Shown here one piece after another: positions 1-64,000 of a stretch of DNA of 64,000 nucleotides. The DNA is from an uncultured Porphyromonadaceae bacterium. Lineage in GTDB: Bacteria; Bacteroidota; Bacteroidia; Bacteroidales; Muribaculaceae. The stretch spans positions 1 to 64,000 of the forward strand of contig CAMWVE010000011.1 of NCBI GenBank assembly GCA_947177685.1. Reading direction: 5' to 3'. Below the pieces are notes generated by a model. The model did not search any database, was not told where the DNA came from, and worked only from the letters and a program-made list of their open reading frames with translations. Within the stretch, counting starts at the first letter, position 1. Each line of letters starts with the position of its first letter. The translations under genes were made by a program, and so were the position numbers.

Positions 1-54
1 GTGTTATAATGACAGAAAGCAAGAAATGTGATAATGATTGGTTTATAACGAACT

Positions 55-80
55 AAGGCTGTCGAGATGACAGCCTTTTT
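55..80 (+). terminator. Intrinsic terminator of a gene left of the window
   Basis: AAGGCTGTC (55-63) and GACAGCCTT (69-77) form a perfect 9-bp stem with a 5-nt loop, followed by a T run. The gene it ends lies outside the window; the first 50 bases hold no start that I can support. Confidence 0.7.
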
Positions 81-172
81 CGTTGTATTGGGGAATGTGG
101 TAAGTAATTTCCATTCAACTTGGGGAACGCACCAAGGTGCGTATGCGGGGGGGGGACACTCCCTAAACCTGA

Positions 173-559
173 TCAGAAGGGAAGATCGTCGGTTTCGTCC
201 GAGCCGAAGTCAGGGGCAGCAGGTGCGGGAGGTGTTGCAGGGGCAGCTGCAGTAGCAGGGGCAGCAGCAGGAGCGGTCTGGGGCATGCCGGGAGTAAGCT
301 TTTCTGCTTTCCATCCGCTGATGCTGGTGTACCAACGACCGTTGTACTCACGGCTGTCGATGTCGAAGCTCAAACGGACAACGTCACCCACCTCAAGAGG
401 ATACTGATCAGCGCGTTCGCCAAAGAAGTCAAAGTAGACCTTGCGGGGATATGTGTCCTGTGTTTCAAGAACATATTCATGTTTCTTCCATGCGCGACCG
501 GCTTTGGATGTTCCTGAGGTCTCGCCCAAATTATAGATGATTTTACCTTCTATTTCCAT
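173..559 (-). CDS. DUF3127 domain protein with SSB-like acidic tail
   Basis: This 128-residue protein begins with a compact beta-rich domain (about residues 1-90) typical of DUF3127, a small Bacteroidetes family predicted to adopt an OB-like fold. Residues 93-116 are a low-complexity Ala/Pro linker. The protein ends in DETDDLPF, which closely resembles the acidic C-terminal tip that bacterial single-stranded DNA-binding proteins use to recruit repair and replication partners. The start at 559 is supported by a good promoter at 591-622. A role in single-stranded nucleic acid binding is inference from the tail and the fold prediction; no enzymatic motif is visible. It is the first gene at the left edge and appears monocistronic. 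Confidence 0.85.
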   Translation of the reverse strand: MEIEGKIIYNLGETSGTSKAGRAWKKHEYVLETQDTYPRKVYFDFFGERADQYPLEVGDVVRLSFDIDSREYNGRWYTSISGWKAEKLTPGMPQTAPAAAPATAAAPATPPAPAAPDFGSDETDDLPF

Positions 560-590
560 TGTAGTTATGATTAGTTGCGATTGATTACCA

Positions 591-622
591 CAAAGTTAAG
601 CATCGATTTTGATACTGGCAAA
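591..622 (-). promoter_or_regulatory. Promoter of the DUF3127 gene
   Basis: On the minus strand TTTG (619-622) is followed after 20 nt by TAACTTTG (591-598), matching the Bacteroides -33/-7 consensus TTTG-N19-21-TAnnTTTG. The start codon is about 31 nt downstream of the -7 box. Confidence 0.7.
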
Positions 623-658
623 CTTTGTGGCGAAAACTTATTAACATTTTGTGACCGC

Positions 659-1318
659 TCAGAAGTTGTAGCCGATGCCTACCGACAGTTCCGAACGCTT
701 GAGTTGTCCTAATTTGCCTATTTCAATGTCGTTGAGTGAGGTGAAGTCGTTGAGACCTATGTTATATTCCACATGAACGTGCCAGTGGCGATGGATCTCC
801 ACGGCTGCGCCAATCCCCCACCCCAGATCCATGCCTGCGGAGTTTATTGTACGGTCGATTTCCTCAGTGTCGCCTGCACGCAGACGTGTGAACTTTGAGC
901 GCATGCTGAAATTGTAGTAGAACTGCGGTCCGGTGTAGACACTCGCCGAAATCTTATCACTCTGATAATATTTGACACCTAACTGGAGCGGGAGTTTTAG
1001 TCCGAGCATGCTCAGATAGCCATCGATATGCGCCAGCGAAACATCCTCGCCGGTGTAGCCGTCGTAGTTGAATGTGTCATAAAAGAACATCAACCCCATA
1101 TTAAAATATGTGATTTTTCCGAACGGGGCATAGTAAATGGCTCCGACCGAGGCGCCGGGACCGGCTTTCACCACATTGGTGCATGACGTGGTGTTGTTGT
1201 AGTCAAACGAGGCTCGCACGCCAAAATGAGCTGAGTCAGTATGCGGTTCAGCGGCTTGGGCTGTCATACCGGCGGCAAGTGCGATAAGAACAATGAAAGA
1301 GCGAAAAAAATGTGACAT
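659..1318 (-). CDS. Outer-membrane beta-barrel (porin family) protein
   Basis: The 219-residue product has a Sec signal peptide (hydrophobic residues 8-22 ending in an AQA-type cleavage site). It continues with alternating hydrophobic and polar strands and ends in an aromatic C-terminal strand (GIGYNF), as in small outer-membrane beta-barrels. There is no plug domain or lipobox. It fits the family of 8-10-strand barrel proteins abundant in Bacteroidales, whose substrates are generally unknown. The gene begins 18 nt after the stop of the dehydrogenase on the same strand, so the two may be cotranscribed. The function beyond an envelope barrel cannot be read from the sequence. Confidence 0.75.
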   Translation of the reverse strand: MSHFFRSFIVLIALAAGMTAQAAEPHTDSAHFGVRASFDYNNTTSCTNVVKAGPGASVGAIYYAPFGKITYFNMGLMFFYDTFNYDGYTGEDVSLAHIDGYLSMLGLKLPLQLGVKYYQSDKISASVYTGPQFYYNFSMRSKFTRLRAGDTEEIDRTINSAGMDLGWGIGAAVEIHRHWHVHVEYNIGLNDFTSLNDIEIGKLGQLKRSELSVGIGYNF

Positions 1319-1336
1319 TATTGATTAATTTATGTG

Positions 1337-2314
1337 TTAACGATTTGATGTGGCAGCTACATTGTTGACAGGAGTTCCGGCAAGAAAGCTTCGGAAATTC
1401 TCCACTGCTATGTCAAGCAAACGGCGTCGAGCCTCCACTGTAGCCCAGCCGATGTGTGGTGTAAACCAGCAGTTGCGGGCTGTCAGCAGCGGATTATCCT
1501 CGCCGGGAGGCTCGGCGGTAAGCACGTCCAATCCGGCAGCATGGATTATGCCATTATTAAGTGCATCGGCGAGCGCACGGTCATCGACGAGTGGTCCGCG
1601 TCCGGTGTTGATAAGGATGGCTGTGGACTTCATCTGACTCAGAGTGTCTGCATTTATCAAGTGGCGTGTCTGAGGCGTCAGGGGACAGTGCAGGCTGACC
1701 ACATCGCTGCGCCTGAACAGCTCCTGCATGGTCACTTTCTCGACATATTCAGGCAGCAGCGAGGCAGGTTTGGAGGTAGGGGTGACAACCTTCATGCCGA
1801 AAGCGGCTGCGATACGCGCCACGGCTCTGCCGATATTTCCGAATCCAACGATGCCGATGGTCTTTCCAGCCAGTTCCATGTGGGGAAATTTCATGAAACA
1901 GAAATCGGCACACCTGCACCACTCGCCGGCACGGATCTCATCGGTGTAGAGATCGATGCGCTGCACAATGTTCAGCAGATGTGCGAACACCATCTGGGCT
2001 ACGGAATCAGTGCTATATGCAGGAATATTTGTCACTACTATGCCCAACTCACGCGCCACGTCAAGGTCAATGATGTTGTAGCCGGTGGCAAGGATGCCTA
2101 CATATTTCAGATCAGGCATCTGCCGCAGCATGTCGCCCGTGAGAGGTACTTTGTTGGTTATCACCACTGCGGCATCGCCTACACGACCTATGACCTCATC
2201 AGGGGCTGTGCGGTCATAAACGGTGAGGTCGCCTAAGGCAGCCAGCGAGTCCCAGTTCATGTCGCCGGGATTGACACTGTATCCGTCAAGGACTACTATC
2301 TTCAGATTTTTCAT
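1337..2314 (-). CDS. D-2-hydroxyacid dehydrogenase (glycerate dehydrogenase-like)
   Basis: The 325-residue protein is a full-length NAD-dependent D-isomer-specific 2-hydroxyacid dehydrogenase, expected to interconvert a 2-keto acid and a D-2-hydroxy acid in the cytoplasm. The Rossmann motif GFGNIG lies near residue 157. The substrate-binding Arg sits in INTGRGPL, the catalytic Glu in AEPPGEDNP, and the catalytic His in FTPHIGWA near the C-terminus. Closest in pattern are the glycerate/hydroxypyruvate enzymes, but substrate cannot be fixed by motif. A TAACTTTG box lies upstream (2346-2353) and overlaps the divergent promoter of the DUF695 gene. Confidence 0.88.
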   Translation of the reverse strand: MKNLKIVVLDGYSVNPGDMNWDSLAALGDLTVYDRTAPDEVIGRVGDAAVVITNKVPLTGDMLRQMPDLKYVGILATGYNIIDLDVARELGIVVTNIPAYSTDSVAQMVFAHLLNIVQRIDLYTDEIRAGEWCRCADFCFMKFPHMELAGKTIGIVGFGNIGRAVARIAAAFGMKVVTPTSKPASLLPEYVEKVTMQELFRRSDVVSLHCPLTPQTRHLINADTLSQMKSTAILINTGRGPLVDDRALADALNNGIIHAAGLDVLTAEPPGEDNPLLTARNCWFTPHIGWATVEARRRLLDIAVENFRSFLAGTPVNNVAATSNR

Positions 2315-2341
2315 TTTTATTATTACCGGATAAACTCTTAT

Positions 2342-2372
2342 TTTGCAAAGTTAAAAAAAAGATTTAAATTTG
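2342..2372 (+). promoter_or_regulatory. Promoter of the DUF695 gene, nearly leaderless
   Basis: TTTG (2342-2345) and TAAATTTG (2365-2372) are separated by 19 nt, matching the Bacteroides consensus. Only 5 nt separate the -7 box from the ATG at 2378, so transcription should start at or within a few bases of the start codon. Confidence 0.65.
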
Positions 2373-2377
2373 CAGCT

Positions 2378-2815
2378 ATGAACGAGAAAGAAGATTGGTG
2401 GACCTCGCCGGCAGAGGGAGAAAACGGCAACCTCATAATGGTTACCGGGCGCCGTGATATTGAAAAATTCCGAAAGAATCCGCGTTACAAAATCAGGATA
2501 GAGGTTACATGGGCTTACGGACCAACCGCTGACGGCATGCCTGACCGAGCCACATCGGAGATGATGGAAAAAGTTCAGGATTTACTGCAGGAGACATTTG
2601 CCAAGGATCCGGTGGCTGTACTTACGGGCATATACACCGGCGACAACCGTCGCAACTGGGTGTTTTATTCCACAAGCACCCACATTTTCGGGCGTAAGAT
2701 CAACGAAACTTTGTCGTCGCTCCCCACCCTTCCGCTCTCCATCTATTGCGAGAACGACCCCGACTGGGCAGAATATGCCGAGATGAAGGAGCTGACAGAG
2801 ATTGACCCCGAGTAA
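2378..2815 (+). CDS. DUF695 family protein
   Basis: This 145-residue cytoplasmic protein has no signal peptide or membrane segment. The body resembles the DUF695 family: an N-terminal strand region (LIMVTGRRDI), the central KIRIEVTWAYGP segment, and a conserved GIYTGDNRRNWVFYS core at about 88-102, with an acidic C-terminus. The family has no established biochemical function. The gene stands alone between a divergent dehydrogenase and the convergent cydB. Its own promoter lies so close that the mRNA is probably almost leaderless. The family call is by recognisable pattern only. Confidence 0.7.
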   Translation: MNEKEDWWTSPAEGENGNLIMVTGRRDIEKFRKNPRYKIRIEVTWAYGPTADGMPDRATSEMMEKVQDLLQETFAKDPVAVLTGIYTGDNRRNWVFYSTSTHIFGRKINETLSSLPTLPLSIYCENDPDWAEYAEMKELTEIDPE

Positions 2816-2922
2816 TCCGGGTCTCTATTGCTCTTTGCTGAAAAAACAGACTCCCCATTTCTCCCGAAAAATTGCAATAGGGACGAGATTGTGGCATAGA
2901 CTATTATTGAAACATGAATAGG

Positions 2923-2948
2923 CAGGGGCGCCCCGCGGAGCGCCCCTG
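2923..2948. terminator. GC-rich hairpin between convergent DUF695 and cydB
   Basis: CAGGGGCGC (2923-2931) and GCGCCCCTG (2940-2948) form a perfect 9-bp stem with an 8-nt loop, 33 nt beyond the cydB stop. There is no clear U tract on either strand, so it may be a terminator or simply a repeat hairpin. Confidence 0.45.
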
Positions 2949-2980
2949 TAAAATTAGTATATCTGAGATGATTTAAGTAA

Positions 2981-4123
2981 TCAATAGAGATGGTCATCCT
3001 CAAGCACTTCCTGCGGGGTGATGGGCTTGCTGTCCATCTTTCGCCATACATACCAGATGTAGAGAATCACCACGGGTATGAACAGCGAAACGTAAGCCAT
3101 TACTTCGAGGGTGAAATGGGTTGACGAGCTGTTGGCTATGTTGAGCGACGAGTTGATGTCAGCAACCGAGGGATAATAACAGGTGTTGTTATAGCCGAGG
3201 ATTGCGAACAGACTCAGAATGACAAGGAATGTGCCAATGCCGGTGAACCAGATTCCGTTGTTTTTGCCCGGTTTGAAGATTGCTGCGAATATGGCATAAA
3301 GCACCAGAACTACGCCGATAAGGAACAGGGCGCCGAACCACCACATTTCAACCAGATTCATCAGATATTTATATTGTACGGCAGTGACAGTTCCGTCAGC
3401 GCTGTATTCATAACCCACGGCAGTGAAGAGAACCGCAAGGAAGGTGAGGAACAGCACGAGGAAAATCCCAGAGTTAAGCACCATTGTGCGACGGTAGTGC
3501 GAGGTGACGACGGCATCGCCCGAAAGGTTGTTGAGCAGATAGAACGAGGCTTGCATGCGCGCCAGATAAAGGACGGTGAATCCGAGCAACAGACAGGGGA
3601 ATGAGAATATGGCTTCAAGTCCGTGCAGGGGCGATTTCCATGAGGATATCACCGGCGAAGCACCGTTGACAATGTTACCTTTTTCCACCACGAAATCCGC
3701 ACCGAAGAACATGGTGCCCACGGCTACTCCAAGCAGGACACATCCGAAAATGCCGTTGAGAAACAGCAACAGATCGTAGAACCGGGTGCCAAGCAGGTTG
3801 CCGGGCTTGCGACGGAATTCGTAGCTGAACGCCTGAATGACGAAGCTTACCAGAATAAGCATCCAGAGCCAGTATGCGCCACCGAAACTGGTGGAATAAA
3901 ACAGTGGGAACGATGCGAAGAATGCGCCGCCGAATACCACCAGAGTGGTGAAGGTAAGCTCCCACTTGCGACCGAGCGAGTTAACGGTCATCTGACGAGC
4001 CATGTTGTTTTTCTGAAACAGAATCAATGTCTGTCCGCCCTGAACGAAGAGCAGGAACACGAGCAATGCACCGAGGATGCTGATCAGCAGCCACCAATAT
4101 GATTGTAATAGACTGAGTGTCAT
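2981..4123 (-). CDS. cydB: Cytochrome bd ubiquinol oxidase subunit II
   Basis: The 380-residue protein is a polytopic inner-membrane protein (about eight to nine helices) of the CydB family. CydB is the partner subunit that stabilises the haem-containing CydA in the bd-type quinol oxidase, which reduces oxygen to water at very low oxygen tension. The N-terminus (LLQSYWWLLISILGALL) fits CydB, with the usual F-V-Q-G-G-Q motif near residues 25-30. It starts 19 nt after cydA and is the last gene of the DUF4492-cydA-cydB unit. In anaerobic Bacteroidales this oxidase supports growth in nanomolar oxygen. Confidence 0.95.
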   Translation of the reverse strand: MTLSLLQSYWWLLISILGALLVFLLFVQGGQTLILFQKNNMARQMTVNSLGRKWELTFTTLVVFGGAFFASFPLFYSTSFGGAYWLWMLILVSFVIQAFSYEFRRKPGNLLGTRFYDLLLFLNGIFGCVLLGVAVGTMFFGADFVVEKGNIVNGASPVISSWKSPLHGLEAIFSFPCLLLGFTVLYLARMQASFYLLNNLSGDAVVTSHYRRTMVLNSGIFLVLFLTFLAVLFTAVGYEYSADGTVTAVQYKYLMNLVEMWWFGALFLIGVVLVLYAIFAAIFKPGKNNGIWFTGIGTFLVILSLFAILGYNNTCYYPSVADINSSLNIANSSSTHFTLEVMAYVSLFIPVVILYIWYVWRKMDSKPITPQEVLEDDHLY

Positions 4124-4142
4124 AACATTTACTTTTTATTTG

Positions 4143-5705
4143 TTATTTCAGAATTTCTTTTTTTGATGCCTTCGAAATCTCGCGGCAAAGGATGCTGACG
4201 TCAGCAATCAGGAGTCCGAGGAAAATCACCACGAACATCCAGAAAGTAATCTGCACGGAGCTTGACTGAATGGCAGAGATGGCAGCACGGGCAGGCATAA
4301 GGTCCTGAATGACCCAAGGCTGACGTCCTACTTCTGCAACTACCCATCCGGCTTCGCTGACAATCCACACCACAGGAATTGTGAGGATGCCAACCCAGTG
4401 AATCCAGCGGCGGTCGAGCCAGTTCTGCTTCTTATATGCGCAGAAAAGTGCGGCGAGGAAGAAAAGCAGCAGGTAACCGCCACCCATGACCATGATACGG
4501 AATGAGTAGAAAGTGAGAGCCACGGGAGGTACGCCCTGCGAAGGTTCGGTGAAGTAGCCGTAGCCGAAATAGCGGTAGTTATCGCGGAGCACCTGCAGCG
4601 CTTCGGCGCGGGTCTGTTCATCACCGGCGGCTGTGGCATCGTGGTAGCGTGCGAGCGCTTCCTGAGCTTCTTTGCCCCGGGCAATCTTCTCAGTATATGA
4701 CAGGTCAGTGACAGTGTCACCGTTGCCGTCTACGATGGTATATCCGTCCAACAGATCATTTATGCCGGGAACGAAACTTTTTGCATCGTGATTAGCCAGA
4801 ACGCTCAGTCCGTAGGGAATTTCGACTGAGAACAGCATGGGATCTTCCTGATTGTCAACAGTTTTTGATGGGTTAAGAACGCCGATGCCAATGAGTCCCT
4901 GACCAACCTGACCGTTGTAAAGACCTTCCATGGCAGCGAGTTTCATGGGCTGATAACGTGAAACCTGAACTGCCGAACCGTCGCCGGTATACATGGTCAA
5001 CAGCAGACCTATCAGACCTACCCAACCGCCGAGTTTTATGCTCATCAGGGCAGCCTCGCGGTTTGACTTGCGGAAGAGCATGAAGCACGCCACGCCCACA
5101 ACGAACACACCGCCGAGAGTCCATCCGCTGAACACGGTGTGGAAGAACTTGTTCATTGCCACAGGCGAGAACACCACATCGCTGAAGTTTACCATGACGT
5201 TACGCATCTGGTCAGGGTCAAACTCCATGCCGGCAGGATACTGCATCCACGCGTTAGCCACCAGAATCCAGAGTGCCGAGAGGACTACGCCGAACGCCGT
5301 GAGCCATGTGGCAGCCAGATGGAATCCGCGGCTGACTTTGTTCCAGCCGAAGAACATGACAGCAATAAATGTCGACTCCATGAAGAAGGCGAAGATACCC
5401 TCTATGGCGAGCGGCGCGCCGAAAATGTCGCCCACGAACCAGCTGTAGTTCGACCAGTTTGTTCCGAACTCGAACTCAAGGATGATTCCGGTTGCCACGC
5501 CGCAGGCGAAGTTTATGCCGAACAGGAGCATCCAGAATTTTGTCAGTTTTTTCCATTTTTCAAGTTTTGTACGAAAGTACATGGTTTCCATCAGGGCAAC
5601 GATGAAGGAAAGTCCGATGGTCAGTGGCACGAAAAGCCAGTGTACCATGGCTGTCAGGGCAAATTGCGCGCGTGACCAGTCAACAACACTCATCAAGTCG
5701 TTCAT
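4143..5705 (-). CDS. cydA: Cytochrome bd ubiquinol oxidase subunit I
   Basis: The 520-residue CydA carries the haems and quinol-binding site of the cytochrome bd oxidase in the inner membrane. The N-terminal His in ALTAMVHWLFVPLTIGLS is the expected haem ligand. The conserved GRQPW motif is present near residue 460. A long hydrophilic stretch (about residues 240-390) corresponds to the periplasmic Q-loop region and its surroundings. Length and helix pattern are normal for the family. It follows the small DUF4492 gene by 50 nt and precedes cydB by 19 nt. Confidence 0.96.
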   Translation of the reverse strand: MNDLMSVVDWSRAQFALTAMVHWLFVPLTIGLSFIVALMETMYFRTKLEKWKKLTKFWMLLFGINFACGVATGIILEFEFGTNWSNYSWFVGDIFGAPLAIEGIFAFFMESTFIAVMFFGWNKVSRGFHLAATWLTAFGVVLSALWILVANAWMQYPAGMEFDPDQMRNVMVNFSDVVFSPVAMNKFFHTVFSGWTLGGVFVVGVACFMLFRKSNREAALMSIKLGGWVGLIGLLLTMYTGDGSAVQVSRYQPMKLAAMEGLYNGQVGQGLIGIGVLNPSKTVDNQEDPMLFSVEIPYGLSVLANHDAKSFVPGINDLLDGYTIVDGNGDTVTDLSYTEKIARGKEAQEALARYHDATAAGDEQTRAEALQVLRDNYRYFGYGYFTEPSQGVPPVALTFYSFRIMVMGGGYLLLFFLAALFCAYKKQNWLDRRWIHWVGILTIPVVWIVSEAGWVVAEVGRQPWVIQDLMPARAAISAIQSSSVQITFWMFVVIFLGLLIADVSILCREISKASKKEILK

Positions 5706-5755
5706 TGCTTCTCAGTTTATGGTTAATTTAAGGATGAATTATAATAGTTTGATAC

Positions 5756-5971
5756 TCAATAATTTCTGTCAGGATTCAGCATTTCCTGCCGTACAAGGTC
5801 AGCGCACTCGTCATCGGTCTGACATTTCGACTTCAGGAAATCCGGAAAGAAGAAAAGTTTCAATACTGCAAAGATAATAATAAGTTTTATAATAATCAAA
5901 GCCCAAAGCTTCCGCCCCACTGTCATGGAGCGAAAACCTTCGGCGTAGAAGTTGTAAATAGCCTTTATCAC
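5756..5971 (-). CDS. DUF4492 small membrane protein upstream of cydA
   Basis: This 71-residue protein has a short N-terminal amphipathic part (FYAEGFRSMTVGRKLW) followed by one membrane helix (about residues 27-44) and a polar tail. This pattern is the DUF4492 family, which in Bacteroidetes sits directly before cydA and is presumed to be an accessory or assembly subunit of cytochrome bd, analogous in position to CydX-type small subunits. The start codon is GTG; no in-frame ATG precedes it. It begins 29 nt after the obgE stop. Confidence 0.85.
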   Translation of the reverse strand: MIKAIYNFYAEGFRSMTVGRKLWALIIIKLIIIFAVLKLFFFPDFLKSKCQTDDECADLVRQEMLNPDRNY

Positions 5972-6000
5972 ACTGATTGTAAGCTTGTTGAGTTATAAAG

Positions 6001-7203
6001 TTACTCTTTGTCGAAATCGTTGGTGAAGTATTCCTGCGACTCATCGTCAAACTCGGTGTCGTCCCAGTCCTCCTCATCATAGCCGCCGTCGAAATCACCT
6101 TCATCTTCCTCAACGGAAGCAGGTTCAAAGATGAACTCATCCTCCTCGCGGACACGGTGGTGACCATCGAGCGGACGATGGGTGATGGGGTTATCCTCGA
6201 TGCGGTTACTTTCGGCAGTGATGGCATTCCAGAGCATATCTTTCAGCTCGTTCTGACCCAGACCTGTCACAGCCGATATGAAAATGTGAGGTACACCTTC
6301 AGGCAGATGCCCCTCCATCTCAGCCATCAGTTCGTCATCGAGCATGTCGCATTTCGAGATAGCGAGCAGGCGGGGTTTGTCCATCAGCTGAGGGTTAAAC
6401 CGTTCAAGCTCGGTGAGCAAAGTCTGATAGTCTGCGGCAATGTCATCGGAGTCTGCGGGCACCATAAACAGGAGCACGGCATTACGCTCGATGTGACGCA
6501 GAAACCTCAGTCCCAGACCTTTACCCTCGCTGGCTCCTTCAATGATGCCGGGTATGTCAGCCATTACAAACGAGCGGTTGTCGCGGTAAGCCACTATGCC
6601 GAGCTGCGGCTCCATGGTTGTGAACGGGTAGTCGGCAATCTTGGGGCGTGCGGCTGAAAGCGATGATAGCAGCGTGGACTTTCCGGCATTCGGAAAGCCT
6701 ACCAGACCCACGTCGGCAAGCAATTTCAGCTCCAGTATGACACTTTTCTCGATGGCAGGCTCGCCGGGTTGGGCATAGCGCGGAGTGCGGTTAGTGGCAC
6801 TCTTGAAATGCCAGTTGCCAAGTCCGCCACGACCGCCACGGAGCAGCTTCACTTCCTCGCCGTCATAAGTGACCTCACAAAGGAATTCGCCTGTCTCGGC
6901 ATCGAACACCACGGTGCCGCAGGGCACATCGATGATAACATCTTCGCCGTCCTTGCCGAAACTTCTGCCGCCGGAGCCACTCTGACCGTTTCCGGCAAAT
7001 ATGTGACGACGGTATTTGAGCGGGAGCAGTGTCCACATGTTTTTGTTTCCCCTGAGGATGATGTGACCGCCGCGTCCGCCGTCACCCCCGTCGGGACCAC
7101 CCTTGGGCACATATTTTGCGCGGTAGAAATGGCGTGATCCGGCGCCCCCTTTGCCCGAACGGCAAAGGATTTTGACATAATCTATGAAATTTGAGTCTGC
7201 CAT
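6001..7203 (-). CDS. obgE: Obg family GTPase
   Basis: This 400-residue GTPase acts in 50S subunit maturation and stress control. Residues 1-158 form the glycine-rich Obg fold ([16 protein letters not shown]). The G domain shows G1 GFPNAGKS near 170, G3 DIPGIIEG and G5 SAVTG. G4 reads SKCD rather than the common NKxD, a conservative change seen in some Obg proteins. The C-terminal tail (about 335-400) is very acidic, an extension typical of Bacteroidetes Obg. The gene starts 7 nt after the nucleotidyltransferase stop and lies ahead of DUF4492-cydAB, so it may be expressed with sugar activation genes. Confidence 0.95.
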
Positions 7204-7209
7204 ATATGT

Positions 7210-8277
7210 TCAGTTTTTATTGTCGTTGTATAATTTCAGGTGACGGTGGTGCTTCATCAATTCCTCGGCATGACGGAAATCGGCAGGTGTGCCCACGTCA
7301 ATCCAGATGCCGTTGATGGGGAAGTAAGTGACCTTGCCACCACGTTCAATTGTCTGTTGTATCAGATCCGTGGCATCGGTGACGCCATTTTCAGGCAGCG
7401 TCCGCAGCACGGAGTTGGAGAAGATATATATGCCGGCATTGGCGAAGTGGGAGTAGGTGGGTTTCTCCTCCAATCCCTCGACGCGACTGCCGTCAGTGGT
7501 TAGAATTGCGTATGGGACAGAGACTGTGTAAGGGATTGCAGCCACGGTTATGTCAGCATTCTGATTGCGGTGGCGGATGTACATTTCCTCGAAATCTACC
7601 GTTGTCAGCAGATCGGAGTTCATCACAATCGTGTCGCCATGCTCCGGCGTGCCGGTCAGAGCTACAGCCCCAACAGTGCCCATCGGCTCCTGCTCTATGA
7701 CACATTTCACGTTCACCCCTGCCACAGGCTTGGCGAAATGCTCCACAAGCTTCTCCGAGAGATAGCGTGTGGCAACCGTGATATCCGTAACGCCCACCGA
7801 GGCAAGCAGTTCCACATTGTAGTCAATGATGGCTTTCCCATCGATTTTCAAAAGTGGCTTGGGTGTTGTCAGTGTTGCCGGACGCAGCCGCTCACCTTTT
7901 CCGCCAGCCATGAGTACTGCCCGCAGCGGAAGCACCGAGCGCAGACGCGTCAGGTCGATGATGCGAGCAATGCAACCCCGGTCGTCGAGTTGCGGCACAA
8001 GAGCTATTCCACGCTCACGGAACGAGCGCAACTGTTCGGGGTCAATGACACCGGGCGGAAATGCACGGAATTCGCGGTGCATAGCCTCGGTCACCGGTGC
8101 GGCGAGATCAGCTCCTCTGAGCAGTGACCGCCTTACGTCGCCATCAGTCACCGTGCCTGCCATGGGACCGCCGTCAGGTAGCGTGACGAAAAGCGTCATG
8201 CTGCCTCCCGACAGAGCGTTCAGTCGCTCAAGAGCATCGCGGATTGTGGATGTTGACGATATGACGTGTAGCTCCAT
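7210..8277 (-). CDS. CBS-domain sugar nucleotidyltransferase (PtmE/LegE-like)
   Basis: The 355-residue protein has an N-terminal pair of CBS modules (about 1-115) followed by a nucleotidyltransferase domain with the signature LMAGGKGERLRP and the metal/substrate motif MNSDL. This architecture matches PtmE-type enzymes, which make GDP-glucosamine from glucosamine-1-phosphate for legionaminic acid synthesis, and related mannose-1-phosphate guanylyltransferases. Its neighbours, a NeuC-like epimerase and a NeuA-like CMP-transferase, favour a nonulosonate pathway. The exact nucleotide and sugar are inference. CBS modules suggest allosteric control by adenine nucleotides. It follows the neuA-like gene by 36 nt. 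Confidence 0.8.
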   Translation of the reverse strand: MELHVISSTSTIRDALERLNALSGGSMTLFVTLPDGGPMAGTVTDGDVRRSLLRGADLAAPVTEAMHREFRAFPPGVIDPEQLRSFRERGIALVPQLDDRGCIARIIDLTRLRSVLPLRAVLMAGGKGERLRPATLTTPKPLLKIDGKAIIDYNVELLASVGVTDITVATRYLSEKLVEHFAKPVAGVNVKCVIEQEPMGTVGAVALTGTPEHGDTIVMNSDLLTTVDFEEMYIRHRNQNADITVAAIPYTVSVPYAILTTDGSRVEGLEEKPTYSHFANAGIYIFSNSVLRTLPENGVTDATDLIQQTIERGGKVTYFPINGIWIDVGTPADFRHAEELMKHHRHLKLYNDNKN

Positions 8278-8313
8278 TCTATATCTTATTTAGTTAGTAA
8301 AACAACTTGCAAG

Positions 8314-9021
8314 TTAACATTGTTTTGAAAATTCTGACTTCATCATCATTTCCATCACAGCCCAGTCAACGGGTGTGTCGAGGTCGAGCGAGCGTTCGGG
8401 CGGCATGACAACCGGCACCCGTCGTGGAAACAATCCCATAGGCATTTTTCGCAGCGATTCCGGATTGATGACATAGACCGCACCGTTGTACTCCCACGCC
8501 TGAGGTGCATCCTGACGCCGTGTCAGCATGCCGTCGCCTTTGGAAATATGCAGCAGTCCGGTGTGCGGATCGGTCTCGAAACAGTTATAATATGGATTGC
8601 AGCGGGCAGGTGTGACAGAAACAACCATGTCAATTTCAGGCGAGTAACAGCGTTCACACTCGGCGACATCCTCAACCGTGCGCATGGGTGAGGTGGGTTG
8701 CAGAAGCACCACCCGCTCATATTCTATCCCATGCCGGTCAGCCCAGTCCATGGCGTCGAGAATCACCTCGCGTGAGCCGGCAGTGTCAGTGGCAAGTTCG
8801 GCAGGACGCCGGTAGCTGACCGGAAGCCCGTAGGCGCGTGCCACATCGGCGATTTTTTCATCATCCGTACTCAGAATTATGTGCGAATCGGGAGCAAGCG
8901 CGCGAGCCACATCGATGGAATAGCATATAAGCGGCTTGCCGTCAAGAGGTTTTATGTTCTTTCCCGGTATGCCTTTGCTGCCCCCGCGGGCAGGGATTAT
9001 GTAAAGTGACTTCGGTTTCAT
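8314..9021 (-). CDS. CMP-nonulosonate (acylneuraminate) cytidylyltransferase
   Basis: The 235-residue enzyme has the N-terminal nucleotide-binding signature IPARGGSKGIPGKN of CMP-sialic acid synthetases and the LQPTSP motif near residue 107. It activates a nonulosonic acid such as Neu5Ac or legionaminic acid with CTP for transfer to surface glycans. The gene overlaps the upstream NeuC-like gene by 4 nt, so translation is probably coupled. NeuA or LegF cannot be distinguished without comparison, but the neighbouring PtmE-like gene leans toward legionaminic acid. Length is normal for a single-domain enzyme. Confidence 0.85.
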   Translation of the reverse strand: MKPKSLYIIPARGGSKGIPGKNIKPLDGKPLICYSIDVARALAPDSHIILSTDDEKIADVARAYGLPVSYRRPAELATDTAGSREVILDAMDWADRHGIEYERVVLLQPTSPMRTVEDVAECERCYSPEIDMVVSVTPARCNPYYNCFETDPHTGLLHISKGDGMLTRRQDAPQAWEYNGAVYVINPESLRKMPMGLFPRRVPVVMPPERSLDLDTPVDWAVMEMMMKSEFSKQC

Positions 9022-10184
9022 GACTCAGATTGTGGCAAGTCGTAGAAATGTTTGATTTTCATTGATTCCGGATTGCACGATGTTATGGCGTCGACCATAA
9101 TGCGCAAAGTATCCGGTTTATAATAGGGGTTCTGCGAAGATTCTGCCTGACGGATTCCCTCGTCCGAGAGCGCGTAGCTGATGGCGTCGCGGATTTCATC
9201 GGCTGAAATTCCGCAGTGAATGACCGAAGTGGCAACAATTCGTCCGCGTTGCCGTATGCCAATATCAACGGTGGGAATGTGCATCGACGGCACTTCGACA
9301 ATGCCGCTCGATGAGTTGCCTACCACTGCCGCAACAAACTGCAGCGCAGAGAGATAACGCAATCTGCCGAGCGACGGCACCACCTTGACTCTTTCAGGAT
9401 TCTCCGATGCGTAGCGGTCGATGCGGTCAATTATTGCCCTGCCGTCAGCGTCGTTGTTGGGATATGTGAACAACACCTTCATTTCAGGGAAGGAATCGAG
9501 CGCCTCGATAAGCGCCTCAATGGCATCAGCCGATGAAAGTTCAGCCCGCGTGGTAGGATGCAGCGTCACAAGCAGCGTTTGCTTATCAACTTCAAATCCA
9601 AGCGAGTCAGCAAGTTGCGACTGAGTCATCAGCGGCATGGTCATGATGTTGTGGACGCCGATAGCTCCTGTGTTGATCACACGGTGCGGCTCCTCGCCCA
9701 TGGCAATCACGCGGCGGCGATAAGGCTCCGTGGCAACAAGGTGAAGCGACGACAGCTTGGTGATGGCGTGACGGATGTTGTCATCAATGGCACCTTCTGA
9801 AATCTCACCACCGGCAATGTGTATGATAGGTATCCCGAACACTGTGGCGACAGATGCCACGGCAAGCATCTCATAGCGGTCGCCCAAAATGAGGAGAAGG
9901 TCGGGGTTCAGACGGCTGAACGCATCAGCCATGCCTCGGGCACACTCGGTCATGGCGCACGCCACGGCTGCCGGAGAGTCTGCACCGGTGGTCATAGGCA
10001 CGCGGAAGGCTACCTCGAAGCCGTCAGCAATAATTTCATCAATGGTGTTTCCATAGACAGGGTCAAGGTGCATGTTGGTGGCAACAATCTGCACCGTAAC
10101 ACGCCCGGAATCAGTCAAGGCGCGTGCCACCGGACTGAGCAGTCCCCAGTCAGCACGCGTGCCGGTAACTATCGCAATCTTCAT
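9018..10184 (-). CDS. UDP-N-acetylglucosamine 2-epimerase, hydrolysing (NeuC/LegG-like)
   Basis: From the ATG at 10184 the product is 388 residues and begins MKIAIVTGTRADWGLL, the classic start of hydrolysing UDP-GlcNAc 2-epimerases. These release ManNAc (or a 2,4-diacetamido analogue) as the first step to nonulosonic acids. Conserved motifs include LGDRYEM, HIAGGEISEG and VGNSSSG near the C-terminus. A longer frame to 10220 exists, but the -7 box TAAATTTG at 10190-10197 lies inside that extension, so 10184 is preferred. No neuB-like synthase gene follows or precedes it here, so the pathway is incomplete in the window. Confidence 0.87.
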   Translation of the reverse strand: MKIAIVTGTRADWGLLSPVARALTDSGRVTVQIVATNMHLDPVYGNTIDEIIADGFEVAFRVPMTTGADSPAAVACAMTECARGMADAFSRLNPDLLLILGDRYEMLAVASVATVFGIPIIHIAGGEISEGAIDDNIRHAITKLSSLHLVATEPYRRRVIAMGEEPHRVINTGAIGVHNIMTMPLMTQSQLADSLGFEVDKQTLLVTLHPTTRAELSSADAIEALIEALDSFPEMKVLFTYPNNDADGRAIIDRIDRYASENPERVKVVPSLGRLRYLSALQFVAAVVGNSSSGIVEVPSMHIPTVDIGIRQRGRIVATSVIHCGISADEIRDAISYALSDEGIRQAESSQNPYYKPDTLRIMVDAITSCNPESMKIKHFYDLPQSES

Positions 10185-10189
10185 AACTA

Positions 10190-10220
10190 CAAATTTAATC
10201 CTTTTTCTTGTAATAATCAA
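10190..10220 (-). promoter_or_regulatory. Promoter of the neuC-like operon
   Basis: TTG (10218-10220) and TAAATTTG (10190-10197) on the minus strand are 20 nt apart. The ATG at 10184 is 5 nt after the -7 box, so the mRNA should be leaderless or nearly so. The -33 box falls inside the spacer of the opposing promoter. Confidence 0.6.
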
Positions 10221-10239
10221 TATTAAATTATTATATTTG
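10208..10239 (+). promoter_or_regulatory. Promoter of the DUF4465 lipoprotein gene
   Basis: TTG (10208-10210) and TATATTTG (10232-10239) are 21 nt apart on the plus strand. Transcription would start about 40 nt before the ATG at 10286. It overlaps the divergent neuC promoter almost completely. Confidence 0.6.
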
Positions 10240-10285
10240 CAAAAATTTATTATAAACCACTAATCATAAACACACTTAGCTATTT

Positions 10286-11062
10286 ATGAAACTGATCAAA
10301 ACCTTATTTGCCGCCACTGCTCTGACAGCACTGTCTGCTACAATGGTATCATGCAGCGATAATGACGACACTGACAACAGCCTGCTCCTGCTGTTCACCA
10401 GTCAGAACCTGAAAATTGACCCCACTACAAAGGCGTGGGCTGACTGCTATGTAGAAAGCGCTGAAAATGACCTGAATTATGCAGGCTTCCAGTTCTCACA
10501 CTCTGCCAATGAAGCTTGGAAAAGCTGGACCGGCTTCTGCCCTACCTCCTCGAGTGACAACATATTCCACGATGTAGATCAGCCGGAATATCAATGGGGT
10601 TCGATTGCCGGAGGCGGCGTATTCGATGGCGTCCCCTACATGCTCGCTTTCTGGGACAGCTACAATGAACGTGACGGCATAGGCGACAAGCCCAGCGTGA
10701 GCATCAAGCTTGAGAATAGCCCATATAACTATTTCTACCCGCAGAAAATCGCCGTCACCAACAGTGCATACGGCTATTATGCAATGCGTTACGGCACTGC
10801 CTTCAACCGCGTGTTCGACGATGACGACAGCTTCAAGCTAATAATCATAGGCAAGCTCAACGGCAAAGTCACCGGAGAAGTGTCGTTCACACTTGCCGAC
10901 GGTCGCCGTATTCTTGCCGCATGGGCTGACTGCGATCTGACCCCACTGGGAGCAGTTGACGAGCTCTGCTTCCGCATGGAGTCAACCGACTCAGGCGAAT
11001 TTGGCATCAATAACCCCACCTATTTCTGCCTCGACAACTTCCGCTTTACAGTGAGCAAGTAA
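10286..11062 (+). CDS. DUF4465 domain lipoprotein
   Basis: The 258-residue protein has a lipoprotein signal peptide with a Cys in TMVSCSDNDD (about residue 23), so it should be anchored in the outer membrane and probably surface exposed. The rest shows DUF4465 features: a WADCYVESA segment, GGGVFDGVPYMLAFWD with its F-W-D end, NSAYGYYAM, and the C-terminal FCLDNFRFTVSK. DUF4465 proteins of Bacteroidetes are thought to be carbohydrate- or ligand-binding surface proteins; no function is proven. The last 28 nt before the stop are duplicated just downstream, and a strong terminator follows. Confidence 0.85.
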   Translation: MKLIKTLFAATALTALSATMVSCSDNDDTDNSLLLLFTSQNLKIDPTTKAWADCYVESAENDLNYAGFQFSHSANEAWKSWTGFCPTSSSDNIFHDVDQPEYQWGSIAGGGVFDGVPYMLAFWDSYNERDGIGDKPSVSIKLENSPYNYFYPQKIAVTNSAYGYYAMRYGTAFNRVFDDDDSFKLIIIGKLNGKVTGEVSFTLADGRRILAAWADCDLTPLGAVDELCFRMESTDSGEFGINNPTYFCLDNFRFTVSK

Positions 11063-11098
11063 AAGCCGTTCGACAACGTCCGCTTTACACTGAGCAAG
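11032..11098 (+). repeat. Imperfect tandem duplication of the DUF4465 gene 3' end
   Basis: The 28 bases 11032-11059 (coding for DNFRFTVSK) recur at 11071-11098 with two substitutions, separated by an 11-nt segment containing the stop codon. The second copy is out of the coding sequence, so it looks like a small duplication scar. Confidence 0.85.
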
Positions 11099-11134
11099 AA
11101 ACTCCGTTTAAAATACGAATAACCCCGGATCAAC

Positions 11135-11170
11135 AAGACTGCCTGACAACTTCGGGCAGTCTTTGTTTTT
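11135..11170 (+). terminator. Intrinsic terminator of the DUF4465 gene
   Basis: AAGACTGCC (11135-11143) and GGCAGTCTT (11155-11163) form a perfect 9-bp stem with an 11-nt loop, followed by TGTTTTT. It ends the plus-strand lipoprotein gene. Confidence 0.85.
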
Positions 11171-11249
11171 CATATATGCATAACGGGTATGCCGAAAGTA
11201 CGGCACACCCGTTGACAACAAGCATTAACTCTATTGAAAAGAGCCGAAT

Positions 11250-12506
11250 CTAAATTCTCGGATTAACAACTGCGCCTGCGAGCATTATGACTCCGGGGCG
11301 CTCATTGTAGTTAGCCGGTCGAATATGGTAAATGAAGGGGCGGTCGAATTTCACAGTAACTGAAGGATATACGGGTTGAGGACCTATGGGAGCTGTACCT
11401 ATAGGAGTTTCATAAGCCACTGCGAATTCTACACCTTGCTCATTTAGTTTCATTGAGGTAGACTGATTGGTTATAACAGACACAGTTCCAAGCCCCATTG
11501 CCGAGAGGTCAAGAGCATCCACATTGATTCCCATATTATTTATAATTTCAGGCATGGAAATGCGATTTTCTACTTTAAACGCAGGTAGACTTAACGTGAC
11601 ATGATAGGTTGAAGGTCTCAGATTATCAAGCACCTCAGGCGTAAGAAGATCCATCAGTTCGTTCAAGCTCACACCGTCAGCCGGAAGGAAAAGCTCAATA
11701 TGATTGTAAGATCCGGCAAAAGATTTACAAACATATTGGAATTTTTCATGTGATGCATAATTAGTCAGATATGTCATGTTCATCATATTGACTTTAATGT
11801 CACCACCGGGTGCATGAAACAGTTCGGTTCTTGTATTTTCAGGTTTAAATACGGTCCCCCAGTCTCCTGAAAAATATATGGCATTTGTTGAAACCATAGG
11901 CAGGGTGGCATACTCCTTCCAACTACCCGGGAGGATTTTTTCAATCAAACCTTTTGATCTACGGCTGACCCACTTGTTTATGGTAGGCACGGTGGCAGGA
12001 TTACCGAAATCAACAGATTCTACAATGCCATTGAAAACAGTTTTGACAGTTGAGGAAAATTCAGGATTGATGACATAGTGATCTGCAACCCAAAAAATGT
12101 TGCTAATTTTGACGCATGAGCCTCGATTGTCGTTTGGCAGGCAGTGCATAATTTTTTCATTCAGGGCGTTAATAGCCTCTAAATCATCCACATTCAGAGT
12201 CTTTAGCATTTGATTGCGGGTATTTCCTGAAGCACCGTTTGCCAAAGCGCTCAGATACAATTCGGCACTCAGCGGCGAACAGCAGAAATCACAGGTTGGG
12301 TTTGAGGCAGCCACTTCCTTCAGAAAATTGTAATTGAATGTTTCAAGGGCGGAGGCTGTTTCGAGTTCATCCAAAGAAAAATTACAGGTTGTATTCAACT
12401 CCCAGTCAGGGTCATCAATGGGAAAATCAGGTTCTGGAACTGAAATCTCGTCAGAGCAAGCCCCTAAGGCAAGCAAAAGCGGAAGTAGTAAGAAATATTT
12501 TTTCAT
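11250..12506 (-). CDS. Serpin family lipoprotein
   Basis: The 418-residue protein has a lipobox signal peptide (LLALGACSDE, Cys near 17) and a complete serpin fold. Visible are the helix A/B region with FCCSPLSAELYLSALANGASGNT, the NAIYFSGDWGTVF shutter strand, and the C-terminal FDRPFIYHIRP. Serpins trap serine or cysteine proteases by cleavage of a reactive-centre loop. A lipidated, probably surface-displayed serpin could protect the cell from host or competitor proteases. The hinge (EQGVEFAVAYET) keeps P17 Glu and P15 Gly but has bulky Val, Phe, Val and Tyr where inhibitory serpins prefer Thr/Ala, so inhibitory activity is uncertain. Confidence 0.92.
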   Translation of the reverse strand: MKKYFLLLPLLLALGACSDEISVPEPDFPIDDPDWELNTTCNFSLDELETASALETFNYNFLKEVAASNPTCDFCCSPLSAELYLSALANGASGNTRNQMLKTLNVDDLEAINALNEKIMHCLPNDNRGSCVKISNIFWVADHYVINPEFSSTVKTVFNGIVESVDFGNPATVPTINKWVSRRSKGLIEKILPGSWKEYATLPMVSTNAIYFSGDWGTVFKPENTRTELFHAPGGDIKVNMMNMTYLTNYASHEKFQYVCKSFAGSYNHIELFLPADGVSLNELMDLLTPEVLDNLRPSTYHVTLSLPAFKVENRISMPEIINNMGINVDALDLSAMGLGTVSVITNQSTSMKLNEQGVEFAVAYETPIGTAPIGPQPVYPSVTVKFDRPFIYHIRPANYNERPGVIMLAGAVVNPRI

Positions 12507-12571
12507 AACAATCAGGTTATAGGTTTCACAAAGTTACTCAAAATATTTATAAAGTCTGTTTTGGATTTAAA

Positions 12572-12859
12572 CTAATTTTGGTAAGGATAGGCAATAACTT
12601 TCAAACCTTTAATCGGAAAAGGACCTCCTGATACAAAATCCCCTGATATAAAACTTGTGTTAACATAAACGTTGTTATAATATCCATCAGAGGAACCCCA
12701 GTTAACTTTTACCCAACTTTTCCCAAGAAGATGCCTCGGTCGAGGTTCAATTTCAATATTATTTTCGGGATCTTCTTTTATTGGAATAGTTGTGTCATCG
12801 GCAAAAAGGTTATACATTGCAAAAATCAGGAGAAAGGAAGTTGTGATAAAATTTTTCAT
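12572..12859 (-). CDS. Small exported protein of unknown function
   Basis: This 95-residue product has a clear signal peptide (MKNFITTSFLLIFAMYNLFA) and a mature part of about 74 residues. The mature part has an acidic start, a PRPRHLLGKSW segment and an aromatic, glycine-rich end (GYYNNVYVNTS, VIAYPYQN). I recognise no family. It lies 65 nt upstream of the serpin gene on the same strand and downstream of the TPR regulator. A TAATTTTG box at 12882-12889 is a plausible -7 element. A secreted partner of the serpin is possible but only from proximity. Confidence 0.6.
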   Translation of the reverse strand: MKNFITTSFLLIFAMYNLFADDTTIPIKEDPENNIEIEPRPRHLLGKSWVKVNWGSSDGYYNNVYVNTSFISGDFVSGGPFPIKGLKVIAYPYQN

Positions 12860-12916
12860 AATGATTGGATTTAAATTTTCACAAAATTACACACCCAAAA
12901 TGAGAAATATATCAAA

Positions 12917-12971
12917 AAATAGTACGGAAAATAGTACGGAAATTGCGTCAGAAAGGTCTTCCGAACTATTT
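12917..12971 (-). terminator. Terminator of the TPR regulator with duplicated arm
   Basis: The 12-bp unit AAATAGTACGGA is tandemly repeated (12917-12928, 12929-12940). It is inverted-complementary, with one mismatch, to 12960-12971. On the minus strand the hairpin ends in ACTATTTT, 31 nt after the regulator stop. Either tandem copy can pair with the single opposite arm. Confidence 0.5.
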
Positions 12972-13002
12972 TGCTTTCAAAATTAAAAAAAGAATGTGAG
13001 TA

Positions 13003-14691
13003 TTAAAGAATCCTTATCAAAGCATCGACTTCGCTCAACCGAACTTTTTCCCCAAATATTTTTGTACCGAACGATTCTCGGCGCGAGCTGATGGCAGTTT
13101 TGGAACGACCGAGCAAATCTGCCATTATGGCAGGGCTTACTGAAAATTTTATAAGAATAGCGGTGTGGATGTCAGTCGGTTTCAACGCCGAATCAAAAAT
13201 AATTTCAAGATTATTCAAAAAGAGAGGTGATATTTTTAGAATTGCTGAGAGAAGATCATCCCATAATGGATTATCTTCCGGAATGACCCTCCGTTGTACC
13301 ATAGCCTCTCTGAGAAGCATGTATGCAGGAGTGTTGGTGAGAAACTTTTGTTCACGACTATTGTTTTTTCTGTCAACCAGTATTTTCAATTTGGAAAGCA
13401 ACTGCTCCTTCAACAACATTTTCTTTTCAAAAAAGTCAGGTTCATTGTCATCAATATCACTTTTGAATCGAGACAGTTCGGCAGTGAGCATTTTGATATT
13501 TTCATCCGCTTCTTGTAATTTCAATCGTTGTCGTTTGGTTTTTAATTGCATTAACAGAATTAGAACAGACGCTGTCAGAATGATAATTATAGCCATTATG
13601 AGCCAGTTGAGCATTTTCCTTTTTGCATTTTCCGCCTTAATCCTTTCACGTTGCTGTACTAAATAATTATATCTTGTATTTTGAATTAATATTAACTGAT
13701 TGCCATTTTTTTTGATAGAGCGATAGGTAGCTTTTATCAGCTTATTAGCGTATTGGGTTATAGTGTCAGTAGGCAGTTTTTCTATGATCCCTTTTGAAAG
13801 TAAGATAGCATAGACTCTGGAATTATATCCTTGGTCATCAAAATTTTTTGTTAGATTGGCATAATGTTGTGCAGAATCAAGCATACCTACTTTGTAATAA
13901 ACCTCGGCTGCTGTGGCATAGGCATGGGGCTTTATTACATCATCAGCTGCTGCAATTGCCGTAGAAATCAATGTTAATGCTGTATCAATATTGCCTGAAT
14001 ACATTTTCATACATGCAAGATCCAACTGTTGATCCGCTTTAATATGCGGATAGTCATTCCCTGCAATTTCTAACACTTTATTCGCTACATATTAAGATTT
14101 GGCGTAATCATTCATAATATAGTAACTATTTCCAAGATCAACCAAATCATAAAGCATGTTTAGTGTATCACCTAAAATCGAATCAATTTTTATCGCCTCG
14201 ATATGTGCATTAACCGCGTGCTCATACATGTGTGCATTATCGAAAATGAATCCCATGTTGGCAAGCACTTTGGCTCGGAGAATAAGATCTTTGTCGTCAG
14301 GTACTTCATCAAGGGCTTCATGATAAAATTCAAGGGCAGTGGGATAATCACCAATATCTGTGTAGACTCTCCCGGCATAGTAATGGAGTTCAGGCAAGTT
14401 AACGGAGCGAGGATATTTATTTCCGTAGTGGAGTGCGAGCAGTAGAAGGGAGTCAGAGGTATGGTCAATGAATAATTTGTCATTAGCCTTTATGGTAAGG
14501 AAATGGTAGAGATATAGATCATGGTCAGAGAGCGACTGCTGCGAGATTGTGTCAAGGATGGCGAGCGTTTGTTGTGGCACAGAGTCAACAAGCTGTTCCG
14601 CACGGATCAATACAGAATCAGAAGCTGAGTGCCGGCACCCGACGAGCGACAACAGTACTAAGGCAATGATGACAGGCAGTAGACGCATCAA
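13003..14691 (-). pseudogene. TPR-containing membrane regulator interrupted by an in-frame stop
   Basis: From the ATG at 14691 the frame encodes a lipoprotein-like signal sequence (LLSLVGCRHS), TPR repeats and then ends at TAA 14094-14092 after 199 residues. The same frame resumes immediately and runs 362 further codons to 13003. That part completes the TPR array, a membrane helix (about LNWLIMAIIIILTASVLILLM), a coiled coil, and a C-terminal helix-turn-helix-like domain (IMADLLGRSKTAISSRRESFG). This is the Bacteroidetes family of TPR transmembrane regulators. One base change removes the stop, so the lesion is a nonsense mutation, not a frameshift. A GTG at 14076 could restart translation. 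Confidence 0.8.
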
Positions 14692-14765
14692 TAAGGAAAG
14701 CTCGAATTAAATGTGGATGCTTAGTGTCTTAGTTACAGATAATAAGACACTTATATAATAAAACA

Positions 14766-14797
14766 CAAAGGTAGATCTTTTTATTTAAAAATACAAA
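14766..14797 (-). promoter_or_regulatory. Promoter of the TPR regulator
   Basis: On the minus strand TTTG (14794-14797) and TACCTTTG (14766-14773) are exactly 20 nt apart. The leader to the ATG at 14691 would be about 70 nt. Confidence 0.65.
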
Positions 14798-14817
14798 TGT
14801 TAAAAACAGACAAAGAA

Positions 14818-14954
14818 CCCTGCCGGGAATGAGCAGCCCGACTAATGGGGGCTATTCACTATCGACAGGGGTAAAAAAAGAATTGATTGTCTCTCGACAA
14901 CCAACCTTAGTTAACCTTAAATCTAATACCATGAAAAACACGCTGCAAAATTAA
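14818..14954 (+). other. Orphan structured leader followed by a 7-codon reading frame
   Basis: 14818-14870 folds into a long stem: CCCTGCCG (14818-14825) with CGACAGGG (14863-14870), one mismatch, then GAAT/ATTC and AGCCC (14835-14839)/GGGCT (14849-14853). It is followed by an AT-rich leader of the kind that precedes Bacteroidales outer-membrane protein genes and by an ATG at 14931. That frame stops after seven codons (MKNTLQN). The rest of 14692-15201 shows only the gtrA terminator and no gene. It may be the scar of a deleted gene. Confidence 0.4.
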
Positions 14955-15149
14955 TGCTTTAATTCGGTTGCACCTAACAATAAGATGAAAATTTGCATTG
15001 ATTTAACATTAATTTGCATAATATGTCGTAATGACAGCAAAATAATATAGCAAAGTGTTAGATATAACTAAATTTGATTGCTTTTTGATACACACATTTC
15101 AGTTAGCGGTATTTCCTTATACATTTGACAAAATAACACTTATTAACAA

Positions 15150-15183
15150 ATTGCAGCAGTGTATGCGATACACTGCTGCAAAT
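15150..15183 (-). terminator. Intrinsic terminator of the pheS-gtrA operon
   Basis: A perfect 15-bp inverted repeat (arms 15150-15164 and 15168... to 15183, loop GCG at 15165-15167; the outermost pair is A15150-T15183) lies 18 nt after the gtrA stop. On the minus strand it is followed by TTTGTTAA. Confidence 0.75.
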
Positions 15184-15201
15184 CAATATGTTATGCAATT
15201 C

Positions 15202-15633
15202 TTAAATACGGAATGTGACCAGACGGTTGTAAAGAAAATTTAGCAAAGTGTAAAGCACCATGCCAATAATTGTGGCGATTCCATACCCGCTGACAGTGTA
15301 AAAACCTAAATCAATGAGCAAATTGCCAAGGAAGGTGTGTTCATTCAGAACCCAGACGGCAAGGAACTGAACTCCGTAACAGAATAAGAACCCAATCAAA
15401 AACTTGACCGCCTCCTTACCCATTCCCTTGTGAGACTTGAACACCCACTTCTTGTTCCATAGGAATGAATTTATGACACCCCCCACATAGCCGATTGCAT
15501 TGCTGACATACTCGTTGACACCGAGCAGGGTTTTAAAGATAAAGATAAGAGCAAGGGTGACGAGGGTGTTAATCACACCCACCATTGCATACTTGGTAAA
15601 TTGTATTGCTGTTTGACGGCTATTCAGTTCCAT
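15202..15633 (-). CDS. GtrA family membrane protein
   Basis: This 143-residue protein has four predicted membrane helices and the GtrA signature: FTKYAMVGVINTLVTLALIFIF at the N-terminus, GYVGGVINSFLWNKKWVF in the middle. GtrA-family proteins help move or present polyprenyl-linked sugars for surface polysaccharide modification. The gene overlaps the upstream TRIC-family gene by 14 nt and is the last of the pheS-crcB-nth-TRIC-gtrA run, followed by a strong terminator. The specific glycan substrate cannot be inferred. Confidence 0.87.
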   Translation of the reverse strand: MELNSRQTAIQFTKYAMVGVINTLVTLALIFIFKTLLGVNEYVSNAIGYVGGVINSFLWNKKWVFKSHKGMGKEAVKFLIGFLFCYGVQFLAVWVLNEHTFLGNLLIDLGFYTVSGYGIATIIGMVLYTLLNFLYNRLVTFRI

Positions 15634-16273
15634 TGTTTTCGTTGATGTTTTCTGTTTTCTTATATTGGTAGTTCAATATCGGAAGTGACCATTTGAAATG
15701 TATCGCACACATGCGCAGTCCCACCACGGTCACGGCGCATCCTGCCTGCTGAATCATGTCGCTGCATCCGAGCAGCCAGCAAATCCAGTAAACGAGTCCG
15801 CCGGCAATGCATGCCGTGGCATAAATATCCTTGCGGAAGAAAAGCGGCTCAATGTTGATGAGTATGTCGCGGATGACTCCACCGAACGATCCGGTTATCA
15901 TACCCATAGAGATCGCTACCCAGAACGGATAACCCATCATGAGCGATTTCTGAATACCTATCACCACGAAAAGGGCAAGACCTATGGCGTCGAAAATGAA
16001 AAGCGACCGGTTAAAACCCACCAGAGCACGACGGAATATTATGGTGATTGCCAGCGAGATGCCTGTCACAAGCAAATATAGCGGGGTCTGCATCCAGAAC
16101 ACCGGAATGTCGAGCAGCACATCGCGCAAGGTTCCGCCACCGATGGCTGTGACAAGACCGATGATGTAGGCGCCGAACCAGTCGAAACTGCGGGCGGCAG
16201 CCAGTCGGATTCCGGAGATGGCGAAGGCTATGGTGCCTACGACCTCTATGATGATGAGAAACAGATCATCCAT
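15620..16273 (-). CDS. Trimeric intracellular cation channel (TRIC/UPF0126) family protein
   Basis: From the ATG at 16273 the product is 217 residues with about seven membrane helices in two repeated UPF0126 halves: GTIAFAISGIRLAAARSFDW with GGGTLRD, and FVVIGIQKSLMMGY with FGGVIRDIL. Prokaryotic TRIC proteins form potassium-permeable channels in the inner membrane; the YadS/YicG subgroup has also been linked to amino acid transport. An upstream extension to 16345 would overlap nth by about 70 nt and lacks family similarity, so the later ATG, 2 nt after the nth stop, is preferred. Confidence 0.88.
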   Translation of the reverse strand: MDDLFLIIIEVVGTIAFAISGIRLAAARSFDWFGAYIIGLVTAIGGGTLRDVLLDIPVFWMQTPLYLLVTGISLAITIIFRRALVGFNRSLFIFDAIGLALFVVIGIQKSLMMGYPFWVAISMGMITGSFGGVIRDILINIEPLFFRKDIYATACIAGGLVYWICWLLGCSDMIQQAGCAVTVVGLRMCAIHFKWSLPILNYQYKKTENINENNGTE

Positions 16274-16275
16274 GG

Positions 16276-16938
16276 CTATTTCTTTGCTTTTGCCTGACTT
16301 TTCAAACCGGTCTGATAATGACGGCAGTAAGGGCGGATGCCACAATCAAGACAATCGGGACGGCGAGCTTTGCAGACGTAGCGACCGTGCAGAATCAGCC
16401 AGTGATGGGCAATGCCTAACTGCTGAGGGGGTATGTGGCTGGTAAGTTCTTTTTCGGTGTGCAGCGGCGACGGGCTATCGGTTGTCAGACCAATACGCTC
16501 GCTGACACGGTAGACATGCGTGTCGACCGGCATGGCAGGCTGACCGAACACCACACTGAGCATGACATTTGCGGTCTTTCGACCTACTCCGGGAAGTTTG
16601 AGCAGATTATCCATGTCGGAGGGTATCTCGCCCCCAAATTCATCCACAATCATTCGGGCAGCCTCGACAAGTTTTTTCGATTTCTGATTGGGATAGGAAA
16701 CAGACTTGACATACTCAAACACCTGCTCAGGGGTGGCTGCCGCGAGCGCTTCGGCATCGGGATAGGCTGCGAAAAGCGCCGGGGTGATGATGTTCACGCG
16801 CTTGTCAGTGCACTGCGCCGACAGAATCACTGCCAGAAGCAGATGAAACGGTGTGTCGTAGTGCAACTCGGTCTGAGCAATGGGCATAGCTTGGGCGAAG
16901 TAAGCCAGAATGCCATCATATCGTTGTTTGAGTGTCAT
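16276..16938 (-). CDS. nth: Endonuclease III
   Basis: The 220-residue DNA glycosylase/AP lyase removes oxidised pyrimidines in base excision repair. The helix-hairpin-helix motif LPGVGRKTANV contains the catalytic Lys, and VDTHV contains the catalytic Asp. The C-terminal 4Fe-4S cluster motif is intact (C-x6-C-x2-C-x5-C, CKARRPDCLDCGIRPYC). The ATG at 16938 overlaps the crcB stop as ATGA, which favours this start over an upstream one at 16983. Translation is probably coupled to crcB. Confidence 0.95.
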   Translation of the reverse strand: MTLKQRYDGILAYFAQAMPIAQTELHYDTPFHLLLAVILSAQCTDKRVNIITPALFAAYPDAEALAAATPEQVFEYVKSVSYPNQKSKKLVEAARMIVDEFGGEIPSDMDNLLKLPGVGRKTANVMLSVVFGQPAMPVDTHVYRVSERIGLTTDSPSPLHTEKELTSHIPPQQLGIAHHWLILHGRYVCKARRPDCLDCGIRPYCRHYQTGLKSQAKAKK

Positions 16939-17318
16939 GATAGTTTTATAAACCGTTGAGTTAGCCACACTGCTGACAGGCATGCTGACAGCGAGAAGAT
17001 GACGGATGCTGCCACATAGAGGAGCGCACGGAGCGCCTGCCCCTGCTCAAAGAGTCTGACGGCGTCAAGCGAAAATGAGGAGAAGGTGGTGAAACCTCCC
17101 AGAAATCCCGTCACTAACAACAGCCACCACATAGGGGACATGCAACTGCGGCTGAGCGCCCACATCACTCCTATAATAAACGAGCCGAGAATGTTGACCG
17201 TGAGGGTTGCGCCCCAGTGCGAGGCTGACGGAGGCATGGCAAGCTGACACAGATAGCGCGCCAACGCACCCGCAGCTCCGCCGAATGCCACTGCCACAAA
17301 GTTCACGACAGGTGTCAC
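16935..17318 (-). CDS. crcB: Fluoride efflux channel
   Basis: The 127-residue protein has four membrane helices and the Fluc/CrcB hallmarks: VNILGSFIIG with the conserved Asn, and GGFTTFSSFSLD, the pore/sodium-site segment. It forms dual-topology dimers that export fluoride across the inner membrane. It begins 10 nt after pheS and overlaps nth by 4 nt. Many crcB genes are controlled by a fluoride riboswitch, but the 10-nt gap to pheS leaves no room for one here. Confidence 0.94.
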   Translation of the reverse strand: MTPVVNFVAVAFGGAAGALARYLCQLAMPPSASHWGATLTVNILGSFIIGVMWALSRSCMSPMWWLLLVTGFLGGFTTFSSFSLDAVRLFEQGQALRALLYVAASVIFSLSACLSAVWLTQRFIKLS

Positions 17319-17328
17319 GCTAACCGTT

Positions 17329-18348
17329 TTAGTGTGCTGCTTGGAATTCGTTGAGGAAACGGACGTCGTTCTCGGAGAACATGCGGAGGTCTTTTACCTG
17401 ATATTTGAGGTTGGTGATACGCTCGATGCCCATGCCGAGTGCGAATCCCTTGTAACGGCGTGAGTCGATGCCGCAGGAATCAAGCACATTGGGGTCGACC
17501 ATGCCGCAACCGAGGATTTCCACCCATCCGGTATGCTTGCAGAATGAGCAACCCTTACCACCGCAGAGATTGCATGAGATATCCATCTCAGCCGAGGGCT
17601 CGGTGAAGGGGAAGTAGCTTGGGCGCAGACGAATCTGAGTGTCAGGACCGAACATTTCGCGGGCGAAGTAGAGCAGCGTCTGACGCAGGTCAGCAAATGA
17701 CACCTCCTCGTTGACATAGAGCGCTTCCACCTGATGGAAGAAGCAGTGTGCGCGCGCTGAAATTGCCTCGTTGCGGTAGACACGTCCGGGGCAGATTATT
17801 CTGATGGGGGGCTTGGTAGCCTCCATGACACGAGTCTGAACCGATGAGGTGTGGGTGCGGAGCAGCACATCCGGTGAACGCTGAATGAAGAAGGTGTCCT
17901 GCATGTCGCGCGCGGGATGATCGGCAGCGAAATTGAGCGACTCGAACACATGCCAGTCATCTTCGATTTCCGGACCTTCAGCCACGGAGAACCCGATTTT
18001 GCGGAAAATATCGATGATTTCCTCGCGGACAATGGAGAGCGGATGGCGTGAACCGAGACGGATGTCCGAAGCCGTGCGGGTCAGGTCAATACCCTCGCAG
18101 TCAGTGTCGGCACTCAGCAGTGCCTCGCGCAATGAGTTGATACGGTCAGTTGCAAAATTCTTCAACTCGTTGATTGCCTGACCGATTACACGTTTCTGAT
18201 CAGCAGGAACAGAGCGGAAGTCATTCATCAGGAGCGACACTTCGCCCTTTTTGCTGAGATATTTGATTCGGAGAGCCTCCACTTCCTCAGGTGTGGAAGC
18301 GGTGAGCTGTTCTATTTCAGACTTTAGGCTGTTGATTCTATCTAACAT
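17329..18348 (-). CDS. pheS: Phenylalanyl-tRNA synthetase alpha subunit
   Basis: The 339-residue PheS is the catalytic subunit of the tetrameric class II enzyme. Residues 1-85 form the N-terminal coiled coil; the catalytic core has motif 2 (CFFHQVEALYVNE) and motif 3 (ALGMGIERITNLKY). A Cys-rich insertion with CNLCGGKGCSFCKHTGW is normal in many PheS proteins. The start at 18348 fits the family (LDRINSLKSEIE); the reading frame open to 18492 would run through the promoter. A TATCTTTG box lies at 18370-18377. pheT is not adjacent. Confidence 0.96.
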   Translation of the reverse strand: MLDRINSLKSEIEQLTASTPEEVEALRIKYLSKKGEVSLLMNDFRSVPADQKRVIGQAINELKNFATDRINSLREALLSADTDCEGIDLTRTASDIRLGSRHPLSIVREEIIDIFRKIGFSVAEGPEIEDDWHVFESLNFAADHPARDMQDTFFIQRSPDVLLRTHTSSVQTRVMEATKPPIRIICPGRVYRNEAISARAHCFFHQVEALYVNEEVSFADLRQTLLYFAREMFGPDTQIRLRPSYFPFTEPSAEMDISCNLCGGKGCSFCKHTGWVEILGCGMVDPNVLDSCGIDSRRYKGFALGMGIERITNLKYQVKDLRMFSENDVRFLNEFQAAH

Positions 18349-18400
18349 AATTCTTTGCGATAATAATTGCAAAGATACAAAGAAATTTCTGAATAAATTG

Positions 18401-18408
18401 TAATTTTG
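18401..18408 (+). promoter_or_regulatory. -7 box of tilS
   Basis: TAATTTTG matches the Bacteroides -7 element and lies 7 nt before the tilS ATG at 18416; no convincing -33 box is seen. The divergent pheS -7 box is at 18370-18377. Confidence 0.45.
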
Positions 18409-18415
18409 CAATGAA

Positions 18416-19738
18416 ATGAACAGTTTTGAGCAGAGAGTAAGCGATTTTATCGCCAGAGAGATAAAAACGGACCCGCGGAAAGGCAAAATCATTGTCGCAC
18501 TCAGCGGGGGTGCCGACTCCGTGGCTCTGCTTGCCGCAATGGTGGCGCTCGGCTATGATTGCGTGGCAGCTCACTGCAACTTTCACCTGCGCGGAGAGGA
18601 GAGCGACCGTGACATGGCTCATGCCCGGCTGATTGCCGAAAAGCTTGGGGTGCCGCTGGAACTGACTGATTTCGACGTGGAAGCGCGTATGGCAGCCACG
18701 GGGGAATCAATGGAAATGGCATGTCGCGAACTGCGCTACGACCGGTTCGCCGAACTGAAAAAAGCGTATCAGGCACAGGCTGTGGCTACGGGGCATCATT
18801 TGGAGGACAATGTGGAAACAATGCTGATGAATATGCTGCGGGGAGCAGGCGTGCGTGGTGCCTCAGGCATCTCGCCTCGCGGAAGCCGTCGCATAAGTCC
18901 GCTGCTCGAAATGACCAAGCGTGAAATCTTGGACTATATGGTTGACAAGGAGTTGACATACGTCACGGACAGCAGTAACCTCAGTTGTGACATAAGCCGT
19001 AACCGTCTGCGTCATGGCGCACTTGAACTGTTAGAACATGATTTCCCCGGCGCGATGCAACGGTTGGGACGCTCGCTCGGCAACTTGCGTGAGGATGTCC
19101 GTCTGATGGACGCCGCTGTGGGGGAATGGCGCCGGAAATATATTGCCGGCGACCGGCTGTTAACCCACAGTCTGCGCGGGCAGGAAGATGGCGAAGGGAT
19201 ACTCTTTGCCATGCTCAAGCCGTTAGGATTCAAACGCGATCAGACCGATGCCATTCTGACCGCCCCCCCGGGCAGCCGTTTCATAGCAGGCGACCGGATG
19301 ATTGTCATTAACCGCACATACGCCCTGCTGCAAGAGGCGGAAAGCGGACCGATGGAACCGATAAAACTATATTCGCTTACTGACCCTAACCCTTATTTTA
19401 CGGCAGAACTGATTGACCCGGAGGATTTTGCGCCTGTGCGAGACAACGGAACCATTTACTTCGACCTCGACAAGCTGCCGGAGGGAGCCGTATGGGAACT
19501 GCGTGCGTGGGCTGAAGGTGACCGCATGGAACCCTTCGGCATGAAAGGACGCTCGAAACTGATTTCCGACATTTTCAACGATGCCAAGGTTGAGAGCAAA
19601 GCGAAAGCTACCACCCCGGTTCTGACATGCAATGGCACAATTGTATGGCTGCCCGGATTACGGGCAGGCAACCACTTCAAGGTTGACAGCAAAACCACCC
19701 GAATCGTGTGCCTGAAAATGATTAAAACCCAAGCATAG
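18416..19738 (+). CDS. tilS: tRNA(Ile)-lysidine synthetase
   Basis: The 440-residue enzyme converts the wobble cytidine of tRNA-Ile(CAU) to lysidine, allowing AUA decoding. The PP-loop motif VALSGGADSVAL lies at about 27-38, followed by HCNFHLRGEESDRD and the TGHHLEDNVETMLMNMLRG signature. The C-terminal TilS domain carries MEPFGMKGRSKLISDIFND near 380-400. Length is full. It is divergent from pheS and convergent with folB, with about 29 nt between stop codons. A strong -7 box so near the ATG suggests a nearly leaderless transcript. Confidence 0.94.
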   Translation: MNSFEQRVSDFIAREIKTDPRKGKIIVALSGGADSVALLAAMVALGYDCVAAHCNFHLRGEESDRDMAHARLIAEKLGVPLELTDFDVEARMAATGESMEMACRELRYDRFAELKKAYQAQAVATGHHLEDNVETMLMNMLRGAGVRGASGISPRGSRRISPLLEMTKREILDYMVDKELTYVTDSSNLSCDISRNRLRHGALELLEHDFPGAMQRLGRSLGNLREDVRLMDAAVGEWRRKYIAGDRLLTHSLRGQEDGEGILFAMLKPLGFKRDQTDAILTAPPGSRFIAGDRMIVINRTYALLQEAESGPMEPIKLYSLTDPNPYFTAELIDPEDFAPVRDNGTIYFDLDKLPEGAVWELRAWAEGDRMEPFGMKGRSKLISDIFNDAKVESKAKATTPVLTCNGTIVWLPGLRAGNHFKVDSKTTRIVCLKMIKTQA

Positions 19739-19767
19739 GGAACGCCGGCTCAAAAGATTAGAACCCA

Positions 19768-20118
19768 TCACCATGTGTGGGTAAAGGCTGCGTTCTCTAC
19801 CCGTGCGGGGAAAGGGGGTGTGATTTTGGCAATGGTTATGAGTCCGCCGGTGACAGAAGGGAAGCTATCGGTCAAGGCGGTTTTGAGTCGATAAGCCACA
19901 TGTTCCAATGTTTTTGACGGAACTGCCATTACATCTTTAACCACCTCATATATAACGGCGTAGGAGATGCCGTCGGCAATATCGTCGCTTTGCATCACGG
20001 CGCTCATATCGGCTTGCAGATGCACAGTAACCTCAAACAGATTGCCCACTTTCTGCTCCTGCGGCATGACTCCGTGACGGGCATATATACGGAGCTTATT
20101 CAGCTGTACACAGTCCAT
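19768..20118 (-). CDS. folB: Dihydroneopterin aldolase
   Basis: The 116-residue protein matches FolB: N-terminal LNKLRIYARHGVMPQEQKVGNLFEVTVHL and the YAVIYEVVKDVM segment with the catalytic tyrosine/glutamate region. It cleaves 7,8-dihydroneopterin to 6-hydroxymethyl-dihydropterin in folate synthesis. It begins 3 nt after the bioD stop, placing a folate gene at the end of the biotin operon. The catalytic Lys is present in the TIAKITPPFP segment near the C-terminus. Confidence 0.9.
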   Translation of the reverse strand: MDCVQLNKLRIYARHGVMPQEQKVGNLFEVTVHLQADMSAVMQSDDIADGISYAVIYEVVKDVMAVPSKTLEHVAYRLKTALTDSFPSVTGGLITIAKITPPFPARVENAAFTHTW

Positions 20119-20121
20119 GAT

Positions 20122-20754
20122 TCAGAAGCGTGGAACAAACAAAAGTTCAGTATCAGGAAGATTGCGGCTGACATAGCGGGCTATGAATCCGCGGGTATCT
20201 TCGGCAATAAGCTTATCAGTGTCAAGATGCTCACTGTAAAGGATATAAGGGATGGAAATGTTGCGACTGCGCAGCGCTTCAATCGAAAGAATAGTGTGAT
20301 TTATGGAACCCAACTTGGAGTTAGTGACAAGTGCGCATGGCAGATTGCGCGATGCTATATAGTCGATTGTAAAAAATGTGTCGGTGACGGGGACCATCAG
20401 CCCGCCGGCACCCTCCACAAGCACAACATCATACTTGGCAGCAAGCTTCTCAGTGGCTCTGTCAATAGCCGAAAGGTCGATTTCCTTGCCATCGATGCGA
20501 GCAGCGAGCTGTGCCGACGCCGGGTAACTGAAAATTACCGGGGCTGTGGTGTGGTCCACATCGTCAGGGTAAGGCTCCACTTTCATCAGTTCGCGATGCT
20601 TGGCGATATCCTCAGAATAATCAGTATTACCGGTTTGTATAAACTTCTGAGTGATAACGGTTTTACCCTTTTTGAGAAATTGAGTGGCAAGCCACGCGGT
20701 GGCGTAAGTCTTACCGGCATCAGTGTCTATGCCCGAAACGAATATAGTGCTCAT
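20122..20754 (-). CDS. bioD: ATP-dependent dethiobiotin synthetase
   Basis: The 210-residue enzyme makes dethiobiotin from 7,8-diaminopelargonate, CO2 and ATP. The modified P-loop GIDTDAGKTYA is at about 7-17, and the VEGAGGLMVPV motif near 115 is diagnostic. Length fits the short single-domain form. The gene overlaps bioGC by 4 nt and is followed after 3 nt by folB. No bioB is found in the window, so the last step of biotin synthesis must be encoded elsewhere or missing. Confidence 0.94.
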   Translation of the reverse strand: MSTIFVSGIDTDAGKTYATAWLATQFLKKGKTVITQKFIQTGNTDYSEDIAKHRELMKVEPYPDDVDHTTAPVIFSYPASAQLAARIDGKEIDLSAIDRATEKLAAKYDVVLVEGAGGLMVPVTDTFFTIDYIASRNLPCALVTNSKLGSINHTILSIEALRSRNISIPYILYSEHLDTDKLIAEDTRGFIARYVSRNLPDTELLFVPRF

Positions 20755-22130
20755 AATTTTCTGAATATCATGTAGATGGGGTTATATGTGAGAGTAGGCT
20801 TCGCCGGTAGCATCCGCATCAGCTTTCTGGCGTTGTTGACATCCCCGGCACTGCGATCAACCGCATTTACTCCGGTGAGTGAAATATGCTCGAGCAGTTG
20901 TCGGGGCGAGTTGAATTCCAGCGTCACCGAGTCGCATCGTGAGGCTATCATAGTCATCAGGTCGCTGACACACTCCGCATACCAATCGCCGGAGCGATAA
21001 TTCAGCGAAGAACCGGTTATGTCACTTATCTCGTGGAAAGTTCCGGGTGCGAAAGTTGCGATTGCAAGTATGCCTCCGGGACGCAGGGCAGAGGCACAAT
21101 CCGCGAGGAAACGGCGCTGTGAATTGAACCACTGAATGGTGGAGGCTGTCAGGATTATGTCATAACATTCCTTTTTCCCGGCAATGAACCGTTCGGCGTC
21201 TGCCGTGATAATCTCACCTGTAAAATTGCAGCCTGAACTGCGTAGAATTTCTGTCAGAGTAGCGCTGTCAGCAAGGTCAACAGCAGTGATTGAAGCCGGG
21301 CAGTCGTCGCAGTAAAGACGTGTCAGAAATCCGGTTCCGATTCCTACCTCCAGCAGTTGCCTGTCACGAACCGAGATGCTGTTCTCGGTTAATAAATCGA
21401 TCAGTGCGGAAGCCATTTGGCGTTGCACGGCAGCATGCGCCTCATAGGTTTCAGCTTTTCGCGTAAAGCTCTGTGCGACAATCTTTTTATTAACAATTTC
21501 AGTGTCAAGTAATTTCTGAAAATCGATGCCGTGAGCACCTTTCTCAATCACCGTGGGATGAAACTTTTCCCAGCTTTTAAGCTGGTTTGCAAGGGGAATA
21601 ATCAGGTCGGAAGCGCCGATGAAAACCTTGTCCCAGCACTCTTTCGGACTATCGAAAACGGTGTCGCCCATCACCCGCAGTTCATCGGCAAGCTCGCTGA
21701 GAGGTCGCGCAGGCAAATGAGTGAAAAAATCGGGAAAAACGTCCTCCGGGAATACTCTTTTATAAAACGACAGAAGTGTTGCTTCAGAGAGTCGGCGCAG
21801 TGTCAGAGCATTATAAGGCTTGGGCAAACCGCGCTGATTATCAACACCTTGCGCGGTGCCATTGACAGCTATACGAATCTCCTCGTCGCCGGTCAGCAAG
21901 CGGTTTGCCACAGCTACTCCGAACGACCATGCCACTAACGCCACTGAGTCATATTGCCCGAAAACCCCGGTGTACAATTCCGGCTCCACGGTGCGGTAAT
22001 CGTAAAAAAGATATATGTCATAACCGCTTTTACGCAGGTTGCCGAACGGCTTGCCGTCCATAGCCCACCCGGCAAAGAAGGCGATTGCTGAGCGATTACC
22101 TTCCTCTCTGTGTATCAATTCCCTACGCAT
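20751..22130 (-). CDS. BioG-BioC fusion: pimeloyl-ACP methyl esterase and malonyl-ACP methyltransferase
   Basis: The 459-residue protein joins two biotin enzymes. Residues 1 to about 210 are a DUF452/BioG alpha/beta hydrolase with the nucleophile in VAWSFGVA (Ser69) and a late His in EKGAHGIDF. From about 215 on it is BioC, an SAM-dependent methyltransferase with motif LLEVGIGTGFLTRLY. BioC methylates malonyl-ACP to start pimelate synthesis on the fatty-acid machinery; BioG removes the methyl group when the chain is complete. It overlaps bioF by 16 nt and bioD by 4 nt. Order is BioG at the N-terminus, so one polypeptide opens and closes the pathway. Confidence 0.9.
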   Translation of the reverse strand: MRRELIHREEGNRSAIAFFAGWAMDGKPFGNLRKSGYDIYLFYDYRTVEPELYTGVFGQYDSVALVAWSFGVAVANRLLTGDEEIRIAVNGTAQGVDNQRGLPKPYNALTLRRLSEATLLSFYKRVFPEDVFPDFFTHLPARPLSELADELRVMGDTVFDSPKECWDKVFIGASDLIIPLANQLKSWEKFHPTVIEKGAHGIDFQKLLDTEIVNKKIVAQSFTRKAETYEAHAAVQRQMASALIDLLTENSISVRDRQLLEVGIGTGFLTRLYCDDCPASITAVDLADSATLTEILRSSGCNFTGEIITADAERFIAGKKECYDIILTASTIQWFNSQRRFLADCASALRPGGILAIATFAPGTFHEISDITGSSLNYRSGDWYAECVSDLMTMIASRCDSVTLEFNSPRQLLEHISLTGVNAVDRSAGDVNNARKLMRMLPAKPTLTYNPIYMIFRKL

Positions 22131-23260
22131 TGCTTCAACACAGTTTTAAGATAATCGAGTTGCTCCGGTTTAATAGCGGCATTGAGGCTGAAACGGAGCC
22201 GCTCCGTACCTGCCGGAACTGTCGGGGTCCGTATCGGCAACACAATTATATCATGCTCAGCCAAACGTGCCGACAACTCCACCGCACGCCTTGCATCGCC
22301 TATCATCAGCGGTTGAATATGGCTTGCGACAGGAGTCTGTCCGAACTCACCGAGGATATCACTCAACTGAGTTGCAAGCTGTTGTAATCGGGCACGCGCT
22401 ACGTCATCATCCGCCATCCGCTCCACCATCAGTTGTGACCAGCGCACCTGAAGGGGTGAAAGCGATGTTGAGAAAATGAAACTGCGGGCACGGTTCAGCA
22501 GAAATTCACGCAACCGGGGGCTAACGACTGCGAATGCACCGTAAGAAGCAAGTGCCTTACCCAATGTAGCCACCGTAACATCAACCATTTCAGGGTGTTG
22601 CGTCTGCGCCACAAAACCGGCGCCATGGCTACCGCATACGCCGAAAGCATGCGCCTCGTCAACATAGAGATGAATACCGGGGAACTCTCGCTTCAGTTCT
22701 ATAAGCGCTTCTATATCAGCCGAATCGCCATCCATACTGTACACCGATTCCACCACCACCCATATAATTTTGCCGGTGGGGTGATACTGTGTTAGCAGTC
22801 GACGCAGTTCCGAAAAATCATTATGGGCGAAACGAATCATTTTGGCGCGTGAGAGCATAATGCCGTCAATGATGCTTGCATGAACGAGCTTGTCAGCTAA
22901 CACGATTGAAGAACGGTCGGCAACCGCGCCGAGTATTCCGGCATTTGCGTGATAGCCACTGTTGAACAGAAGCACCCGCTTGCCCGGATAAAGCGTCTCC
23001 AGAGTATGCTCCAGACCCTCATATTCCCTCTGGGCAGAAGCAAGGAGCCTCGATGCCGAAGATGTCATGAGGGTACTGAGCAATTCCGGGTGAGAATCCG
23101 CAAAATCAGATAGAGTCAACGAGCCGTAGCCCAAATAATCATTGGTAGAGAGGTCAATCACTCCCCTACCCTGACGGTCTGCAGGAATCGAGCGCAGATT
23201 GCCACCTGCGGCAAGACTCTCCAACACATCGGAATAATATCTGTCAGCTCCGCTGTCCAT
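22115..23260 (-). CDS. bioF: 8-amino-7-oxononanoate synthase
   Basis: The 381-residue PLP enzyme condenses pimeloyl-ACP (or -CoA) with L-alanine. The alpha-oxoamine synthase pattern is clear: DLSTNDYLGYGS near the N-terminus, LFNSGYHANAG, DEAHAFGVCGSHGAG, and the PLP-lysine in TLGKALASYGAF. Length is typical. It starts 3 nt after bioA and its 3' end overlaps bioGC by 16 nt, consistent with coupled translation of a single operon. Confidence 0.95.
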   Translation of the reverse strand: MDSGADRYYSDVLESLAAGGNLRSIPADRQGRGVIDLSTNDYLGYGSLTLSDFADSHPELLSTLMTSSASRLLASAQREYEGLEHTLETLYPGKRVLLFNSGYHANAGILGAVADRSSIVLADKLVHASIIDGIMLSRAKMIRFAHNDFSELRRLLTQYHPTGKIIWVVVESVYSMDGDSADIEALIELKREFPGIHLYVDEAHAFGVCGSHGAGFVAQTQHPEMVDVTVATLGKALASYGAFAVVSPRLREFLLNRARSFIFSTSLSPLQVRWSQLMVERMADDDVARARLQQLATQLSDILGEFGQTPVASHIQPLMIGDARRAVELSARLAEHDIIVLPIRTPTVPAGTERLRFSLNAAIKPEQLDYLKTVLKQCVGN

Positions 23261-23263
23261 CCA

Positions 23264-24568
23264 CTATGGCTTTATTATTTCCAACATGTTGGAAATCAAG
23301 AATCTGAGATCATCATCCGATATGATATACGGAGGCATGATATAAACGTTTCTGCCGAACGGACGAACCCATATTCCACGCTTGACACACTGTTTCTGAA
23401 ACTCGCCCACATCGACCGGTTCCTTCATCTCCACCACGCCGATGGCTCCGATGGTGCGCACGTCAGCCACGTTTTCATATCCGCGGGCAGGCTCCAGACC
23501 TTCGGCTATCAGTTTGTTAAGGTGTGAAATACGGTCAGCCATATCCCCTTCAGAGAGGATGTCAAGCGACTCATTGGCAATGGCACATGCAAGCGGATTA
23601 GCCATGAAAGTGGGTCCGTGCATCATAACGCCAGCCTCACCGTTGGAAATTGTGTCAGCCACCTCACGTGTAGTCAACACGGCAGCCGAAGTGAGGTAAC
23701 CGCCAGTAAGCGCCTTGCCTATGGTCATTATGTCAGGTTCCACTCCTGCCCATTCCCATGCGAACAGTTTGCCGGTGCGCCAGAACCCGGTGGCTATCTC
23801 ATCTAAAATCAGATAGATGGAATAGCGGTCGCACAGACGGCGTACTTCCCGCAGATACTGCGGATGGTAAAACCACATGCCGCCGGCACCCTGCACGATA
23901 GGTTCAAGTATCATTGCGGCAATTTCCGATGAATGCTCCTTCAGAAGCGATTCGAGAGGCTCGATGTCAGCGGGGTTCCATTCACCGTCGAAACGTGAGC
24001 GGGGCTGCGGAACAAAATATCGAACCGGAAGAGCGGGACCGAAAGCTCCATGCATTCCTGTCACCGGGTCGCAAACGCTCATGGCATTCCATGTGTCGCC
24101 ATGATAGCCTGAACGGATGGTCACGAAATTGGTTCGGTTATGGTCGCCTGTGCGTGAAATGGATGCCTGCACAGCCATTTTCATTGCCACCTCGACTGCA
24201 ACCGAGCCGGAGTCAGCATAAAAAATATTGTTCATGGAAGGAGGCGCCATAGCAAGCAACTTCTTCCCCAGTGATATAGCAGGCTCATGGGTAAGACCGC
24301 CGAACATAACATGCGACATTTTGCGGAGCTGATTTTCGGCAGCACGGTTCAGACGCGGGTTGTTGTAACCGTGACAGGCGCACCACCACGACGACATACC
24401 GTCGACAAGCGCGGTGCCGTCAGTCAGGTAAATACGCACACCCTCGGCACGGTCCACCTTGTAGGTGGGCAGAGGGTTGACGGTTGATGTATATGGGTGC
24501 CAGAGATGGTCACGGTCGAAACTGTCATGAACCTGTTCGGGCACGTTTTTTTCAGTTTTCATACTCAT
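23264..24568 (-). CDS. bioA: Adenosylmethionine-8-amino-7-oxononanoate aminotransferase
   Basis: This is a class III PLP aminotransferase that converts KAPA to DAPA using SAM as amino donor. The N-terminus has the BioA signature DHLWHPYTS, followed by [18 protein letters not shown], the [11 protein letters not shown] motif, and the PLP-lysine in [12 protein letters not shown]. It is the first gene of bioA-bioF-bioGC-bioD-folB. I place the start at 24568 (or 24562) because the frame further upstream to 24610 runs through the promoter. The -7 box is 11 nt from this ATG, so the mRNA leader is very short. Confidence 0.94.
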
Positions 24569-24579
24569 AAAATAGAGTG

Positions 24580-24611
24580 CAAAATTAGGAAAACCGCAAT
24601 GAAAAAGCAAA
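24580..24611 (-). promoter_or_regulatory. Promoter of the biotin operon
   Basis: On the minus strand TTTG (24608-24611) and TAATTTTG (24580-24587) are 20 nt apart, a full consensus match. A 40-nt repeat hairpin lies immediately upstream. I see no BirA-like operator. Confidence 0.7.
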
Positions 24612-24635
24612 TTTTGAGCTTACTTTGATGCTAAC

Positions 24636-24675
24636 GACCCCGTTCCCCAACCTTAACAAATTGGGGAACGGAGTC
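24636..24675. repeat. Solo hairpin of the MITE-like repeat family
   Basis: GACCCCGTTCCCCAA (24636-24650) and TTGGGGAACGGAGTC (24661-24675) pair over 15 bp with one mismatch around a 10-nt loop. The arms match the ends of the larger elements at 54761-55008 and 56774-57126, so this looks like the two ends of such an element joined together. Confidence 0.65.
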
Positions 24676-24682
24676 TAAAATC

Positions 24683-24722
24683 AAGAAGGTGCGTCAAAAT
24701 CTACATTCTGAAGCACCTTCTT
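24683..24722 (-). terminator. Terminator of grpE-dnaJ
   Basis: AAGAAGGTGC (24683-24692) and GCACCTTCTT (24713-24722) form a perfect 10-bp stem with a 20-nt loop. On the minus strand it lies 21 nt after the dnaJ stop and ends CTTCTTGATTTT. Confidence 0.7.
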
Positions 24723-24743
24723 ATATGGCAATATCTTGCTTAA

Positions 24744-25922
24744 TTATTCAAATATGTGGCGCAATTTGCTGAACAACCTCTTTTTGGTTGACTCGTCAGG
24801 AGTGATGTCAGGTTGTCCTTTGAGCGACTCAAACGCCTGTTTTTCAGTATCGTTGAGCTTTTCTGGGATAAACACCATGATGTTGATAAGCTCATCGCCG
24901 GCAGCTCCACCCTGAGTTGAGGGGAGACCTTTGCCACGCATGCGGAGAACCTTGCCGGGTTGGGTACCCGGAGCGATTTTCAGTCGCGCACGTCCGGTAA
25001 TAGTAGGCACTTCCACCGAACCGCCGAGGGCAGCCGTAGGCAGGTCAAGCATCAGGTTGTAAATCACATCCTGACCGTCACGGATCAGTTCCGCATCCTT
25101 GATTTCCTCAACTACAACAAGTAGATTGCCGGGTACGCCATTAGCACCGGGGCGGCGCGGATAGTTACCTTTGCCGCGAACAGTGAGGACATCACCGTCA
25201 GCAACGCCGGCAGGAATCTTAATGGTCACCACGCTATCCTTGCGCTCCACACCTTCGCCATGACAGTAAGAACAGGGGGTTGAGATAATCTTGCCATCGC
25301 CGTGACAGGTGGGGCATACTTCCTCTGAAACCATCTGACCGAACATGGTGTTGGCAACCTGTTCGATTGTTCCTGATCCATGGCAGGTGGGACATGTGGT
25401 AAATGCGGTGCCATCCTTGGCTCCTGTGCCGTTACAGTGGGTACACTTCTCGTAAACAGGGATTTTGAGAGTTTTGGTGACACCCTGCGCTATGTCAGCG
25501 AGGGTGAGTTTCACCTTTATGCGCAGGTCGCTACCTTTCTTAGCCTGCGGACGACGTGAGCGACCGCCTGTTGCGCCACCCCACTGACCGCCGAAGCGAC
25601 CTCCGAAAATATCACCGAACTGGCTGAAAATATCCTCCATGGACATTCCTCCGGTAGAGTAGAATCCACCGCCGCCTTGTCCGCCACCGAAGCCCTGAGG
25701 ACCCATGTTGTGACCGAACTGGTCGTATTTGCTACGTTTATCATCATCGGAAAGGACATCATAAGCCTCGGCAGCCTCCTTGAACTTCTCCTCGGCAGCT
25801 TTGTCGCCGGGATTCTTGTCAGGGTGGTATTTGATAGCCAGCTTACGATAAGCCTTCCTTATTTCATCCTTGGTCGCCTTTTTGTCGACGCCAAGCACTT
25901 CATAGTAATCACGCTTGCTCAT
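24744..25922 (-). CDS. dnaJ: Chaperone DnaJ
   Basis: The 392-residue co-chaperone stimulates DnaK ATPase and delivers unfolded substrates. The J domain (1-70) has the HPD motif in [10 protein letters not shown]. Residues 75-130 are the Gly/Phe region. The four zinc-binding repeats are complete: [24 protein letters not shown] and CSYCHGEG. The C-terminal substrate domains follow. It begins 20 nt after grpE; dnaK is not in the window. Confidence 0.97.
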
Positions 25923-25942
25923 AATAATCAGAGTTATTTAGA

Positions 25943-26524
25943 TTATTGACCCACAGCCACTTTAGCATGACGTAACACCTTGTCATTAAGCGTGTAGCCC
26001 TTTGCTACGGTGTCAATTATTTTTCCTTTTTTCTCTTCGTCATCAACCGGCACAAGGGCTATCGCCTCGTGATATTCAGTGTCAAACTGAGCATTTTCAG
26101 TGGGAATTTCCTTCACACCGTTCTGTTCGAGATATTTAACGAACTTATTGTAAATCAGCTGCATACCCTCCTTAACCGATTCTGCGTCAGAGCTGGCGCT
26201 GATTGCTTCCAGACCACGTTCGAAGTCATCGACAATAGGGAGCAGACCTTTGAGAACCGATTCGGCAGCATTTTTCAGCAAATCGGCACGTTCACGCACG
26301 TTACGTTTGCGGAAATTGTCAAACTCAGCCATCAGGAACAGGTATTCCTTTTTCTGATTCTCGAGCTGGTTCTGTGATTCCGCCAATGCGTTTTTCAATG
26401 TTTCAAGTTCGCCGCCTTCTTCTTCATCTTCAACGGCAACATCATCAATTTCAGGAGCATCCACCGGTTGTTCGTGGATTTCCATTTCCTGATTTTCCTC
26501 GTTGTTATGTTTTTTATGGCTCAT
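25943..26524 (-). CDS. grpE: Nucleotide exchange factor GrpE
   Basis: The 193-residue GrpE has an acidic N-terminal tail (about 1-45), a long coiled coil (LETLKNALAESQNQLENQKKE and on), the conserved LFLMAEFDNFRKRN segment, and a C-terminal beta domain (HEAIALVPV, VAKGYTLNDKVLRHAKVAVG). It resets DnaK by exchanging ADP for ATP. It is followed by dnaJ after 20 nt. A TATTTTTG box at 26580-26587 is a possible -7 element; I do not find a CIRCE or clear heat-shock operator. Confidence 0.95.
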   Translation of the reverse strand: MSHKKHNNEENQEMEIHEQPVDAPEIDDVAVEDEEEGGELETLKNALAESQNQLENQKKEYLFLMAEFDNFRKRNVRERADLLKNAAESVLKGLLPIVDDFERGLEAISASSDAESVKEGMQLIYNKFVKYLEQNGVKEIPTENAQFDTEYHEAIALVPVDDEEKKGKIIDTVAKGYTLNDKVLRHAKVAVGQ

Positions 26525-26650
26525 ATATGTGTAAGTTTTTTATTCGTTTTACAATGTTTCCTGCACTGTTGATTCATAGCAAAAATATTGCCAAACTATG
26601 TCCGGCAGGAAGTTATTTTATATGAGTAACAAAAAAACAGGCTATTCCGT

Positions 26651-27472
26651 TCAGATTTTACCCATGAAAGAGCAAATTTTTTTAAAAGAGCCATGAGCCT
26701 CGGCTGCCGAATGTTCGTCAACAAACAATCCGAACACCGCCGAGCCTGACCCTGACATGGCTGAATAGAGTGCGCCACATTCAAGCATGCGCTGCTTGAT
26801 GGCTTCCACATCGCCATGCAGCGAGAATATGCCCGGCTCAAAATCATTTTTCACCCTGCCCTGCCACTGACTAACGGGCTGCTTAAGCGACTCAGACAAA
26901 TCATGCTCGGCCGGCTTGGGTGTCACCCCGGCGTACGCCTCACGGGTGGGCACGCTGACCGGTGGTTTGGCTATCACAATCCACAATCCGTCAAGGTCAA
27001 GCTCCACGTCGCTGAAAACTGTACCTATGCCGGTAGCCAACCGCGGACGATTGTAGATGAAGAACGGACAGTCTGCACCGATGGTGGCTGCCAACTCTGC
27101 CATACGCTCACGACTCATGCCGAGATTGAAAAGCTTGTCAAGACCGATGATGGTAAACGAGGCATCGGATGAGCCTCCGCCGAGTCCCGCACCGTCAGGG
27201 ATAATCTTGTGCAGGTAAATATGTACCGGAGGCAAAGCGTATTCCCGCGCCACCGCGCGATAAGCCTTCATCACCAGATTCTTTTCCATGGGACAGTCCA
27301 CCTGATTGCCGGTAGTCACCAGTCGCAGTTCACCGTCAGGTGCCGGAACAATTTCAAGAATGTCGCACCACGGCACAGGCACCATGACGGTTTCAATGTC
27401 ATGATAACCGTCAGAGCGCCGAGCCACAATGTTGAGTCCCAGATTGATTTTACAGTTTGGAAACAGTATCAT
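26651..27472 (-). CDS. ispE: 4-diphosphocytidyl-2-C-methyl-D-erythritol kinase
   Basis: The 273-residue GHMP kinase phosphorylates CDP-ME in the MEP pathway of isoprenoid synthesis. The N-terminal NCKINLGLNIVARRSDGYHDIETVM is diagnostic, the GHMP ATP-loop is PDGAGLGGGSSDA near 90-102, and a C-terminal MSGSGSAVFGLF motif is present. Its ATG overlaps the stop of the preceding lipoprotein gene as ATGA, so it is at the tail of the sufBCDS operon. Confidence 0.94.
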   Translation of the reverse strand: MILFPNCKINLGLNIVARRSDGYHDIETVMVPVPWCDILEIVPAPDGELRLVTTGNQVDCPMEKNLVMKAYRAVAREYALPPVHIYLHKIIPDGAGLGGGSSDASFTIIGLDKLFNLGMSRERMAELAATIGADCPFFIYNRPRLATGIGTVFSDVELDLDGLWIVIAKPPVSVPTREAYAGVTPKPAEHDLSESLKQPVSQWQGRVKNDFEPGIFSLHGDVEAIKQRMLECGALYSAMSGSGSAVFGLFVDEHSAAEAHGSFKKICSFMGKI

Positions 27473-27864
27473 CGCGAGCCGGGACGTTTTCCGTTGTAAG
27501 TGCCGCCGTTATTGTTGCCGCTGTTAGCACCGGGGCGCTGACCTCCGTTGTTATTACCATTGTTTTCAGGCTTGCCCATCAGACCGCCATTGTTATTGTT
27601 CACCGGCGGTTTGTTGCCATTTCCCGGATTATAACCGGGATAGGGTTTGCTCGGATAATAGACAGGCGGTGGCGGAGGCACCGGAGTGTAGTTGTAGTTC
27701 GGGTAATAGACCGGCACATTACCGATGGGATAGACCGCAGGGGGGGGAGGTGCCAGCGGGTCATAATAATAGTCGTAGGATGATGAGGCATCCCACCATG
27801 CTCCACATGAACTCAGGAGGAGGGAACATAGGAGAACGAGTGTGGCGAGCGTGGATTTTTTCAT
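27469..27864 (-). CDS. Pro/Tyr/Asn/Gly-rich lipoprotein
   Basis: This 131-residue protein has a lipobox signal peptide (LLCSLLLSSCGAWW, Cys near 20) and an entirely low-complexity mature part. First comes a Tyr/Pro-rich stretch (YYYDPLAPPPPAVYP, VPPPPPVYYP), then an Asn/Gly-rich tail (NNNNGG, NNGNNNGG) and a basic end. It is probably disordered and surface or periplasm facing. It lies between sufS and ispE with 4-nt overlaps at both ends. A C8 tract in the coding strand (27740-27747) encodes part of PPPP and could slip. The function is unknown. Confidence 0.75.
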   Translation of the reverse strand: MKKSTLATLVLLCSLLLSSCGAWWDASSSYDYYYDPLAPPPPAVYPIGNVPVYYPNYNYTPVPPPPPVYYPSKPYPGYNPGNGNKPPVNNNNGGLMGKPENNGNNNGGQRPGANSGNNNGGTYNGKRPGSR

Positions 27865-29093
27865 ATTCTGTTGAGCATTGAGTTTACTTTTATCAGTGCA
27901 TCGATGAACTTGTCTACTTCCTCGCGGGTGTTGTAGACGGCGAACGATGCTCTCACGGTGCCTTCCACCCCTAAAGCCTGCATAAGCGGCTGCGCGCAGT
28001 GGTGACCGGTGCGGACGGCTATGCCGAGCTTGTCGAGCAGCATGCCGGTGTCGTAGTGATGCGCCTCTCCGAGCAAGAAACTTATTACGGCACTCTTGTG
28101 GGGAGCCGTGCCGAAAATGCGCACTCCCGGCACCTCGGAAATCATTCGTGCCGTGGCATAGTCGAGCAGATCCTGTTCATGTGCTGCGATGGCGTCCATT
28201 CCTGTCTCGCCGATGAAATCAAGAGCGCGAGGGAAGGCTGCGATATCAATGAAGTCAGGTGTTCCGGCTTCAAATTTGAACGGAAGATCGGCAAATGTGG
28301 TGCCTTCGAAGCTCACATGAGCTATCATCTCACCACCACCCTGATAAGGGGGCATTGCCTCAAGTAATTCCTTTCTGCCATACAATATACCCACTCCTGT
28401 GGGACCATACATTTTGTGGGAGGAGAAGGCATAGAAATCCGCTCCGAGGTCACGCACGTCAACACTCATGTGCGGCACTGCCTGAGCGCCGTCAACCACA
28501 ACGACGGCTCCATGCGAGTGAGCTATGCGCGCCATCTCCTTGACAGGATTAACAGTGCCGAGCACGTTTGACACATGTGTGAACGACACCAACCGGGTCT
28601 GTTCGGTGAACAGACTGCGGTAAACATCGAGGTCGAGCTCACCACGTTCATTGATGGGTACGACCTTGATTTTGAATCCTATACGATTTTGAAGCAGTTG
28701 CCATGGGACTATGTTTGCATGATGCTCCATGACGGTGAGGATAATTTCGTCACCATCTTTCAGGAAGGCTCCGCCCCACGACGATGCCACCAGATTGATA
28801 GCCTCGGTGGTGCCCCGTGTGAAAATTATCTCCTGCTCCGAAGCGGCATTGATGTAGTCGCGCACACGCAGTCGTGTCTGCTCCATCAGGTCGGTTGCTT
28901 CCTGCGAAATGGAGAAAACGCCACGGTGCACGTTAGCCTTGGTGTGGAAATATGACGCATCGATCGACTCCACCACCCGGCGGGGAGTCTGCGAGGTGGC
29001 AGTGTTATCCAGATAGACGAGCTGACGGTTGTAGACCGTGCGGTCCAGAATAGGGAACTGCGAGCGGATATATTGTAGTTGAGCGTTGTCCAT
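27861..29093 (-). CDS. sufS: Cysteine desulfurase SufS
   Basis: The 410-residue PLP enzyme removes sulfur from cysteine for Fe-S cluster assembly. Hallmarks are LDNTATSQTPRRVV, NVHRGVFSIS, the PLP-lysine in FSSHKMYGPTGVG, and the active-site Cys in the RTGHHCAQPLM segment near the C-terminus, which is the SufS (group II) arrangement. The start at 29093 is chosen because the earlier open frame overlaps sufD deeply and has no family similarity. It follows sufD by 7 nt. Confidence 0.95.
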   Translation of the reverse strand: MDNAQLQYIRSQFPILDRTVYNRQLVYLDNTATSQTPRRVVESIDASYFHTKANVHRGVFSISQEATDLMEQTRLRVRDYINAASEQEIIFTRGTTEAINLVASSWGGAFLKDGDEIILTVMEHHANIVPWQLLQNRIGFKIKVVPINERGELDLDVYRSLFTEQTRLVSFTHVSNVLGTVNPVKEMARIAHSHGAVVVVDGAQAVPHMSVDVRDLGADFYAFSSHKMYGPTGVGILYGRKELLEAMPPYQGGGEMIAHVSFEGTTFADLPFKFEAGTPDFIDIAAFPRALDFIGETGMDAIAAHEQDLLDYATARMISEVPGVRIFGTAPHKSAVISFLLGEAHHYDTGMLLDKLGIAVRTGHHCAQPLMQALGVEGTVRASFAVYNTREEVDKFIDALIKVNSMLNRI

Positions 29094-29100
29094 AGGCTTA

Positions 29101-30456
29101 TTATTTATGGCAGTCAGAGCTACATTCCGAGCAAAGGAGGTCCTCGCCGGTGAGTCGGCGTTCAACCAGATGGCGCAGGCGGTCGCGGATAGCCTCCACA
29201 CGGATGGTGTCGATGGCATCGGACATGAAAGCCTGCATAAGCAAGCGGCGCGCCTGATCTTCAGGTATGCCACGGGTCTGCATGTAAAAGATTGCGTCCT
29301 GACTCAGCTGTCCGGTGGTGGCACCGTGTGAACATTTCACCTCGTCATTGAAAATGAGCAGACGGGGATGGGAGTGCATGCGTGCTTTGTCCGAGGCAAG
29401 GATATTGTGGTTGCTCTGGTAACCCTCGCTGAAAGGTGCATCGGGATTGACCACGATACTACCCTCGAAAGCGCCTGACGACTCTCCGTCGAGCAGATAT
29501 TTGAACAGCTGATCGCTGTGGCAATGTGGTGCGTCATGGACCACATTTGAATTATTATCGACATGACTCTTACCGTCGGCAATCACCATTCCCGCAAGTT
29601 TCGCGGTGGCATTCTCTCCGGCGAGAGTCACGTTGAAGTCGTTGCGCGTGACGCCGTTAAGCAACGTAGACGATGCTGTTGACAGTGTGGAATTCCTTTC
29701 CTGATGCACAAACAGCTGCATGTAGCGCGATGTAGTCGCTGAGGATTCCTCCATGCCGTAAAGCCCTACTGAAGCACCGTCAGCTAAATGCACTTCAATC
29801 ACCTCTGACGACAGATATTTAGCGGCGCGGTCCTGAGTGTGGTCACATATCAGGATGTTGACTGCTGAATTAGTCTCAGCCACTATCAGTACACGGCGGA
29901 ATGCCGCGAGATTGTCAGCTCCGGCAAAAATATTGACCAACTGCAGCGGTTTTTCCAACGTCACCCCACGGGCTATGTGGATGAATACGCCATCCTGAGC
30001 CAAGAGGTTGTTGAGCGCCACATTGACATTGTCAGCAGGAGCAATCTTGCCATAATAGCGGCTCACGAGTTCCGGATTCTGGCGGGCTGCCGCTGCCAGT
30101 GAGGTTACCGTTACTCCTTCCGGCAGGTTGTTGAGCAGCTGACGTGTGGCAACATAGCGGTCGTTGACCACCAGTGCAAGCAGGGAGCTGACGTTGGGTA
30201 TGTCGCACCTGAAACTGTCAGCCACGTCCACCGGAATATTGACTCTGTTGATGTTCACCCCGTAGTCAGGCGCGAACAAGTCGTTGATGGAGGTTGTCTG
30301 AAACCCCTCATCCTTCCTTGTGGGGAAACGACCGGTCGAGAGAAACTCGCAGGCATCAGCGCGCAGCGCGTTCATCACCGGTGCCGAGTGAGAGTCAATC
30401 ACCGCTGAGTTGGCTTTGTACAGGTCAATGTATTGTTTCAATGAATCCATAGCCAT
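29101..30456 (-). CDS. sufD: Fe-S cluster assembly protein SufD
   Basis: About 451 residues from the ATG at 30456, 4 nt after the sufC stop. The C-terminal half is the SufB/SufD beta-helix core with HVDNNSNVVHDAPHCHSDQLFKYLL and the closing DEVKCSHGATTGQLSQDAIFYMQTRGI. SufD pairs with SufB and SufC to form the scaffold SufBC2D. A Cys-rich extreme C-terminus (LLCSECSSDCHK) is unusual and might bind metal, but that is speculative. The longer open frame to 30510 would overlap sufC. Confidence 0.93.
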   Translation of the reverse strand: MAMDSLKQYIDLYKANSAVIDSHSAPVMNALRADACEFLSTGRFPTRKDEGFQTTSINDLFAPDYGVNINRVNIPVDVADSFRCDIPNVSSLLALVVNDRYVATRQLLNNLPEGVTVTSLAAAARQNPELVSRYYGKIAPADNVNVALNNLLAQDGVFIHIARGVTLEKPLQLVNIFAGADNLAAFRRVLIVAETNSAVNILICDHTQDRAAKYLSSEVIEVHLADGASVGLYGMEESSATTSRYMQLFVHQERNSTLSTASSTLLNGVTRNDFNVTLAGENATAKLAGMVIADGKSHVDNNSNVVHDAPHCHSDQLFKYLLDGESSGAFEGSIVVNPDAPFSEGYQSNHNILASDKARMHSHPRLLIFNDEVKCSHGATTGQLSQDAIFYMQTRGIPEDQARRLLMQAFMSDAIDTIRVEAIRDRLRHLVERRLTGEDLLCSECSSDCHK

Positions 30457-30460
30457 CTTT

Positions 30461-31231
30461 TTACTTTTCGTCGATTTCCTGTTTAATCCAGTCATAGCCA
30501 CGTTCTTCAAGTTCCAGAGCGAGCTCCGGACCTGCCGAGCGAACTATGCGACCCTTGTAGAGGACATGGACAAAATCAGGCTTAATATAGTCAAGCAGAC
30601 GCTGATAGTGGGTGATGACAATAGTGGCGTTATCCTTGCTTTTCAGGCGGTTGACACCTTCGGAAACAATCCGGAGGGCATCGATGTCGAGTCCGCTGTC
30701 AGTTTCGTCCAGAATGGAAAGGCGCGGCTCAAGCATAGCCATCTGAAAAATTTCATTACGTTTTTTCTCACCGCCTGAGAATCCTTCGTTGACAGAACGT
30801 GACGCCAGTTTGTTGTCAAGTTCGACCACAGCGCGCTTCTGGCGCATCAGTTTCAGGAAATCGCCTGCCGAAAGCGGTTCCTCATGGAAATACTTGCGCT
30901 TGGCATTGATGGCTGCACGCATAAAATTCACCATCGATACACCGGGAATCTCCACCGGATACTGAAACGAAAGGAACAGACCCTCGTGACTGCGGTCCTC
31001 AGGTGAAAGCGAAAGCAGATCGAGACCGTGGAAGGTGGCGGTGCCCTCGGTTACGGTAAACGCAGGGTTACCTGCAAGCACCGACGAGAGCGTACTTTTG
31101 CCTGAACCGTTCGGACCCATTATGGCATGAACCTCGCCGGGGCGGATTGTCAGATTTATACCTTTAAGAATTTCCTTCCCTTCGATGCCGGCGTGAAGGT
31201 TCTCAACGTGAAGCAATATATCTTTATTCAT
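30461..31231 (-). CDS. sufC: Fe-S cluster assembly ATPase SufC
   Basis: The 256-residue ABC-type ATPase powers conformational change of the SufB-SufD scaffold. Walker A is GPNGSGKST near 40, the signature reads GFSGGEKKRNEIFQM (the SufC variant), Walker B is LSILDETDSGLD with the SufC-specific D-E-T-D-S, and the H-loop follows in VITHYQRLL. It lies 23 nt downstream of sufB and 4 nt upstream of sufD. Confidence 0.97.
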   Translation of the reverse strand: MNKDILLHVENLHAGIEGKEILKGINLTIRPGEVHAIMGPNGSGKSTLSSVLAGNPAFTVTEGTATFHGLDLLSLSPEDRSHEGLFLSFQYPVEIPGVSMVNFMRAAINAKRKYFHEEPLSAGDFLKLMRQKRAVVELDNKLASRSVNEGFSGGEKKRNEIFQMAMLEPRLSILDETDSGLDIDALRIVSEGVNRLKSKDNATIVITHYQRLLDYIKPDFVHVLYKGRIVRSAGPELALELEERGYDWIKQEIDEK

Positions 31232-31254
31232 AATTTTTTATTTTTCTCAATTCA

Positions 31255-32703
31255 TTAACCAACAGAGCCCTCCAGTGTTATCTGCAACAGGCGCTGTGCC
31301 TCCACGGCAAATTCCATGGGCAGTTTGTTCATCACCTCCTTGGCATAGCCGTTTACGATAAGCCCGACGGCTTCCTCGGTGGGGATGCCACGCTGATTGC
31401 AGTAAAACAGCTGTTCCTCACTGATTTTCGATGTTGTCGCCTCATGTTCCACCACTGCCGTGGGGTTGAGCACATCAACGTATGGGAAAGTGTGTGCGCC
31501 ACAGTTGGAGCCGAGCAGCAACGAGTCGCACTGAGTGTGGTTGCGCGCGCCTGTGGCATCGGGAGCGACCTTGACCAATCCGCGATAGGAGTTCTGGCTG
31601 TAACCTGCCGAGATACCTTTCGACACTATGGTCGAACGGGTGTTACGACCGAGGTGTATCATCTTTGTGCCGGTATCAGCCTGCTGACGGTTCTTGGTAA
31701 CAGCCACCGAGTAGAATTCGCCCACAGAGTTGTCGCCTTTCAGCACACATCCCGGATATTTCCATGTGATGGCTGACCCTGTCTCAACCTGAGTCCATGA
31801 GAGTCTGGAGTTATCGCCGCGACAGAGTCCGCGCTTGGTAACGAAGTTGTAGACACCTCCGCGCCCTTCGCTGTCGCCGGAATACCAGTTCTGAACAGTG
31901 GAATATTTCACCTCGGCTCGTTCCTCGCAGATGATTTCCACAATAGCCGCATGGAGCTGATTTTCATCGCGTTGTGGAGCTGTGCAGCCTTCCAGATAAC
32001 TGACGTAGGCGTCGTCATCGGCTACAATCAGCGTGCGCTCGAACTGTCCGGTTCCGGCTGCGTTGATGCGGAAATAGGTCGACAGTTCCATGGGGCATCG
32101 CACCCCTTTTGGGATATACACGAATGAGCCGTCAGAGAACACGGCTGAGTTCAGGGCGGCAAAGAAATTGTCAGTGTATGGCACCACTTTGCCAAGATAT
32201 TTCCTCACCAGTTCGGGATAGTCCTTGACAGCCTCGGAGAAGGAGCAGAAAATGATTCCGAGTTCTGCAAGCTTCTCGCGATGGGTGGTCTTTACGGAAA
32301 CGGAGTCCATGACTGCATCCACAGCCATTCCGGAGAGCATTTTCTGTTCATGAAGAGGTATTCCAAGACGGTCGAATGTTTTGAGCAGCTCGGGATCAAC
32401 CTCATCGAGCGACTCCGGCGCCTTAGTCTGCTTAGGAGCGGCATAATAGCTGATTGCCTGATAGTCGATAGGGGGTATGTCGAGCTGCGCCCAGTCAGGC
32501 TGTGTCAGTGTCTGCCAATATCGGAAAGCTTTCAGACGGAACTCCAGCAGCCATTCAGGTTCACCTTTTTTACGCGAAATCAGGCGCACGACCTCCTCGC
32601 TGATACCTTTCGGAATTATATCTGTTTCAATATCACTGACGAAGCCATATTTGTATTCACCATCAGTGGCATTATTAATTATCTGGTCATCAGACTGTTG
32701 CAT
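31255..32703 (-). CDS. sufB: Fe-S cluster assembly scaffold SufB
   Basis: The 482-residue SufB is the scaffold on which Fe-S clusters are built. The N-terminal region has the SufB-specific [15 protein letters not shown]; the core shows [39 protein letters not shown] and the C-terminal [28 protein letters not shown] with the conserved Glu/His. It is the first suf gene; the 82-nt gap to cvpA contains an 8-bp inverted repeat but no clear consensus promoter. Confidence 0.97.
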
Positions 32704-32752
32704 TTATATAGACTTTATATTATCATTATTATACGAACCTTACGGAACCTGT

Positions 32753-32771
32753 TCAGTTGTCTAACAACTGA
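32753..32771. repeat. Inverted repeat between cvpA and sufB
   Basis: TCAGTTGT (32753-32760) and ACAACTGA (32764-32771) form perfect 8-bp arms with a 3-nt loop. There is no U tract on the minus strand, so it may be a regulator site for the suf operon or a weak terminator after cvpA. Confidence 0.4.
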
Positions 32772-32785
32772 CGGCGCCTGCAGGT

Positions 32786-33280
32786 TTAATAACTATAGCC
32801 GAAAACAACCGGAGCAAGCTCGGCGACGGCACGTCCTACGCTGCCGTCAGCCAACTGCGAGTATTGCAGCAGGTCACGATTGAGAACAACCCTCGAAAGA
32901 TTCATCAGAATACTCAGCACCAGCATCCACTCGAAAATTGAGAACAAGGTTCCGGCTATGCGGTCAACAACGTTGAGTTTCAACGATTTGGCTACCACAT
33001 GAACCAGATTTGCCAACAGACGTGTCATGGCATAACCCACCACGAAAAGTGTGACACAGGCTACGACCAGCGAGATGTAATGCACGGTGTTCGCACTCCC
33101 CATGCCGTCAAACAGATGTGCCCCGCAGAAGTCAGCCACAGCTGTTCCGAAAAGGCGGCAGAAGAGAATGCCCACCACAACGCCTGCCAGCGAGCCGACC
33201 TGAACCACTATCCCTTTCCAGTAGCCATAGGCGCCGGCGATGATCAATGTGAGCAGTATGATTATGTCAAGTATTCCCAT
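32786..33280 (-). CDS. CvpA family membrane protein
   Basis: The 164-residue protein has four membrane helices and the CvpA pattern: ILDIIILLTLIIAGAYGYWKG at the N-terminus and DRIAGTLFSIFEWMLVLSILM in the third helix region. CvpA-family proteins affect colicin V production in E. coli and envelope or purine-related phenotypes elsewhere; mechanism is unsettled. It follows ssb by 37 nt, in the surA-ostA-apeB-argD-ssb-cvpA run. Confidence 0.85.
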   Translation of the reverse strand: MGILDIIILLTLIIAGAYGYWKGIVVQVGSLAGVVVGILFCRLFGTAVADFCGAHLFDGMGSANTVHYISLVVACVTLFVVGYAMTRLLANLVHVVAKSLKLNVVDRIAGTLFSIFEWMLVLSILMNLSRVVLNRDLLQYSQLADGSVGRAVAELAPVVFGYSY

Positions 33281-33317
33281 ATATAATATAATGTGTAACG
33301 TGAGTCAGGAGTAAGAG

Positions 33318-33659
33318 TCAGGTGGTGGTTCCGCGTTGAAGTATCTCAACCTTTTCCACTGCCACCTCGGCTACGGTTCGCTTTATGGCGTTATGATCCT
33401 GCCATGTGCGGTAACGTAACCTGCCCTCGACATAGAGCTTTGTTCCCTTGCGGATATATTTTTCGGCAAGCTCGCCCTTTTCGCCCCACATGACCAGATT
33501 GTGCCATTCGGTCCGCTCCGGAATCATTGTGCCGTTAGGTCCGGTATGTGCAGGGTCAGTCGTAGCCAGTGGAAATTCTGCCACCGGAATCCTGTCGACA
33601 TGACGCATGCGCGGATCAGCGCCTACGTTACCAACCAGTATGACTCTGTTAACCGACAC
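33318..33659 (-). CDS. Single-stranded DNA-binding protein, tail-less
   Basis: This 113-residue protein is an OB-fold SSB: it begins VNRVILVGNVGADPRMRH and contains EWHNLVMWGEKGELAEKYIRKGTKLYVEGRLRYRTW. It binds ssDNA as a tetramer in the family. It ends at ILQRGTTT right after the OB fold, so the Gly-rich linker and acidic tip (DDxPF) of the main bacterial SSB are missing. It is therefore probably a specialised or secondary SSB that cannot recruit partners through the tail. The start overlaps the 3' end of argD by 11 nt. Confidence 0.9.
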   Translation of the reverse strand: MSVNRVILVGNVGADPRMRHVDRIPVAEFPLATTDPAHTGPNGTMIPERTEWHNLVMWGEKGELAEKYIRKGTKLYVEGRLRYRTWQDHNAIKRTVAEVAVEKVEILQRGTTT

Positions 33660-34785
33660 CTGTCAGTTTGCGCAAACTGCTGATGAAGATGTCAGCTTCA
33701 TCGCGGGTTAGACAAAGCGGCGGCAGCAGGCGTATGACATTCTTTCCTGACGCGCCGGTGAAGATATGCTCTTTGTGAATGAGGTCGGAACGGAGTTGCT
33801 TGACCGGTTCCTCCATTTCAATGCCTATCATCAGACCACGACCGCGGACCTCCTTTATTCCGGGGATACCCTTGAGTTGCTCCATTATGTAAGCACCTGT
33901 TTCATTGACATTTGCCAAGATATTTTCATCCTTCATCACCTCTAACACGGCTATTGCGGCTGCGCATGCCAGATGGTTGCCGCCGAATGTGGTGCCGAGC
34001 ATGCCGTAGACAGGCGCTATTGTGGGTGCTATGAGCAGCGCGCCCATGGGGAATCCGTTGGCAATACCTTTAGCCATGGTAATGATGTCAGGGCGGACGC
34101 CTGAATACTGATGGGCGAAGAATTTGCCGCTGCGACCGTAGCCGCACTGAATTTCATCGGCTATCATCAAGCTGCCGTGGCGGGCAGTCAGGTCGCGTAT
34201 GTCACGCATGAACCTGTCTGATGCCACCTGAATTCCACCCACACCCTGAATGGGTTCGATAATCACGGCAGCCACATCGCCGGCTTCAAGTTCGCGGGCA
34301 AGTGCCTCGCTGTCCTCCCACGGAACGAGTGTCACCACACCGTTTTGGTTGACCTGTGCCTGAATGGCAGGATTATCCGTTGCCTCCACCGCCAGCGAAG
34401 TTCTGCCGTGGAATGCCTTGGAGAAGGCTATTATGCGGCGTCGACCTGTGGCGAACGATGCTAATTTCATGGCATTCTCGTTAGCCTCGGCGCCTGAATT
34501 TACCAGAAAAAGCTGATAGTCATCGTAGCCCGACGCTTCTCCGAGCAGGTCGGCGAGACGCTGTTGCAGAGGGTTGATGACCGAGTTGGAATAGAACACC
34601 AGCTTTGCCGCCTGACGGTTGAGTGCCTCAAGATAGCGGGGATGGCCGTGACCTATGGAAATGACGGCATGACCGCCGTAAAGGTCCAGATATTCAATCC
34701 CTTCAGTGTCTGTCACATGACATCCTTTGCCATGATCAATGGCGATGTCGAACAGTGGATAAACGTCAAATAATTTCATTTTCAA
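33649..34785 (-). CDS. argD: Acetylornithine/succinyldiaminopimelate-type aminotransferase (ArgD-like)
   Basis: The 378-residue class III PLP aminotransferase has the ArgD pattern: YLDLYGGHAVISIGHGHP, NSGAEANENAMKLA, DEIQCGYGRSGKFFA and the PLP-lysine in TMAKGIANGFPMGA. It most likely acts in arginine (or ornithine) synthesis, though related enzymes use other omega-amino donors. The ATG overlaps the preceding aminopeptidase stop as ATGA, and its 3' end overlaps ssb. No other arg genes are in the window. Confidence 0.85.
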   Translation of the reverse strand: MKMKLFDVYPLFDIAIDHGKGCHVTDTEGIEYLDLYGGHAVISIGHGHPRYLEALNRQAAKLVFYSNSVINPLQQRLADLLGEASGYDDYQLFLVNSGAEANENAMKLASFATGRRRIIAFSKAFHGRTSLAVEATDNPAIQAQVNQNGVVTLVPWEDSEALARELEAGDVAAVIIEPIQGVGGIQVASDRFMRDIRDLTARHGSLMIADEIQCGYGRSGKFFAHQYSGVRPDIITMAKGIANGFPMGALLIAPTIAPVYGMLGTTFGGNHLACAAAIAVLEVMKDENILANVNETGAYIMEQLKGIPGIKEVRGRGLMIGIEMEEPVKQLRSDLIHKEHIFTGASGKNVIRLLPPLCLTRDEADIFISSLRKLTGVG

Positions 34786-36086
34786 ATATTAAAGAAATGA
34801 GTGAACGCATTGACAGTGTAGAGATAGTCGGCTGTAGATGCAGTCTCGCGACAGGAGTGCATTGCCCACTGGGCAGCTCCCATGTCGACTCCCTGAATGT
34901 CAAGTTGTCCGGTCAGTATATTACCGAGCGTTGAGCCGCCGGCAACGTCAGAATGATTGACAAAGGTCTGGCAAGGCACTCCGGCGCCGGCGCATATCGA
35001 GCGGAAGATGGCTGCGGAGTGAGCGTCAGACATATATTTACAGTTAGCATTTACCTTCACCACCGGACCGCCGCCGAGAACCGGATGGTTGGTGGGATCC
35101 TGTTTTTCAGGATAGTTGGGGTGGAGGGCATGTGCGTTGTCAGCTGAAATCATGAATGATGAAGCGGTGGCGCGATACATTGTCTCATTATCGCCCCCTA
35201 ACCGGTCGTTGATTCGCTTCAACAGATTTTTCAGCACCGGCGAGTGAGCGCCCTGACGTGTGCCGCTGCCGGTTTCTTCGTTGTCGAAGATAGCCATTAT
35301 GCGCGTGTGCTTGCTGTTCGTGGAGTCAAGCAGTGCTGTCATGGCTGCATGTGCCATTTCCAGATCATCGATGCGACCTGACTGGATAAACTCATCGGAC
35401 GGACCGAGGGTCATGGCAGGAGTGGTGTCGAACAGGGTGAGGTCGGCATCCAGTATATCCTCCGGTGATACTTCGAGATGCTCGGCTATGGTGCGCACCA
35501 CATAATCCTTCGACTGGATGGCATCGTCAAGTCGGGCTATCACCGGGAGCATATCTTTCTGTTTCGACAGGGGGTTACCCTCGTTGACAGCACGGTTGTA
35601 ATGGATTGCCAGATGAGGTATGGTGAGCATCGGGCGGTCGATTTTCACCAGCAGCGTGCGCGGACGCATGGGGTCCTGAGTGCGGCAGATGACACGACCG
35701 GATATTGACAACGGGCGGTCGAACCATGTGTAGAGAATCGGACCTCCGTACACTTCTGTGTTGAGTTTAAGTATGTTCCCTTCTGTCAGCATCTCCGGAC
35801 GCGGCTTGATGCGGAACCCGGGAGAATCGGAGTGTGCCGAGATAATCTTATAAGGTGCGGCAGGTCCGCTTTCACCTACCACAAAGGCGAAGATTGCGGA
35901 TCCGTTCTGTGTAATATAATATTTTCCTCCGGGGACAAGCTCCCATGCCTCACGCTGATCCAAACGGATAAAGTCGTTGGCTTCAAGCGTTCTGGAGATA
36001 TTCTCCACTGCCCAGAAGTTGCAGGTGCTTGAAGTCAGGAATGAGAGAAGTGACTGGATTTTGCTGTTATCTTTCATGGTGGTCAT
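34782..36086 (-). CDS. M18 family aminopeptidase
   Basis: The 434-residue metallopeptidase matches the M18 (aspartyl aminopeptidase/ApeB) family. Zinc ligands and catalytic residues are seen in ISAHSDSPGFRIKP, FDNEETGSGTRQGAHS, and near the C-terminus TFVNHSDVAGGSTLG. These cytosolic enzymes form dodecameric tetrahedra and remove N-terminal acidic residues from peptides. It overlaps ostA and argD by 4 nt each, which implies tight translational coupling in the operon. Confidence 0.93.
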   Translation of the reverse strand: MTTMKDNSKIQSLLSFLTSSTCNFWAVENISRTLEANDFIRLDQREAWELVPGGKYYITQNGSAIFAFVVGESGPAAPYKIISAHSDSPGFRIKPRPEMLTEGNILKLNTEVYGGPILYTWFDRPLSISGRVICRTQDPMRPRTLLVKIDRPMLTIPHLAIHYNRAVNEGNPLSKQKDMLPVIARLDDAIQSKDYVVRTIAEHLEVSPEDILDADLTLFDTTPAMTLGPSDEFIQSGRIDDLEMAHAAMTALLDSTNSKHTRIMAIFDNEETGSGTRQGAHSPVLKNLLKRINDRLGGDNETMYRATASSFMISADNAHALHPNYPEKQDPTNHPVLGGGPVVKVNANCKYMSDAHSAAIFRSICAGAGVPCQTFVNHSDVAGGSTLGNILTGQLDIQGVDMGAAQWAMHSCRETASTADYLYTVNAFTHFFNI

Positions 36087-37816
36087 AGTGATGGAATTTT
36101 GTTGTTAGACTGTTGTAAGGCAGCCCTTTCCGTACGCGATTTCGGTCCCGGATCAGGCTCGTTCATAAGGTCGACGAACTCCTGTGTTATTATGAAAACG
36201 TCGGCAGGCGAGGTGGGGCGCAGCGGACCATACCACTTGAACTGCGGCAGGTAGAGCTGCGAGCGCTTTGCCAGATAGAGCGGCACAATTGACGATGATG
36301 ATTCGGGCCATGTTTTCATCCGCTCCAGTGCGTTATCCTTGAAGTCGGCAGTCAGGAAACTTGACTCCAGAGTTGCCATTTTATTATATGTGGAGTCGTT
36401 TTCCATGGGCAGCGATATGGCTTGCACATTGCCGCTCACATCAAGCCGGCGCAAGTGACCGTCGGTGAAACTTGCGAGCATCTCCTTGCCGGTGAGCTGC
36501 TGATAGAATCCATCTTCAATTTCCTCAGCCATGAAGCCGAAATCGGGCAGACGGGCAAAGTCAACGGTGGAGTCATTCATGTGCACCTGTATGACGTTGC
36601 CGAAAATCTGGCGGTTATCGCTCCACACCACAGGATGACGGTCGAGATAGAGCATGGAGTCGCGCTGAATGAAGGTCATGGAGTCACAGATGCCCTGAAG
36701 ATCAGAACGATAGAATTTCACACGGTGTGCCGCAACCAGATGATGTGTGGTGTCAGCAGGAATTGTCACCGTTATGCTGTCAAGAAATTCTTCGGCTTCA
36801 GGAGTTATGACTTGGAACACGCGGATGGTGTCGGCATGCAGGTGAAGCGTGTCGCCCTGCGAATATTCTTTGGCGAGCGCTTTACCTGTAACAAAAGCAC
36901 TGTCAGTCAATTCGTTGTAGAATCCATATTCACCCAAGAGCATCACTTTCTTGATGCTGTCAGTCATCACCACATTGCCAAACGCCTCGCCATAGCCCGC
37001 GTTGCGGTCATAGATGAGGGTGTCGCCCACCAGAGTGCTGTTGCGGTTAGTGACCACCACTGACCGGCGATAGAGGTCGGCGTAGGATGTCTCGGTGTTG
37101 TAAGCAGCCGAGTCAGTGTAAATCTTGCCGTCTTTGCTTATGATGACCGAGGGCACGTTCATCAGAGCCACATGTGTTTTGGTGTTGTAATAGAGGTCAT
37201 CGGTGTAGATGTTCAGCGTGTCAGCCTGTCCTATCGACTCCAGATGCACATTACGGCGGAAATTGGCTTCGGCAGTGGGAGGGGCATACTCACCATACTG
37301 CGATGTGAGGCGGTTTTTGTCATCGGTGAGCGTGCCGCCAACTTCATAGTATCCTAAATCTATGCCTAAGTCATAGTTGAAGATGGTGGTCGTAAGCTCC
37401 ACATCGCGGTTTATCAGGCGCACCTGTTTGCCATAATCGGCATAAAGGACAGCAAGTTGCAGTGAATCGGTGTAAACAAGTTCGTCAGCGAACACAAAGA
37501 GGGTGTCACCCTGCTCCATCCTCACATTTCCATACGCTTCAAGCGAGTTGGTCTGATCGTAGAAATGCGCCGAGTCGCAATACATGAACATGTCGTTTTT
37601 GCGAAACACCACGTCGCCGGTCAATATCTGATAGTCGGCACCCTCGCGGGTACTGAGGCGGTGAGCCTGCTCAAGGAAAATTTTCCCTTCCTGATAGCGG
37701 TTGGCTGAAGGCACCATGGGTGCGATTGTGTCACGTTTGTCGTTCTGCGGCACAATTCCGGCAATCATAATAACGGTAATGACAGCCGTGGCAATCACAA
37801 AAAGAATCCGCTTCAT
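36083..37816 (-). CDS. OstA-like LPS-transport protein
   Basis: The 577-residue protein has an N-terminal membrane anchor or signal (ILFVIATAVITVIMIAGIVP) and long beta-jellyroll repeats with the OstA/LptA-type pattern (RKNDMFMYCDSAHFY, LEAYGNVRMEQGDTLFVFADELVY). Such Bacteroidetes proteins are annotated OstA-like and are thought to help carry LPS across the periplasm, as LptA/LptD-N domains do. It lies 24 nt downstream of the surA-like PPIase gene, which fits a shared role in outer-membrane assembly. Confidence 0.85.
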   Translation of the reverse strand: MKRILFVIATAVITVIMIAGIVPQNDKRDTIAPMVPSANRYQEGKIFLEQAHRLSTREGADYQILTGDVVFRKNDMFMYCDSAHFYDQTNSLEAYGNVRMEQGDTLFVFADELVYTDSLQLAVLYADYGKQVRLINRDVELTTTIFNYDLGIDLGYYEVGGTLTDDKNRLTSQYGEYAPPTAEANFRRNVHLESIGQADTLNIYTDDLYYNTKTHVALMNVPSVIISKDGKIYTDSAAYNTETSYADLYRRSVVVTNRNSTLVGDTLIYDRNAGYGEAFGNVVMTDSIKKVMLLGEYGFYNELTDSAFVTGKALAKEYSQGDTLHLHADTIRVFQVITPEAEEFLDSITVTIPADTTHHLVAAHRVKFYRSDLQGICDSMTFIQRDSMLYLDRHPVVWSDNRQIFGNVIQVHMNDSTVDFARLPDFGFMAEEIEDGFYQQLTGKEMLASFTDGHLRRLDVSGNVQAISLPMENDSTYNKMATLESSFLTADFKDNALERMKTWPESSSSIVPLYLAKRSQLYLPQFKWYGPLRPTSPADVFIITQEFVDLMNEPDPGPKSRTERAALQQSNNKIPSL

Positions 37817-37840
37817 TTCAGGAAGTCAGTCGGTTGTGGG

Positions 37841-39190
37841 TCAACGAATCCAGCCTTCGTTCTCGAAGGTGCAGTCTGCCCAGTTTTCTTCAATCTTAAC
37901 GTAAGTGTCCTTGATTTTCTTGGCGAGCCATGTCTTGATGACTTTCTCACGCGCCGCGTTCTCACACATCTCCTTCAGTGTCTGGAAGTCATCGGCAAGA
38001 TTAGCCTGATGTGCAGGAATACGCTGTGTGAGTTTTACCGTAGCAACCACCTCGCGGTTACGCTTGGGATCCATCATCACGAAGGCATCCGAAATTTCGC
38101 CCGGTTCCATCTTGTCGACCACCTTGGCAATTTCCTGCGGGAGCTGCGACATCTCGAAGCGGGTGCTTCCAGTCTCATTATTAGTCATGATGCCTCGGCT
38201 GAAACGGGTATCCTTATCCTGCGAAATTATCGCGGTAGCTTCCTCGAAAGTGAATTTGCCTTCACGCATTTCAGCCACTGCCGAGTCCAGACGCGCAGTT
38301 GCCACATTCAAATCTTCCTGCGACACTTTGGGGCGGAGCAGAATGTGACGGGTGTTGATGCGGTCACCGCGTTTCTCTATCAGCTGAATTATGTGGTAGC
38401 CATACTGAGTCTCGACTATTTTCGACACTTTCTTCGGGTCATTGAGGTTGAATGCCACGGCAGCATACTCAGGTTCGAGGTGACCGCGACCGAGGAATCC
38501 GATTTCACCGCCATGCGATGCCGAACCGAGGTCCTCGCTGTAAAGGGTGGCAAGCGTGGAGAATGATGTCTCGCCGTTGACCACACGATCAGAGTATTCG
38601 CGCAGACGCGCCTTCACGTCGTCGATTTCCTCACGAGGAATCACGGGGTTGATGGTCATTATCTGCACCTCCACCTGAAGGGGAATCAGGGGCACACTGT
38701 CCTCAGGCAACTGGCGATAGTAGCGCTGCACGTCAGAGGGAGTGATTTTCACATCCTTCACCATGTTGCGCTTCACCTGATCTATTCTGGACTGGTTACG
38801 GAGCTGCTCGGCACGGAGTTCACGGATTTCCGGAACAGATTTGCGGAAGTATTCCTCGACTTTTTCTTTTGAGCCTATGTTGGTGACAAGGTAGTTGATC
38901 CAGCTGTCGACCTGCTGGCTCACCATTGATTCCTGCACTTCCACGGTGTCAATGTCGGCTTGATGCAGAAACAGTTTCTCTATTGCGAGATTTTCAGGTA
39001 TCACGCAGTAGGGGTCGCCCTTGATGGGTGTACGCTCATAGAGCATCTGCTGGTAATACTCCTCAATTTCCGACTTGTAGATGGGCTGGTCACCGATGGT
39101 CCAAGCCACCTCCTCAACAATATTGTTCTGACCGCACACAACCGGCGCGATTAATGCAAAAATGCCAATGATTAGCTTATGTAATTTCAC
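37841..39190 (-). CDS. SurA-like periplasmic peptidyl-prolyl isomerase
   Basis: The protein has a signal peptide (from GTG 39190: KLHKLIIGIFALIAPVVCGQ), a SurA N-terminal chaperone region (about 25-170), and two parvulin-type domains. The first shows LYSEDLGSASHGGEIGFLGRGHLEPEYAAVAF; the second starts around INTRHILLRPKVS. It should fold outer-membrane proteins in the periplasm. An upstream GTG at 39217 lies within 1 nt of the -7 box TAAATTTG (39219-39226), so I prefer 39190. Which GTG is used is inference. Confidence 0.85.
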   Translation of the reverse strand: MKLHKLIIGIFALIAPVVCGQNNIVEEVAWTIGDQPIYKSEIEEYYQQMLYERTPIKGDPYCVIPENLAIEKLFLHQADIDTVEVQESMVSQQVDSWINYLVTNIGSKEKVEEYFRKSVPEIRELRAEQLRNQSRIDQVKRNMVKDVKITPSDVQRYYRQLPEDSVPLIPLQVEVQIMTINPVIPREEIDDVKARLREYSDRVVNGETSFSTLATLYSEDLGSASHGGEIGFLGRGHLEPEYAAVAFNLNDPKKVSKIVETQYGYHIIQLIEKRGDRINTRHILLRPKVSQEDLNVATARLDSAVAEMREGKFTFEEATAIISQDKDTRFSRGIMTNNETGSTRFEMSQLPQEIAKVVDKMEPGEISDAFVMMDPKRNREVVATVKLTQRIPAHQANLADDFQTLKEMCENAAREKVIKTWLAKKIKDTYVKIEENWADCTFENEGWIR

Positions 39191-39360
39191 TGTGATATAC
39201 TGTTTACGTTTTATCACGCAAATTTACGCTTTCTTTTTGACTTATCCGCAACTATCTCGCTAAAATCAGCGCGCGCTTTACAAAAAAATGTTAAGATTAC
39301 CCTGCTTTTTCAAAGCCGGTTCAATAATGATACAGGCTGAGAGGGTATGAGGGGCTGTTC

Positions 39361-39891
39361 TTAAAATCTGTAAGCGACGCCTAAAGCCAGAGTTGTGGTG
39401 CTGAACCGCTTTACAAGCGAATAACGTGCCTCGAATGTGAACCGGAGCGACTCGGTGGCGTTAAGTCCCACTCCGGCGCCTAAATTCAGACCGAAACGGT
39501 TCTTGCGCTTTGAAACATCATCGAACTTGTCATTCGACCACACCTCCTGATAGCTTGTCCAGCATGAGTAATTCAATCCTGCCAAAGGATAGATTTCAAA
39601 CTTACTGCCACTCTGTATGTCAAGCGGAACATGAAAATCGAAGTTAATCAGCATGCCGTCGCGATTATTGTTGCGGAAAGCATATTGCAGGTTGGGCGCC
39701 ACACGAAAATGTTCCGAGAATGCATAGCTGAACTGAATGCCTGCCACAGCCGATTCGTTACGCGAAGTGTAGCCCAGTTCAACGCCCACGTTCTTTTCTC
39801 CCTTGACCGCTGCCTTACCACTGCCGAACGTACCTATGAGCATCAGCAGCACACCCATGCCGGCAATCAGATTCTTGATGTTTGAAGCCAT
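39361..39891 (-). CDS. Outer-membrane beta-barrel protein
   Basis: The 176-residue protein has a signal peptide (GMGVLLMLIGTFGSGKA) and an eight-strand-like barrel of alternating residues (VGVELGYTSRN, FRVAPNLQYAFRNN, FGLNLGAGVGLN) ending in the aromatic strand ALGVAYRF. It fits the OmpW/porin-family-like small barrels of Bacteroidales. A TAAGTTTG box at 39931-39938 is a plausible -7 element. It stands alone between surA and the divergent tamB. The function is unknown. Confidence 0.72.
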   Translation of the reverse strand: MASNIKNLIAGMGVLLMLIGTFGSGKAAVKGEKNVGVELGYTSRNESAVAGIQFSYAFSEHFRVAPNLQYAFRNNNRDGMLINFDFHVPLDIQSGSKFEIYPLAGLNYSCWTSYQEVWSNDKFDDVSKRKNRFGLNLGAGVGLNATESLRFTFEARYSLVKRFSTTTLALGVAYRF

Positions 39892-40014
39892 ATTTTTTAG
39901 CCGTTTTCTGTTATTTTGTTTTATTGACTACAAACTTAAGCATAAAGTTCGGAATTATAACACATAAACAAAAAAAATTATGTAATTTCGCATAAAATAA
40001 TCCGATTTCCGCCT

Positions 40015-43000
40015 ATGAAGTGGACCTATCGCGTGTTTCGCACTGTTTGTCTGACGGTATTGGCGCTTGCCATTCTGATACCGATGCTGCTTTATGTACT
40101 GCTGTCGTTGCCGGCGGTGCAGAATAACCTGTGTGACCGCGCGGAGACTGAGTTGAGCAAGCTGCTGCAGACTCCGGTGTCCATAAACTCCCTGACAGTG
40201 GTACCATTTAACCGTGTGGTTCTGCGCGGAGTAACCGTAACTGACAATGACGGCGACACGCTCATGACCATACACCGCCTCAGTGCCGGGGTCAACTTCC
40301 AGCAGCTGCTGAAAACCCGGGAGGTGGGAGTGGATTATGCCGAACTGACCGGACTTGACGCACGTCTGTGGAAAACCGATCCTGACGCCCCGCTAAACAT
40401 CGACCATATCATCCGTGCGCTCAAAGGCGACAATCCCGACAAGCCCAAATCTGACATTGACCTGCGCCTGTCAACCGTGGTCATACGTCGCACTTCATTA
40501 AGTTATGACTTGCTGTCGGCGCCGCGCGACACCGGAAGATTCGACAAAAACCATGTGAAAATCACCGATTTACGGGCGGACATAGGCGTGCCGAAGATTA
40601 CACGCGACAGCTTTGTGGTGGATGTGAAGCGAATAGCGTTCAACGAGCAATCGGGCTTCAGCATGACCGACTTCAACGGATTGTTCAACATCTCGAAGTC
40701 GCAGGCAGTGATTCATTCGCTCACCCTCAGTCTGCCCAACTCTCTGCTGGAACTCGGACCTGTGGAACTTACCTACGACAACTGGCAGCCCAAGGATCCG
40801 CTTGATTTGCTCAGCAACGACACCCTCAACATCGACATTCTCACCGGAAGTCATCTTACTCCGGCAGATTTCGCCGCCTTTGTGCCTGAACTCTCCGGAT
40901 TGACCACACCGCTGAACATTTCAACTTCACTGGTGGCTGACAAGCAACATCTCGACATACGCCACATTGACATTGCAGCTGCTGACCACTCCATGTCGCT
41001 CCTCATGAACGGCACCATAACAAACTACAGCTCAATGGATTCCATCGCATTATGTCTGCCGGTCATGTCAATCAACACCTCTGCCGCAAGCATAATCTCC
41101 CGGCTGCAGAAGCCACTTGGACTGCCATCTTCGCTTGTCACCTCACTCAACGGACTGCATACGCTGAACATTAACGGTACGCTTGACGCCGACATGCTCC
41201 GGGGTAGATTCCACGGCGCCATAATCTCTTCGCTCGGTAACATAGAAATAAACGCATCTTATCGTCGCAGCTCGGTCAATCACCCTGTTTCGGTTCAGGG
41301 AAAAGTCAGCACCGACGGCTTCGAACTTGCGCCCATGTTGCCCGCGTCGCACCTCGGGACAGTGCAGCTCGATGCCACAGGAACTGCCACTTTTGGCAAA
41401 AATATGAAGAAGTTTGACGCCGATGCACAGATTGACCTTCTGGAATTCAAGGATTATCCCTACCGCAATATTGCCCTCTCTGCCCGCGGCGAAGGGGATG
41501 ACATTGCCGTTACCGCTGATGTTGATGACCCCAACGCCCGGATGATGCTGACGCTCGGCGTTGCCACTCCGCGGAAACAGCCCGTCTCGGCATCACTCAA
41601 CGCCGAGATTAAGGATGTCGACCTTCATGCCTTGAACCTGATCAACAAATATCCCGGCTATCGACTGAGCGCCAATATTGCAGGAGATTACTGCGGATTC
41701 AACCCTAACGAAGCTGACGGATTGCTTCATATTGCCGACCTGAGTTTCCACAGTCCTGACCCTGAGAATGCATCGCTCGACATGAAGTCACTTGCGCTCA
41801 ACTTCTCCGGCTCTAACCTTCCGGCTGAAATAACCCTTGACTCGGATTTTCTCGATGCCGAAATCAGCGGCAGCTACAATTTAGGCGAAATAGTGCCGGC
41901 GGTGAAGTCCATTCTTGAAGAGCAGTTCCCGGTGGTTTTCCCGGCGCAGGAGAAATCGCGCAACTCTGTTGCCGCGACCACGCACCGTGTGAACGACTTC
42001 ACCCTCAACGCCACATTAAAATATAATGAGCAACTCATCCGCTTCCTGAACCTCCCTGTCAGCGTCATCTATCCCGTGACAATAGCCGCGGACCTTGACA
42101 CCGAGGCGAACCGACTCGACTTTGACCTTAATGCACCCTATCTGCAGCAGAAGGACAAACTCATAGAACAGACACGACTGACCTTCCGCTCCGACTCCAC
42201 CGACCACGTCATGCGACTCGCAGCCACCACCACGGTGCCTACCAAAAACGGTCCGATGACGATGCGACTCAATTGCGACGGCGCCGACAACAGACTCCAC
42301 ACCCATCTGGATTGGAAAATCAAACGTCAGGCGGCTTACGAGGGTGATGTCGACATCGAAGCCTTGTTCAAGCGCGACGGGCAGGACGCACTGGCTGCCG
42401 ACATAGCCATCAACCGCAGCGAACTGACGTTCAACGACAGCACATGGACAGTATTCCCCGCGACAATCGAGGCATCAGCCGGACAAGTGAAAATCAATGG
42501 CTTCGACGTGCGCCGCGACAACCAGTTCGTAACCATCAGGGGTGTGGCTTCACATGACCCGGAGGATCAGATTGTCCTCGACCTGCTCAACGTCAATCTG
42601 GACTATATTTTTGAATCGCTCGGCATCGACAAAGCCATGTTGGGTGGTGATGCCACCGGACGTTTCTATGCGTCACAGCTGTTCACCAAGGAGCCGCGAC
42701 TTATCACTGACGGTCTGAAAGTCAAGAACATAAGCTATAACAAAACCGTTTTCGGCGATGCGCTCATCAAGAGCCGGTGGGATGTGGAGAACCGTGCCAT
42801 AACCCTCGACGCGGTCATCGATCAGCCTGACAACATCAAGTCGGTCATCAACGGCGCCATCTTCCCCCTGAACGACTCGCTTGACATCACCTTCCGCTGC
42901 AAACGTATTCCGGTTGGGTTCCTTAAGCCTTACATGTCAGCCTTCACCTCCGAGGTATCGGGATATGCCTCAGGATGGGCACGCCTGTTCGGTACCTTCA

Positions 43001-44643
43001 AGCTCATTGACCTCGAAGGTGACATCTTCGCCGAGGACCTCCGACTGAAAATCGACTTTACCAACACGGTCTATGCCGCCACCGATTCAGTCCACATCAC
43101 ACCCGGTCTTATATCGGTCCGCGACATCACCCTCACCGACCCCTACGGCAACCATGCGCTGCTCAACGGATGGGTGCGCCACAGCTTCTTCAAGGAGCCG
43201 AGCTTCGACTTCGCCATCACCAAGGCAAACAATTTCCTGAGCTACGACGTGCCCATATCAGACAATCCCGACTGGTACGGACGCATCTTCGGCAACGGCT
43301 CGGCGCATGTTGACGGCGCGCCCGGCGTGGTCAACATCGGCGTTGACATGTCAACCGCCCCCAAGTCAGTCTTTACCTTCGTCCTCTCTGACCGCGAGGA
43401 TGCCTACGAGTATAACTTCATCACGTTCCGCGACCGTAACGCCATCGCCGCTGCAGACTCCATCCGCAACACCCTCACTCCGGAGCAGCGGGTGGTCAAC
43501 GAGTTGCGCGAGCGCATGGCACAGACCGAGCAGAGTGTACCCTCGGTCTACAACATGAAAATCAACGTCGATGTTACTCCGGTCGCCACCCTTATCCTGA
43601 AAATGGACCCCATAGGCGGAGACAGCATCCGTGCCAACGGAAAAGGCAGCCTGCAGCTTGACTACGGCTCGGCTAACGAGGACCTGCGCATCATAGGCAG
43701 CTATGTTCTGGAACAAGGCAAATACAATTTCACCCTTCAGGACATCATTATTAAAGAATTTTCAATCCGCGAGGGTAGCACCATCTCGTTCCATGGCGAC
43801 CCCTACGCCGCGAAACTCAAACTGCAGGCATCCTACGCCCTCAATGCCAACCTCAGCGACCTCGACGAATCGTTCCTTCAGGACAAAGAGCTGAACCGCA
43901 CCAACGTGCCGGTTCACGCGCTGCTCAATGTCACGGGCGATGTCCGGCAACCCGACCTATCGTTTGACCTTGAGTTCCCCACCCTCACGCAGGATGTCTA
44001 CCGCAAAGTCCGGAGTATCATCAGCACGGAGGACATGATGAACCGCCAGATAATCTATCTTCTCGCCCTGAACCGCTTCTACACCCCTGACTACATGGGG
44101 TCGACCACCAAAGGAAACGAGCTTGTGTCCGTGGCGTCATCAACCATATCATCGCAACTAAGCAGCATGCTCGGGCAGCTGAGCGAAAACTGGAGCATAG
44201 CGCCAAATTTCCGCAGCGACCGCGGCGACTTCTCCGATGTGGAAGTCGATCTGGCACTCTCCAGCCGACTGCTCAACAACCGGTTGCTGTTCAACGGTAA
44301 CTTCGGCTATCGCGACGACGCCCTCAACGCATCGCAGTTCATCGGCGACTTCGATCTGGAATACCTGCTCAACAAGTCGGGTAACATCCGACTCAAAGCC
44401 TACAACCGCTACAACGACCGCAACTACTATGTGCGCACGGCTACAACCACACAGGGAATAGGCATTCTGTTCAAACGCGACTTCGACTCGCTGACATCAT
44501 TCCTCAAGCCCCTCCGCCGCAAGAAAAAACCGGTCGAACAAACTGACTCCGTCAGCATCTCCGCCACCGTCGACATCCTCAACGACTCCACCGTAGTAGT
44601 CACCGACTCCCTCTCAGTCACCCCCATTCAAAATCCAAAATAA
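40015..44643 (+). CDS. tamB: TamB-family translocation/assembly module protein
   Basis: The 1542-residue protein has a single N-terminal membrane anchor (VCLTVLALAILIPMLLYVLL). A very long AsmA/TamB beta-taco follows, with many short repeated strands (ISGSYNLGEIVPAV, ITLTDPYGNHALLNGWV). The C-terminal DUF490 domain is at about 1130-1490 (IRANGKGSLQLDYGS, RIIGSYVLEQGKYNFTLQDIIIKEFSI). TamB-like bridges span the periplasm; they are implicated in phospholipid transport to the outer membrane and in OMP assembly. No tamA neighbour is seen. The BRO-N/Fic gene follows after 16 nt, so it may be cotranscribed. Confidence 0.92.
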   Translation: MKWTYRVFRTVCLTVLALAILIPMLLYVLLSLPAVQNNLCDRAETELSKLLQTPVSINSLTVVPFNRVVLRGVTVTDNDGDTLMTIHRLSAGVNFQQLLKTREVGVDYAELTGLDARLWKTDPDAPLNIDHIIRALKGDNPDKPKSDIDLRLSTVVIRRTSLSYDLLSAPRDTGRFDKNHVKITDLRADIGVPKITRDSFVVDVKRIAFNEQSGFSMTDFNGLFNISKSQAVIHSLTLSLPNSLLELGPVELTYDNWQPKDPLDLLSNDTLNIDILTGSHLTPADFAAFVPELSGLTTPLNISTSLVADKQHLDIRHIDIAAADHSMSLLMNGTITNYSSMDSIALCLPVMSINTSAASIISRLQKPLGLPSSLVTSLNGLHTLNINGTLDADMLRGRFHGAIISSLGNIEINASYRRSSVNHPVSVQGKVSTDGFELAPMLPASHLGTVQLDATGTATFGKNMKKFDADAQIDLLEFKDYPYRNIALSARGEGDDIAVTADVDDPNARMMLTLGVATPRKQPVSASLNAEIKDVDLHALNLINKYPGYRLSANIAGDYCGFNPNEADGLLHIADLSFHSPDPENASLDMKSLALNFSGSNLPAEITLDSDFLDAEISGSYNLGEIVPAVKSILEEQFPVVFPAQEKSRNSVAATTHRVNDFTLNATLKYNEQLIRFLNLPVSVIYPVTIAADLDTEANRLDFDLNAPYLQQKDKLIEQTRLTFRSDSTDHVMRLAATTTVPTKNGPMTMRLNCDGADNRLHTHLDWKIKRQAAYEGDVDIEALFKRDGQDALAADIAINRSELTFNDSTWTVFPATIEASAGQVKINGFDVRRDNQFVTIRGVASHDPEDQIVLDLLNVNLDYIFESLGIDKAMLGGDATGRFYASQLFTKEPRLITDGLKVKNISYNKTVFGDALIKSRWDVENRAITLDAVIDQPDNIKSVINGAIFPLNDSLDITFRCKRIPVGFLKPYMSAFTSEVSGYASGWARLFGTFKLIDLEGDIFAEDLRLKIDFTNTVYAATDSVHITPGLISVRDITLTDPYGNHALLNGWVRHSFFKEPSFDFAITKANNFLSYDVPISDNPDWYGRIFGNGSAHVDGAPGVVNIGVDMSTAPKSVFTFVLSDREDAYEYNFITFRDRNAIAAADSIRNTLTPEQRVVNELRERMAQTEQSVPSVYNMKINVDVTPVATLILKMDPIGGDSIRANGKGSLQLDYGSANEDLRIIGSYVLEQGKYNFTLQDIIIKEFSIREGSTISFHGDPYAAKLKLQASYALNANLSDLDESFLQDKELNRTNVPVHALLNVTGDVRQPDLSFDLEFPTLTQDVYRKVRSIISTEDMMNRQIIYLLALNRFYTPDYMGSTTKGNELVSVASSTISSQLSSMLGQLSENWSIAPNFRSDRGDFSDVEVDLALSSRLLNNRLLFNGNFGYRDDALNASQFIGDFDLEYLLNKSGNIRLKAYNRYNDRNYYVRTATTTQGIGILFKRDFDSLTSFLKPLRRKKKPVEQTDSVSISATVDILNDSTVVVTDSLSVTPIQNPK

Positions 44644-44659
44644 AAGTCACGTCAAAGCA

Positions 44660-45532
44660 ATGAGCAAGAAGTCAATACGGTTTTTCAACGATCGCGAGGT
44701 GAGGGCGGTATGGGATGACGAAAACAACTGCTGGTGGTTCTCGGCAACTGATGTGGTGCGAGCTATCAATAACGAGCCGGATTATACGAAAGCCGGTAAC
44801 TATTGGCGATGGCTTAAACGAAAGTTAGCGCAAGAGGGAATTCAACTCGTGAGTGCCACTCACGGGTTCAAATTCGAGGCGCCCGATGGCAAGCAACGTA
44901 AGGCTGACGTTTTGAATAGCAACGGCGTTATCCTCCTCGCCCAGCATTATCCCAACAATCGAGCGGGGGAGTTCCTTAATTGGTTCACATACAGCGACAA
45001 CACTATTGACGGGCAGAGCCGAAAGAAAGCATACACCCTGTTTGAGAGCGGATTGCTCAATTCGCTCGAACCGGGTAGTATGAAATGTCTGCAACAGATT
45101 CATGCCTATCTGTTTGGCGGTTTATACGAGTTTGCAGGAAAGATAAGGAATAAAAACATATCGAAAGGGGGATTCACGTTTGCCAACTGCCTTCATTTCC
45201 CCACAATCATACCTACGATTGAACGGATGCCTGAAACCACGCTTTATGAGATTGCTGACAAGTATGTGGAGATGAACGTGTTGCATCCTTTTATGGAAGG
45301 AAACGGACGAAGCACGCGCATCTGGCTTGACCTTATGCTTCGTCGCTCGCTGAAGCGGTGCGTCGACTGGAGCCTGATTGACAAGAATGAATATCTGACC
45401 GCTATGCGCGAAAGCGTGGTTGACTCATCGCATATCAAGAGACTGCTGAATGGTGCGCTGACTGACAAAATCAACGACCGCGAGATGTTCATGAAAGGAA
45501 TCGACTACTCATATTATTACGAGGAAGAGTAA
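44660..45532 (+). CDS. BRO-N/DinD-like domain fused to class III Fic AMP transferase
   Basis: The 290-residue protein begins with a BRO-N/DinD-type domain (about 5-115: VWDDENNCWWFSATDVVRA, YWRWLKRKLAQEG, PDGKQRKADVL), as in phage antirepressors and DinD. A Fic domain follows with an intact active-site loop HPFMEGNGRSTR (209-220). Fic enzymes usually transfer AMP to target proteins. The C-terminus KGIDYSYYYEEE has the class III inhibitory pattern S-x3-E (Ser284, Glu288), with Glu in place of the usual Gly/Asn. No separate antitoxin gene is present. It lies between tamB and umuD. Confidence 0.85.
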   Translation: MSKKSIRFFNDREVRAVWDDENNCWWFSATDVVRAINNEPDYTKAGNYWRWLKRKLAQEGIQLVSATHGFKFEAPDGKQRKADVLNSNGVILLAQHYPNNRAGEFLNWFTYSDNTIDGQSRKKAYTLFESGLLNSLEPGSMKCLQQIHAYLFGGLYEFAGKIRNKNISKGGFTFANCLHFPTIIPTIERMPETTLYEIADKYVEMNVLHPFMEGNGRSTRIWLDLMLRRSLKRCVDWSLIDKNEYLTAMRESVVDSSHIKRLLNGALTDKINDREMFMKGIDYSYYYEEE

Positions 45533-45562
45533 CAGTAAACCGCGGAGTGAAATTAACATGAG

Positions 45563-45598
45563 TGTGCTTCAATCAAGCACATCCGGTTTGTAATTTTG
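45563..45598 (+). promoter_or_regulatory. umuDC promoter with overlapping palindromic operator
   Basis: TGTGCTT (45563-45569) and AAGCACA (45575-45581) are perfect inverted repeats with a 5-nt spacer. They lie where the -33 element should be, upstream of the -7 box TAATTTTG (45591-45598). The arrangement suggests repressor control of the translesion polymerase genes. Confidence 0.6.
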
Positions 45599-45616
45599 CC
45601 ACAAAATCATAGGCAA

Positions 45617-46075
45617 ATGACCACACTCACACTTGAACTCCACGCCCCAGACCTGACCACAAAGCTCTCCCTGCCGTTTGCCGACGGGGGGATACAGGCA
45701 GGATTCCCAAGCCCGGCACAGGACTATCTGGCTGACAGCATTGACCTTAACCGTGAGCTTATAGAGCATCCGGCTGCCACTTTCTACGCCAAGGTGGTGG
45801 GCGACTCCATGATTGAGGAGGGGATTGAGGAGGGTGACCTGCTTGTGGTGGACCGGGCGCTGCAACCGGAACACGGCGACCTTGCTGTGTGCTGCCTGAA
45901 CGGTGAATTTACCCTGAAACGCCTCTGTTTCATGGATGGTTCGCGCCTCCGGCTGATGCCGTCGAACCGCCGTTACCGCCCCATCGAGATCTGCGAGGGT
46001 GACAATTTCATGGTGTGGGGTGTGGTACGCTACACCATCAAGGCTAACCGCCACAGACGTTCAAGGCTATGGTAG
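45617..46075 (+). CDS. umuD: UmuD-like autoproteolytic subunit of DNA polymerase V
   Basis: From the ATG at 45617 the product is 152 residues. It is a LexA/UmuD S24-type protein: self-cleavage at Ala28-Gly29 (QAGFPSPAQDY), nucleophile Ser64 in VGDSM, and general base Lys101 in FTLKRL. RecA-stimulated cleavage would activate UmuC for translesion synthesis. A start further upstream at TTG 45596 would lie inside the promoter and is rejected. The 3' end overlaps umuC by 7 nt. Confidence 0.92.
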   Translation: MTTLTLELHAPDLTTKLSLPFADGGIQAGFPSPAQDYLADSIDLNRELIEHPAATFYAKVVGDSMIEEGIEEGDLLVVDRALQPEHGDLAVCCLNGEFTLKRLCFMDGSRLRLMPSNRRYRPIEICEGDNFMVWGVVRYTIKANRHRRSRLW

Positions 46076-47364
46076 GACTCGTGGACTGCGACAATTTCTT
46101 CTGCTCGTGCGAGCGTGTGTTCCGCCCTGACCTGATGAATGTTCCGGTGGTCGTACTGAGCAACAACGACGGCTGCGTGGTGGCTCGCTCGCGCGAAGCG
46201 AAACAACTGGGGGTGCGCGAAGGTCTGCCCTACTATCAGCTGCTGGAGCAGTTTCCCTCGGCAGGGATTGTGGCGTTTTCCTCAAACTACACCCTTTATG
46301 GCGACATTTCCGGGCGGATAATGCAAATTCTGCGTCAGGAGGCGCCTGACGTCACGCAGTATTCTATCGACGAGGCGTTCCTGCACCTCGACGGCATGGA
46401 CCCCTCGAAGCTCAAACAGTGGGGCGAACGGCTGTGTGCCAAGGTGTTGCGCTACACCGGCATGCCTGTAAGCCTTGGCATAGCACCCACAAAGACTCTC
46501 GCCAAGGTGGCGAGCAAATATGCCAAGAAATATCCCGGCTACCGCAAATGCTGCATGATTGCCGACCGGCAGCAGCGCATCCGTGCGCTGGAACTGTTTC
46601 CGGTGGATGACGTGTGGGGGATAGGACGCCGCATCAGCGCCTCATTGCAGTCGCGCGGAATAACCAACGCCCTCGGTTTCGCCGGTTTGCCCCGCGAGTT
46701 TGTCCGTGCCCGATATCACCTGCCAGCCGAACAGACGTGGCGCGAACTTAACGGCGAAAATGTCATTCAACTGGAGTGCATGACCGTGACTCACAAGAAA
46801 ACCATAATGACGAGCCGCAGCTTTCCGGGGATGATCACCGATCCGGCTGACCTCAACACTCATGTGGCGAACTATGCCGCCCGTTGTGCCCGCAAGCTCC
46901 GCGCACAGCAAAGCGTATGCGCCATGCTGACAGTGTTCATCCAGTCGAACCGGTTCCGCGAAGATCTGCTGCAATATGACAATTCTGCCAGTCACACTTT
47001 CGCCACCTCTACGGCAACGACCACCGAACTCGTCAATGCAGCCGGAGCATTGCTGCGCACCATATTCCGCCCCGGAATCTATTACAAACGCGCCGGCGTC
47101 ATGGTCAGCGGCATCAGCAGCGCCGGAGCCATTCAGCCTGACCTGTTCGAGTTCGACCCCGAGGCAAGGGCACGTCAGGTTTCTGTCAGCAATGCCCTTG
47201 ACCGCATAAACGACCGGATGGGCGCTGACACAGTGGTGCTCGGCGCACAGCAATACCGACAGAAATCGGCTGACGGAAAAAGTGTAAAATTCGTAAATGC
47301 CATCCGCAGGGCGCTAAAATCGCCGGACTACACTACACGGCTCGGCACATTCAAAGTGGGCTGA
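46069..47364 (+). CDS. umuC: Y-family translesion DNA polymerase UmuC
   Basis: The 431-residue UmuC is the catalytic subunit of Pol V. The catalytic residues are visible in VGLVDCDNFFCSCERVF and in YSIDEAFLHLDG (the D-E pair). The little-finger and C-terminal UmuC domain follow, ending with the DUF4113-like SPDYTTRLGTFKV region. It overlaps umuD by 7 nt and meets the convergent tcdA with a 14-nt overlap. The gene pair forms an error-prone, damage-inducible module. Confidence 0.95.
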   Translation: MVGLVDCDNFFCSCERVFRPDLMNVPVVVLSNNDGCVVARSREAKQLGVREGLPYYQLLEQFPSAGIVAFSSNYTLYGDISGRIMQILRQEAPDVTQYSIDEAFLHLDGMDPSKLKQWGERLCAKVLRYTGMPVSLGIAPTKTLAKVASKYAKKYPGYRKCCMIADRQQRIRALELFPVDDVWGIGRRISASLQSRGITNALGFAGLPREFVRARYHLPAEQTWRELNGENVIQLECMTVTHKKTIMTSRSFPGMITDPADLNTHVANYAARCARKLRAQQSVCAMLTVFIQSNRFREDLLQYDNSASHTFATSTATTTELVNAAGALLRTIFRPGIYYKRAGVMVSGISSAGAIQPDLFEFDPEARARQVSVSNALDRINDRMGADTVVLGAQQYRQKSADGKSVKFVNAIRRALKSPDYTTRLGTFKVG

Positions 47365-48151
47365 CATCCTCGCGGCGCACCATGTCCTGCACCACAAGTC
47401 CGGCTAATGTGAAGCCGAACACAGCGGTGGTGTGTGCCACAGTGCCGTTGATGACAGCCTTTCGCGCCGTCAGGTCAACCGACTCCACATCGTCGCCACT
47501 CTTTTCAGGCTGATAGGTGTGACTGCTCTCACCTCTGTTCCGGAACAGTTCGGGGGAGTAGACGCAGAGGAATTTCTTTGCCGGAAATTCACCGCTGCGA
47601 CGGAATTTCTGACGCAACGCAGCCCCTAAAGGGCACCCGCTGACTTTCCAGAATTCTGCCACACTGATGCGTGTAGGGTCCATCTTCAGCGCCGCGCCCA
47701 TCGATGAGAACAGCGTGGCTCGTGACCGCGATGCGCACAACAGCAGCAACGCCTTGTCTTTCAGTGAGTCAATTGCATCAATGACGTAATCATAGCCGTC
47801 AAAGTCAAACCGGTCGGCAGTCGATTCGGTGTAATATTCCCTGATGGCGGTCACCTTCGCCACAGGATTGATGGCAAGGATGCGGTCTCTGACAACATCG
47901 GTCTTTACCTGCCCCACCGTACCGTCCAGAGCAGGCATCTGACGGTTGATGTTGGTTTGGTCCACGAAGTCGCAATCCACTATCGTTATGTCGGCGACTC
48001 CGCTGCGTGCAAGCGATTCGGCACACCAGCTGCCTACGCCGCCAACGCCGAAGATTATGACTCTGGCAGTTCCGAGCCTGTCCATCACACCATCGCCCAC
48101 CAGCAGACGGGTGCGGTCAAAACGGCTTTCTGTATTTGTCATCAGTGCCAT
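47351..48151 (-). CDS. tcdA: tRNA threonylcarbamoyladenosine dehydratase
   Basis: The 266-residue E1-like enzyme cyclises t6A37 of tRNA to ct6A. The nucleotide-binding motif is IIFGVGGVGSWCAESLARSG, with the adenylation aspartate in TIVDCDFVDQTNINRQ. ALRQKFRRSGEF and VEFVPAVFG-type C-terminal features (AHTTAVFGFTLAG) fit TcdA/YgdL. Its 5' end overlaps rsgA by 35 nt, or 26 nt if the fourth codon ATG (48142) is used. Confidence 0.92.
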   Translation of the reverse strand: MALMTNTESRFDRTRLLVGDGVMDRLGTARVIIFGVGGVGSWCAESLARSGVADITIVDCDFVDQTNINRQMPALDGTVGQVKTDVVRDRILAINPVAKVTAIREYYTESTADRFDFDGYDYVIDAIDSLKDKALLLLCASRSRATLFSSMGAALKMDPTRISVAEFWKVSGCPLGAALRQKFRRSGEFPAKKFLCVYSPELFRNRGESSHTYQPEKSGDDVESVDLTARKAVINGTVAHTTAVFGFTLAGLVVQDMVRREDVSPL

Positions 48152-49061
48152 CCTCCAGTATGCTCAGATATGAATTATAGCGGCTCTGCGCTATCCGCTG
48201 TTCCTCAAGCGCCTTACGCACAGCGCAGTGCGGCTCGTGGGTGTGGGTGCAGTTACCGTAGCGGCAGTCATGCCCTATGGCGAAAATCTCAGGGAAGAAA
48301 TGCGCCACCTCGTGGCGATCCATCTCAATCGTGCCGAATCCGCGCACTCCGGGAGTGTCGATGATCCATCCGTTGGAATCGCCGGGCAACCGGAACATCT
48401 CCGAGAATGTGGTGGTGTGCATGCCGGTGTCATGAGCGTCGGAAATATCGGCTGTTCTGAGGTCGAGTCCCGGAATAAGGTCGTTTATAATCGTACTCTT
48501 GCCCACCCCTGAGTTGCCACTCAACAGAGTTATTTTATCCTTCATGCGGTCACGGAGTTCATCGATGCCACGGTTCTCCAGCGCCGACACATGCACAACA
48601 TCGTAGCCGATGCTGCGGTAGAGATAGCTTATTGCATCGAGATACTCCAGCTCATCCTCCTCCGTCAGCAGGTCAATCTTGTTGATGACAATGGTTGCCG
48701 GCACCCGATAAGCCTCGGCTGTGGCAAGAAAACGGTCTATGAAAGTTGTGGAGGTCGTGGGGTGGAACAACGTAACCACCAGCATGGCGCTGTCGACATT
48801 GGCTGCAATGATGTGCGCCTCCTTGCTCAGATTGCTCGCCTTGCGGATTATGTAGTTTCTGCGCTGTTTTATGGCTGTGATGAACCCGTTGCCGTCACCG
48901 TTTTCCACACATGTCACCATGTCGCCCACAGCCACGGGATTGGTGGTGCGGATACCCTTGAGGCGGAAGTTACCTTTCACCTTGCAGTTCATCTCCTGTC
49001 CGGTCAGCATGTCACGCACCACATACCAGCTACCGGTGTTTCTGACAACTAATCCCTCCAT
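48117..49061 (-). CDS. rsgA: Ribosome small-subunit-dependent GTPase A
   Basis: The 314-residue circularly permuted GTPase aids late 30S maturation. An OB fold (1-80) precedes the GTPase: G4 INKIDLL, G1 LLSGNSGVGKSTIIN, G3 IIDTPGVRGFG. A C-terminal zinc motif (C-x4-C-x-H-x5-C, CRYGNCTHTHEPHC) is present. It follows plsC by 1 nt and overlaps tcdA strongly, so the three are probably one operon. Confidence 0.96.
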   Translation of the reverse strand: MEGLVVRNTGSWYVVRDMLTGQEMNCKVKGNFRLKGIRTTNPVAVGDMVTCVENGDGNGFITAIKQRRNYIIRKASNLSKEAHIIAANVDSAMLVVTLFHPTTSTTFIDRFLATAEAYRVPATIVINKIDLLTEEDELEYLDAISYLYRSIGYDVVHVSALENRGIDELRDRMKDKITLLSGNSGVGKSTIINDLIPGLDLRTADISDAHDTGMHTTTFSEMFRLPGDSNGWIIDTPGVRGFGTIEMDRHEVAHFFPEIFAIGHDCRYGNCTHTHEPHCAVRKALEEQRIAQSRYNSYLSILEDGTDDKYRKPF

Positions 49062-49062
49062 A

Positions 49063-49782
49063 TCACTTGCGGCTCATAGAATTTGCTACCACCTCGCGCG
49101 TTTCGCGCATCAGTCGCGCCATGTCATCATCGTTCTGCGGAGGTGCCACCGGTTGGTGAATGGTCAGCACGATTCTGCCGGGACGTGGCAATTTTGCCGT
49201 GCGGGGCATCACCTGAAACGCACCGTCGATGGTAATAGGCACAATAGGCAATCCGAATTCCTGCGACAGCAGGAAGGCACCACGCTTGAAACGCCCCACT
49301 TCGCCGGTGTAAGTGCGTGACCCCTCGGGGAATATACACAGGCTCATACCAGTCCGGAGTTCCTTCTCAGCATCAGTCATGGTGTGGCGCACACCCGACG
49401 AGCCTGACATATCCACGAAAATATGTCCCGCTTTCCGGCAGGCGTAGCCCACCAGAGGGATTTTCTCCAGACTCTTTTTCATCATCCAACGGAAGGTATG
49501 ACCCAGATAGCCATAGATGGAAAAAATATCATACGCTCCCTGATGGTTCGCCACAAAAATATAGTTCTTATCGGGGCTGATATGCTCACGTCCGCGCACT
49601 TCGACACTCACCAGCGATAATGCACAGAAAATCCGTGACCACAGATGCGCGGGGTAATATCCCCACCAGCGGTCACCGAACAGGATTGAGCCGCATGCCG
49701 TCAGCAGTGCCGTGATGATTGTGGAAACAAGCAACAGTGGCGCAGCCACAATGAAAAAATATGCGTAATAGAGAATCTTCAT
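49063..49782 (-). CDS. plsC: 1-acyl-sn-glycerol-3-phosphate acyltransferase
   Basis: The 239-residue acyltransferase makes phosphatidic acid. The catalytic H-x4-D motif is in VANHQGAYDIFS, and the substrate motif FPEGSRTYTGE is near residue 152. An N-terminal hydrophobic segment (about 5-33) anchors it to the inner membrane. A TATTTTTG box (49804-49811) is a plausible -7 element 21 nt before the ATG. It is the first gene of plsC-rsgA-tcdA. Confidence 0.9.
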   Translation of the reverse strand: MKILYYAYFFIVAAPLLLVSTIITALLTACGSILFGDRWWGYYPAHLWSRIFCALSLVSVEVRGREHISPDKNYIFVANHQGAYDIFSIYGYLGHTFRWMMKKSLEKIPLVGYACRKAGHIFVDMSGSSGVRHTMTDAEKELRTGMSLCIFPEGSRTYTGEVGRFKRGAFLLSQEFGLPIVPITIDGAFQVMPRTAKLPRPGRIVLTIHQPVAPPQNDDDMARLMRETREVVANSMSRK

Positions 49783-49866
49783 AGACTATGGATGTTATCA
49801 CTGCAAAAATACAAAATATTTTCAATAACGGAAACACTCCTGCCGGTTCTTTCCCTTAAAAACAAG

Positions 49867-49893
49867 AAAAGCCACGGGTTGAGCGTGACTTTT
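49867..49893 (-). terminator. Terminator of rpmE2
   Basis: AAAAGCCACG (49867-49876) pairs with CGTGACTTTT (49884-49893) with one mismatch around a 7-nt loop. On the minus strand it follows the rpmE2 stop by 28 nt and ends in CTTTTCTTGTTTTT. Confidence 0.75.
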
Positions 49894-49921
49894 CAATATA
49901 TCGGGTTTGTCTGTGTCAATC

Positions 49922-50176
49922 TTATTTTTTGCGACGGTTGCCATAGCGGCTCATGAACTTATCCACACGACCTGCGGTGTCGACGAGTTTCTGCTTACCG
50001 GTGAAGAAGGGGTGTGATGAGCTGGTGATTTCAAGCTTCACCAAAGGATAAGTAACGCCATCCACTTCGATGGTTTCTTTTGAAGCTACGGTTGAACGAG
50101 TGATGAAAATTTCCTCGTTTGACATATCTTTGAAAACCACTTCACGATAGTTGGAGGGATGAATATCTTTTTTCAT
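49922..50176 (-). CDS. rpmE2: Type B 50S ribosomal protein L31
   Basis: The 84-residue protein matches the type B L31 family: [21 protein letters not shown] at the start and [27 protein letters not shown] at the end. The type B form lacks the zinc-binding cysteines of type A L31, and none are seen here. It has its own promoter with a leader of about 65 nt and a terminator, so it is monocistronic. Confidence 0.97.
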
Positions 50177-50245
50177 AATTTTTAATTATTTATAAATCAA
50201 CATGTTAACATTCGCGCTGGTAAGGCGCTACTTAGTAATGGCTTG

Positions 50246-50276
50246 CAAAGGTACGCATATTTCTCCAAATACCAAA
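50246..50276 (-). promoter_or_regulatory. Promoter of rpmE2
   Basis: On the minus strand TTTG (50273-50276) and TACCTTTG (50246-50253) are 19 nt apart. The leader contains a small GCGC-N7-GCGC hairpin that might serve autoregulation, which is speculative. Confidence 0.65.
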
Positions 50277-50427
50277 ACTTTAACCCACTTTTTTCAGCTC
50301 TCAGCACAAAAAAACACAAAATAAATCCATTATCCAGTATGTGTAGAAATCTTAGATTATTTTGTACTTTTGTAATCACTAACCATTAAATAAATAAAAA
50401 GAGAGTACACTATAAGTAGATATATTT

Positions 50428-51915
50428 ATGAATACTGACTCAAATATCCGCTCAAAGTTAGATAAATTTTTAAGTTTCTTCATTGAACCTATTGGAGCTA
50501 TTGTATGTTTGCTTATACAATATGGTATTGCGTGGTTAGATGAAAACTCTCTATACTTACATATCAACTACCTTGGATATTTATTTATATTTTTGTGTAT
50601 AATAAAATATCTATATCATTTACTAAAGGCAAAATCACAAAAATTGAGAAATAACAAGATAATTAAATCATGTTATTATATTATTCTCATTGGCGTTGGT
50701 TTATATCCTTTAATTCTTTTTTTTCTGAAAATCTTTTTTCCATTTTTGATGAGCCCAGTGATAAGTATGTACATTCTGTATCACACTTATATATATTTAT
50801 TTATATTACAGTCACTTACACTTGTCGGATTTTTATTTTATTGGATTTTCCGAAAACATGGCATTCATCCTATCGTGCGTATGATCTCCATAATCTTAGG
50901 GGAATTATTTCCGATTGTTGGACTTATAGGAAATATATTGATGCTAATTAATGGAAATAGTTTATTTAAAGAAGGGTGGGATGATGGAATTATACTGGAT
51001 GCATTAATTATGTCAATAGTAGTATATTCATTCTTAATATTTCCAATTTTCTTAGATAATCGAAAGTTATATGCTTTTATTCCGTTTAGAAAATATATTT
51101 TATATCTAAGTTCATTCTCAGATAGAAAAGATTTAAATGTTTGTTTATTTGAGATTGATAATAAAAGAATCCCAATCATTGAAATAGCAGAACCAACCGG
51201 GAAGGGAGCTAAGATTGAATTTAATGGATATGACTTTTATCTTCCCGGTAGAAATTGGAAACCTCAGGTTAAATACTATATAAGTAGAGCACAGTATGTA
51301 ATTTGTAAATTAGGTGTTACAGAAGGTGTGCAATGGGAAATGTTTGAAAACGACCCTTATTTATATAAATATATCTTTTTCGTAAATAATATTGAGCAAA
51401 TTTCGCTTGACACAATTGATAGCAAATATTTAAATCACGAGCTATATTTAGTTTTAAAAGAAGCACGAGTACGCTTTAACACAGGTTCAGTTTGCTTTTG
51501 CTACCATAATGGATATTGGTATTTTTCAAACCAAGTCTCAAGAATGGTAAACTGTTTTATAAAATCGGAATTTTCAGAATTTAATAATAAGTTTGAAAGT
51601 ACACTTTCAATTAATTCAAATAATAGGAATTTAGAGACACATAAATATTGGTTCACTGATATTTTTCGCTATTTGTGGAGATTTGTCAGACCTCAATCAT
51701 TAGCGAAACTATGTGGTACACCTATAGCCCTAATTTTCGTGTTAATTATGTGGATTTTCCCAATTTTATTAATATTAGGTAGCATCTTCTTTATCGCTTG
51801 CATAGGATTAAACTATATGGGAATAAATGTTCCTTGTGATAATGATCTCTCATTAGGAGGGGCAATCTTTTGTCTATTTCTTGGCATCTATTTTTTACGT
51901 GAAGAAACACGGTAA
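50428..51915 (+). CDS. AT-rich polytopic membrane protein with TIR-like cytosolic domain
   Basis: The 495-residue protein has about six N-terminal membrane helices (to about 215), a soluble domain (about 220-395), and two C-terminal helices. The soluble domain matches a widespread uncharacterised pattern: YLSSFSDRKDLNV, then a Pro/Gly loop (IAEPTGKGAK), then NWKPQVKYYISRAQYVICKLGVTEGVQWEMFE. This is the 'LRSFxD ... W..V...A..VV ... G..WE' arrangement often predicted to be TIR-like. Base composition is much more AT-rich than its neighbours. A TACTTTTG box is at 50365-50372. A membrane-tethered effector or sensor is inference. Confidence 0.6.
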   Translation: MNTDSNIRSKLDKFLSFFIEPIGAIVCLLIQYGIAWLDENSLYLHINYLGYLFIFLCIIKYLYHLLKAKSQKLRNNKIIKSCYYIILIGVGLYPLILFFLKIFFPFLMSPVISMYILYHTYIYLFILQSLTLVGFLFYWIFRKHGIHPIVRMISIILGELFPIVGLIGNILMLINGNSLFKEGWDDGIILDALIMSIVVYSFLIFPIFLDNRKLYAFIPFRKYILYLSSFSDRKDLNVCLFEIDNKRIPIIEIAEPTGKGAKIEFNGYDFYLPGRNWKPQVKYYISRAQYVICKLGVTEGVQWEMFENDPYLYKYIFFVNNIEQISLDTIDSKYLNHELYLVLKEARVRFNTGSVCFCYHNGYWYFSNQVSRMVNCFIKSEFSEFNNKFESTLSINSNNRNLETHKYWFTDIFRYLWRFVRPQSLAKLCGTPIALIFVLIMWIFPILLILGSIFFIACIGLNYMGINVPCDNDLSLGGAIFCLFLGIYFLREETR

Positions 51916-52052
51916 TCAAAGAAATTCAAATTTCTTGTCGATGACATTGACAATCAGTCACATAAACCAAAAACACACATTAATTTCCCATCTGTTTTTG
52001 ACTAATACAAAGAGAAATTAACGTTGTGGTACCGTCACCTCCCCTCGCCCCT

Positions 52053-52634
52053 TCATTCTAACCCACAGCGAAAGGTTATTAATTTGGTTTGCTCAATATA
52101 CCGGACAAGTATATCATTTTTTCTTTTTTGGGAGAATTTCCTTTTCATCTGCAGACGACGTTCCACTTTCTTGACATCTTCAGCCGGATGGAGAGTTTCA
52201 GGAGGAATGCCACGATCAAGCAGCATATTGCGGACAGCCGAGTTATTGTTAATGTGTTCACGTTCAATATTAACTTGTCCCCTAAGATCTTTTTGTTGAA
52301 CATTTACAGATGTCATTTCGGCTGCAAAATCTTTTGCTTTAACAGCTAAAGTGGAGAGAAAATCGGCTAAAGGTCGCTTTTCCGGCGCACCAACACGACG
52401 TTTCATCAACGCCGTGTTTAATCCAAACAGTGCCTGATCTCCTTTAGCAAGAATAACAGCAAAACCTTTGTTATCAATACCCCTTTCGTACAGCACTCCT
52501 GAAAGATGATGTTCGGTGTCAGCAAGTTTGGCACGTCGAGTCTGCACAGCGAAATAGTTTTGTGCAAATGCTATCTCTGGTTTACGAGGATCGCCATTTT
52601 GCGCAACCAGATAACACGCATAGCGAGTAAGCAC
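52053..52634 (-). pseudogene. dinD: Decayed DNA-damage-inducible protein D (dinD) fragment
   Basis: The readable part (LTRYACYLVAQNGDPRKPEIAFAQ, FAVQTRRAKL, ALFGLNTALMKRRVG, HPAEDVKKVERRL) is the C-terminal half of DinD. The N-terminal BRO-like half is missing: an in-frame stop lies just upstream, where the ADP-ribosylglycohydrolase gene ends. About 15-20 residues expected after QTRRAKL are also missing. Near 52147-52150 a frameshift moves the frame; the other frame gives EKEILPKKKK and a stop at 52114-52116, the expected DinD end. The current tail to 52053 is therefore spurious. Confidence 0.85.
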
Positions 52635-52660
52635 AATACACTGGGTAACAGCTGTTTCTC

Positions 52661-53785
52661 TTATATCAGATATTTTTTATCGACTGCAGCAGGTAGATGA
52701 TCCACATATCTTTCTCCGATTCGCCGGGTTACCTCACTTTTCTTGACATCGGCACAAAGGTCATCGGCTGCCGAAACAAGGATTGGTTCAATTTCAAGAT
52801 CTTTCAGATAGTAACTCGGGATAGCGGAGTAACCGAGTATGGATCCTATGAGATTTCCGGCTATTGCTCCGGTTGAATCGCTGTCACCACTGTGATTGAC
52901 CGCGCAGACAATGCAATCCTCGAAGTTATCGGTGTGACGCATTACGGAAAATATCGCTATGGCAATAGCCTCATCCCCTACCCAGCCTTCGCCTAATTCA
53001 CGAATCGCATCTGCCTCTGCCACATCGCTTTGCCCGAGTTCCAGTGCCCGACGTATGAGTCGGTCGAACGCGCGCAGTTCTCTATCATATTCAGGGAAGT
53101 ATTCACTCATCATGATAAGACCATTCACTACAATGAACGAGAAATGCAGTTGATCAACCGTTTCATCCAAGATGCAGTTCATGACGGTGGTGGCAAGCAG
53201 AGCCGAAGCAAATGTGCTTGCAATATGCTTATGGGTGATCTCTGCCGACCACCCGGCGAGATGTGCCGTAGCCGCATAGTCATAGATATGGCGATGGGCA
53301 GCATTAAATATGGCAATCGGAGCTACGCGCATCACTCCGCCACACCCTTTGGAATCGTTATCGACGCCAAAGCCATTTGAAAGATTCTCCAATGCGCTCA
53401 TGCAGGTCATGCCGGGAGCACGATGCGCCCACAATGACCTGATGTTGCTCATCCAACTGCCCGATAACGTTGCCGGATTTGAGGTCTGTGTCCGATACCA
53501 GTTCAGGTAAGCTTTCTCAATATAAGGCAAAATATCCTCTATCTTTCCCGCTTGGGTGTCAATAACTCCGTTCATCAACCCCTCGAGGGTGAACAGTGTC
53601 ATCTGGGTATCGTCGGAGAACTGCGCCACACCGTCGTGAAGTACATAACGGGTAATGCCTTTTTCTCCGAAACGTTTGCGGATTGAGTCCAAGCTCATGA
53701 ACTCCACCTCATATCCGAGGGCATCGCCTATGGCTCCGCCAACAAGTGAGCCGCGGCATTTGTCTTGCATCTGTTCTATTGTCAT
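52661..53785 (-). CDS. ADP-ribosylglycohydrolase family protein
   Basis: The 374-residue enzyme belongs to the DraG/ARH family, which removes ADP-ribose from proteins or nucleic acids. Magnesium-ligand motifs are intact: GDALGYEVEF near 20, FSDDTQMTLF near 58, and NHSGDSDSTGAIAGNLIG near 300. Its ATG lies 5 nt after the stop of the VWA remnant, and its 3' end abuts the broken dinD. In other bacteria such hydrolases travel with VWA and stress-response genes, so it may be the survivor of a larger cluster. Length is complete. Confidence 0.92.
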   Translation of the reverse strand: MTIEQMQDKCRGSLVGGAIGDALGYEVEFMSLDSIRKRFGEKGITRYVLHDGVAQFSDDTQMTLFTLEGLMNGVIDTQAGKIEDILPYIEKAYLNWYRTQTSNPATLSGSWMSNIRSLWAHRAPGMTCMSALENLSNGFGVDNDSKGCGGVMRVAPIAIFNAAHRHIYDYAATAHLAGWSAEITHKHIASTFASALLATTVMNCILDETVDQLHFSFIVVNGLIMMSEYFPEYDRELRAFDRLIRRALELGQSDVAEADAIRELGEGWVGDEAIAIAIFSVMRHTDNFEDCIVCAVNHSGDSDSTGAIAGNLIGSILGYSAIPSYYLKDLEIEPILVSAADDLCADVKKSEVTRRIGERYVDHLPAAVDKKYLI

Positions 53786-53789
53786 GATT

Positions 53790-54091
53790 CTATTTGTCGC
53801 TGTTCATCAGATAGTCTGCAATGATTTTCCAATCGGGGAAACGGCAACGATGCCAAGGCGCAAGTCGTCATTATCCTTGAAAAGACGCGGTATCAGTTCC
53901 GAAACCTCCTGACGTACGGCACCTATGTATGCAGCCATCGATCCGGTTGTGTCAAAGGCTATGACCATATCAAGCTTGCCGATGGATTTCGGAGCCGCGT
54001 CATCCATTGAATTTTCTTTCTTTATTTCTTCAGTTGTGATCTTTACCGTCTCTACCACGGTCTTAACCGTTTTTTTCTTAAAAAAACTCAT
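53790..54091 (-). pseudogene. VWA-domain protein remnant with internal deletion
   Basis: The 94-codon frame starts normally, with a basic/acidic leader and the VWA MIDAS motif DMVIAFDTTGSMAAYIGAV, then LRLGIVAV, where a VWA protein should continue for over 100 residues. Instead it stops at 53807. In another frame the same DNA reads CRFPDWKIIADYLMNSDK and stops at 53790-53792, just before the next ATG. That looks like the genuine C-terminus. An out-of-frame internal deletion joined the two ends. Confidence 0.75.
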
Positions 54092-54291
54092 ATACTTGTC
54101 TGTTAGGTTTTCAAAGTTACTAAAATTCTGTCAATCATGCAAATCCGCAATCTGATTATTCCATCACCGCCCCATTTTTTCTTATATACGAGAGCGGACA
54201 TGCTATAATTTTATCACATTGAGGAAAAAATATTACCTTTGGGGTAATGATTTTCGCAGTCCGACTGTCATATATATAAAATCACTGATCA

Positions 54292-54807
54292 ATGCGATAC
54301 TCCACCACTGAATTCGAAACCATCTACGTTAAGTGCTTCCCTGCTGCCATGCGACTGGCAGTCAGCCTTCTGCATGAGGAGGACGAGGCAAGAGATGTGG
54401 TTCAGGAGGTGTTTGTGAAATTATGGGAGTCGGATTTCAGGATTGAGAATCATGCGGCGTTTATAATAAGGGCTGTGCGCAATGCCTGCCTCAACCGAAT
54501 CAACCTGCTTGACAACCGTGAGAAAATCCGCCGAAGGCTGACCCTTGAGCCCCCTCCTGAGGACTACGACCCTGACCAACGCCATGAAGAGGTGACGCAG
54601 GCAATCAAATCACTGCTGACCTTACGCGAGCAGCAGGTGGTGGAGCAAATCTACACCCACGGGATGAGCTACAAGGAAGCATCGAAAAAGCTCGAAGTGT
54701 CAGAAGCAACAATAAACAAAAACATTGTGACAGCATTGAAAAAGCTGAGGAATCATTTTAAGAGCCCGTCCCCAATTTATGTTAAAAACAGGGTGGTCAG
54801 ACATTGA
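54292..54807 (+). CDS. ECF-type RNA polymerase sigma factor
   Basis: The 171-residue sigma factor has region 2 (FETIYVKCFPAAMRLAVSLLHEEDEARDVVQEVFVKLWE) and region 4 (LTLREQQVVEQIYTHGMSYKEASKKLEVSEATINKNIVTALKKLRNHF). There is no region 3, as in ECF sigmas. The last 14 residues (SPSPIYVKNRVVRH) come from the end of a MITE-like repeat inserted at the gene's 3' end, so the original stop has been replaced. A TACCTTTG box at 54234-54241 may be its -7 element. A membrane protein gene with anti-sigma-like layout follows. Confidence 0.9.
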   Translation: MRYSTTEFETIYVKCFPAAMRLAVSLLHEEDEARDVVQEVFVKLWESDFRIENHAAFIIRAVRNACLNRINLLDNREKIRRRLTLEPPPEDYDPDQRHEEVTQAIKSLLTLREQQVVEQIYTHGMSYKEASKKLEVSEATINKNIVTALKKLRNHFKSPSPIYVKNRVVRH

Positions 54808-55008
54808 TTGATTTTATCCACGCAGTGAAGGAGTTATGCAGCGGCATAACGACTGAAACAAGTGGATAAAAGCAACAACGGATGACCGAGGCGAAGGTAA
54901 TATTAAACGTTAGAATAGTCAAACACTACAACAAAAGTTAAATTTTTTAGAATAATAATGCTTGTCAACTCAACAAAAGTTAGCAACAGAAATTGGGGAA
55001 CAGGCTCT
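54761..55008. mobile_element. MITE-like element, copy B, overlapping the sigma gene 3' end
   Basis: The left end (54761-) reads AGAGCCCGTCCCCAATT and the right end (to 55008) AATTGGGGAACAGGCTCT, inverted repeats with one indel and one mismatch. They match the ends of copy A at 56774-57126. The 248-bp body has no transposase. It contains the nested inverted repeat at 54812-54871. Confidence 0.6.
54812..54871 (+). repeat. Nested inverted repeat between sigma factor and downstream gene
   Basis: TTTTATCCAC (54812-54821) pairs with GTGGATAAAA (54862-54871). Inside, CAGT (54823-54826) pairs with ACTG (54852-54855) and GTTATGC (54833-54839) with GCATAAC (54844-54850). The 60-nt structure could act in RNA or DNA; there is no U tract. 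Confidence 0.65.
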
Positions 55009-55022
55009 AAATCACACAGGTC

Positions 55023-55691
55023 ATGACTGATGAACAGAAAGATATATTGATAGCGAAGATGATCGACAACCCCGCGTCGCTGACCGATGCGGAGCTGGAG
55101 ATGATCATGCGCGATGATGAGCTGAGGGAAATTCTCGAAGCATCGGCAGCTATCGGCAGTGCATCGGCAGTTCAGCCTGACTATGACATGACCGAAGAAT
55201 GGCGCCGCTTCCGTCCGCGCATCCGGCGTAAGCCGTCGCTCACACGCCGGTTGATGAGGGTAGCTGCCGTATTCTTGGGGATTGTCGTTGGTGCGAACAT
55301 CCTTGTCAAGCTAATTGACCACACCCTTGCGCCTGAACCTCAACACATCGTTGCCAAGGCGGAACAACCGATAGAGAAGGACGACAGCCCCGCCAATGAC
55401 CCGGAGCAACCGGAACAGTCAGAAATCGCTGAACCGGTAGCACCGCCAACAAAAGCCAACAAGCCGGGCACTACTCATATTGCCAAAGCCGAAGTTCCGG
55501 TTGACGAGGCAATGGAACTGGACATTGACGAGTATCTGCGCATACAGCAGGCGCAGGTCGACAATGAAATAGCCATGCTCAACAGCTCGGTTATCGCCAA
55601 CGAACTGGAACCACTCAGGCAAATGTATGAACTGATGGGTGAAGATGATGAAGTAATTGAAATAGTAATCAATAACATAACAGAACCATGA
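55023..55691 (+). CDS. Single-pass membrane protein, possible anti-sigma factor
   Basis: This 222-residue protein has an N-terminal cytosolic part (1-75) with a short acidic helix region, a basic stop-transfer (RPRIRRKPSLTRRLMR), one membrane helix (about 80-100, VAAVFLGIVVGANILVKLI) and a periplasmic Glu/Pro-rich tail. The layout resembles anti-sigma factors that follow ECF sigma genes, but there is no FecR or zinc anti-sigma motif. It overlaps the next gene by 4 nt. The role is inferred only from position and topology. Confidence 0.7.
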   Translation: MTDEQKDILIAKMIDNPASLTDAELEMIMRDDELREILEASAAIGSASAVQPDYDMTEEWRRFRPRIRRKPSLTRRLMRVAAVFLGIVVGANILVKLIDHTLAPEPQHIVAKAEQPIEKDDSPANDPEQPEQSEIAEPVAPPTKANKPGTTHIAKAEVPVDEAMELDIDEYLRIQQAQVDNEIAMLNSSVIANELEPLRQMYELMGEDDEVIEIVINNITEP

Positions 55692-56536
55692 ACAAGACCA
55701 TTCTCTGGCTTTCAAGCCTTTTAATCGCCGCCATGCCGTTTACGGCTGCGGCTCAGTCAAACATCCGGTCGGCTTTCGATGCCATAATCAAATGCCCCGA
55801 AGCGACCATAACTGACAGCCATTCGCTCGACAAAAATCCGCAGACAAATGTAAAGACTGGACAAAGCGACATTTACAATTTCGTATTGCCCGCTGACAAA
55901 ATGAAACTTGTAAAAAACGTGTTATCCGCATTTGAAAAGGACAGCGAAAAAGCTTACAGCATCAACAAGGGAAAATACAACCCGCGCGAATCAGAAATTG
56001 CTTTGGCAGTGGGCGACGGTTCCGGTTCCGGCGTTACAATCAATGATGAAGAGTCCACCTATGAGTACGCTCTGTTCTTAGCGCCGGCATCAGAAGATCC
56101 GTCAGGTGTGTACCGTTATGCCTACGCAATCTCTTACAATGAGAAAGGGGGTAAAATACGCGGAAAACTGATAGTAACATACGCCCTGACGCTCAGCCAA
56201 CGTCAGAAGATAGGGCGCGAGCGACAGTACAGCCTGTTGCGCGACCTGTCAAACAACACCATGGTCATTGACACCACCGATGCTTCACAGCAACAATCGT
56301 GGTTCGACACTCTGATGTCATATTTCCAGACCATGACACAGGCTAATTCGCAAACCCGCATAGCGCTTGCAACCAAAGCGCATAAACTCATTCTTAACGT
56401 ATCGAAATATCCCGATGTCACTGAGGCAGAAAAAAACACAGTTCGAGAAATACTGAAAAGCATGATTTCTGACAGCAAATACTCCGAATCTGTCTTGAAT
56501 GAACTTCTCAACCAGTGCCTCGTAAACCTCAAGTAA
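55688..56536 (+). CDS. Secreted protein of unknown function in the ECF sigma unit
   Basis: The 282-residue protein has a signal peptide (LWLSSLLIAAMPFTAAAQ) and a mature part with no lipobox or barrel signature. Recognisable segments are FVLPADKMKLVKNVLSAFEKDSEKAYSINKG, EYALFLAPASEDPSGVYRYAYAISY and a helical C-terminus. Similar exported proteins follow ECF sigma/membrane-protein pairs in Bacteroidales. I do not recognise a characterised family. Translation is probably coupled to the membrane protein (ATGA overlap); a strong terminator follows. Confidence 0.7.
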   Translation: MNKTILWLSSLLIAAMPFTAAAQSNIRSAFDAIIKCPEATITDSHSLDKNPQTNVKTGQSDIYNFVLPADKMKLVKNVLSAFEKDSEKAYSINKGKYNPRESEIALAVGDGSGSGVTINDEESTYEYALFLAPASEDPSGVYRYAYAISYNEKGGKIRGKLIVTYALTLSQRQKIGRERQYSLLRDLSNNTMVIDTTDASQQQSWFDTLMSYFQTMTQANSQTRIALATKAHKLILNVSKYPDVTEAEKNTVREILKSMISDSKYSESVLNELLNQCLVNLK

Positions 56537-56691
56537 ATCCTTATTTTCTTAACCAGCGTCACTGCCGGTTGACTCAGCCGACATGTGACCATTAACTGAT
56601 GGAAAACGATTAAACGCTTGACTTCATAGGTGCCATGTGCCTAAACCACACAGACTATAATAGAAGAAACAGCACACTACATAACCAAGCA

Positions 56692-56728
56692 GGAGCTTCC
56701 GGCAGTGATGTCGGGAGCTTCTATTTTT
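56692..56728 (+). terminator. Terminator of the ECF sigma unit
   Basis: GGAGCTTCCGGCA (56692-56704) pairs with TGTCGGGAGCTTC (56709-56721) over 13 positions using three G-U pairs, with a GTGA tetraloop and TATTTTT behind it. It is 155 nt after the stop of the secreted-protein gene. Confidence 0.75.
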
Positions 56729-56773
56729 CATCAATTCGGCTCACTAAAGTTTCAATGCGGCGAAAAAAGCCTT

Positions 56774-57126
56774 AGACCCCGTTCCCCAATATTTGTTAAA
56801 GCTGGGGCGATGGTAACGTATCCCACGGACAACTTAGAGAACAAATGCTTGTGATGTTTTTTTGGGGGGAGGTGGCTCGTCAGACCAACCGCAGCATAAA
56901 CATTGCGCACGCCACTATAGCAATACCTCTTGCGGTGTGCAAGATAACTGAACTATAGTACATTAAATTGTGCGCCGACGGATAAATTATCTTACCATTG
57001 CATCTCTCCGGCACTTTTTGCCTTGTTCTTCAGTCACGTAGCGACTGCTACGCTCCTTCATCACAAAACAAAAATCACTCAGAGATATGCAGCCCCAACC
57101 TTAACAAATATTGGGGAACGGGGTCC
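56774..57126. mobile_element. MITE-like element, copy A, with 35-bp terminal inverted repeats
   Basis: The left end (56774-56808) and right end (57092-57126) are inverted repeats identical at 32 of 35 positions; the tips contain CCCCGTTCCCCAATA and its complement. The 353-bp body has no transposase, only a short minus-strand frame (MKERSSRYVTEEQGKK...). Together with copies at 54761-55008 and 24636-24675 it defines a dispersed family. The 845 nt between 56536 and 57382 also hold the terminator, a palindrome and the RNA listed separately. Confidence 0.7.
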
Positions 57127-57152
57127 TATTCACCGCAAATTTGCGGTGAATA
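57127..57152. promoter_or_regulatory. 26-bp perfect palindrome next to the MITE end
   Basis: The sequence TATTCACCGCAAA (57127-57139) is followed directly by its exact complement (57140-57152). It touches the right end of the element at 57126 and precedes a TTTG and a TACTTTTG box (57174-57181), so it could be an operator or part of the insertion site. Confidence 0.6.
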
Positions 57153-57252
57153 TTTGGATTATTCATTTTCTCTTACTTTTGCAATATATTTCGTTCCACA
57201 GTAAAAGAATAACACAAATAATGTTAAATATATCGCTAAATTATTCAATCAA

Positions 57253-57284
57253 TTTGTTTATTAAAAAACAAATAAGTAATTTTG
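57253..57284 (+). promoter_or_regulatory. Promoter for the structured RNA and DUF3800 gene
   Basis: TTTG (57253-57256) and TAATTTTG (57277-57284) are 20 nt apart, a perfect consensus match. Transcription should begin about 57288, exactly at the first stem of the predicted RNA. Confidence 0.75.
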
Positions 57285-57286
57285 CA

Positions 57287-57358
57287 ATGCGTCTAGGACG
57301 AGTCGCCAAGCGTCTCGATAAAGGGTGAATTCACCCCGATACTAGTCGCTTTTTTTTT
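57287..57358 (+). ncRNA. Predicted three-way-junction RNA with U9 tail
   Basis: P1 pairs GCGTCTAG (57289-57296) with CTAGTCGC (57342-57349), one U-U mismatch. P2 is CGAG-U-CGC (57299-57306), loop CAA, GCG-U-CUCG (57310-57317). P3 is GGGTG (57323-57327), loop AATT, CACCC (57332-57336). Junction strands are GA, AUAAA and CGAUA. Nine T follow directly (57350-57358). It is a GC-rich island in AT-rich DNA and starts where the promoter predicts. It does not match hammerhead core sequences. It could be a stand-alone small RNA or a leader that controls the DUF3800 gene 24 nt downstream. Function unknown. Confidence 0.55.
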
Positions 57359-57381
57359 ATCCATACCAAAAAAAACAAAAA

Positions 57382-58287
57382 ATGTATTTTTGCTATATAG
57401 ATGAATCAGGGACACCGGATATTCCGGGAACATCCAGTCATTATGTATTATGTGGTCTTGCTATTCCAATTGATAGTTGGAAAAAATGTGATAACCAGAT
57501 TAGAAGAATAAAACATAAGTATGGACTGGACAATGCAGAAATTCATACCGGATGGATATTAAGAGCATATCTTGAACAAAATAAAATTCCTGATTTCGAA
57601 AATAAATCATATCAGGAACGTAGAGCACTTGTATATACGGAACGTTCTAAGGAAATATATCGACTTCAGAAGGCTGGAAACAATAAACTTTATAAACAGA
57701 CCAAGAAGAATTATCGTATGACGGAATCCTACGTTCATCTTACATACGCTGAACGAATGAGATTCATTGAAGAGATAGCTGATAAAATCGGCAGTTGGCA
57801 ATTCGCCAGAATATTTGCTGAGGGAATTGATAAAACCCATTTCAACCCAACGAAAAAAATCACAGTTGATGAAATGGCATTAGAGCAAGTAGTTTCAAGG
57901 TTTGAACAATATATGCGCAATACTGATTCAACCCCAATCAGCCTTTTTGGAGCTATTATCCACGACAACAATGAAACGGTTGCGAAACGTCATACACAGT
58001 TAATGCAAAAATTCCATAAAGATGGAACTCTATGGACAAAAATAAATCACATTATAGAAACACCTTTATTTGTGAATTCGGAGTTAACAAGCATGGTCCA
58101 ACTTGCTGATTTGTGCTCATTTGTTTTACGCAGATTCTTTGAATCAGGTGAAGTTAACTTGTTTAATAGAATAAAAAGAAGAATTGATAAATATCATGGA
58201 AAGATGGTGGGTATAAGACATTATTCCAACGATGCGTGTACCTGTGAAATTTGTGTTGAGCGACAGAGAAAAAAGCCAACATCATAA
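57382..58287 (+). CDS. DUF3800 domain protein
   Basis: The 301-residue protein begins MYFCYIDESGTPDIPG, the DUF3800 signature, which is predicted to be an RNase H-like fold with Asp/Glu metal ligands (YIDESG at 5-10). Further conserved segments are EIHTGWILR near 55-62, and a late SELTSMVQLADLCSFVLRRFFE (about 234-255) with the Asp of the third motif. The C-terminus has a CTCEIC cysteine pair. The gene is AT-rich compared with its flanks. It follows the structured RNA and a MITE. A nuclease role is inference from family fold prediction. Confidence 0.8.
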   Translation: MYFCYIDESGTPDIPGTSSHYVLCGLAIPIDSWKKCDNQIRRIKHKYGLDNAEIHTGWILRAYLEQNKIPDFENKSYQERRALVYTERSKEIYRLQKAGNNKLYKQTKKNYRMTESYVHLTYAERMRFIEEIADKIGSWQFARIFAEGIDKTHFNPTKKITVDEMALEQVVSRFEQYMRNTDSTPISLFGAIIHDNNETVAKRHTQLMQKFHKDGTLWTKINHIIETPLFVNSELTSMVQLADLCSFVLRRFFESGEVNLFNRIKRRIDKYHGKMVGIRHYSNDACTCEICVERQRKKPTS

Positions 58288-58300
58288 ATCCATTGATTCT

Positions 58301-58948
58301 ATGAAGAATTTGCTTTTAGTTTTATTGGTTTTCGCTCAGTCGTGCATGGCATTCGCTCAGAATTGCTGTGAGAATGACAGCGTGTGCATGGAGTTGCGCT
58401 TCCCTTTGACCGAGCGAGACACTGAAACAGTGTTCTATTATTTTAATGGAGAGTGGATCAGAGGGGCTCATGTTGACCGGGTGCCAGCGGATTCCATTCA
58501 GAAGATAGAGGTAAAAAACGACGAGTACGGCAATCGTGCCTTATTTCTGACGGTGCCCCCTCATATCGCTGACGAAATAAAAGCGGAGGCACAAAATCTC
58601 TATATTCACGATTATCCTATATGCGAATTTCCCGGAGGCAATGGCAAACTTAAAGAGTGGATCGACAGCAATATTCAAATTCCTGAGGGTTTCAAAGGTT
58701 GCGAATTGGTAACCGTAAACATGAAGATTCATCCTGACGGCTCTATCAGCGACACTAAGATAGTGCGGCCCAGCAAAAATCAGGCAGCTAATGAAGAGGC
58801 TTTAAGACTTGTGAACGCGCTCCCGAAATTTCGTTTAAAATACTTTACTCCCCAAAAGAAGAGTTTTCACTATTACATAACAATACCATTCACTGAACCC
58901 GGAGCGATTTTCATACGGGGTGACAAAAAGAACACCCGTCCGGAATAG
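58301..58948 (+). CDS. Exported TonB C-terminal domain protein
   Basis: From the ATG at 58301 the product is 215 residues with a signal peptide (KNLLLVLLVFAQSCMAFA) and a C-terminal TonB-like domain: LKEWIDSNIQIPEGFKGCELVTVNMKIHPDGSISDTKIVRPSKNQAANEEALRLVNALPKF. It lacks an N-terminal anchor and Pro-rich span, so it is not a classical TonB energy transducer, but similar exported TonB-C proteins are common in Bacteroidetes. Its start is 13 nt after the DUF3800 stop. The earlier ATG at 58232 lies inside DUF3800 and is rejected. Confidence 0.8.
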   Translation: MKNLLLVLLVFAQSCMAFAQNCCENDSVCMELRFPLTERDTETVFYYFNGEWIRGAHVDRVPADSIQKIEVKNDEYGNRALFLTVPPHIADEIKAEAQNLYIHDYPICEFPGGNGKLKEWIDSNIQIPEGFKGCELVTVNMKIHPDGSISDTKIVRPSKNQAANEEALRLVNALPKFRLKYFTPQKKSFHYYITIPFTEPGAIFIRGDKKNTRPE

Positions 58949-58995
58949 TCACGCTAAACAGCAACAGGTTAAGCATTTCAGTAAGCCAAGCTGAT

Positions 58996-59982
58996 TCACC
59001 GCAGTTCCACCACAGCCGTAGCGCCCCTGCCTGGCGTGGCAAACAACCGCAAATCGCCCCCATGCCGACGCGCTATCTGGCGACTCACATAGAGTCCTAC
59101 TCCACTACCCTCAGGTTTTGTGGTCACAAACGGCTGGAACAAATTTTCGCGTATCGCCGGGTCAATGCCGGCACCGTTATCCTCCACTATTATACATGGG
59201 TGTCCGTCAGACAAAGAGATTGTTACCGTTACCTGCGGGTCATCAACGGAAGCGACTGAATCAAGCGCATTACGGATAAGATTCACCATCACCTGCCCCA
59301 TCAGGTCTGCATCGATGTTAAGCGTCACTGACTCCGACGCCATGAACCGGCACACATCCATGTCAATTCCACGCATCTGAGGCTCGCCGTTGATAAGGCG
59401 TCTTACCCTCGACATGAAGTCAGATGCCACGACTTGTACAAGCTGCGGTTCCGGAATATGCGTAAGGGTGTAGTATGCTTTGAGAAAACGGTTTATGCCA
59501 TGGCTCAGACTATCTATAAGTTCAATTGCCTCTGTCAGTTGCTCACCCCGGTAGCGGTCAGGATGTTTCCGGATGTCGTCGCACAGCGCTAAAACAGGAG
59601 TTATGGCATTTCCCATTTCATGGGTCATTATCTTCAGAATGCGGTCATAATAGAGTTTCCGTGTCTCCAAGTCCATGGTGACTTTATGAAATGACACCAT
59701 GCAGCGGTTGAATGAGGCGAGTGTATCCTGAATCACCGGGTCGTCAGAGGCAGTGTCGAATCGGGCTGATGTGTCATTTTCTTCGAGCGAACGTCCGAAG
59801 GTCCATGCCATCAGTTTAATTCGACCGACATGATTCCACAACATCAGGCACAATATTACTGCTGCCAATGATGAGAGTATTGCCGGCGCAATCCTGTCGC
59901 TGACCACCAATGCGGCAGTCATTCCGCTCATCACCACTATGCTGCAGAGCAGAAGCATGAATTTCAATCGGAAATGTCTCAT
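58996..59982 (-). CDS. Sensor histidine kinase
   Basis: The 328-residue kinase has two N-terminal membrane helices (about 9-27 and 32-49) with almost no periplasmic loop, so it may sense the membrane or an intracellular cue. The H box is MTHEMGNAITPV (His121), the N box NLIRNALDSV, with VEDNGAGID and GSGVGLYVSRQIARRHGG completing the ATP-binding domain. This resembles NtrY-type kinases. It overlaps the response regulator by 4 nt (ATGA). Its likely output is the divergent efflux operon. Confidence 0.93.
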   Translation of the reverse strand: MRHFRLKFMLLLCSIVVMSGMTAALVVSDRIAPAILSSLAAVILCLMLWNHVGRIKLMAWTFGRSLEENDTSARFDTASDDPVIQDTLASFNRCMVSFHKVTMDLETRKLYYDRILKIMTHEMGNAITPVLALCDDIRKHPDRYRGEQLTEAIELIDSLSHGINRFLKAYYTLTHIPEPQLVQVVASDFMSRVRRLINGEPQMRGIDMDVCRFMASESVTLNIDADLMGQVMVNLIRNALDSVASVDDPQVTVTISLSDGHPCIIVEDNGAGIDPAIRENLFQPFVTTKPEGSGVGLYVSRQIARRHGGDLRLFATPGRGATAVVELR

Positions 59983-60557
59983 GATTTCTTCAAAAGATTA
60001 TAAAGTGTCTGACGATTGACTCCAAGCCGTTCCGCGGCAGCACTCAAGTTTCCCTGACACTGCGTTATCACAGCTTTCACATGCTCCATCTTCACCTGCT
60101 CAAGAGTCATTTGCTGCCGTTGTGACTCGCGCTGTCCCAGAGCCTCAGCTTCACTGACGGCAGATAACCGTCGGCGTTCCATGCGGTTACGTTCAATAGC
60201 TCCCCTGAGTTTGGCTATAAGCTCATCGTTCTCCCACGGCTTTATCACAAAATCCTCAGCGCCAAGCTTCATGGCATCTACGGCGAGGCTGACTTCGCCG
60301 AACGCCGTTATGACCACCACCGCAGGCGGATTCTCCATCTCCTTTATCCGTTCGAGCCAAAACAGTCCGTCGCTTCCGTCCAGACTGGTTGAATTGAAGT
60401 TCATGTCAAGGAGCACGCCATCGACATCGCCGCCACGAAGCAGCGCCGGCAGCAGACGCGGATCGCCCGATGTCACTATCTCACCGAATTCATTTCCCAG
60501 AATCAGCCGCAAGGCAGTTCTGACTGCAGGGTTATCGTCAACTACAACTATTTTCAT
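59979..60557 (-). CDS. Response regulator with Fis-type HTH and no AAA+ domain
   Basis: The 192-residue regulator has a receiver (about 1-118) with Asp7-Asp8, phospho-acceptor Asp51 (GVLLDMNFN) and Lys in FVIKPWEND. A linker follows, then a C-terminal Fis-like HTH (GNLSAAAERLGVNRQTLYNLLKK). There is no sigma-54 AAA+ module, so it is PrrA/RegA-like rather than NtrC-like. The ATG at 60557 is preferred; a -7 box TATATTTG (60562-60569) stands 4 nt before it. It is divergent from the TolC-like gene and probably controls it. Confidence 0.9.
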   Translation of the reverse strand: MKIVVVDDNPAVRTALRLILGNEFGEIVTSGDPRLLPALLRGGDVDGVLLDMNFNSTSLDGSDGLFWLERIKEMENPPAVVVITAFGEVSLAVDAMKLGAEDFVIKPWENDELIAKLRGAIERNRMERRRLSAVSEAEALGQRESQRQQMTLEQVKMEHVKAVITQCQGNLSAAAERLGVNRQTLYNLLKKS

Positions 60558-60629
60558 GATGCAAATATACTTATTAACAGTCACACTCAGTCTCTTTTGC
60601 TCCGGGAAATGCCTAATTTTTTGACATAC

Positions 60630-60646
60630 TGTCTATTTTTTAGACA
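60630..60646. promoter_or_regulatory. Inverted repeat in the regulator/efflux intergenic region
   Basis: TGTCTA (60630-60635) and TAGACA (60641-60646) are perfect inverted repeats with five T between. It lies in the 162-nt gap between the response regulator and the TolC-like gene, a likely binding site for the regulator. The efflux -7 box is TAACTTTG at 60707-60714, 5 nt before the ATG at 60720. Confidence 0.5.
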
Positions 60647-60719
60647 ATCTCATCCGCGGATATGCAGGTTCGAGCATAAATCGCCGGCAATCAGAAGAAG
60701 CGTCACTAACTTTGCCGGC

Positions 60720-62006
60720 ATGAAACGAATAACTATCATAACAGCCATCTTGCTTGTCACACGCTTCATGTACGGACAGATGTCATTGAACGATTGTCTG
60801 GAATACGCCGCCGAGCACGCCCATGACAACATCTTCAGCCGTCTGGAACTCTCCAAAGCTACCGTCGACAAGCGGATTACAGCCGCTGAACTGATGCCCG
60901 ATCTCAGCTTTTCGTCAAGCGGCAACCTCAGTTTCGGTCGCAACATCGATCCGGAAACCAACACCTATGACAACAAACAGACCCTCTCGACTGGCTTCGG
61001 TCTGAACCTTTCTGTTCCGCTCTTCGACGGCATGGTACGCCTCAACAATCTTAAGGCAGCGGAAACGGCTCGCCGACGCCGGATGACAGATGCCGAAATC
61101 GAACGTGACCGGATTTCCTTCGATGTGATACGCTCATTTTTCAACGTGGCATACTGCACCGCCATGGTCGACCAGATGAAAATGCAGCTGCAGCGCGACA
61201 GTCTCGACTTAGAGGCAACCCGGCGTTGGGAATCGGTGGGTGTGAAAAGCGGCGCCGACGTGGCACAGCTTGAGGCGTTGGTAGCCACCGACGAGTTCGA
61301 ACTGACTAATCAGCGCGGACTTCTTGCCAAAGCTTACCATACACTGAAAGGAGCCATGGGTATGCCCCCCGACGGCGAACCGCTCCGGCTTACGTTTGAC
61401 GTGCCCGAATTCCTGCCGGAGGCAGGTGCCATGAATCCGCGTGTCACCGAGGCACAGTTGGCTCTCCGACAGAGCGAACTGGAACTGAGGGCTGCCCGCG
61501 GGTTATTCTCGCCACGCATCTCACTCAGCGGAGGCATATCCACATCATATTACCGCATGTTCGGTTCCAACTCCACAGCTGCTGCCGGTTTCAGCCGACA
61601 ATGGCATGACAACATGGGTCAGTATGTAGGGGTGTCGGTTGCCATACCGCTTTTCACCGGTCTGGCAACAACCAACCGCCTTAAACGGGCTAAGATAAAT
61701 GTGGAGCAGAGCCGTGTGAAGCTTGAAAAGGCACGCTACGACGTTGAGCGTGAAACTGCCGACGCCCGACTGGATCTGCTGACCGCCTCTGCCGAACTGG
61801 AAGCAGCCCGAAAGCGTCTTGACGCCGAAATGGCAGCCTACGATGCCGTCCACCGCCGCTATGAACTCGGCAACGCTTCGGTGATAGACCTTTACACCGC
61901 AGGCGCACAGCTCACCGCAGCTAAGGCAGCATGCGAAGGCAAACGTATTCAAGTGATTATCAGCAAAATAACCCTCAGCTATTATTACGGAGCAAAACTA
62001 ATATAA
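60720..62006 (+). CDS. TolC-family outer-membrane efflux channel
   Basis: The 428-residue protein has a signal peptide (ITIITAILLVTRFMYGQ) and two TolC/OEP repeats of coiled-coil helices and beta strands: SLNDCLEYAAEHAHDN at the mature start, and in each half the pattern of long helices with RYELGNASVIDLYTAGAQLTAAK near the C-terminus. It forms the outer-membrane conduit of the tripartite exporter encoded with the adaptor and ABC ATPase. The ATG at 60720 is preferred to an upstream frame because a -7 box lies just before it. Confidence 0.93.
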   Translation: MKRITIITAILLVTRFMYGQMSLNDCLEYAAEHAHDNIFSRLELSKATVDKRITAAELMPDLSFSSSGNLSFGRNIDPETNTYDNKQTLSTGFGLNLSVPLFDGMVRLNNLKAAETARRRRMTDAEIERDRISFDVIRSFFNVAYCTAMVDQMKMQLQRDSLDLEATRRWESVGVKSGADVAQLEALVATDEFELTNQRGLLAKAYHTLKGAMGMPPDGEPLRLTFDVPEFLPEAGAMNPRVTEAQLALRQSELELRAARGLFSPRISLSGGISTSYYRMFGSNSTAAAGFSRQWHDNMGQYVGVSVAIPLFTGLATTNRLKRAKINVEQSRVKLEKARYDVERETADARLDLLTASAELEAARKRLDAEMAAYDAVHRRYELGNASVIDLYTAGAQLTAAKAACEGKRIQVIISKITLSYYYGAKLI

Positions 62007-62008
62007 CC

Positions 62009-63262
62009 ATGGACACAGAAATAAAACCCCGATTCCCTCTTCTAAAAAAATATGGTTGGATAGCAGTCGTGGCATTAGCCATTACAGGTGTGACAGTCTA
62101 TGCCATAACATCCTCCGGAACAAAAACTTACACCACGCATGCCGGAGCAATCACAACAGGCGACGTTACCTACGGATCGTTCAATGACAACATTCGTCTG
62201 ACCGGAAGAATCGAGACCGGCGTGTCAGTCCAAGTATCAGCTCTTGAAACCGGCATTGTAGAGAGCCGCCCTGTTGAAGAAGGTGCATTTGTCAACGAGG
62301 GCGACGTGATTCTAACGCTCCGTAACCCCAACCTCAGGCAACAGATTCTTGACTCCGAGTCGCAACTCGCCGAAAAGCAGAACATGCTGCGTGACACGGA
62401 GATAGCAATGGAAAAGGAACGCCTGCAGATAAAGCAGGAATTGCTGGTGGCACGCACCGACCTGAACCGCAAACGCCGTAACGCCGAGCAGCAGGAAGCC
62501 CTTTATAACGAAAAACTGACCTCACGCGAGGAGTATCTGGTAGCTAAAGAGGACTGTCAGCTCGCCGAGGAGAACTACAGGTTGCTGATCAACCGGCAGC
62601 ATCAGGACTCGCTTTACAGATCAGTGCAGCTCGACATGATGCGTGAGAGCCTCCGCAACATGCAGGAGAACTTTACTCTGGTCCGGCAGCGCGCCGACAA
62701 TCTGAACATCAGGGCATCACACTCGGGACAACTCGGCAGCCTGAATGCGGAACTGGGGCAGAACATACCCGCCGGCACGCAGGTGGGACAGATAAATATC
62801 CTTGACAATTACCGGATTACGGTGCAGATCGATGAGCATTACATCGACCGGGTATCAGCCGGACTGAGGGGAGTGGCACGGCACCGCGACCTGCAGCAAG
62901 ACCTGACGCTTTCAAAAATCTATCCTGAGGTGACCGACGGAACTTTCCGAGCCGATTTCATCATCGACGGCAACAACACCGACAATCTGCGTGTGGGTCA
63001 GACATGCGCCATCGACCTTATCCTCGGCGAACCATCGCAGGCAGTGATGGTTCCGCGCGGCACCTTTTTCCAGTCGACCGGCGGACGCAAAGTCTATGTG
63101 CTGGCTCCTGACGGCAAGAGCGCCACACTGCGTGAGATACGCCTCGGCAGGCAGAATCCCCAATATTTCGAAGTCCTTGAAGGTCTTGAGCCGGGCGAGC
63201 GCATCATAACCAGCGACTACGGCGATTTCGGTAACGCCACAAAAATTCTGATAAAAGATTAA
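62009..63262 (+). CDS. Periplasmic adaptor (HlyD/RND-MFP family) of an ABC efflux system
   Basis: From the ATG at 62009 the product is 417 residues. It has an N-terminal membrane anchor (WIAVVALAITGVTVYAITS), a lipoyl half-motif (VSVQVSALETGIVESRPVEEGAFVNEGDVILTL), a long alpha-hairpin (about 115-225), the second lipoyl half (IRASHSGQLGSLNAELGQNIPAGTQVG) and beta-barrel and membrane-proximal domains. It links the inner-membrane ABC transporter to TolC, as MacA does. It starts 2 nt after the TolC-like stop. Confidence 0.92.
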   Translation: MDTEIKPRFPLLKKYGWIAVVALAITGVTVYAITSSGTKTYTTHAGAITTGDVTYGSFNDNIRLTGRIETGVSVQVSALETGIVESRPVEEGAFVNEGDVILTLRNPNLRQQILDSESQLAEKQNMLRDTEIAMEKERLQIKQELLVARTDLNRKRRNAEQQEALYNEKLTSREEYLVAKEDCQLAEENYRLLINRQHQDSLYRSVQLDMMRESLRNMQENFTLVRQRADNLNIRASHSGQLGSLNAELGQNIPAGTQVGQINILDNYRITVQIDEHYIDRVSAGLRGVARHRDLQQDLTLSKIYPEVTDGTFRADFIIDGNNTDNLRVGQTCAIDLILGEPSQAVMVPRGTFFQSTGGRKVYVLAPDGKSATLREIRLGRQNPQYFEVLEGLEPGERIITSDYGDFGNATKILIKD

Positions 63263-63311
63263 CCATTATCCAACATTATTTCATAACTTAGACAACAAAC
63301 AGACAACCACA

Positions 63312-63995
63312 ATGGAACTGCAAATCAAAAACCTGAAGAAAGTGTTCCGCACTGAGAGCGTGATGACCGTAGCCCTCAACGACGTGTCATTCAGCGTTGA
63401 CAACGGCTCATTCATAGCCATCATGGGTCCGTCAGGCTGCGGAAAGTCAACCTTGCTCAATATTCTGGGACTGCTCGACAATCCCACCTCCGGAAAATAT
63501 CTGATTGACGGTGAGGAAGTTCAGAATCTCAATGAGGCGCAGCGCACCCGATTCCGCTGCGGTCGCATAGGGTTCATTTTCCAGTCGTTCAACCTCATTG
63601 AGGAAATGAACATCCGTGACAACATCATGCTCCCGCTGAACAACCTTCCGCTGTCAGCCGCCGACAAGAAACAGCGTGTGGAGGATGCGATGAAGCGGAT
63701 GGGTATAGCTCACCGCGCCAACCACTATCCCTCGCAACTTTCTGGCGGACAGCAGCAGCGTGCCGCCATAGCCCGCGCCATCGTCTGTCGCCCCGGACTG
63801 ATTCTTGCCGATGAGCCCACCGGTAACCTCGACTCAAAAAACGGACTTGAGGTGATGGAACTCCTCTCCGAACTCCACCGCGACGGCGCGACGGTGATTA
63901 TGGTGACACACTCTCAGCGCGATGCAACCTATGCCGACCGCATCATCAACCTCTTTGACGGCAGCATTGTCGAAAACATTAACGAAAAGATCTGA
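63312..63995 (+). CDS. ABC transporter ATP-binding protein (MacB/LolD type)
   Basis: The 227-residue ATPase has Walker [11 protein letters not shown] near 40, Q-loop FIFQSFNLI, signature [15 protein letters not shown], Walker [13 protein letters not shown] and H-loop MVTHSQRDA. The sequence is of the MacB/LolD/FtsE group. It follows the adaptor by 49 nt and should be followed by one or more MacB-type permeases beyond the window's right edge. It supplies energy to the TolC-adaptor exporter; the exported compound is unknown. Confidence 0.94.
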
Positions 63996-64000
63996 TGCCA

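Follow-up and report, generated by a model that had tools for sequence, protein, structure and literature searches.

In the AbiF/RCd22 system the RNA lies upstream of the gene, a single promoter serves both with a terminator between them, and neutralisation of the protein by the RNA in trans has been shown (PMC12373285); the homodimeric protein meets two RNA motifs (PMC12373285). Type III toxin-antitoxin systems (ToxIN, CptIN, TenpIN) likewise consist of a promoter, a structured RNA, a terminator and a nuclease gene, their classical antitoxins being tandem-repeat pseudoknot RNAs processed by the toxin, and phage PhiTE suppresses ToxN with an RNA mimic, pseudo-ToxI (PMC5449768). Regarding DUF3800, an RNase H fold has been reported before (PMC10910872), structured RNAs of unknown function beside DUF3800 genes have reportedly been described as the DUF3800-I to -XI RNA motifs (Weinberg et al., 2017), and Rfam RF02968 and RF02969 are named as DUF3800 RNA motifs (PMC11701678).

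Investigation of a 64,000-nucleotide stretch of an uncultured Porphyromonadaceae genome (contig CAMWVE010000011.1, here called the window) revealed a comparable arrangement on its plus strand. A Bacteroidetes-type promoter, with TTTG at 57253-57256 and, after 20 nt, TAATTTTG at 57277-57284, is separated by a 4-nt gap from a structured RNA of about 70 nt (57289-57358), a three-way junction with a U9 tail that is supported by its fold, a covariance model and compensatory changes. Stem P1 consists of the 5' arm GCGUCUAG (57289-57296, with GCGUCU at 57289-57294) and the 3' arm CUAGUCGC (57342-57349, with AGUCGC at 57344-57349); like the P2 hairpin, CGAGUCGC-CAA-GCGUCUCG (57299-57317), it was assigned from the sequence and its homologues. 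The P3 hairpin, GGGUG-AAUU-CACCC (57323-57336), is variable in sequence and keeps its pairing through two-sided changes in homologues. The U9 tract (57350-57358, T9 in the DNA) has a counterpart T run 3' of P1 in nearly all homologues, and 23 nt separate it from the ATG at 57382 of the DUF3800 gene (57382-58287, 301 amino acids, PF12686). The promoter, the three stems, the T tract and the gene start had all been placed by a first-pass annotation made from the sequence alone, and all of these coordinates held when checked on the sequence. P1 and the U9 tract are likely to form a leaky intrinsic terminator between RNA and gene, an inference that rests on sequence only.

This locus resembles AbiF/RCd22 (RF03085) in its promoter-RNA-terminator-gene layout and in having two RNA motifs per molecule, but the protein there is an Abi_2 protein unrelated to the predicted RNase HII-like DUF3800 protein, and in the DUF3800-linked RNA both motifs lie within one three-way junction. 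Membership of the AbiF RNA family was rejected, as there was no match to the abiF motif RF03085 and Pfam gave DUF3800 only and no Abi_2. Regarding type III toxin-antitoxin systems, the order of promoter, structured RNA, terminator and putative nuclease gene is shared, and the requirement of one promoter for an RNA and a gene split by a terminator is met in the window and nearly all homologues, with transcription inferred; a phage RNA mimic is also known there (pseudo-ToxI, PMC5449768). The requirement of a ToxN/AbiQ-family protein is not met, the fold being ToxN-like in those systems and predicted to be RNase HII-like here, and neither is that of a tandem-repeat antitoxin, since the duplex motif occurs twice in a single junction and not as tandem repeats. 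As with the DUF3800-I to -XI motifs, a structured RNA stands beside a DUF3800 gene, but no Rfam 15 family matched it in the searches made; it could still be one of the published motifs for which Rfam has no model. RNA motifs linked to DUF3800 are as such on record, and what appears new is this RNA class, its two-site design and its solo copies in phages; the two-site design, the phylum breadth and the phage forms were absent from the limited DUF3800-mentioning literature searched.

The RNA upstream of DUF3800 is a real, conserved structured RNA. The window copy folds at -24.9 kcal/mol (z = -3.0; none of 200 shuffles equally stable) and scores 80.9 bits against a covariance model (R1) built from 65 RNAs, to whose seed it belongs. 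Nearly all close homologues share the pattern GCGTCTGG..GAGTCGC..GCGTCTC..stem..CCAGTCGC, in most cases with a T run behind it, though none follows P1 in the Leptospira copies. In the alignment of homologues the covariation score was 0.213 against 0.098 for shuffled alignments, 0.213 being reached by 0 of 500 shuffles, and two-sided changes were found at 13 pairs, including all six helix pairs of P3. When the pairing partner was slid by 1-3 columns, paired cells fell from 84% to 38-48%. Mapped on the protein tree, the true pairs show 46 compensatory double changes, and a slide of 1 or 2 columns leaves only 1-4. P1 pairs that do not otherwise vary are compensated in individual copies, as in L043 (G-C to A-U) and L026 (C-G to A-U). 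A lack of compensatory changes among homologous loci would have refuted the first-pass annotation; such changes were found, and on this count it is not refuted.

When 2 kb of the window were searched with Rfam 15, no family matched the strand of the RNA at E<=10, and at 15 loci, most of them homologous, nothing reached the gathering score at the RNA. Matches of the ctRNA/PISRT1 type in the window search were dismissed as chance, and no tRNA or tmRNA was found in the window. Identity with the FopS sRNA (RF04319) was also rejected, FopS matching only at window positions 14873-14941, unrelated to the DUF3800-linked RNA; that match, on the minus strand, is a FopS-family sRNA in its own right (77.9 bits), and the same genome has a second copy above the cut-off and a third below it.

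What the first-pass annotation had missed is a conserved U.U mismatch within an identical GCGUCU/AGUCGC duplex in both P1 and P2. The P2 duplex (AGUCGC at 57301-57306 with GCGUCU at 57310-57315) repeats that of P1 with the same mismatch, and 53 of 65 RNAs have the identical 12 nt in P1 and in P2. Where the U.U mismatch is altered it is usually replaced by another mismatch (U.C, C.U or A.A), and concerted changes in both stems were detected in L065 (U.U to A.A) and L149/L090 (A-U to G-C). The repeated duplex may represent two equivalent protein sites on the RNA, an inference for which there are no binding data.

Regarding transcription, a host-type promoter leads into the 5' end of the RNA in 62 of 71 loci, against about 2.5 expected: in the Bacteroidota TAnnTTTG precedes the RNA by 4-6 nt at 24 of 28 loci (0.3 expected from shuffles), and sigma-70 hexamers are present in 38 of the 43 loci of other phyla (2.2 expected). 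There is no room for a second promoter between RNA and gene. From the conserved promoter position it is inferred that the RNA starts at the predicted transcription start and that the gene is reached by read-through only; the terminator probably also sets the ratio of RNA to mRNA, again by inference.

Among 393 genomes from the order to which the window belongs, a protein search picked out four with a close full-length homologue, the window's own included, and the RNA lies directly upstream in all four (in L006 on the minus strand). The RNA was present in five of the 393, namely these four and one (L226, about 1400-1545, minus strand) that keeps the RNA although its DUF3800 gene is broken after 11 codons. 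Some DUF3800 gene occurs in 39 of 295 sampled genomes of the order, and the RNA-linked subfamily is therefore a minority. When the four-protein alignment was run against 84,980 species genomes, 73 loci were recovered; judged by record titles, their phyla comprise Bacteroidota, Chloroflexota, Nitrospirota, Spirochaetota, Pseudomonadota, Desulfobacterota, Acidobacteriota, Planctomycetota, Riflebacteria and Coprothermobacterota. A viral collection added seven more DUF3800 loci. The RNA was found directly upstream of every intact DUF3800 homologue of the subfamily (54/54, at ~47-76% identity, in about ten phyla), its end lying 13-112 nt (median 28) from the start codon, and each genome checked has one strong copy of the RNA. 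Loci that lack the shared sequence pattern of the RNA were distant (L084, L085, L086 and L088, with ~22% identity or a 29-residue match) or decayed (L079). In phage (INPHARED), plasmid and E. coli collections blastn, which has little power with a 69-nt query, gave no match; by tblastn a Leptospira plasmid proved to carry a gene of 54% identity, preceded by the RNA.

At about 12 loci the gene is broken and the RNA intact, some of the breaks possibly being errors in metagenome-assembled genomes, and at three (L067, L076 and L079) RNA and gene are both damaged or divergent; no intact gene without the RNA was seen among homologous loci. This asymmetry is not counted as evidence, because the ~13-fold difference in target size alone predicts about as much.

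A link of this RNA to other DUF3800 subfamilies was rejected: the covariance model gave three matches at 35 DUF3800 loci of mixed subfamilies, all of them in the RNA-linked subfamily, and no Rfam family was found at 20 loci of other subfamilies. Separately, a multi-branched RNA and a hairpin resembling a terminator (L215, 2600-2722) lie ahead of a DUF3800 gene of another subfamily on the 5-kb E. coli plasmid pETEC_5, the sole Rfam resemblance in that region being a sub-threshold Leu_leader match, and L085 and L088 have a GCCAC..GTGGC terminator-like hairpin just upstream of their distant DUF3800 genes, perhaps another DUF3800-linked RNA.

The gene product matches PF12686 (DUF3800) at 65 bits against a gathering cut-off of 21; PADLOC gave only a weak partial match for this gene and NCBIfam none. 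An AlphaFold2 model based on 55 homologues has a pLDDT of 92.6 and a pTM of 0.90, and in a Foldseek search of the PDB each of the 15 highest-ranking structures is an RNase HII or RNase H2 (best E 6.9e-4, probability 1.00), while the best match in BFVD is a phage DUF3800 protein. The RNase H-like fold proposed by the first-pass annotation is thus upheld by a high-confidence model whose nearest solved structures are RNase HII/H2; the RNase HII-like fold remains a model prediction and nuclease activity an inference. The protein shares with these enzymes a D-E-x-G ending strand 1, but TM-scores are only ~0.3-0.5, and it has a large helical insertion and an extra C-terminal His/Cys motif, H280/C286/C288/C291, which is invariant or nearly so. 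D7, E8, D195 and D243 are invariant in 55 sequences and, by residue order and secondary structure, would constitute an RNase HII-like tetrad, whose geometry in the model was not measured.

Regarding gene neighbourhoods, no third gene recurs at homologous loci, no family occurring more than twice among 71 immediate neighbours, and neither does any defence family; the neighbours do not mark defence islands, a point against the defence reading. As no neighbour recurs, the RNA and the DUF3800 gene are taken as a two-part module that travels alone. The G+C content of the gene (0.35, against 0.50 for the window) is consistent with horizontal arrival; comparison with a possible empty site in G799 left the insertion boundary undetermined, the flanks not being collinear. 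Upstream of the pair lie an element of ~350 bp (56775-57125) with 34-bp inverted ends (94% complementary), which resembles a MITE- or REP-type repeat, and directly 3' of it a perfect 26-nt palindrome, TATTCACCGCAAATTTGCGGTGAATA (57127-57152). The same genome has one near full-length copy of the element (91% identical) and dozens of copies of its ends, and an end pair also occurs at 24636-24678 of the window. A strong terminator-like hairpin (56691-56722) lies downstream of the open reading frame at 55688-56536.

Viral contigs were searched by pattern scans followed by a covariance-model check, and the RNA was found without any DUF3800 match in about five unrelated phage records (L105/L108, L140, L106, L145 and L146), most of which contain phage genes; the records are possibly incomplete. 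The RNA of L105/L108 (64.6 bits) has its own promoter and T run in a 95-kb record with a terminase match, that of L140 (52.2 bits) adjoins portal and methyltransferase genes, and that of L106 (27.5 bits), with P1 and P2 only and no P3, adjoins terminase and portal genes. L145 is a degenerate junction 3' of a tRNA gene (22.4 bits), and L146, in a 174-kb record with a weak terminase match, is a circularly permuted junction in which a loop closes P1 and the open end is that of the third stem; both rest on structure judged by eye more than on score. The permuted-form scan yielded L146 only, L227-L229 being chance matches, and the tandem-hairpin scan of viral contigs returned mostly coding repeats, from which only L146 and possibly L154, a doubtful case of two isolated hairpins, were kept. 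No remnant of a DUF3800 gene was seen beside the phage solo RNAs, and it is possible that they are relics of captured modules. Near the solo RNA of L108, a phage gene (424-2037, plus strand) appears by eye to encode a vWA/Ro60-type RNA-binding protein with a DKSGSMS motif, without a Pfam match.

The first-pass annotation had left three roles open for the RNA: a stand-alone sRNA, an attenuator or riboswitch, or an RNA partner of the protein. The partner role is favoured over a purely cis-acting attenuator because of the obligate pairing with one DUF3800 subfamily, the two identical duplex sites and the gene-less phage copies, an inference made without transcription or protein binding having been shown. 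The reading that we favour, by analogy and with no more than evenly balanced confidence, is that of a nuclease neutralised by its RNA, in a module organised like AbiF or a type III toxin-antitoxin system, with decoy RNAs in phages; two observations tip the balance, namely that AbiF/RCd22 has the same layout and that phages have retained the RNA but not the gene. One promoter would give rise to an abundant ~70-nt RNA, and the leaky terminator formed by P1 and the U tract would let a minority of transcripts continue into the gene, whose product would act as an RNase HII-like nuclease. The RNA would bind this protein via two equivalent duplex sites, P1 and P2, each probably occupied by one protomer of a dimer, and hold it inactive; a drop in RNA supply, for example on phage takeover of transcription, would free the nuclease and block infection, and the gene-less RNA of several phages may serve as a decoy under which the nuclease stays inhibited. 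The sequence itself shows a structured RNA, its link to a promoter and to the DUF3800 gene, the duplex that it holds twice, the family of the predicted fold and the existence of gene-less copies in phages, and transcription, binding, dimerisation, nuclease activity, toxicity, inhibition, defence and the decoy role are inferred. A bolder version, which we hold tentatively and think rather more apt to fail than to stand, is that of an undescribed antitoxin-like RNA class in about ten phyla that restrains an RNase HII-like defence nuclease via two identical duplexes, with unrelated phages having independently kept, trimmed (no P3) or permuted decoys.

The main rival, which remains possible, holds that the protein needs the RNA as an activator or scaffold within an effector ribonucleoprotein, and that the solo RNAs of phages are competitors that tie it up in non-functional complexes. 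Such a particle would fit the obligate pairing, the extreme conservation and the two binding-like sites equally well, and DUF3800 domains also accompany Cas12a2-type systems (PMC10910872). Against it, no unpaired variable segment is available as a guide, the variable P3 being a base-paired hairpin that is absent in L106, and phage copies retain the P1/P2 duplexes, as expected of an inhibitor, whereas an activator would be of little use to a phage. An RNA-guided system was rejected for want of a free guide segment in the RNA. Less well supported, and unlikely, is a purely cis-acting leader, in which the DUF3800 protein would bind its own leader and autoregulate by promoting termination, without a trans role for the RNA: RNA, terminator and gene do form one transcription unit, but this does not account for gene-less RNA with its own promoter and terminator (L105), for permuted or P3-less phage forms or for Leptospira copies without a U tract, and the two-site architecture is more than an attenuator needs. 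Finally, a selfish mobile unit, with the RNA as a transposition or recombination element spread horizontally and the phage copies as insertion relics, could draw on the patchy distribution over about ten phyla, the low G+C of the gene and the repeated 34-bp inverted-repeat element adjoining the pair in the window genome, but is very unlikely, as no family of transposases or integrases accounts for more than two of the 71 neighbours, genomes checked hold one strong copy and phage solo RNAs lack gene remnants.

Regarding DUF3800 proteins more widely, which like their neighbouring RNAs have long been on record with no function assigned, this subfamily offers a clean handle, with a conserved ~70-nt RNA, a predicted RNase HII-like partner and no third component. 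The repeated duplex predicts a two-site complex and the phage copies predict the direction of the effect, inhibition, which makes the DUF3800 question testable with small constructs. If the RNA-neutralised nuclease reading is true, the module would represent a new family of RNA-controlled nucleases, together with natural phage RNA inhibitors of it.
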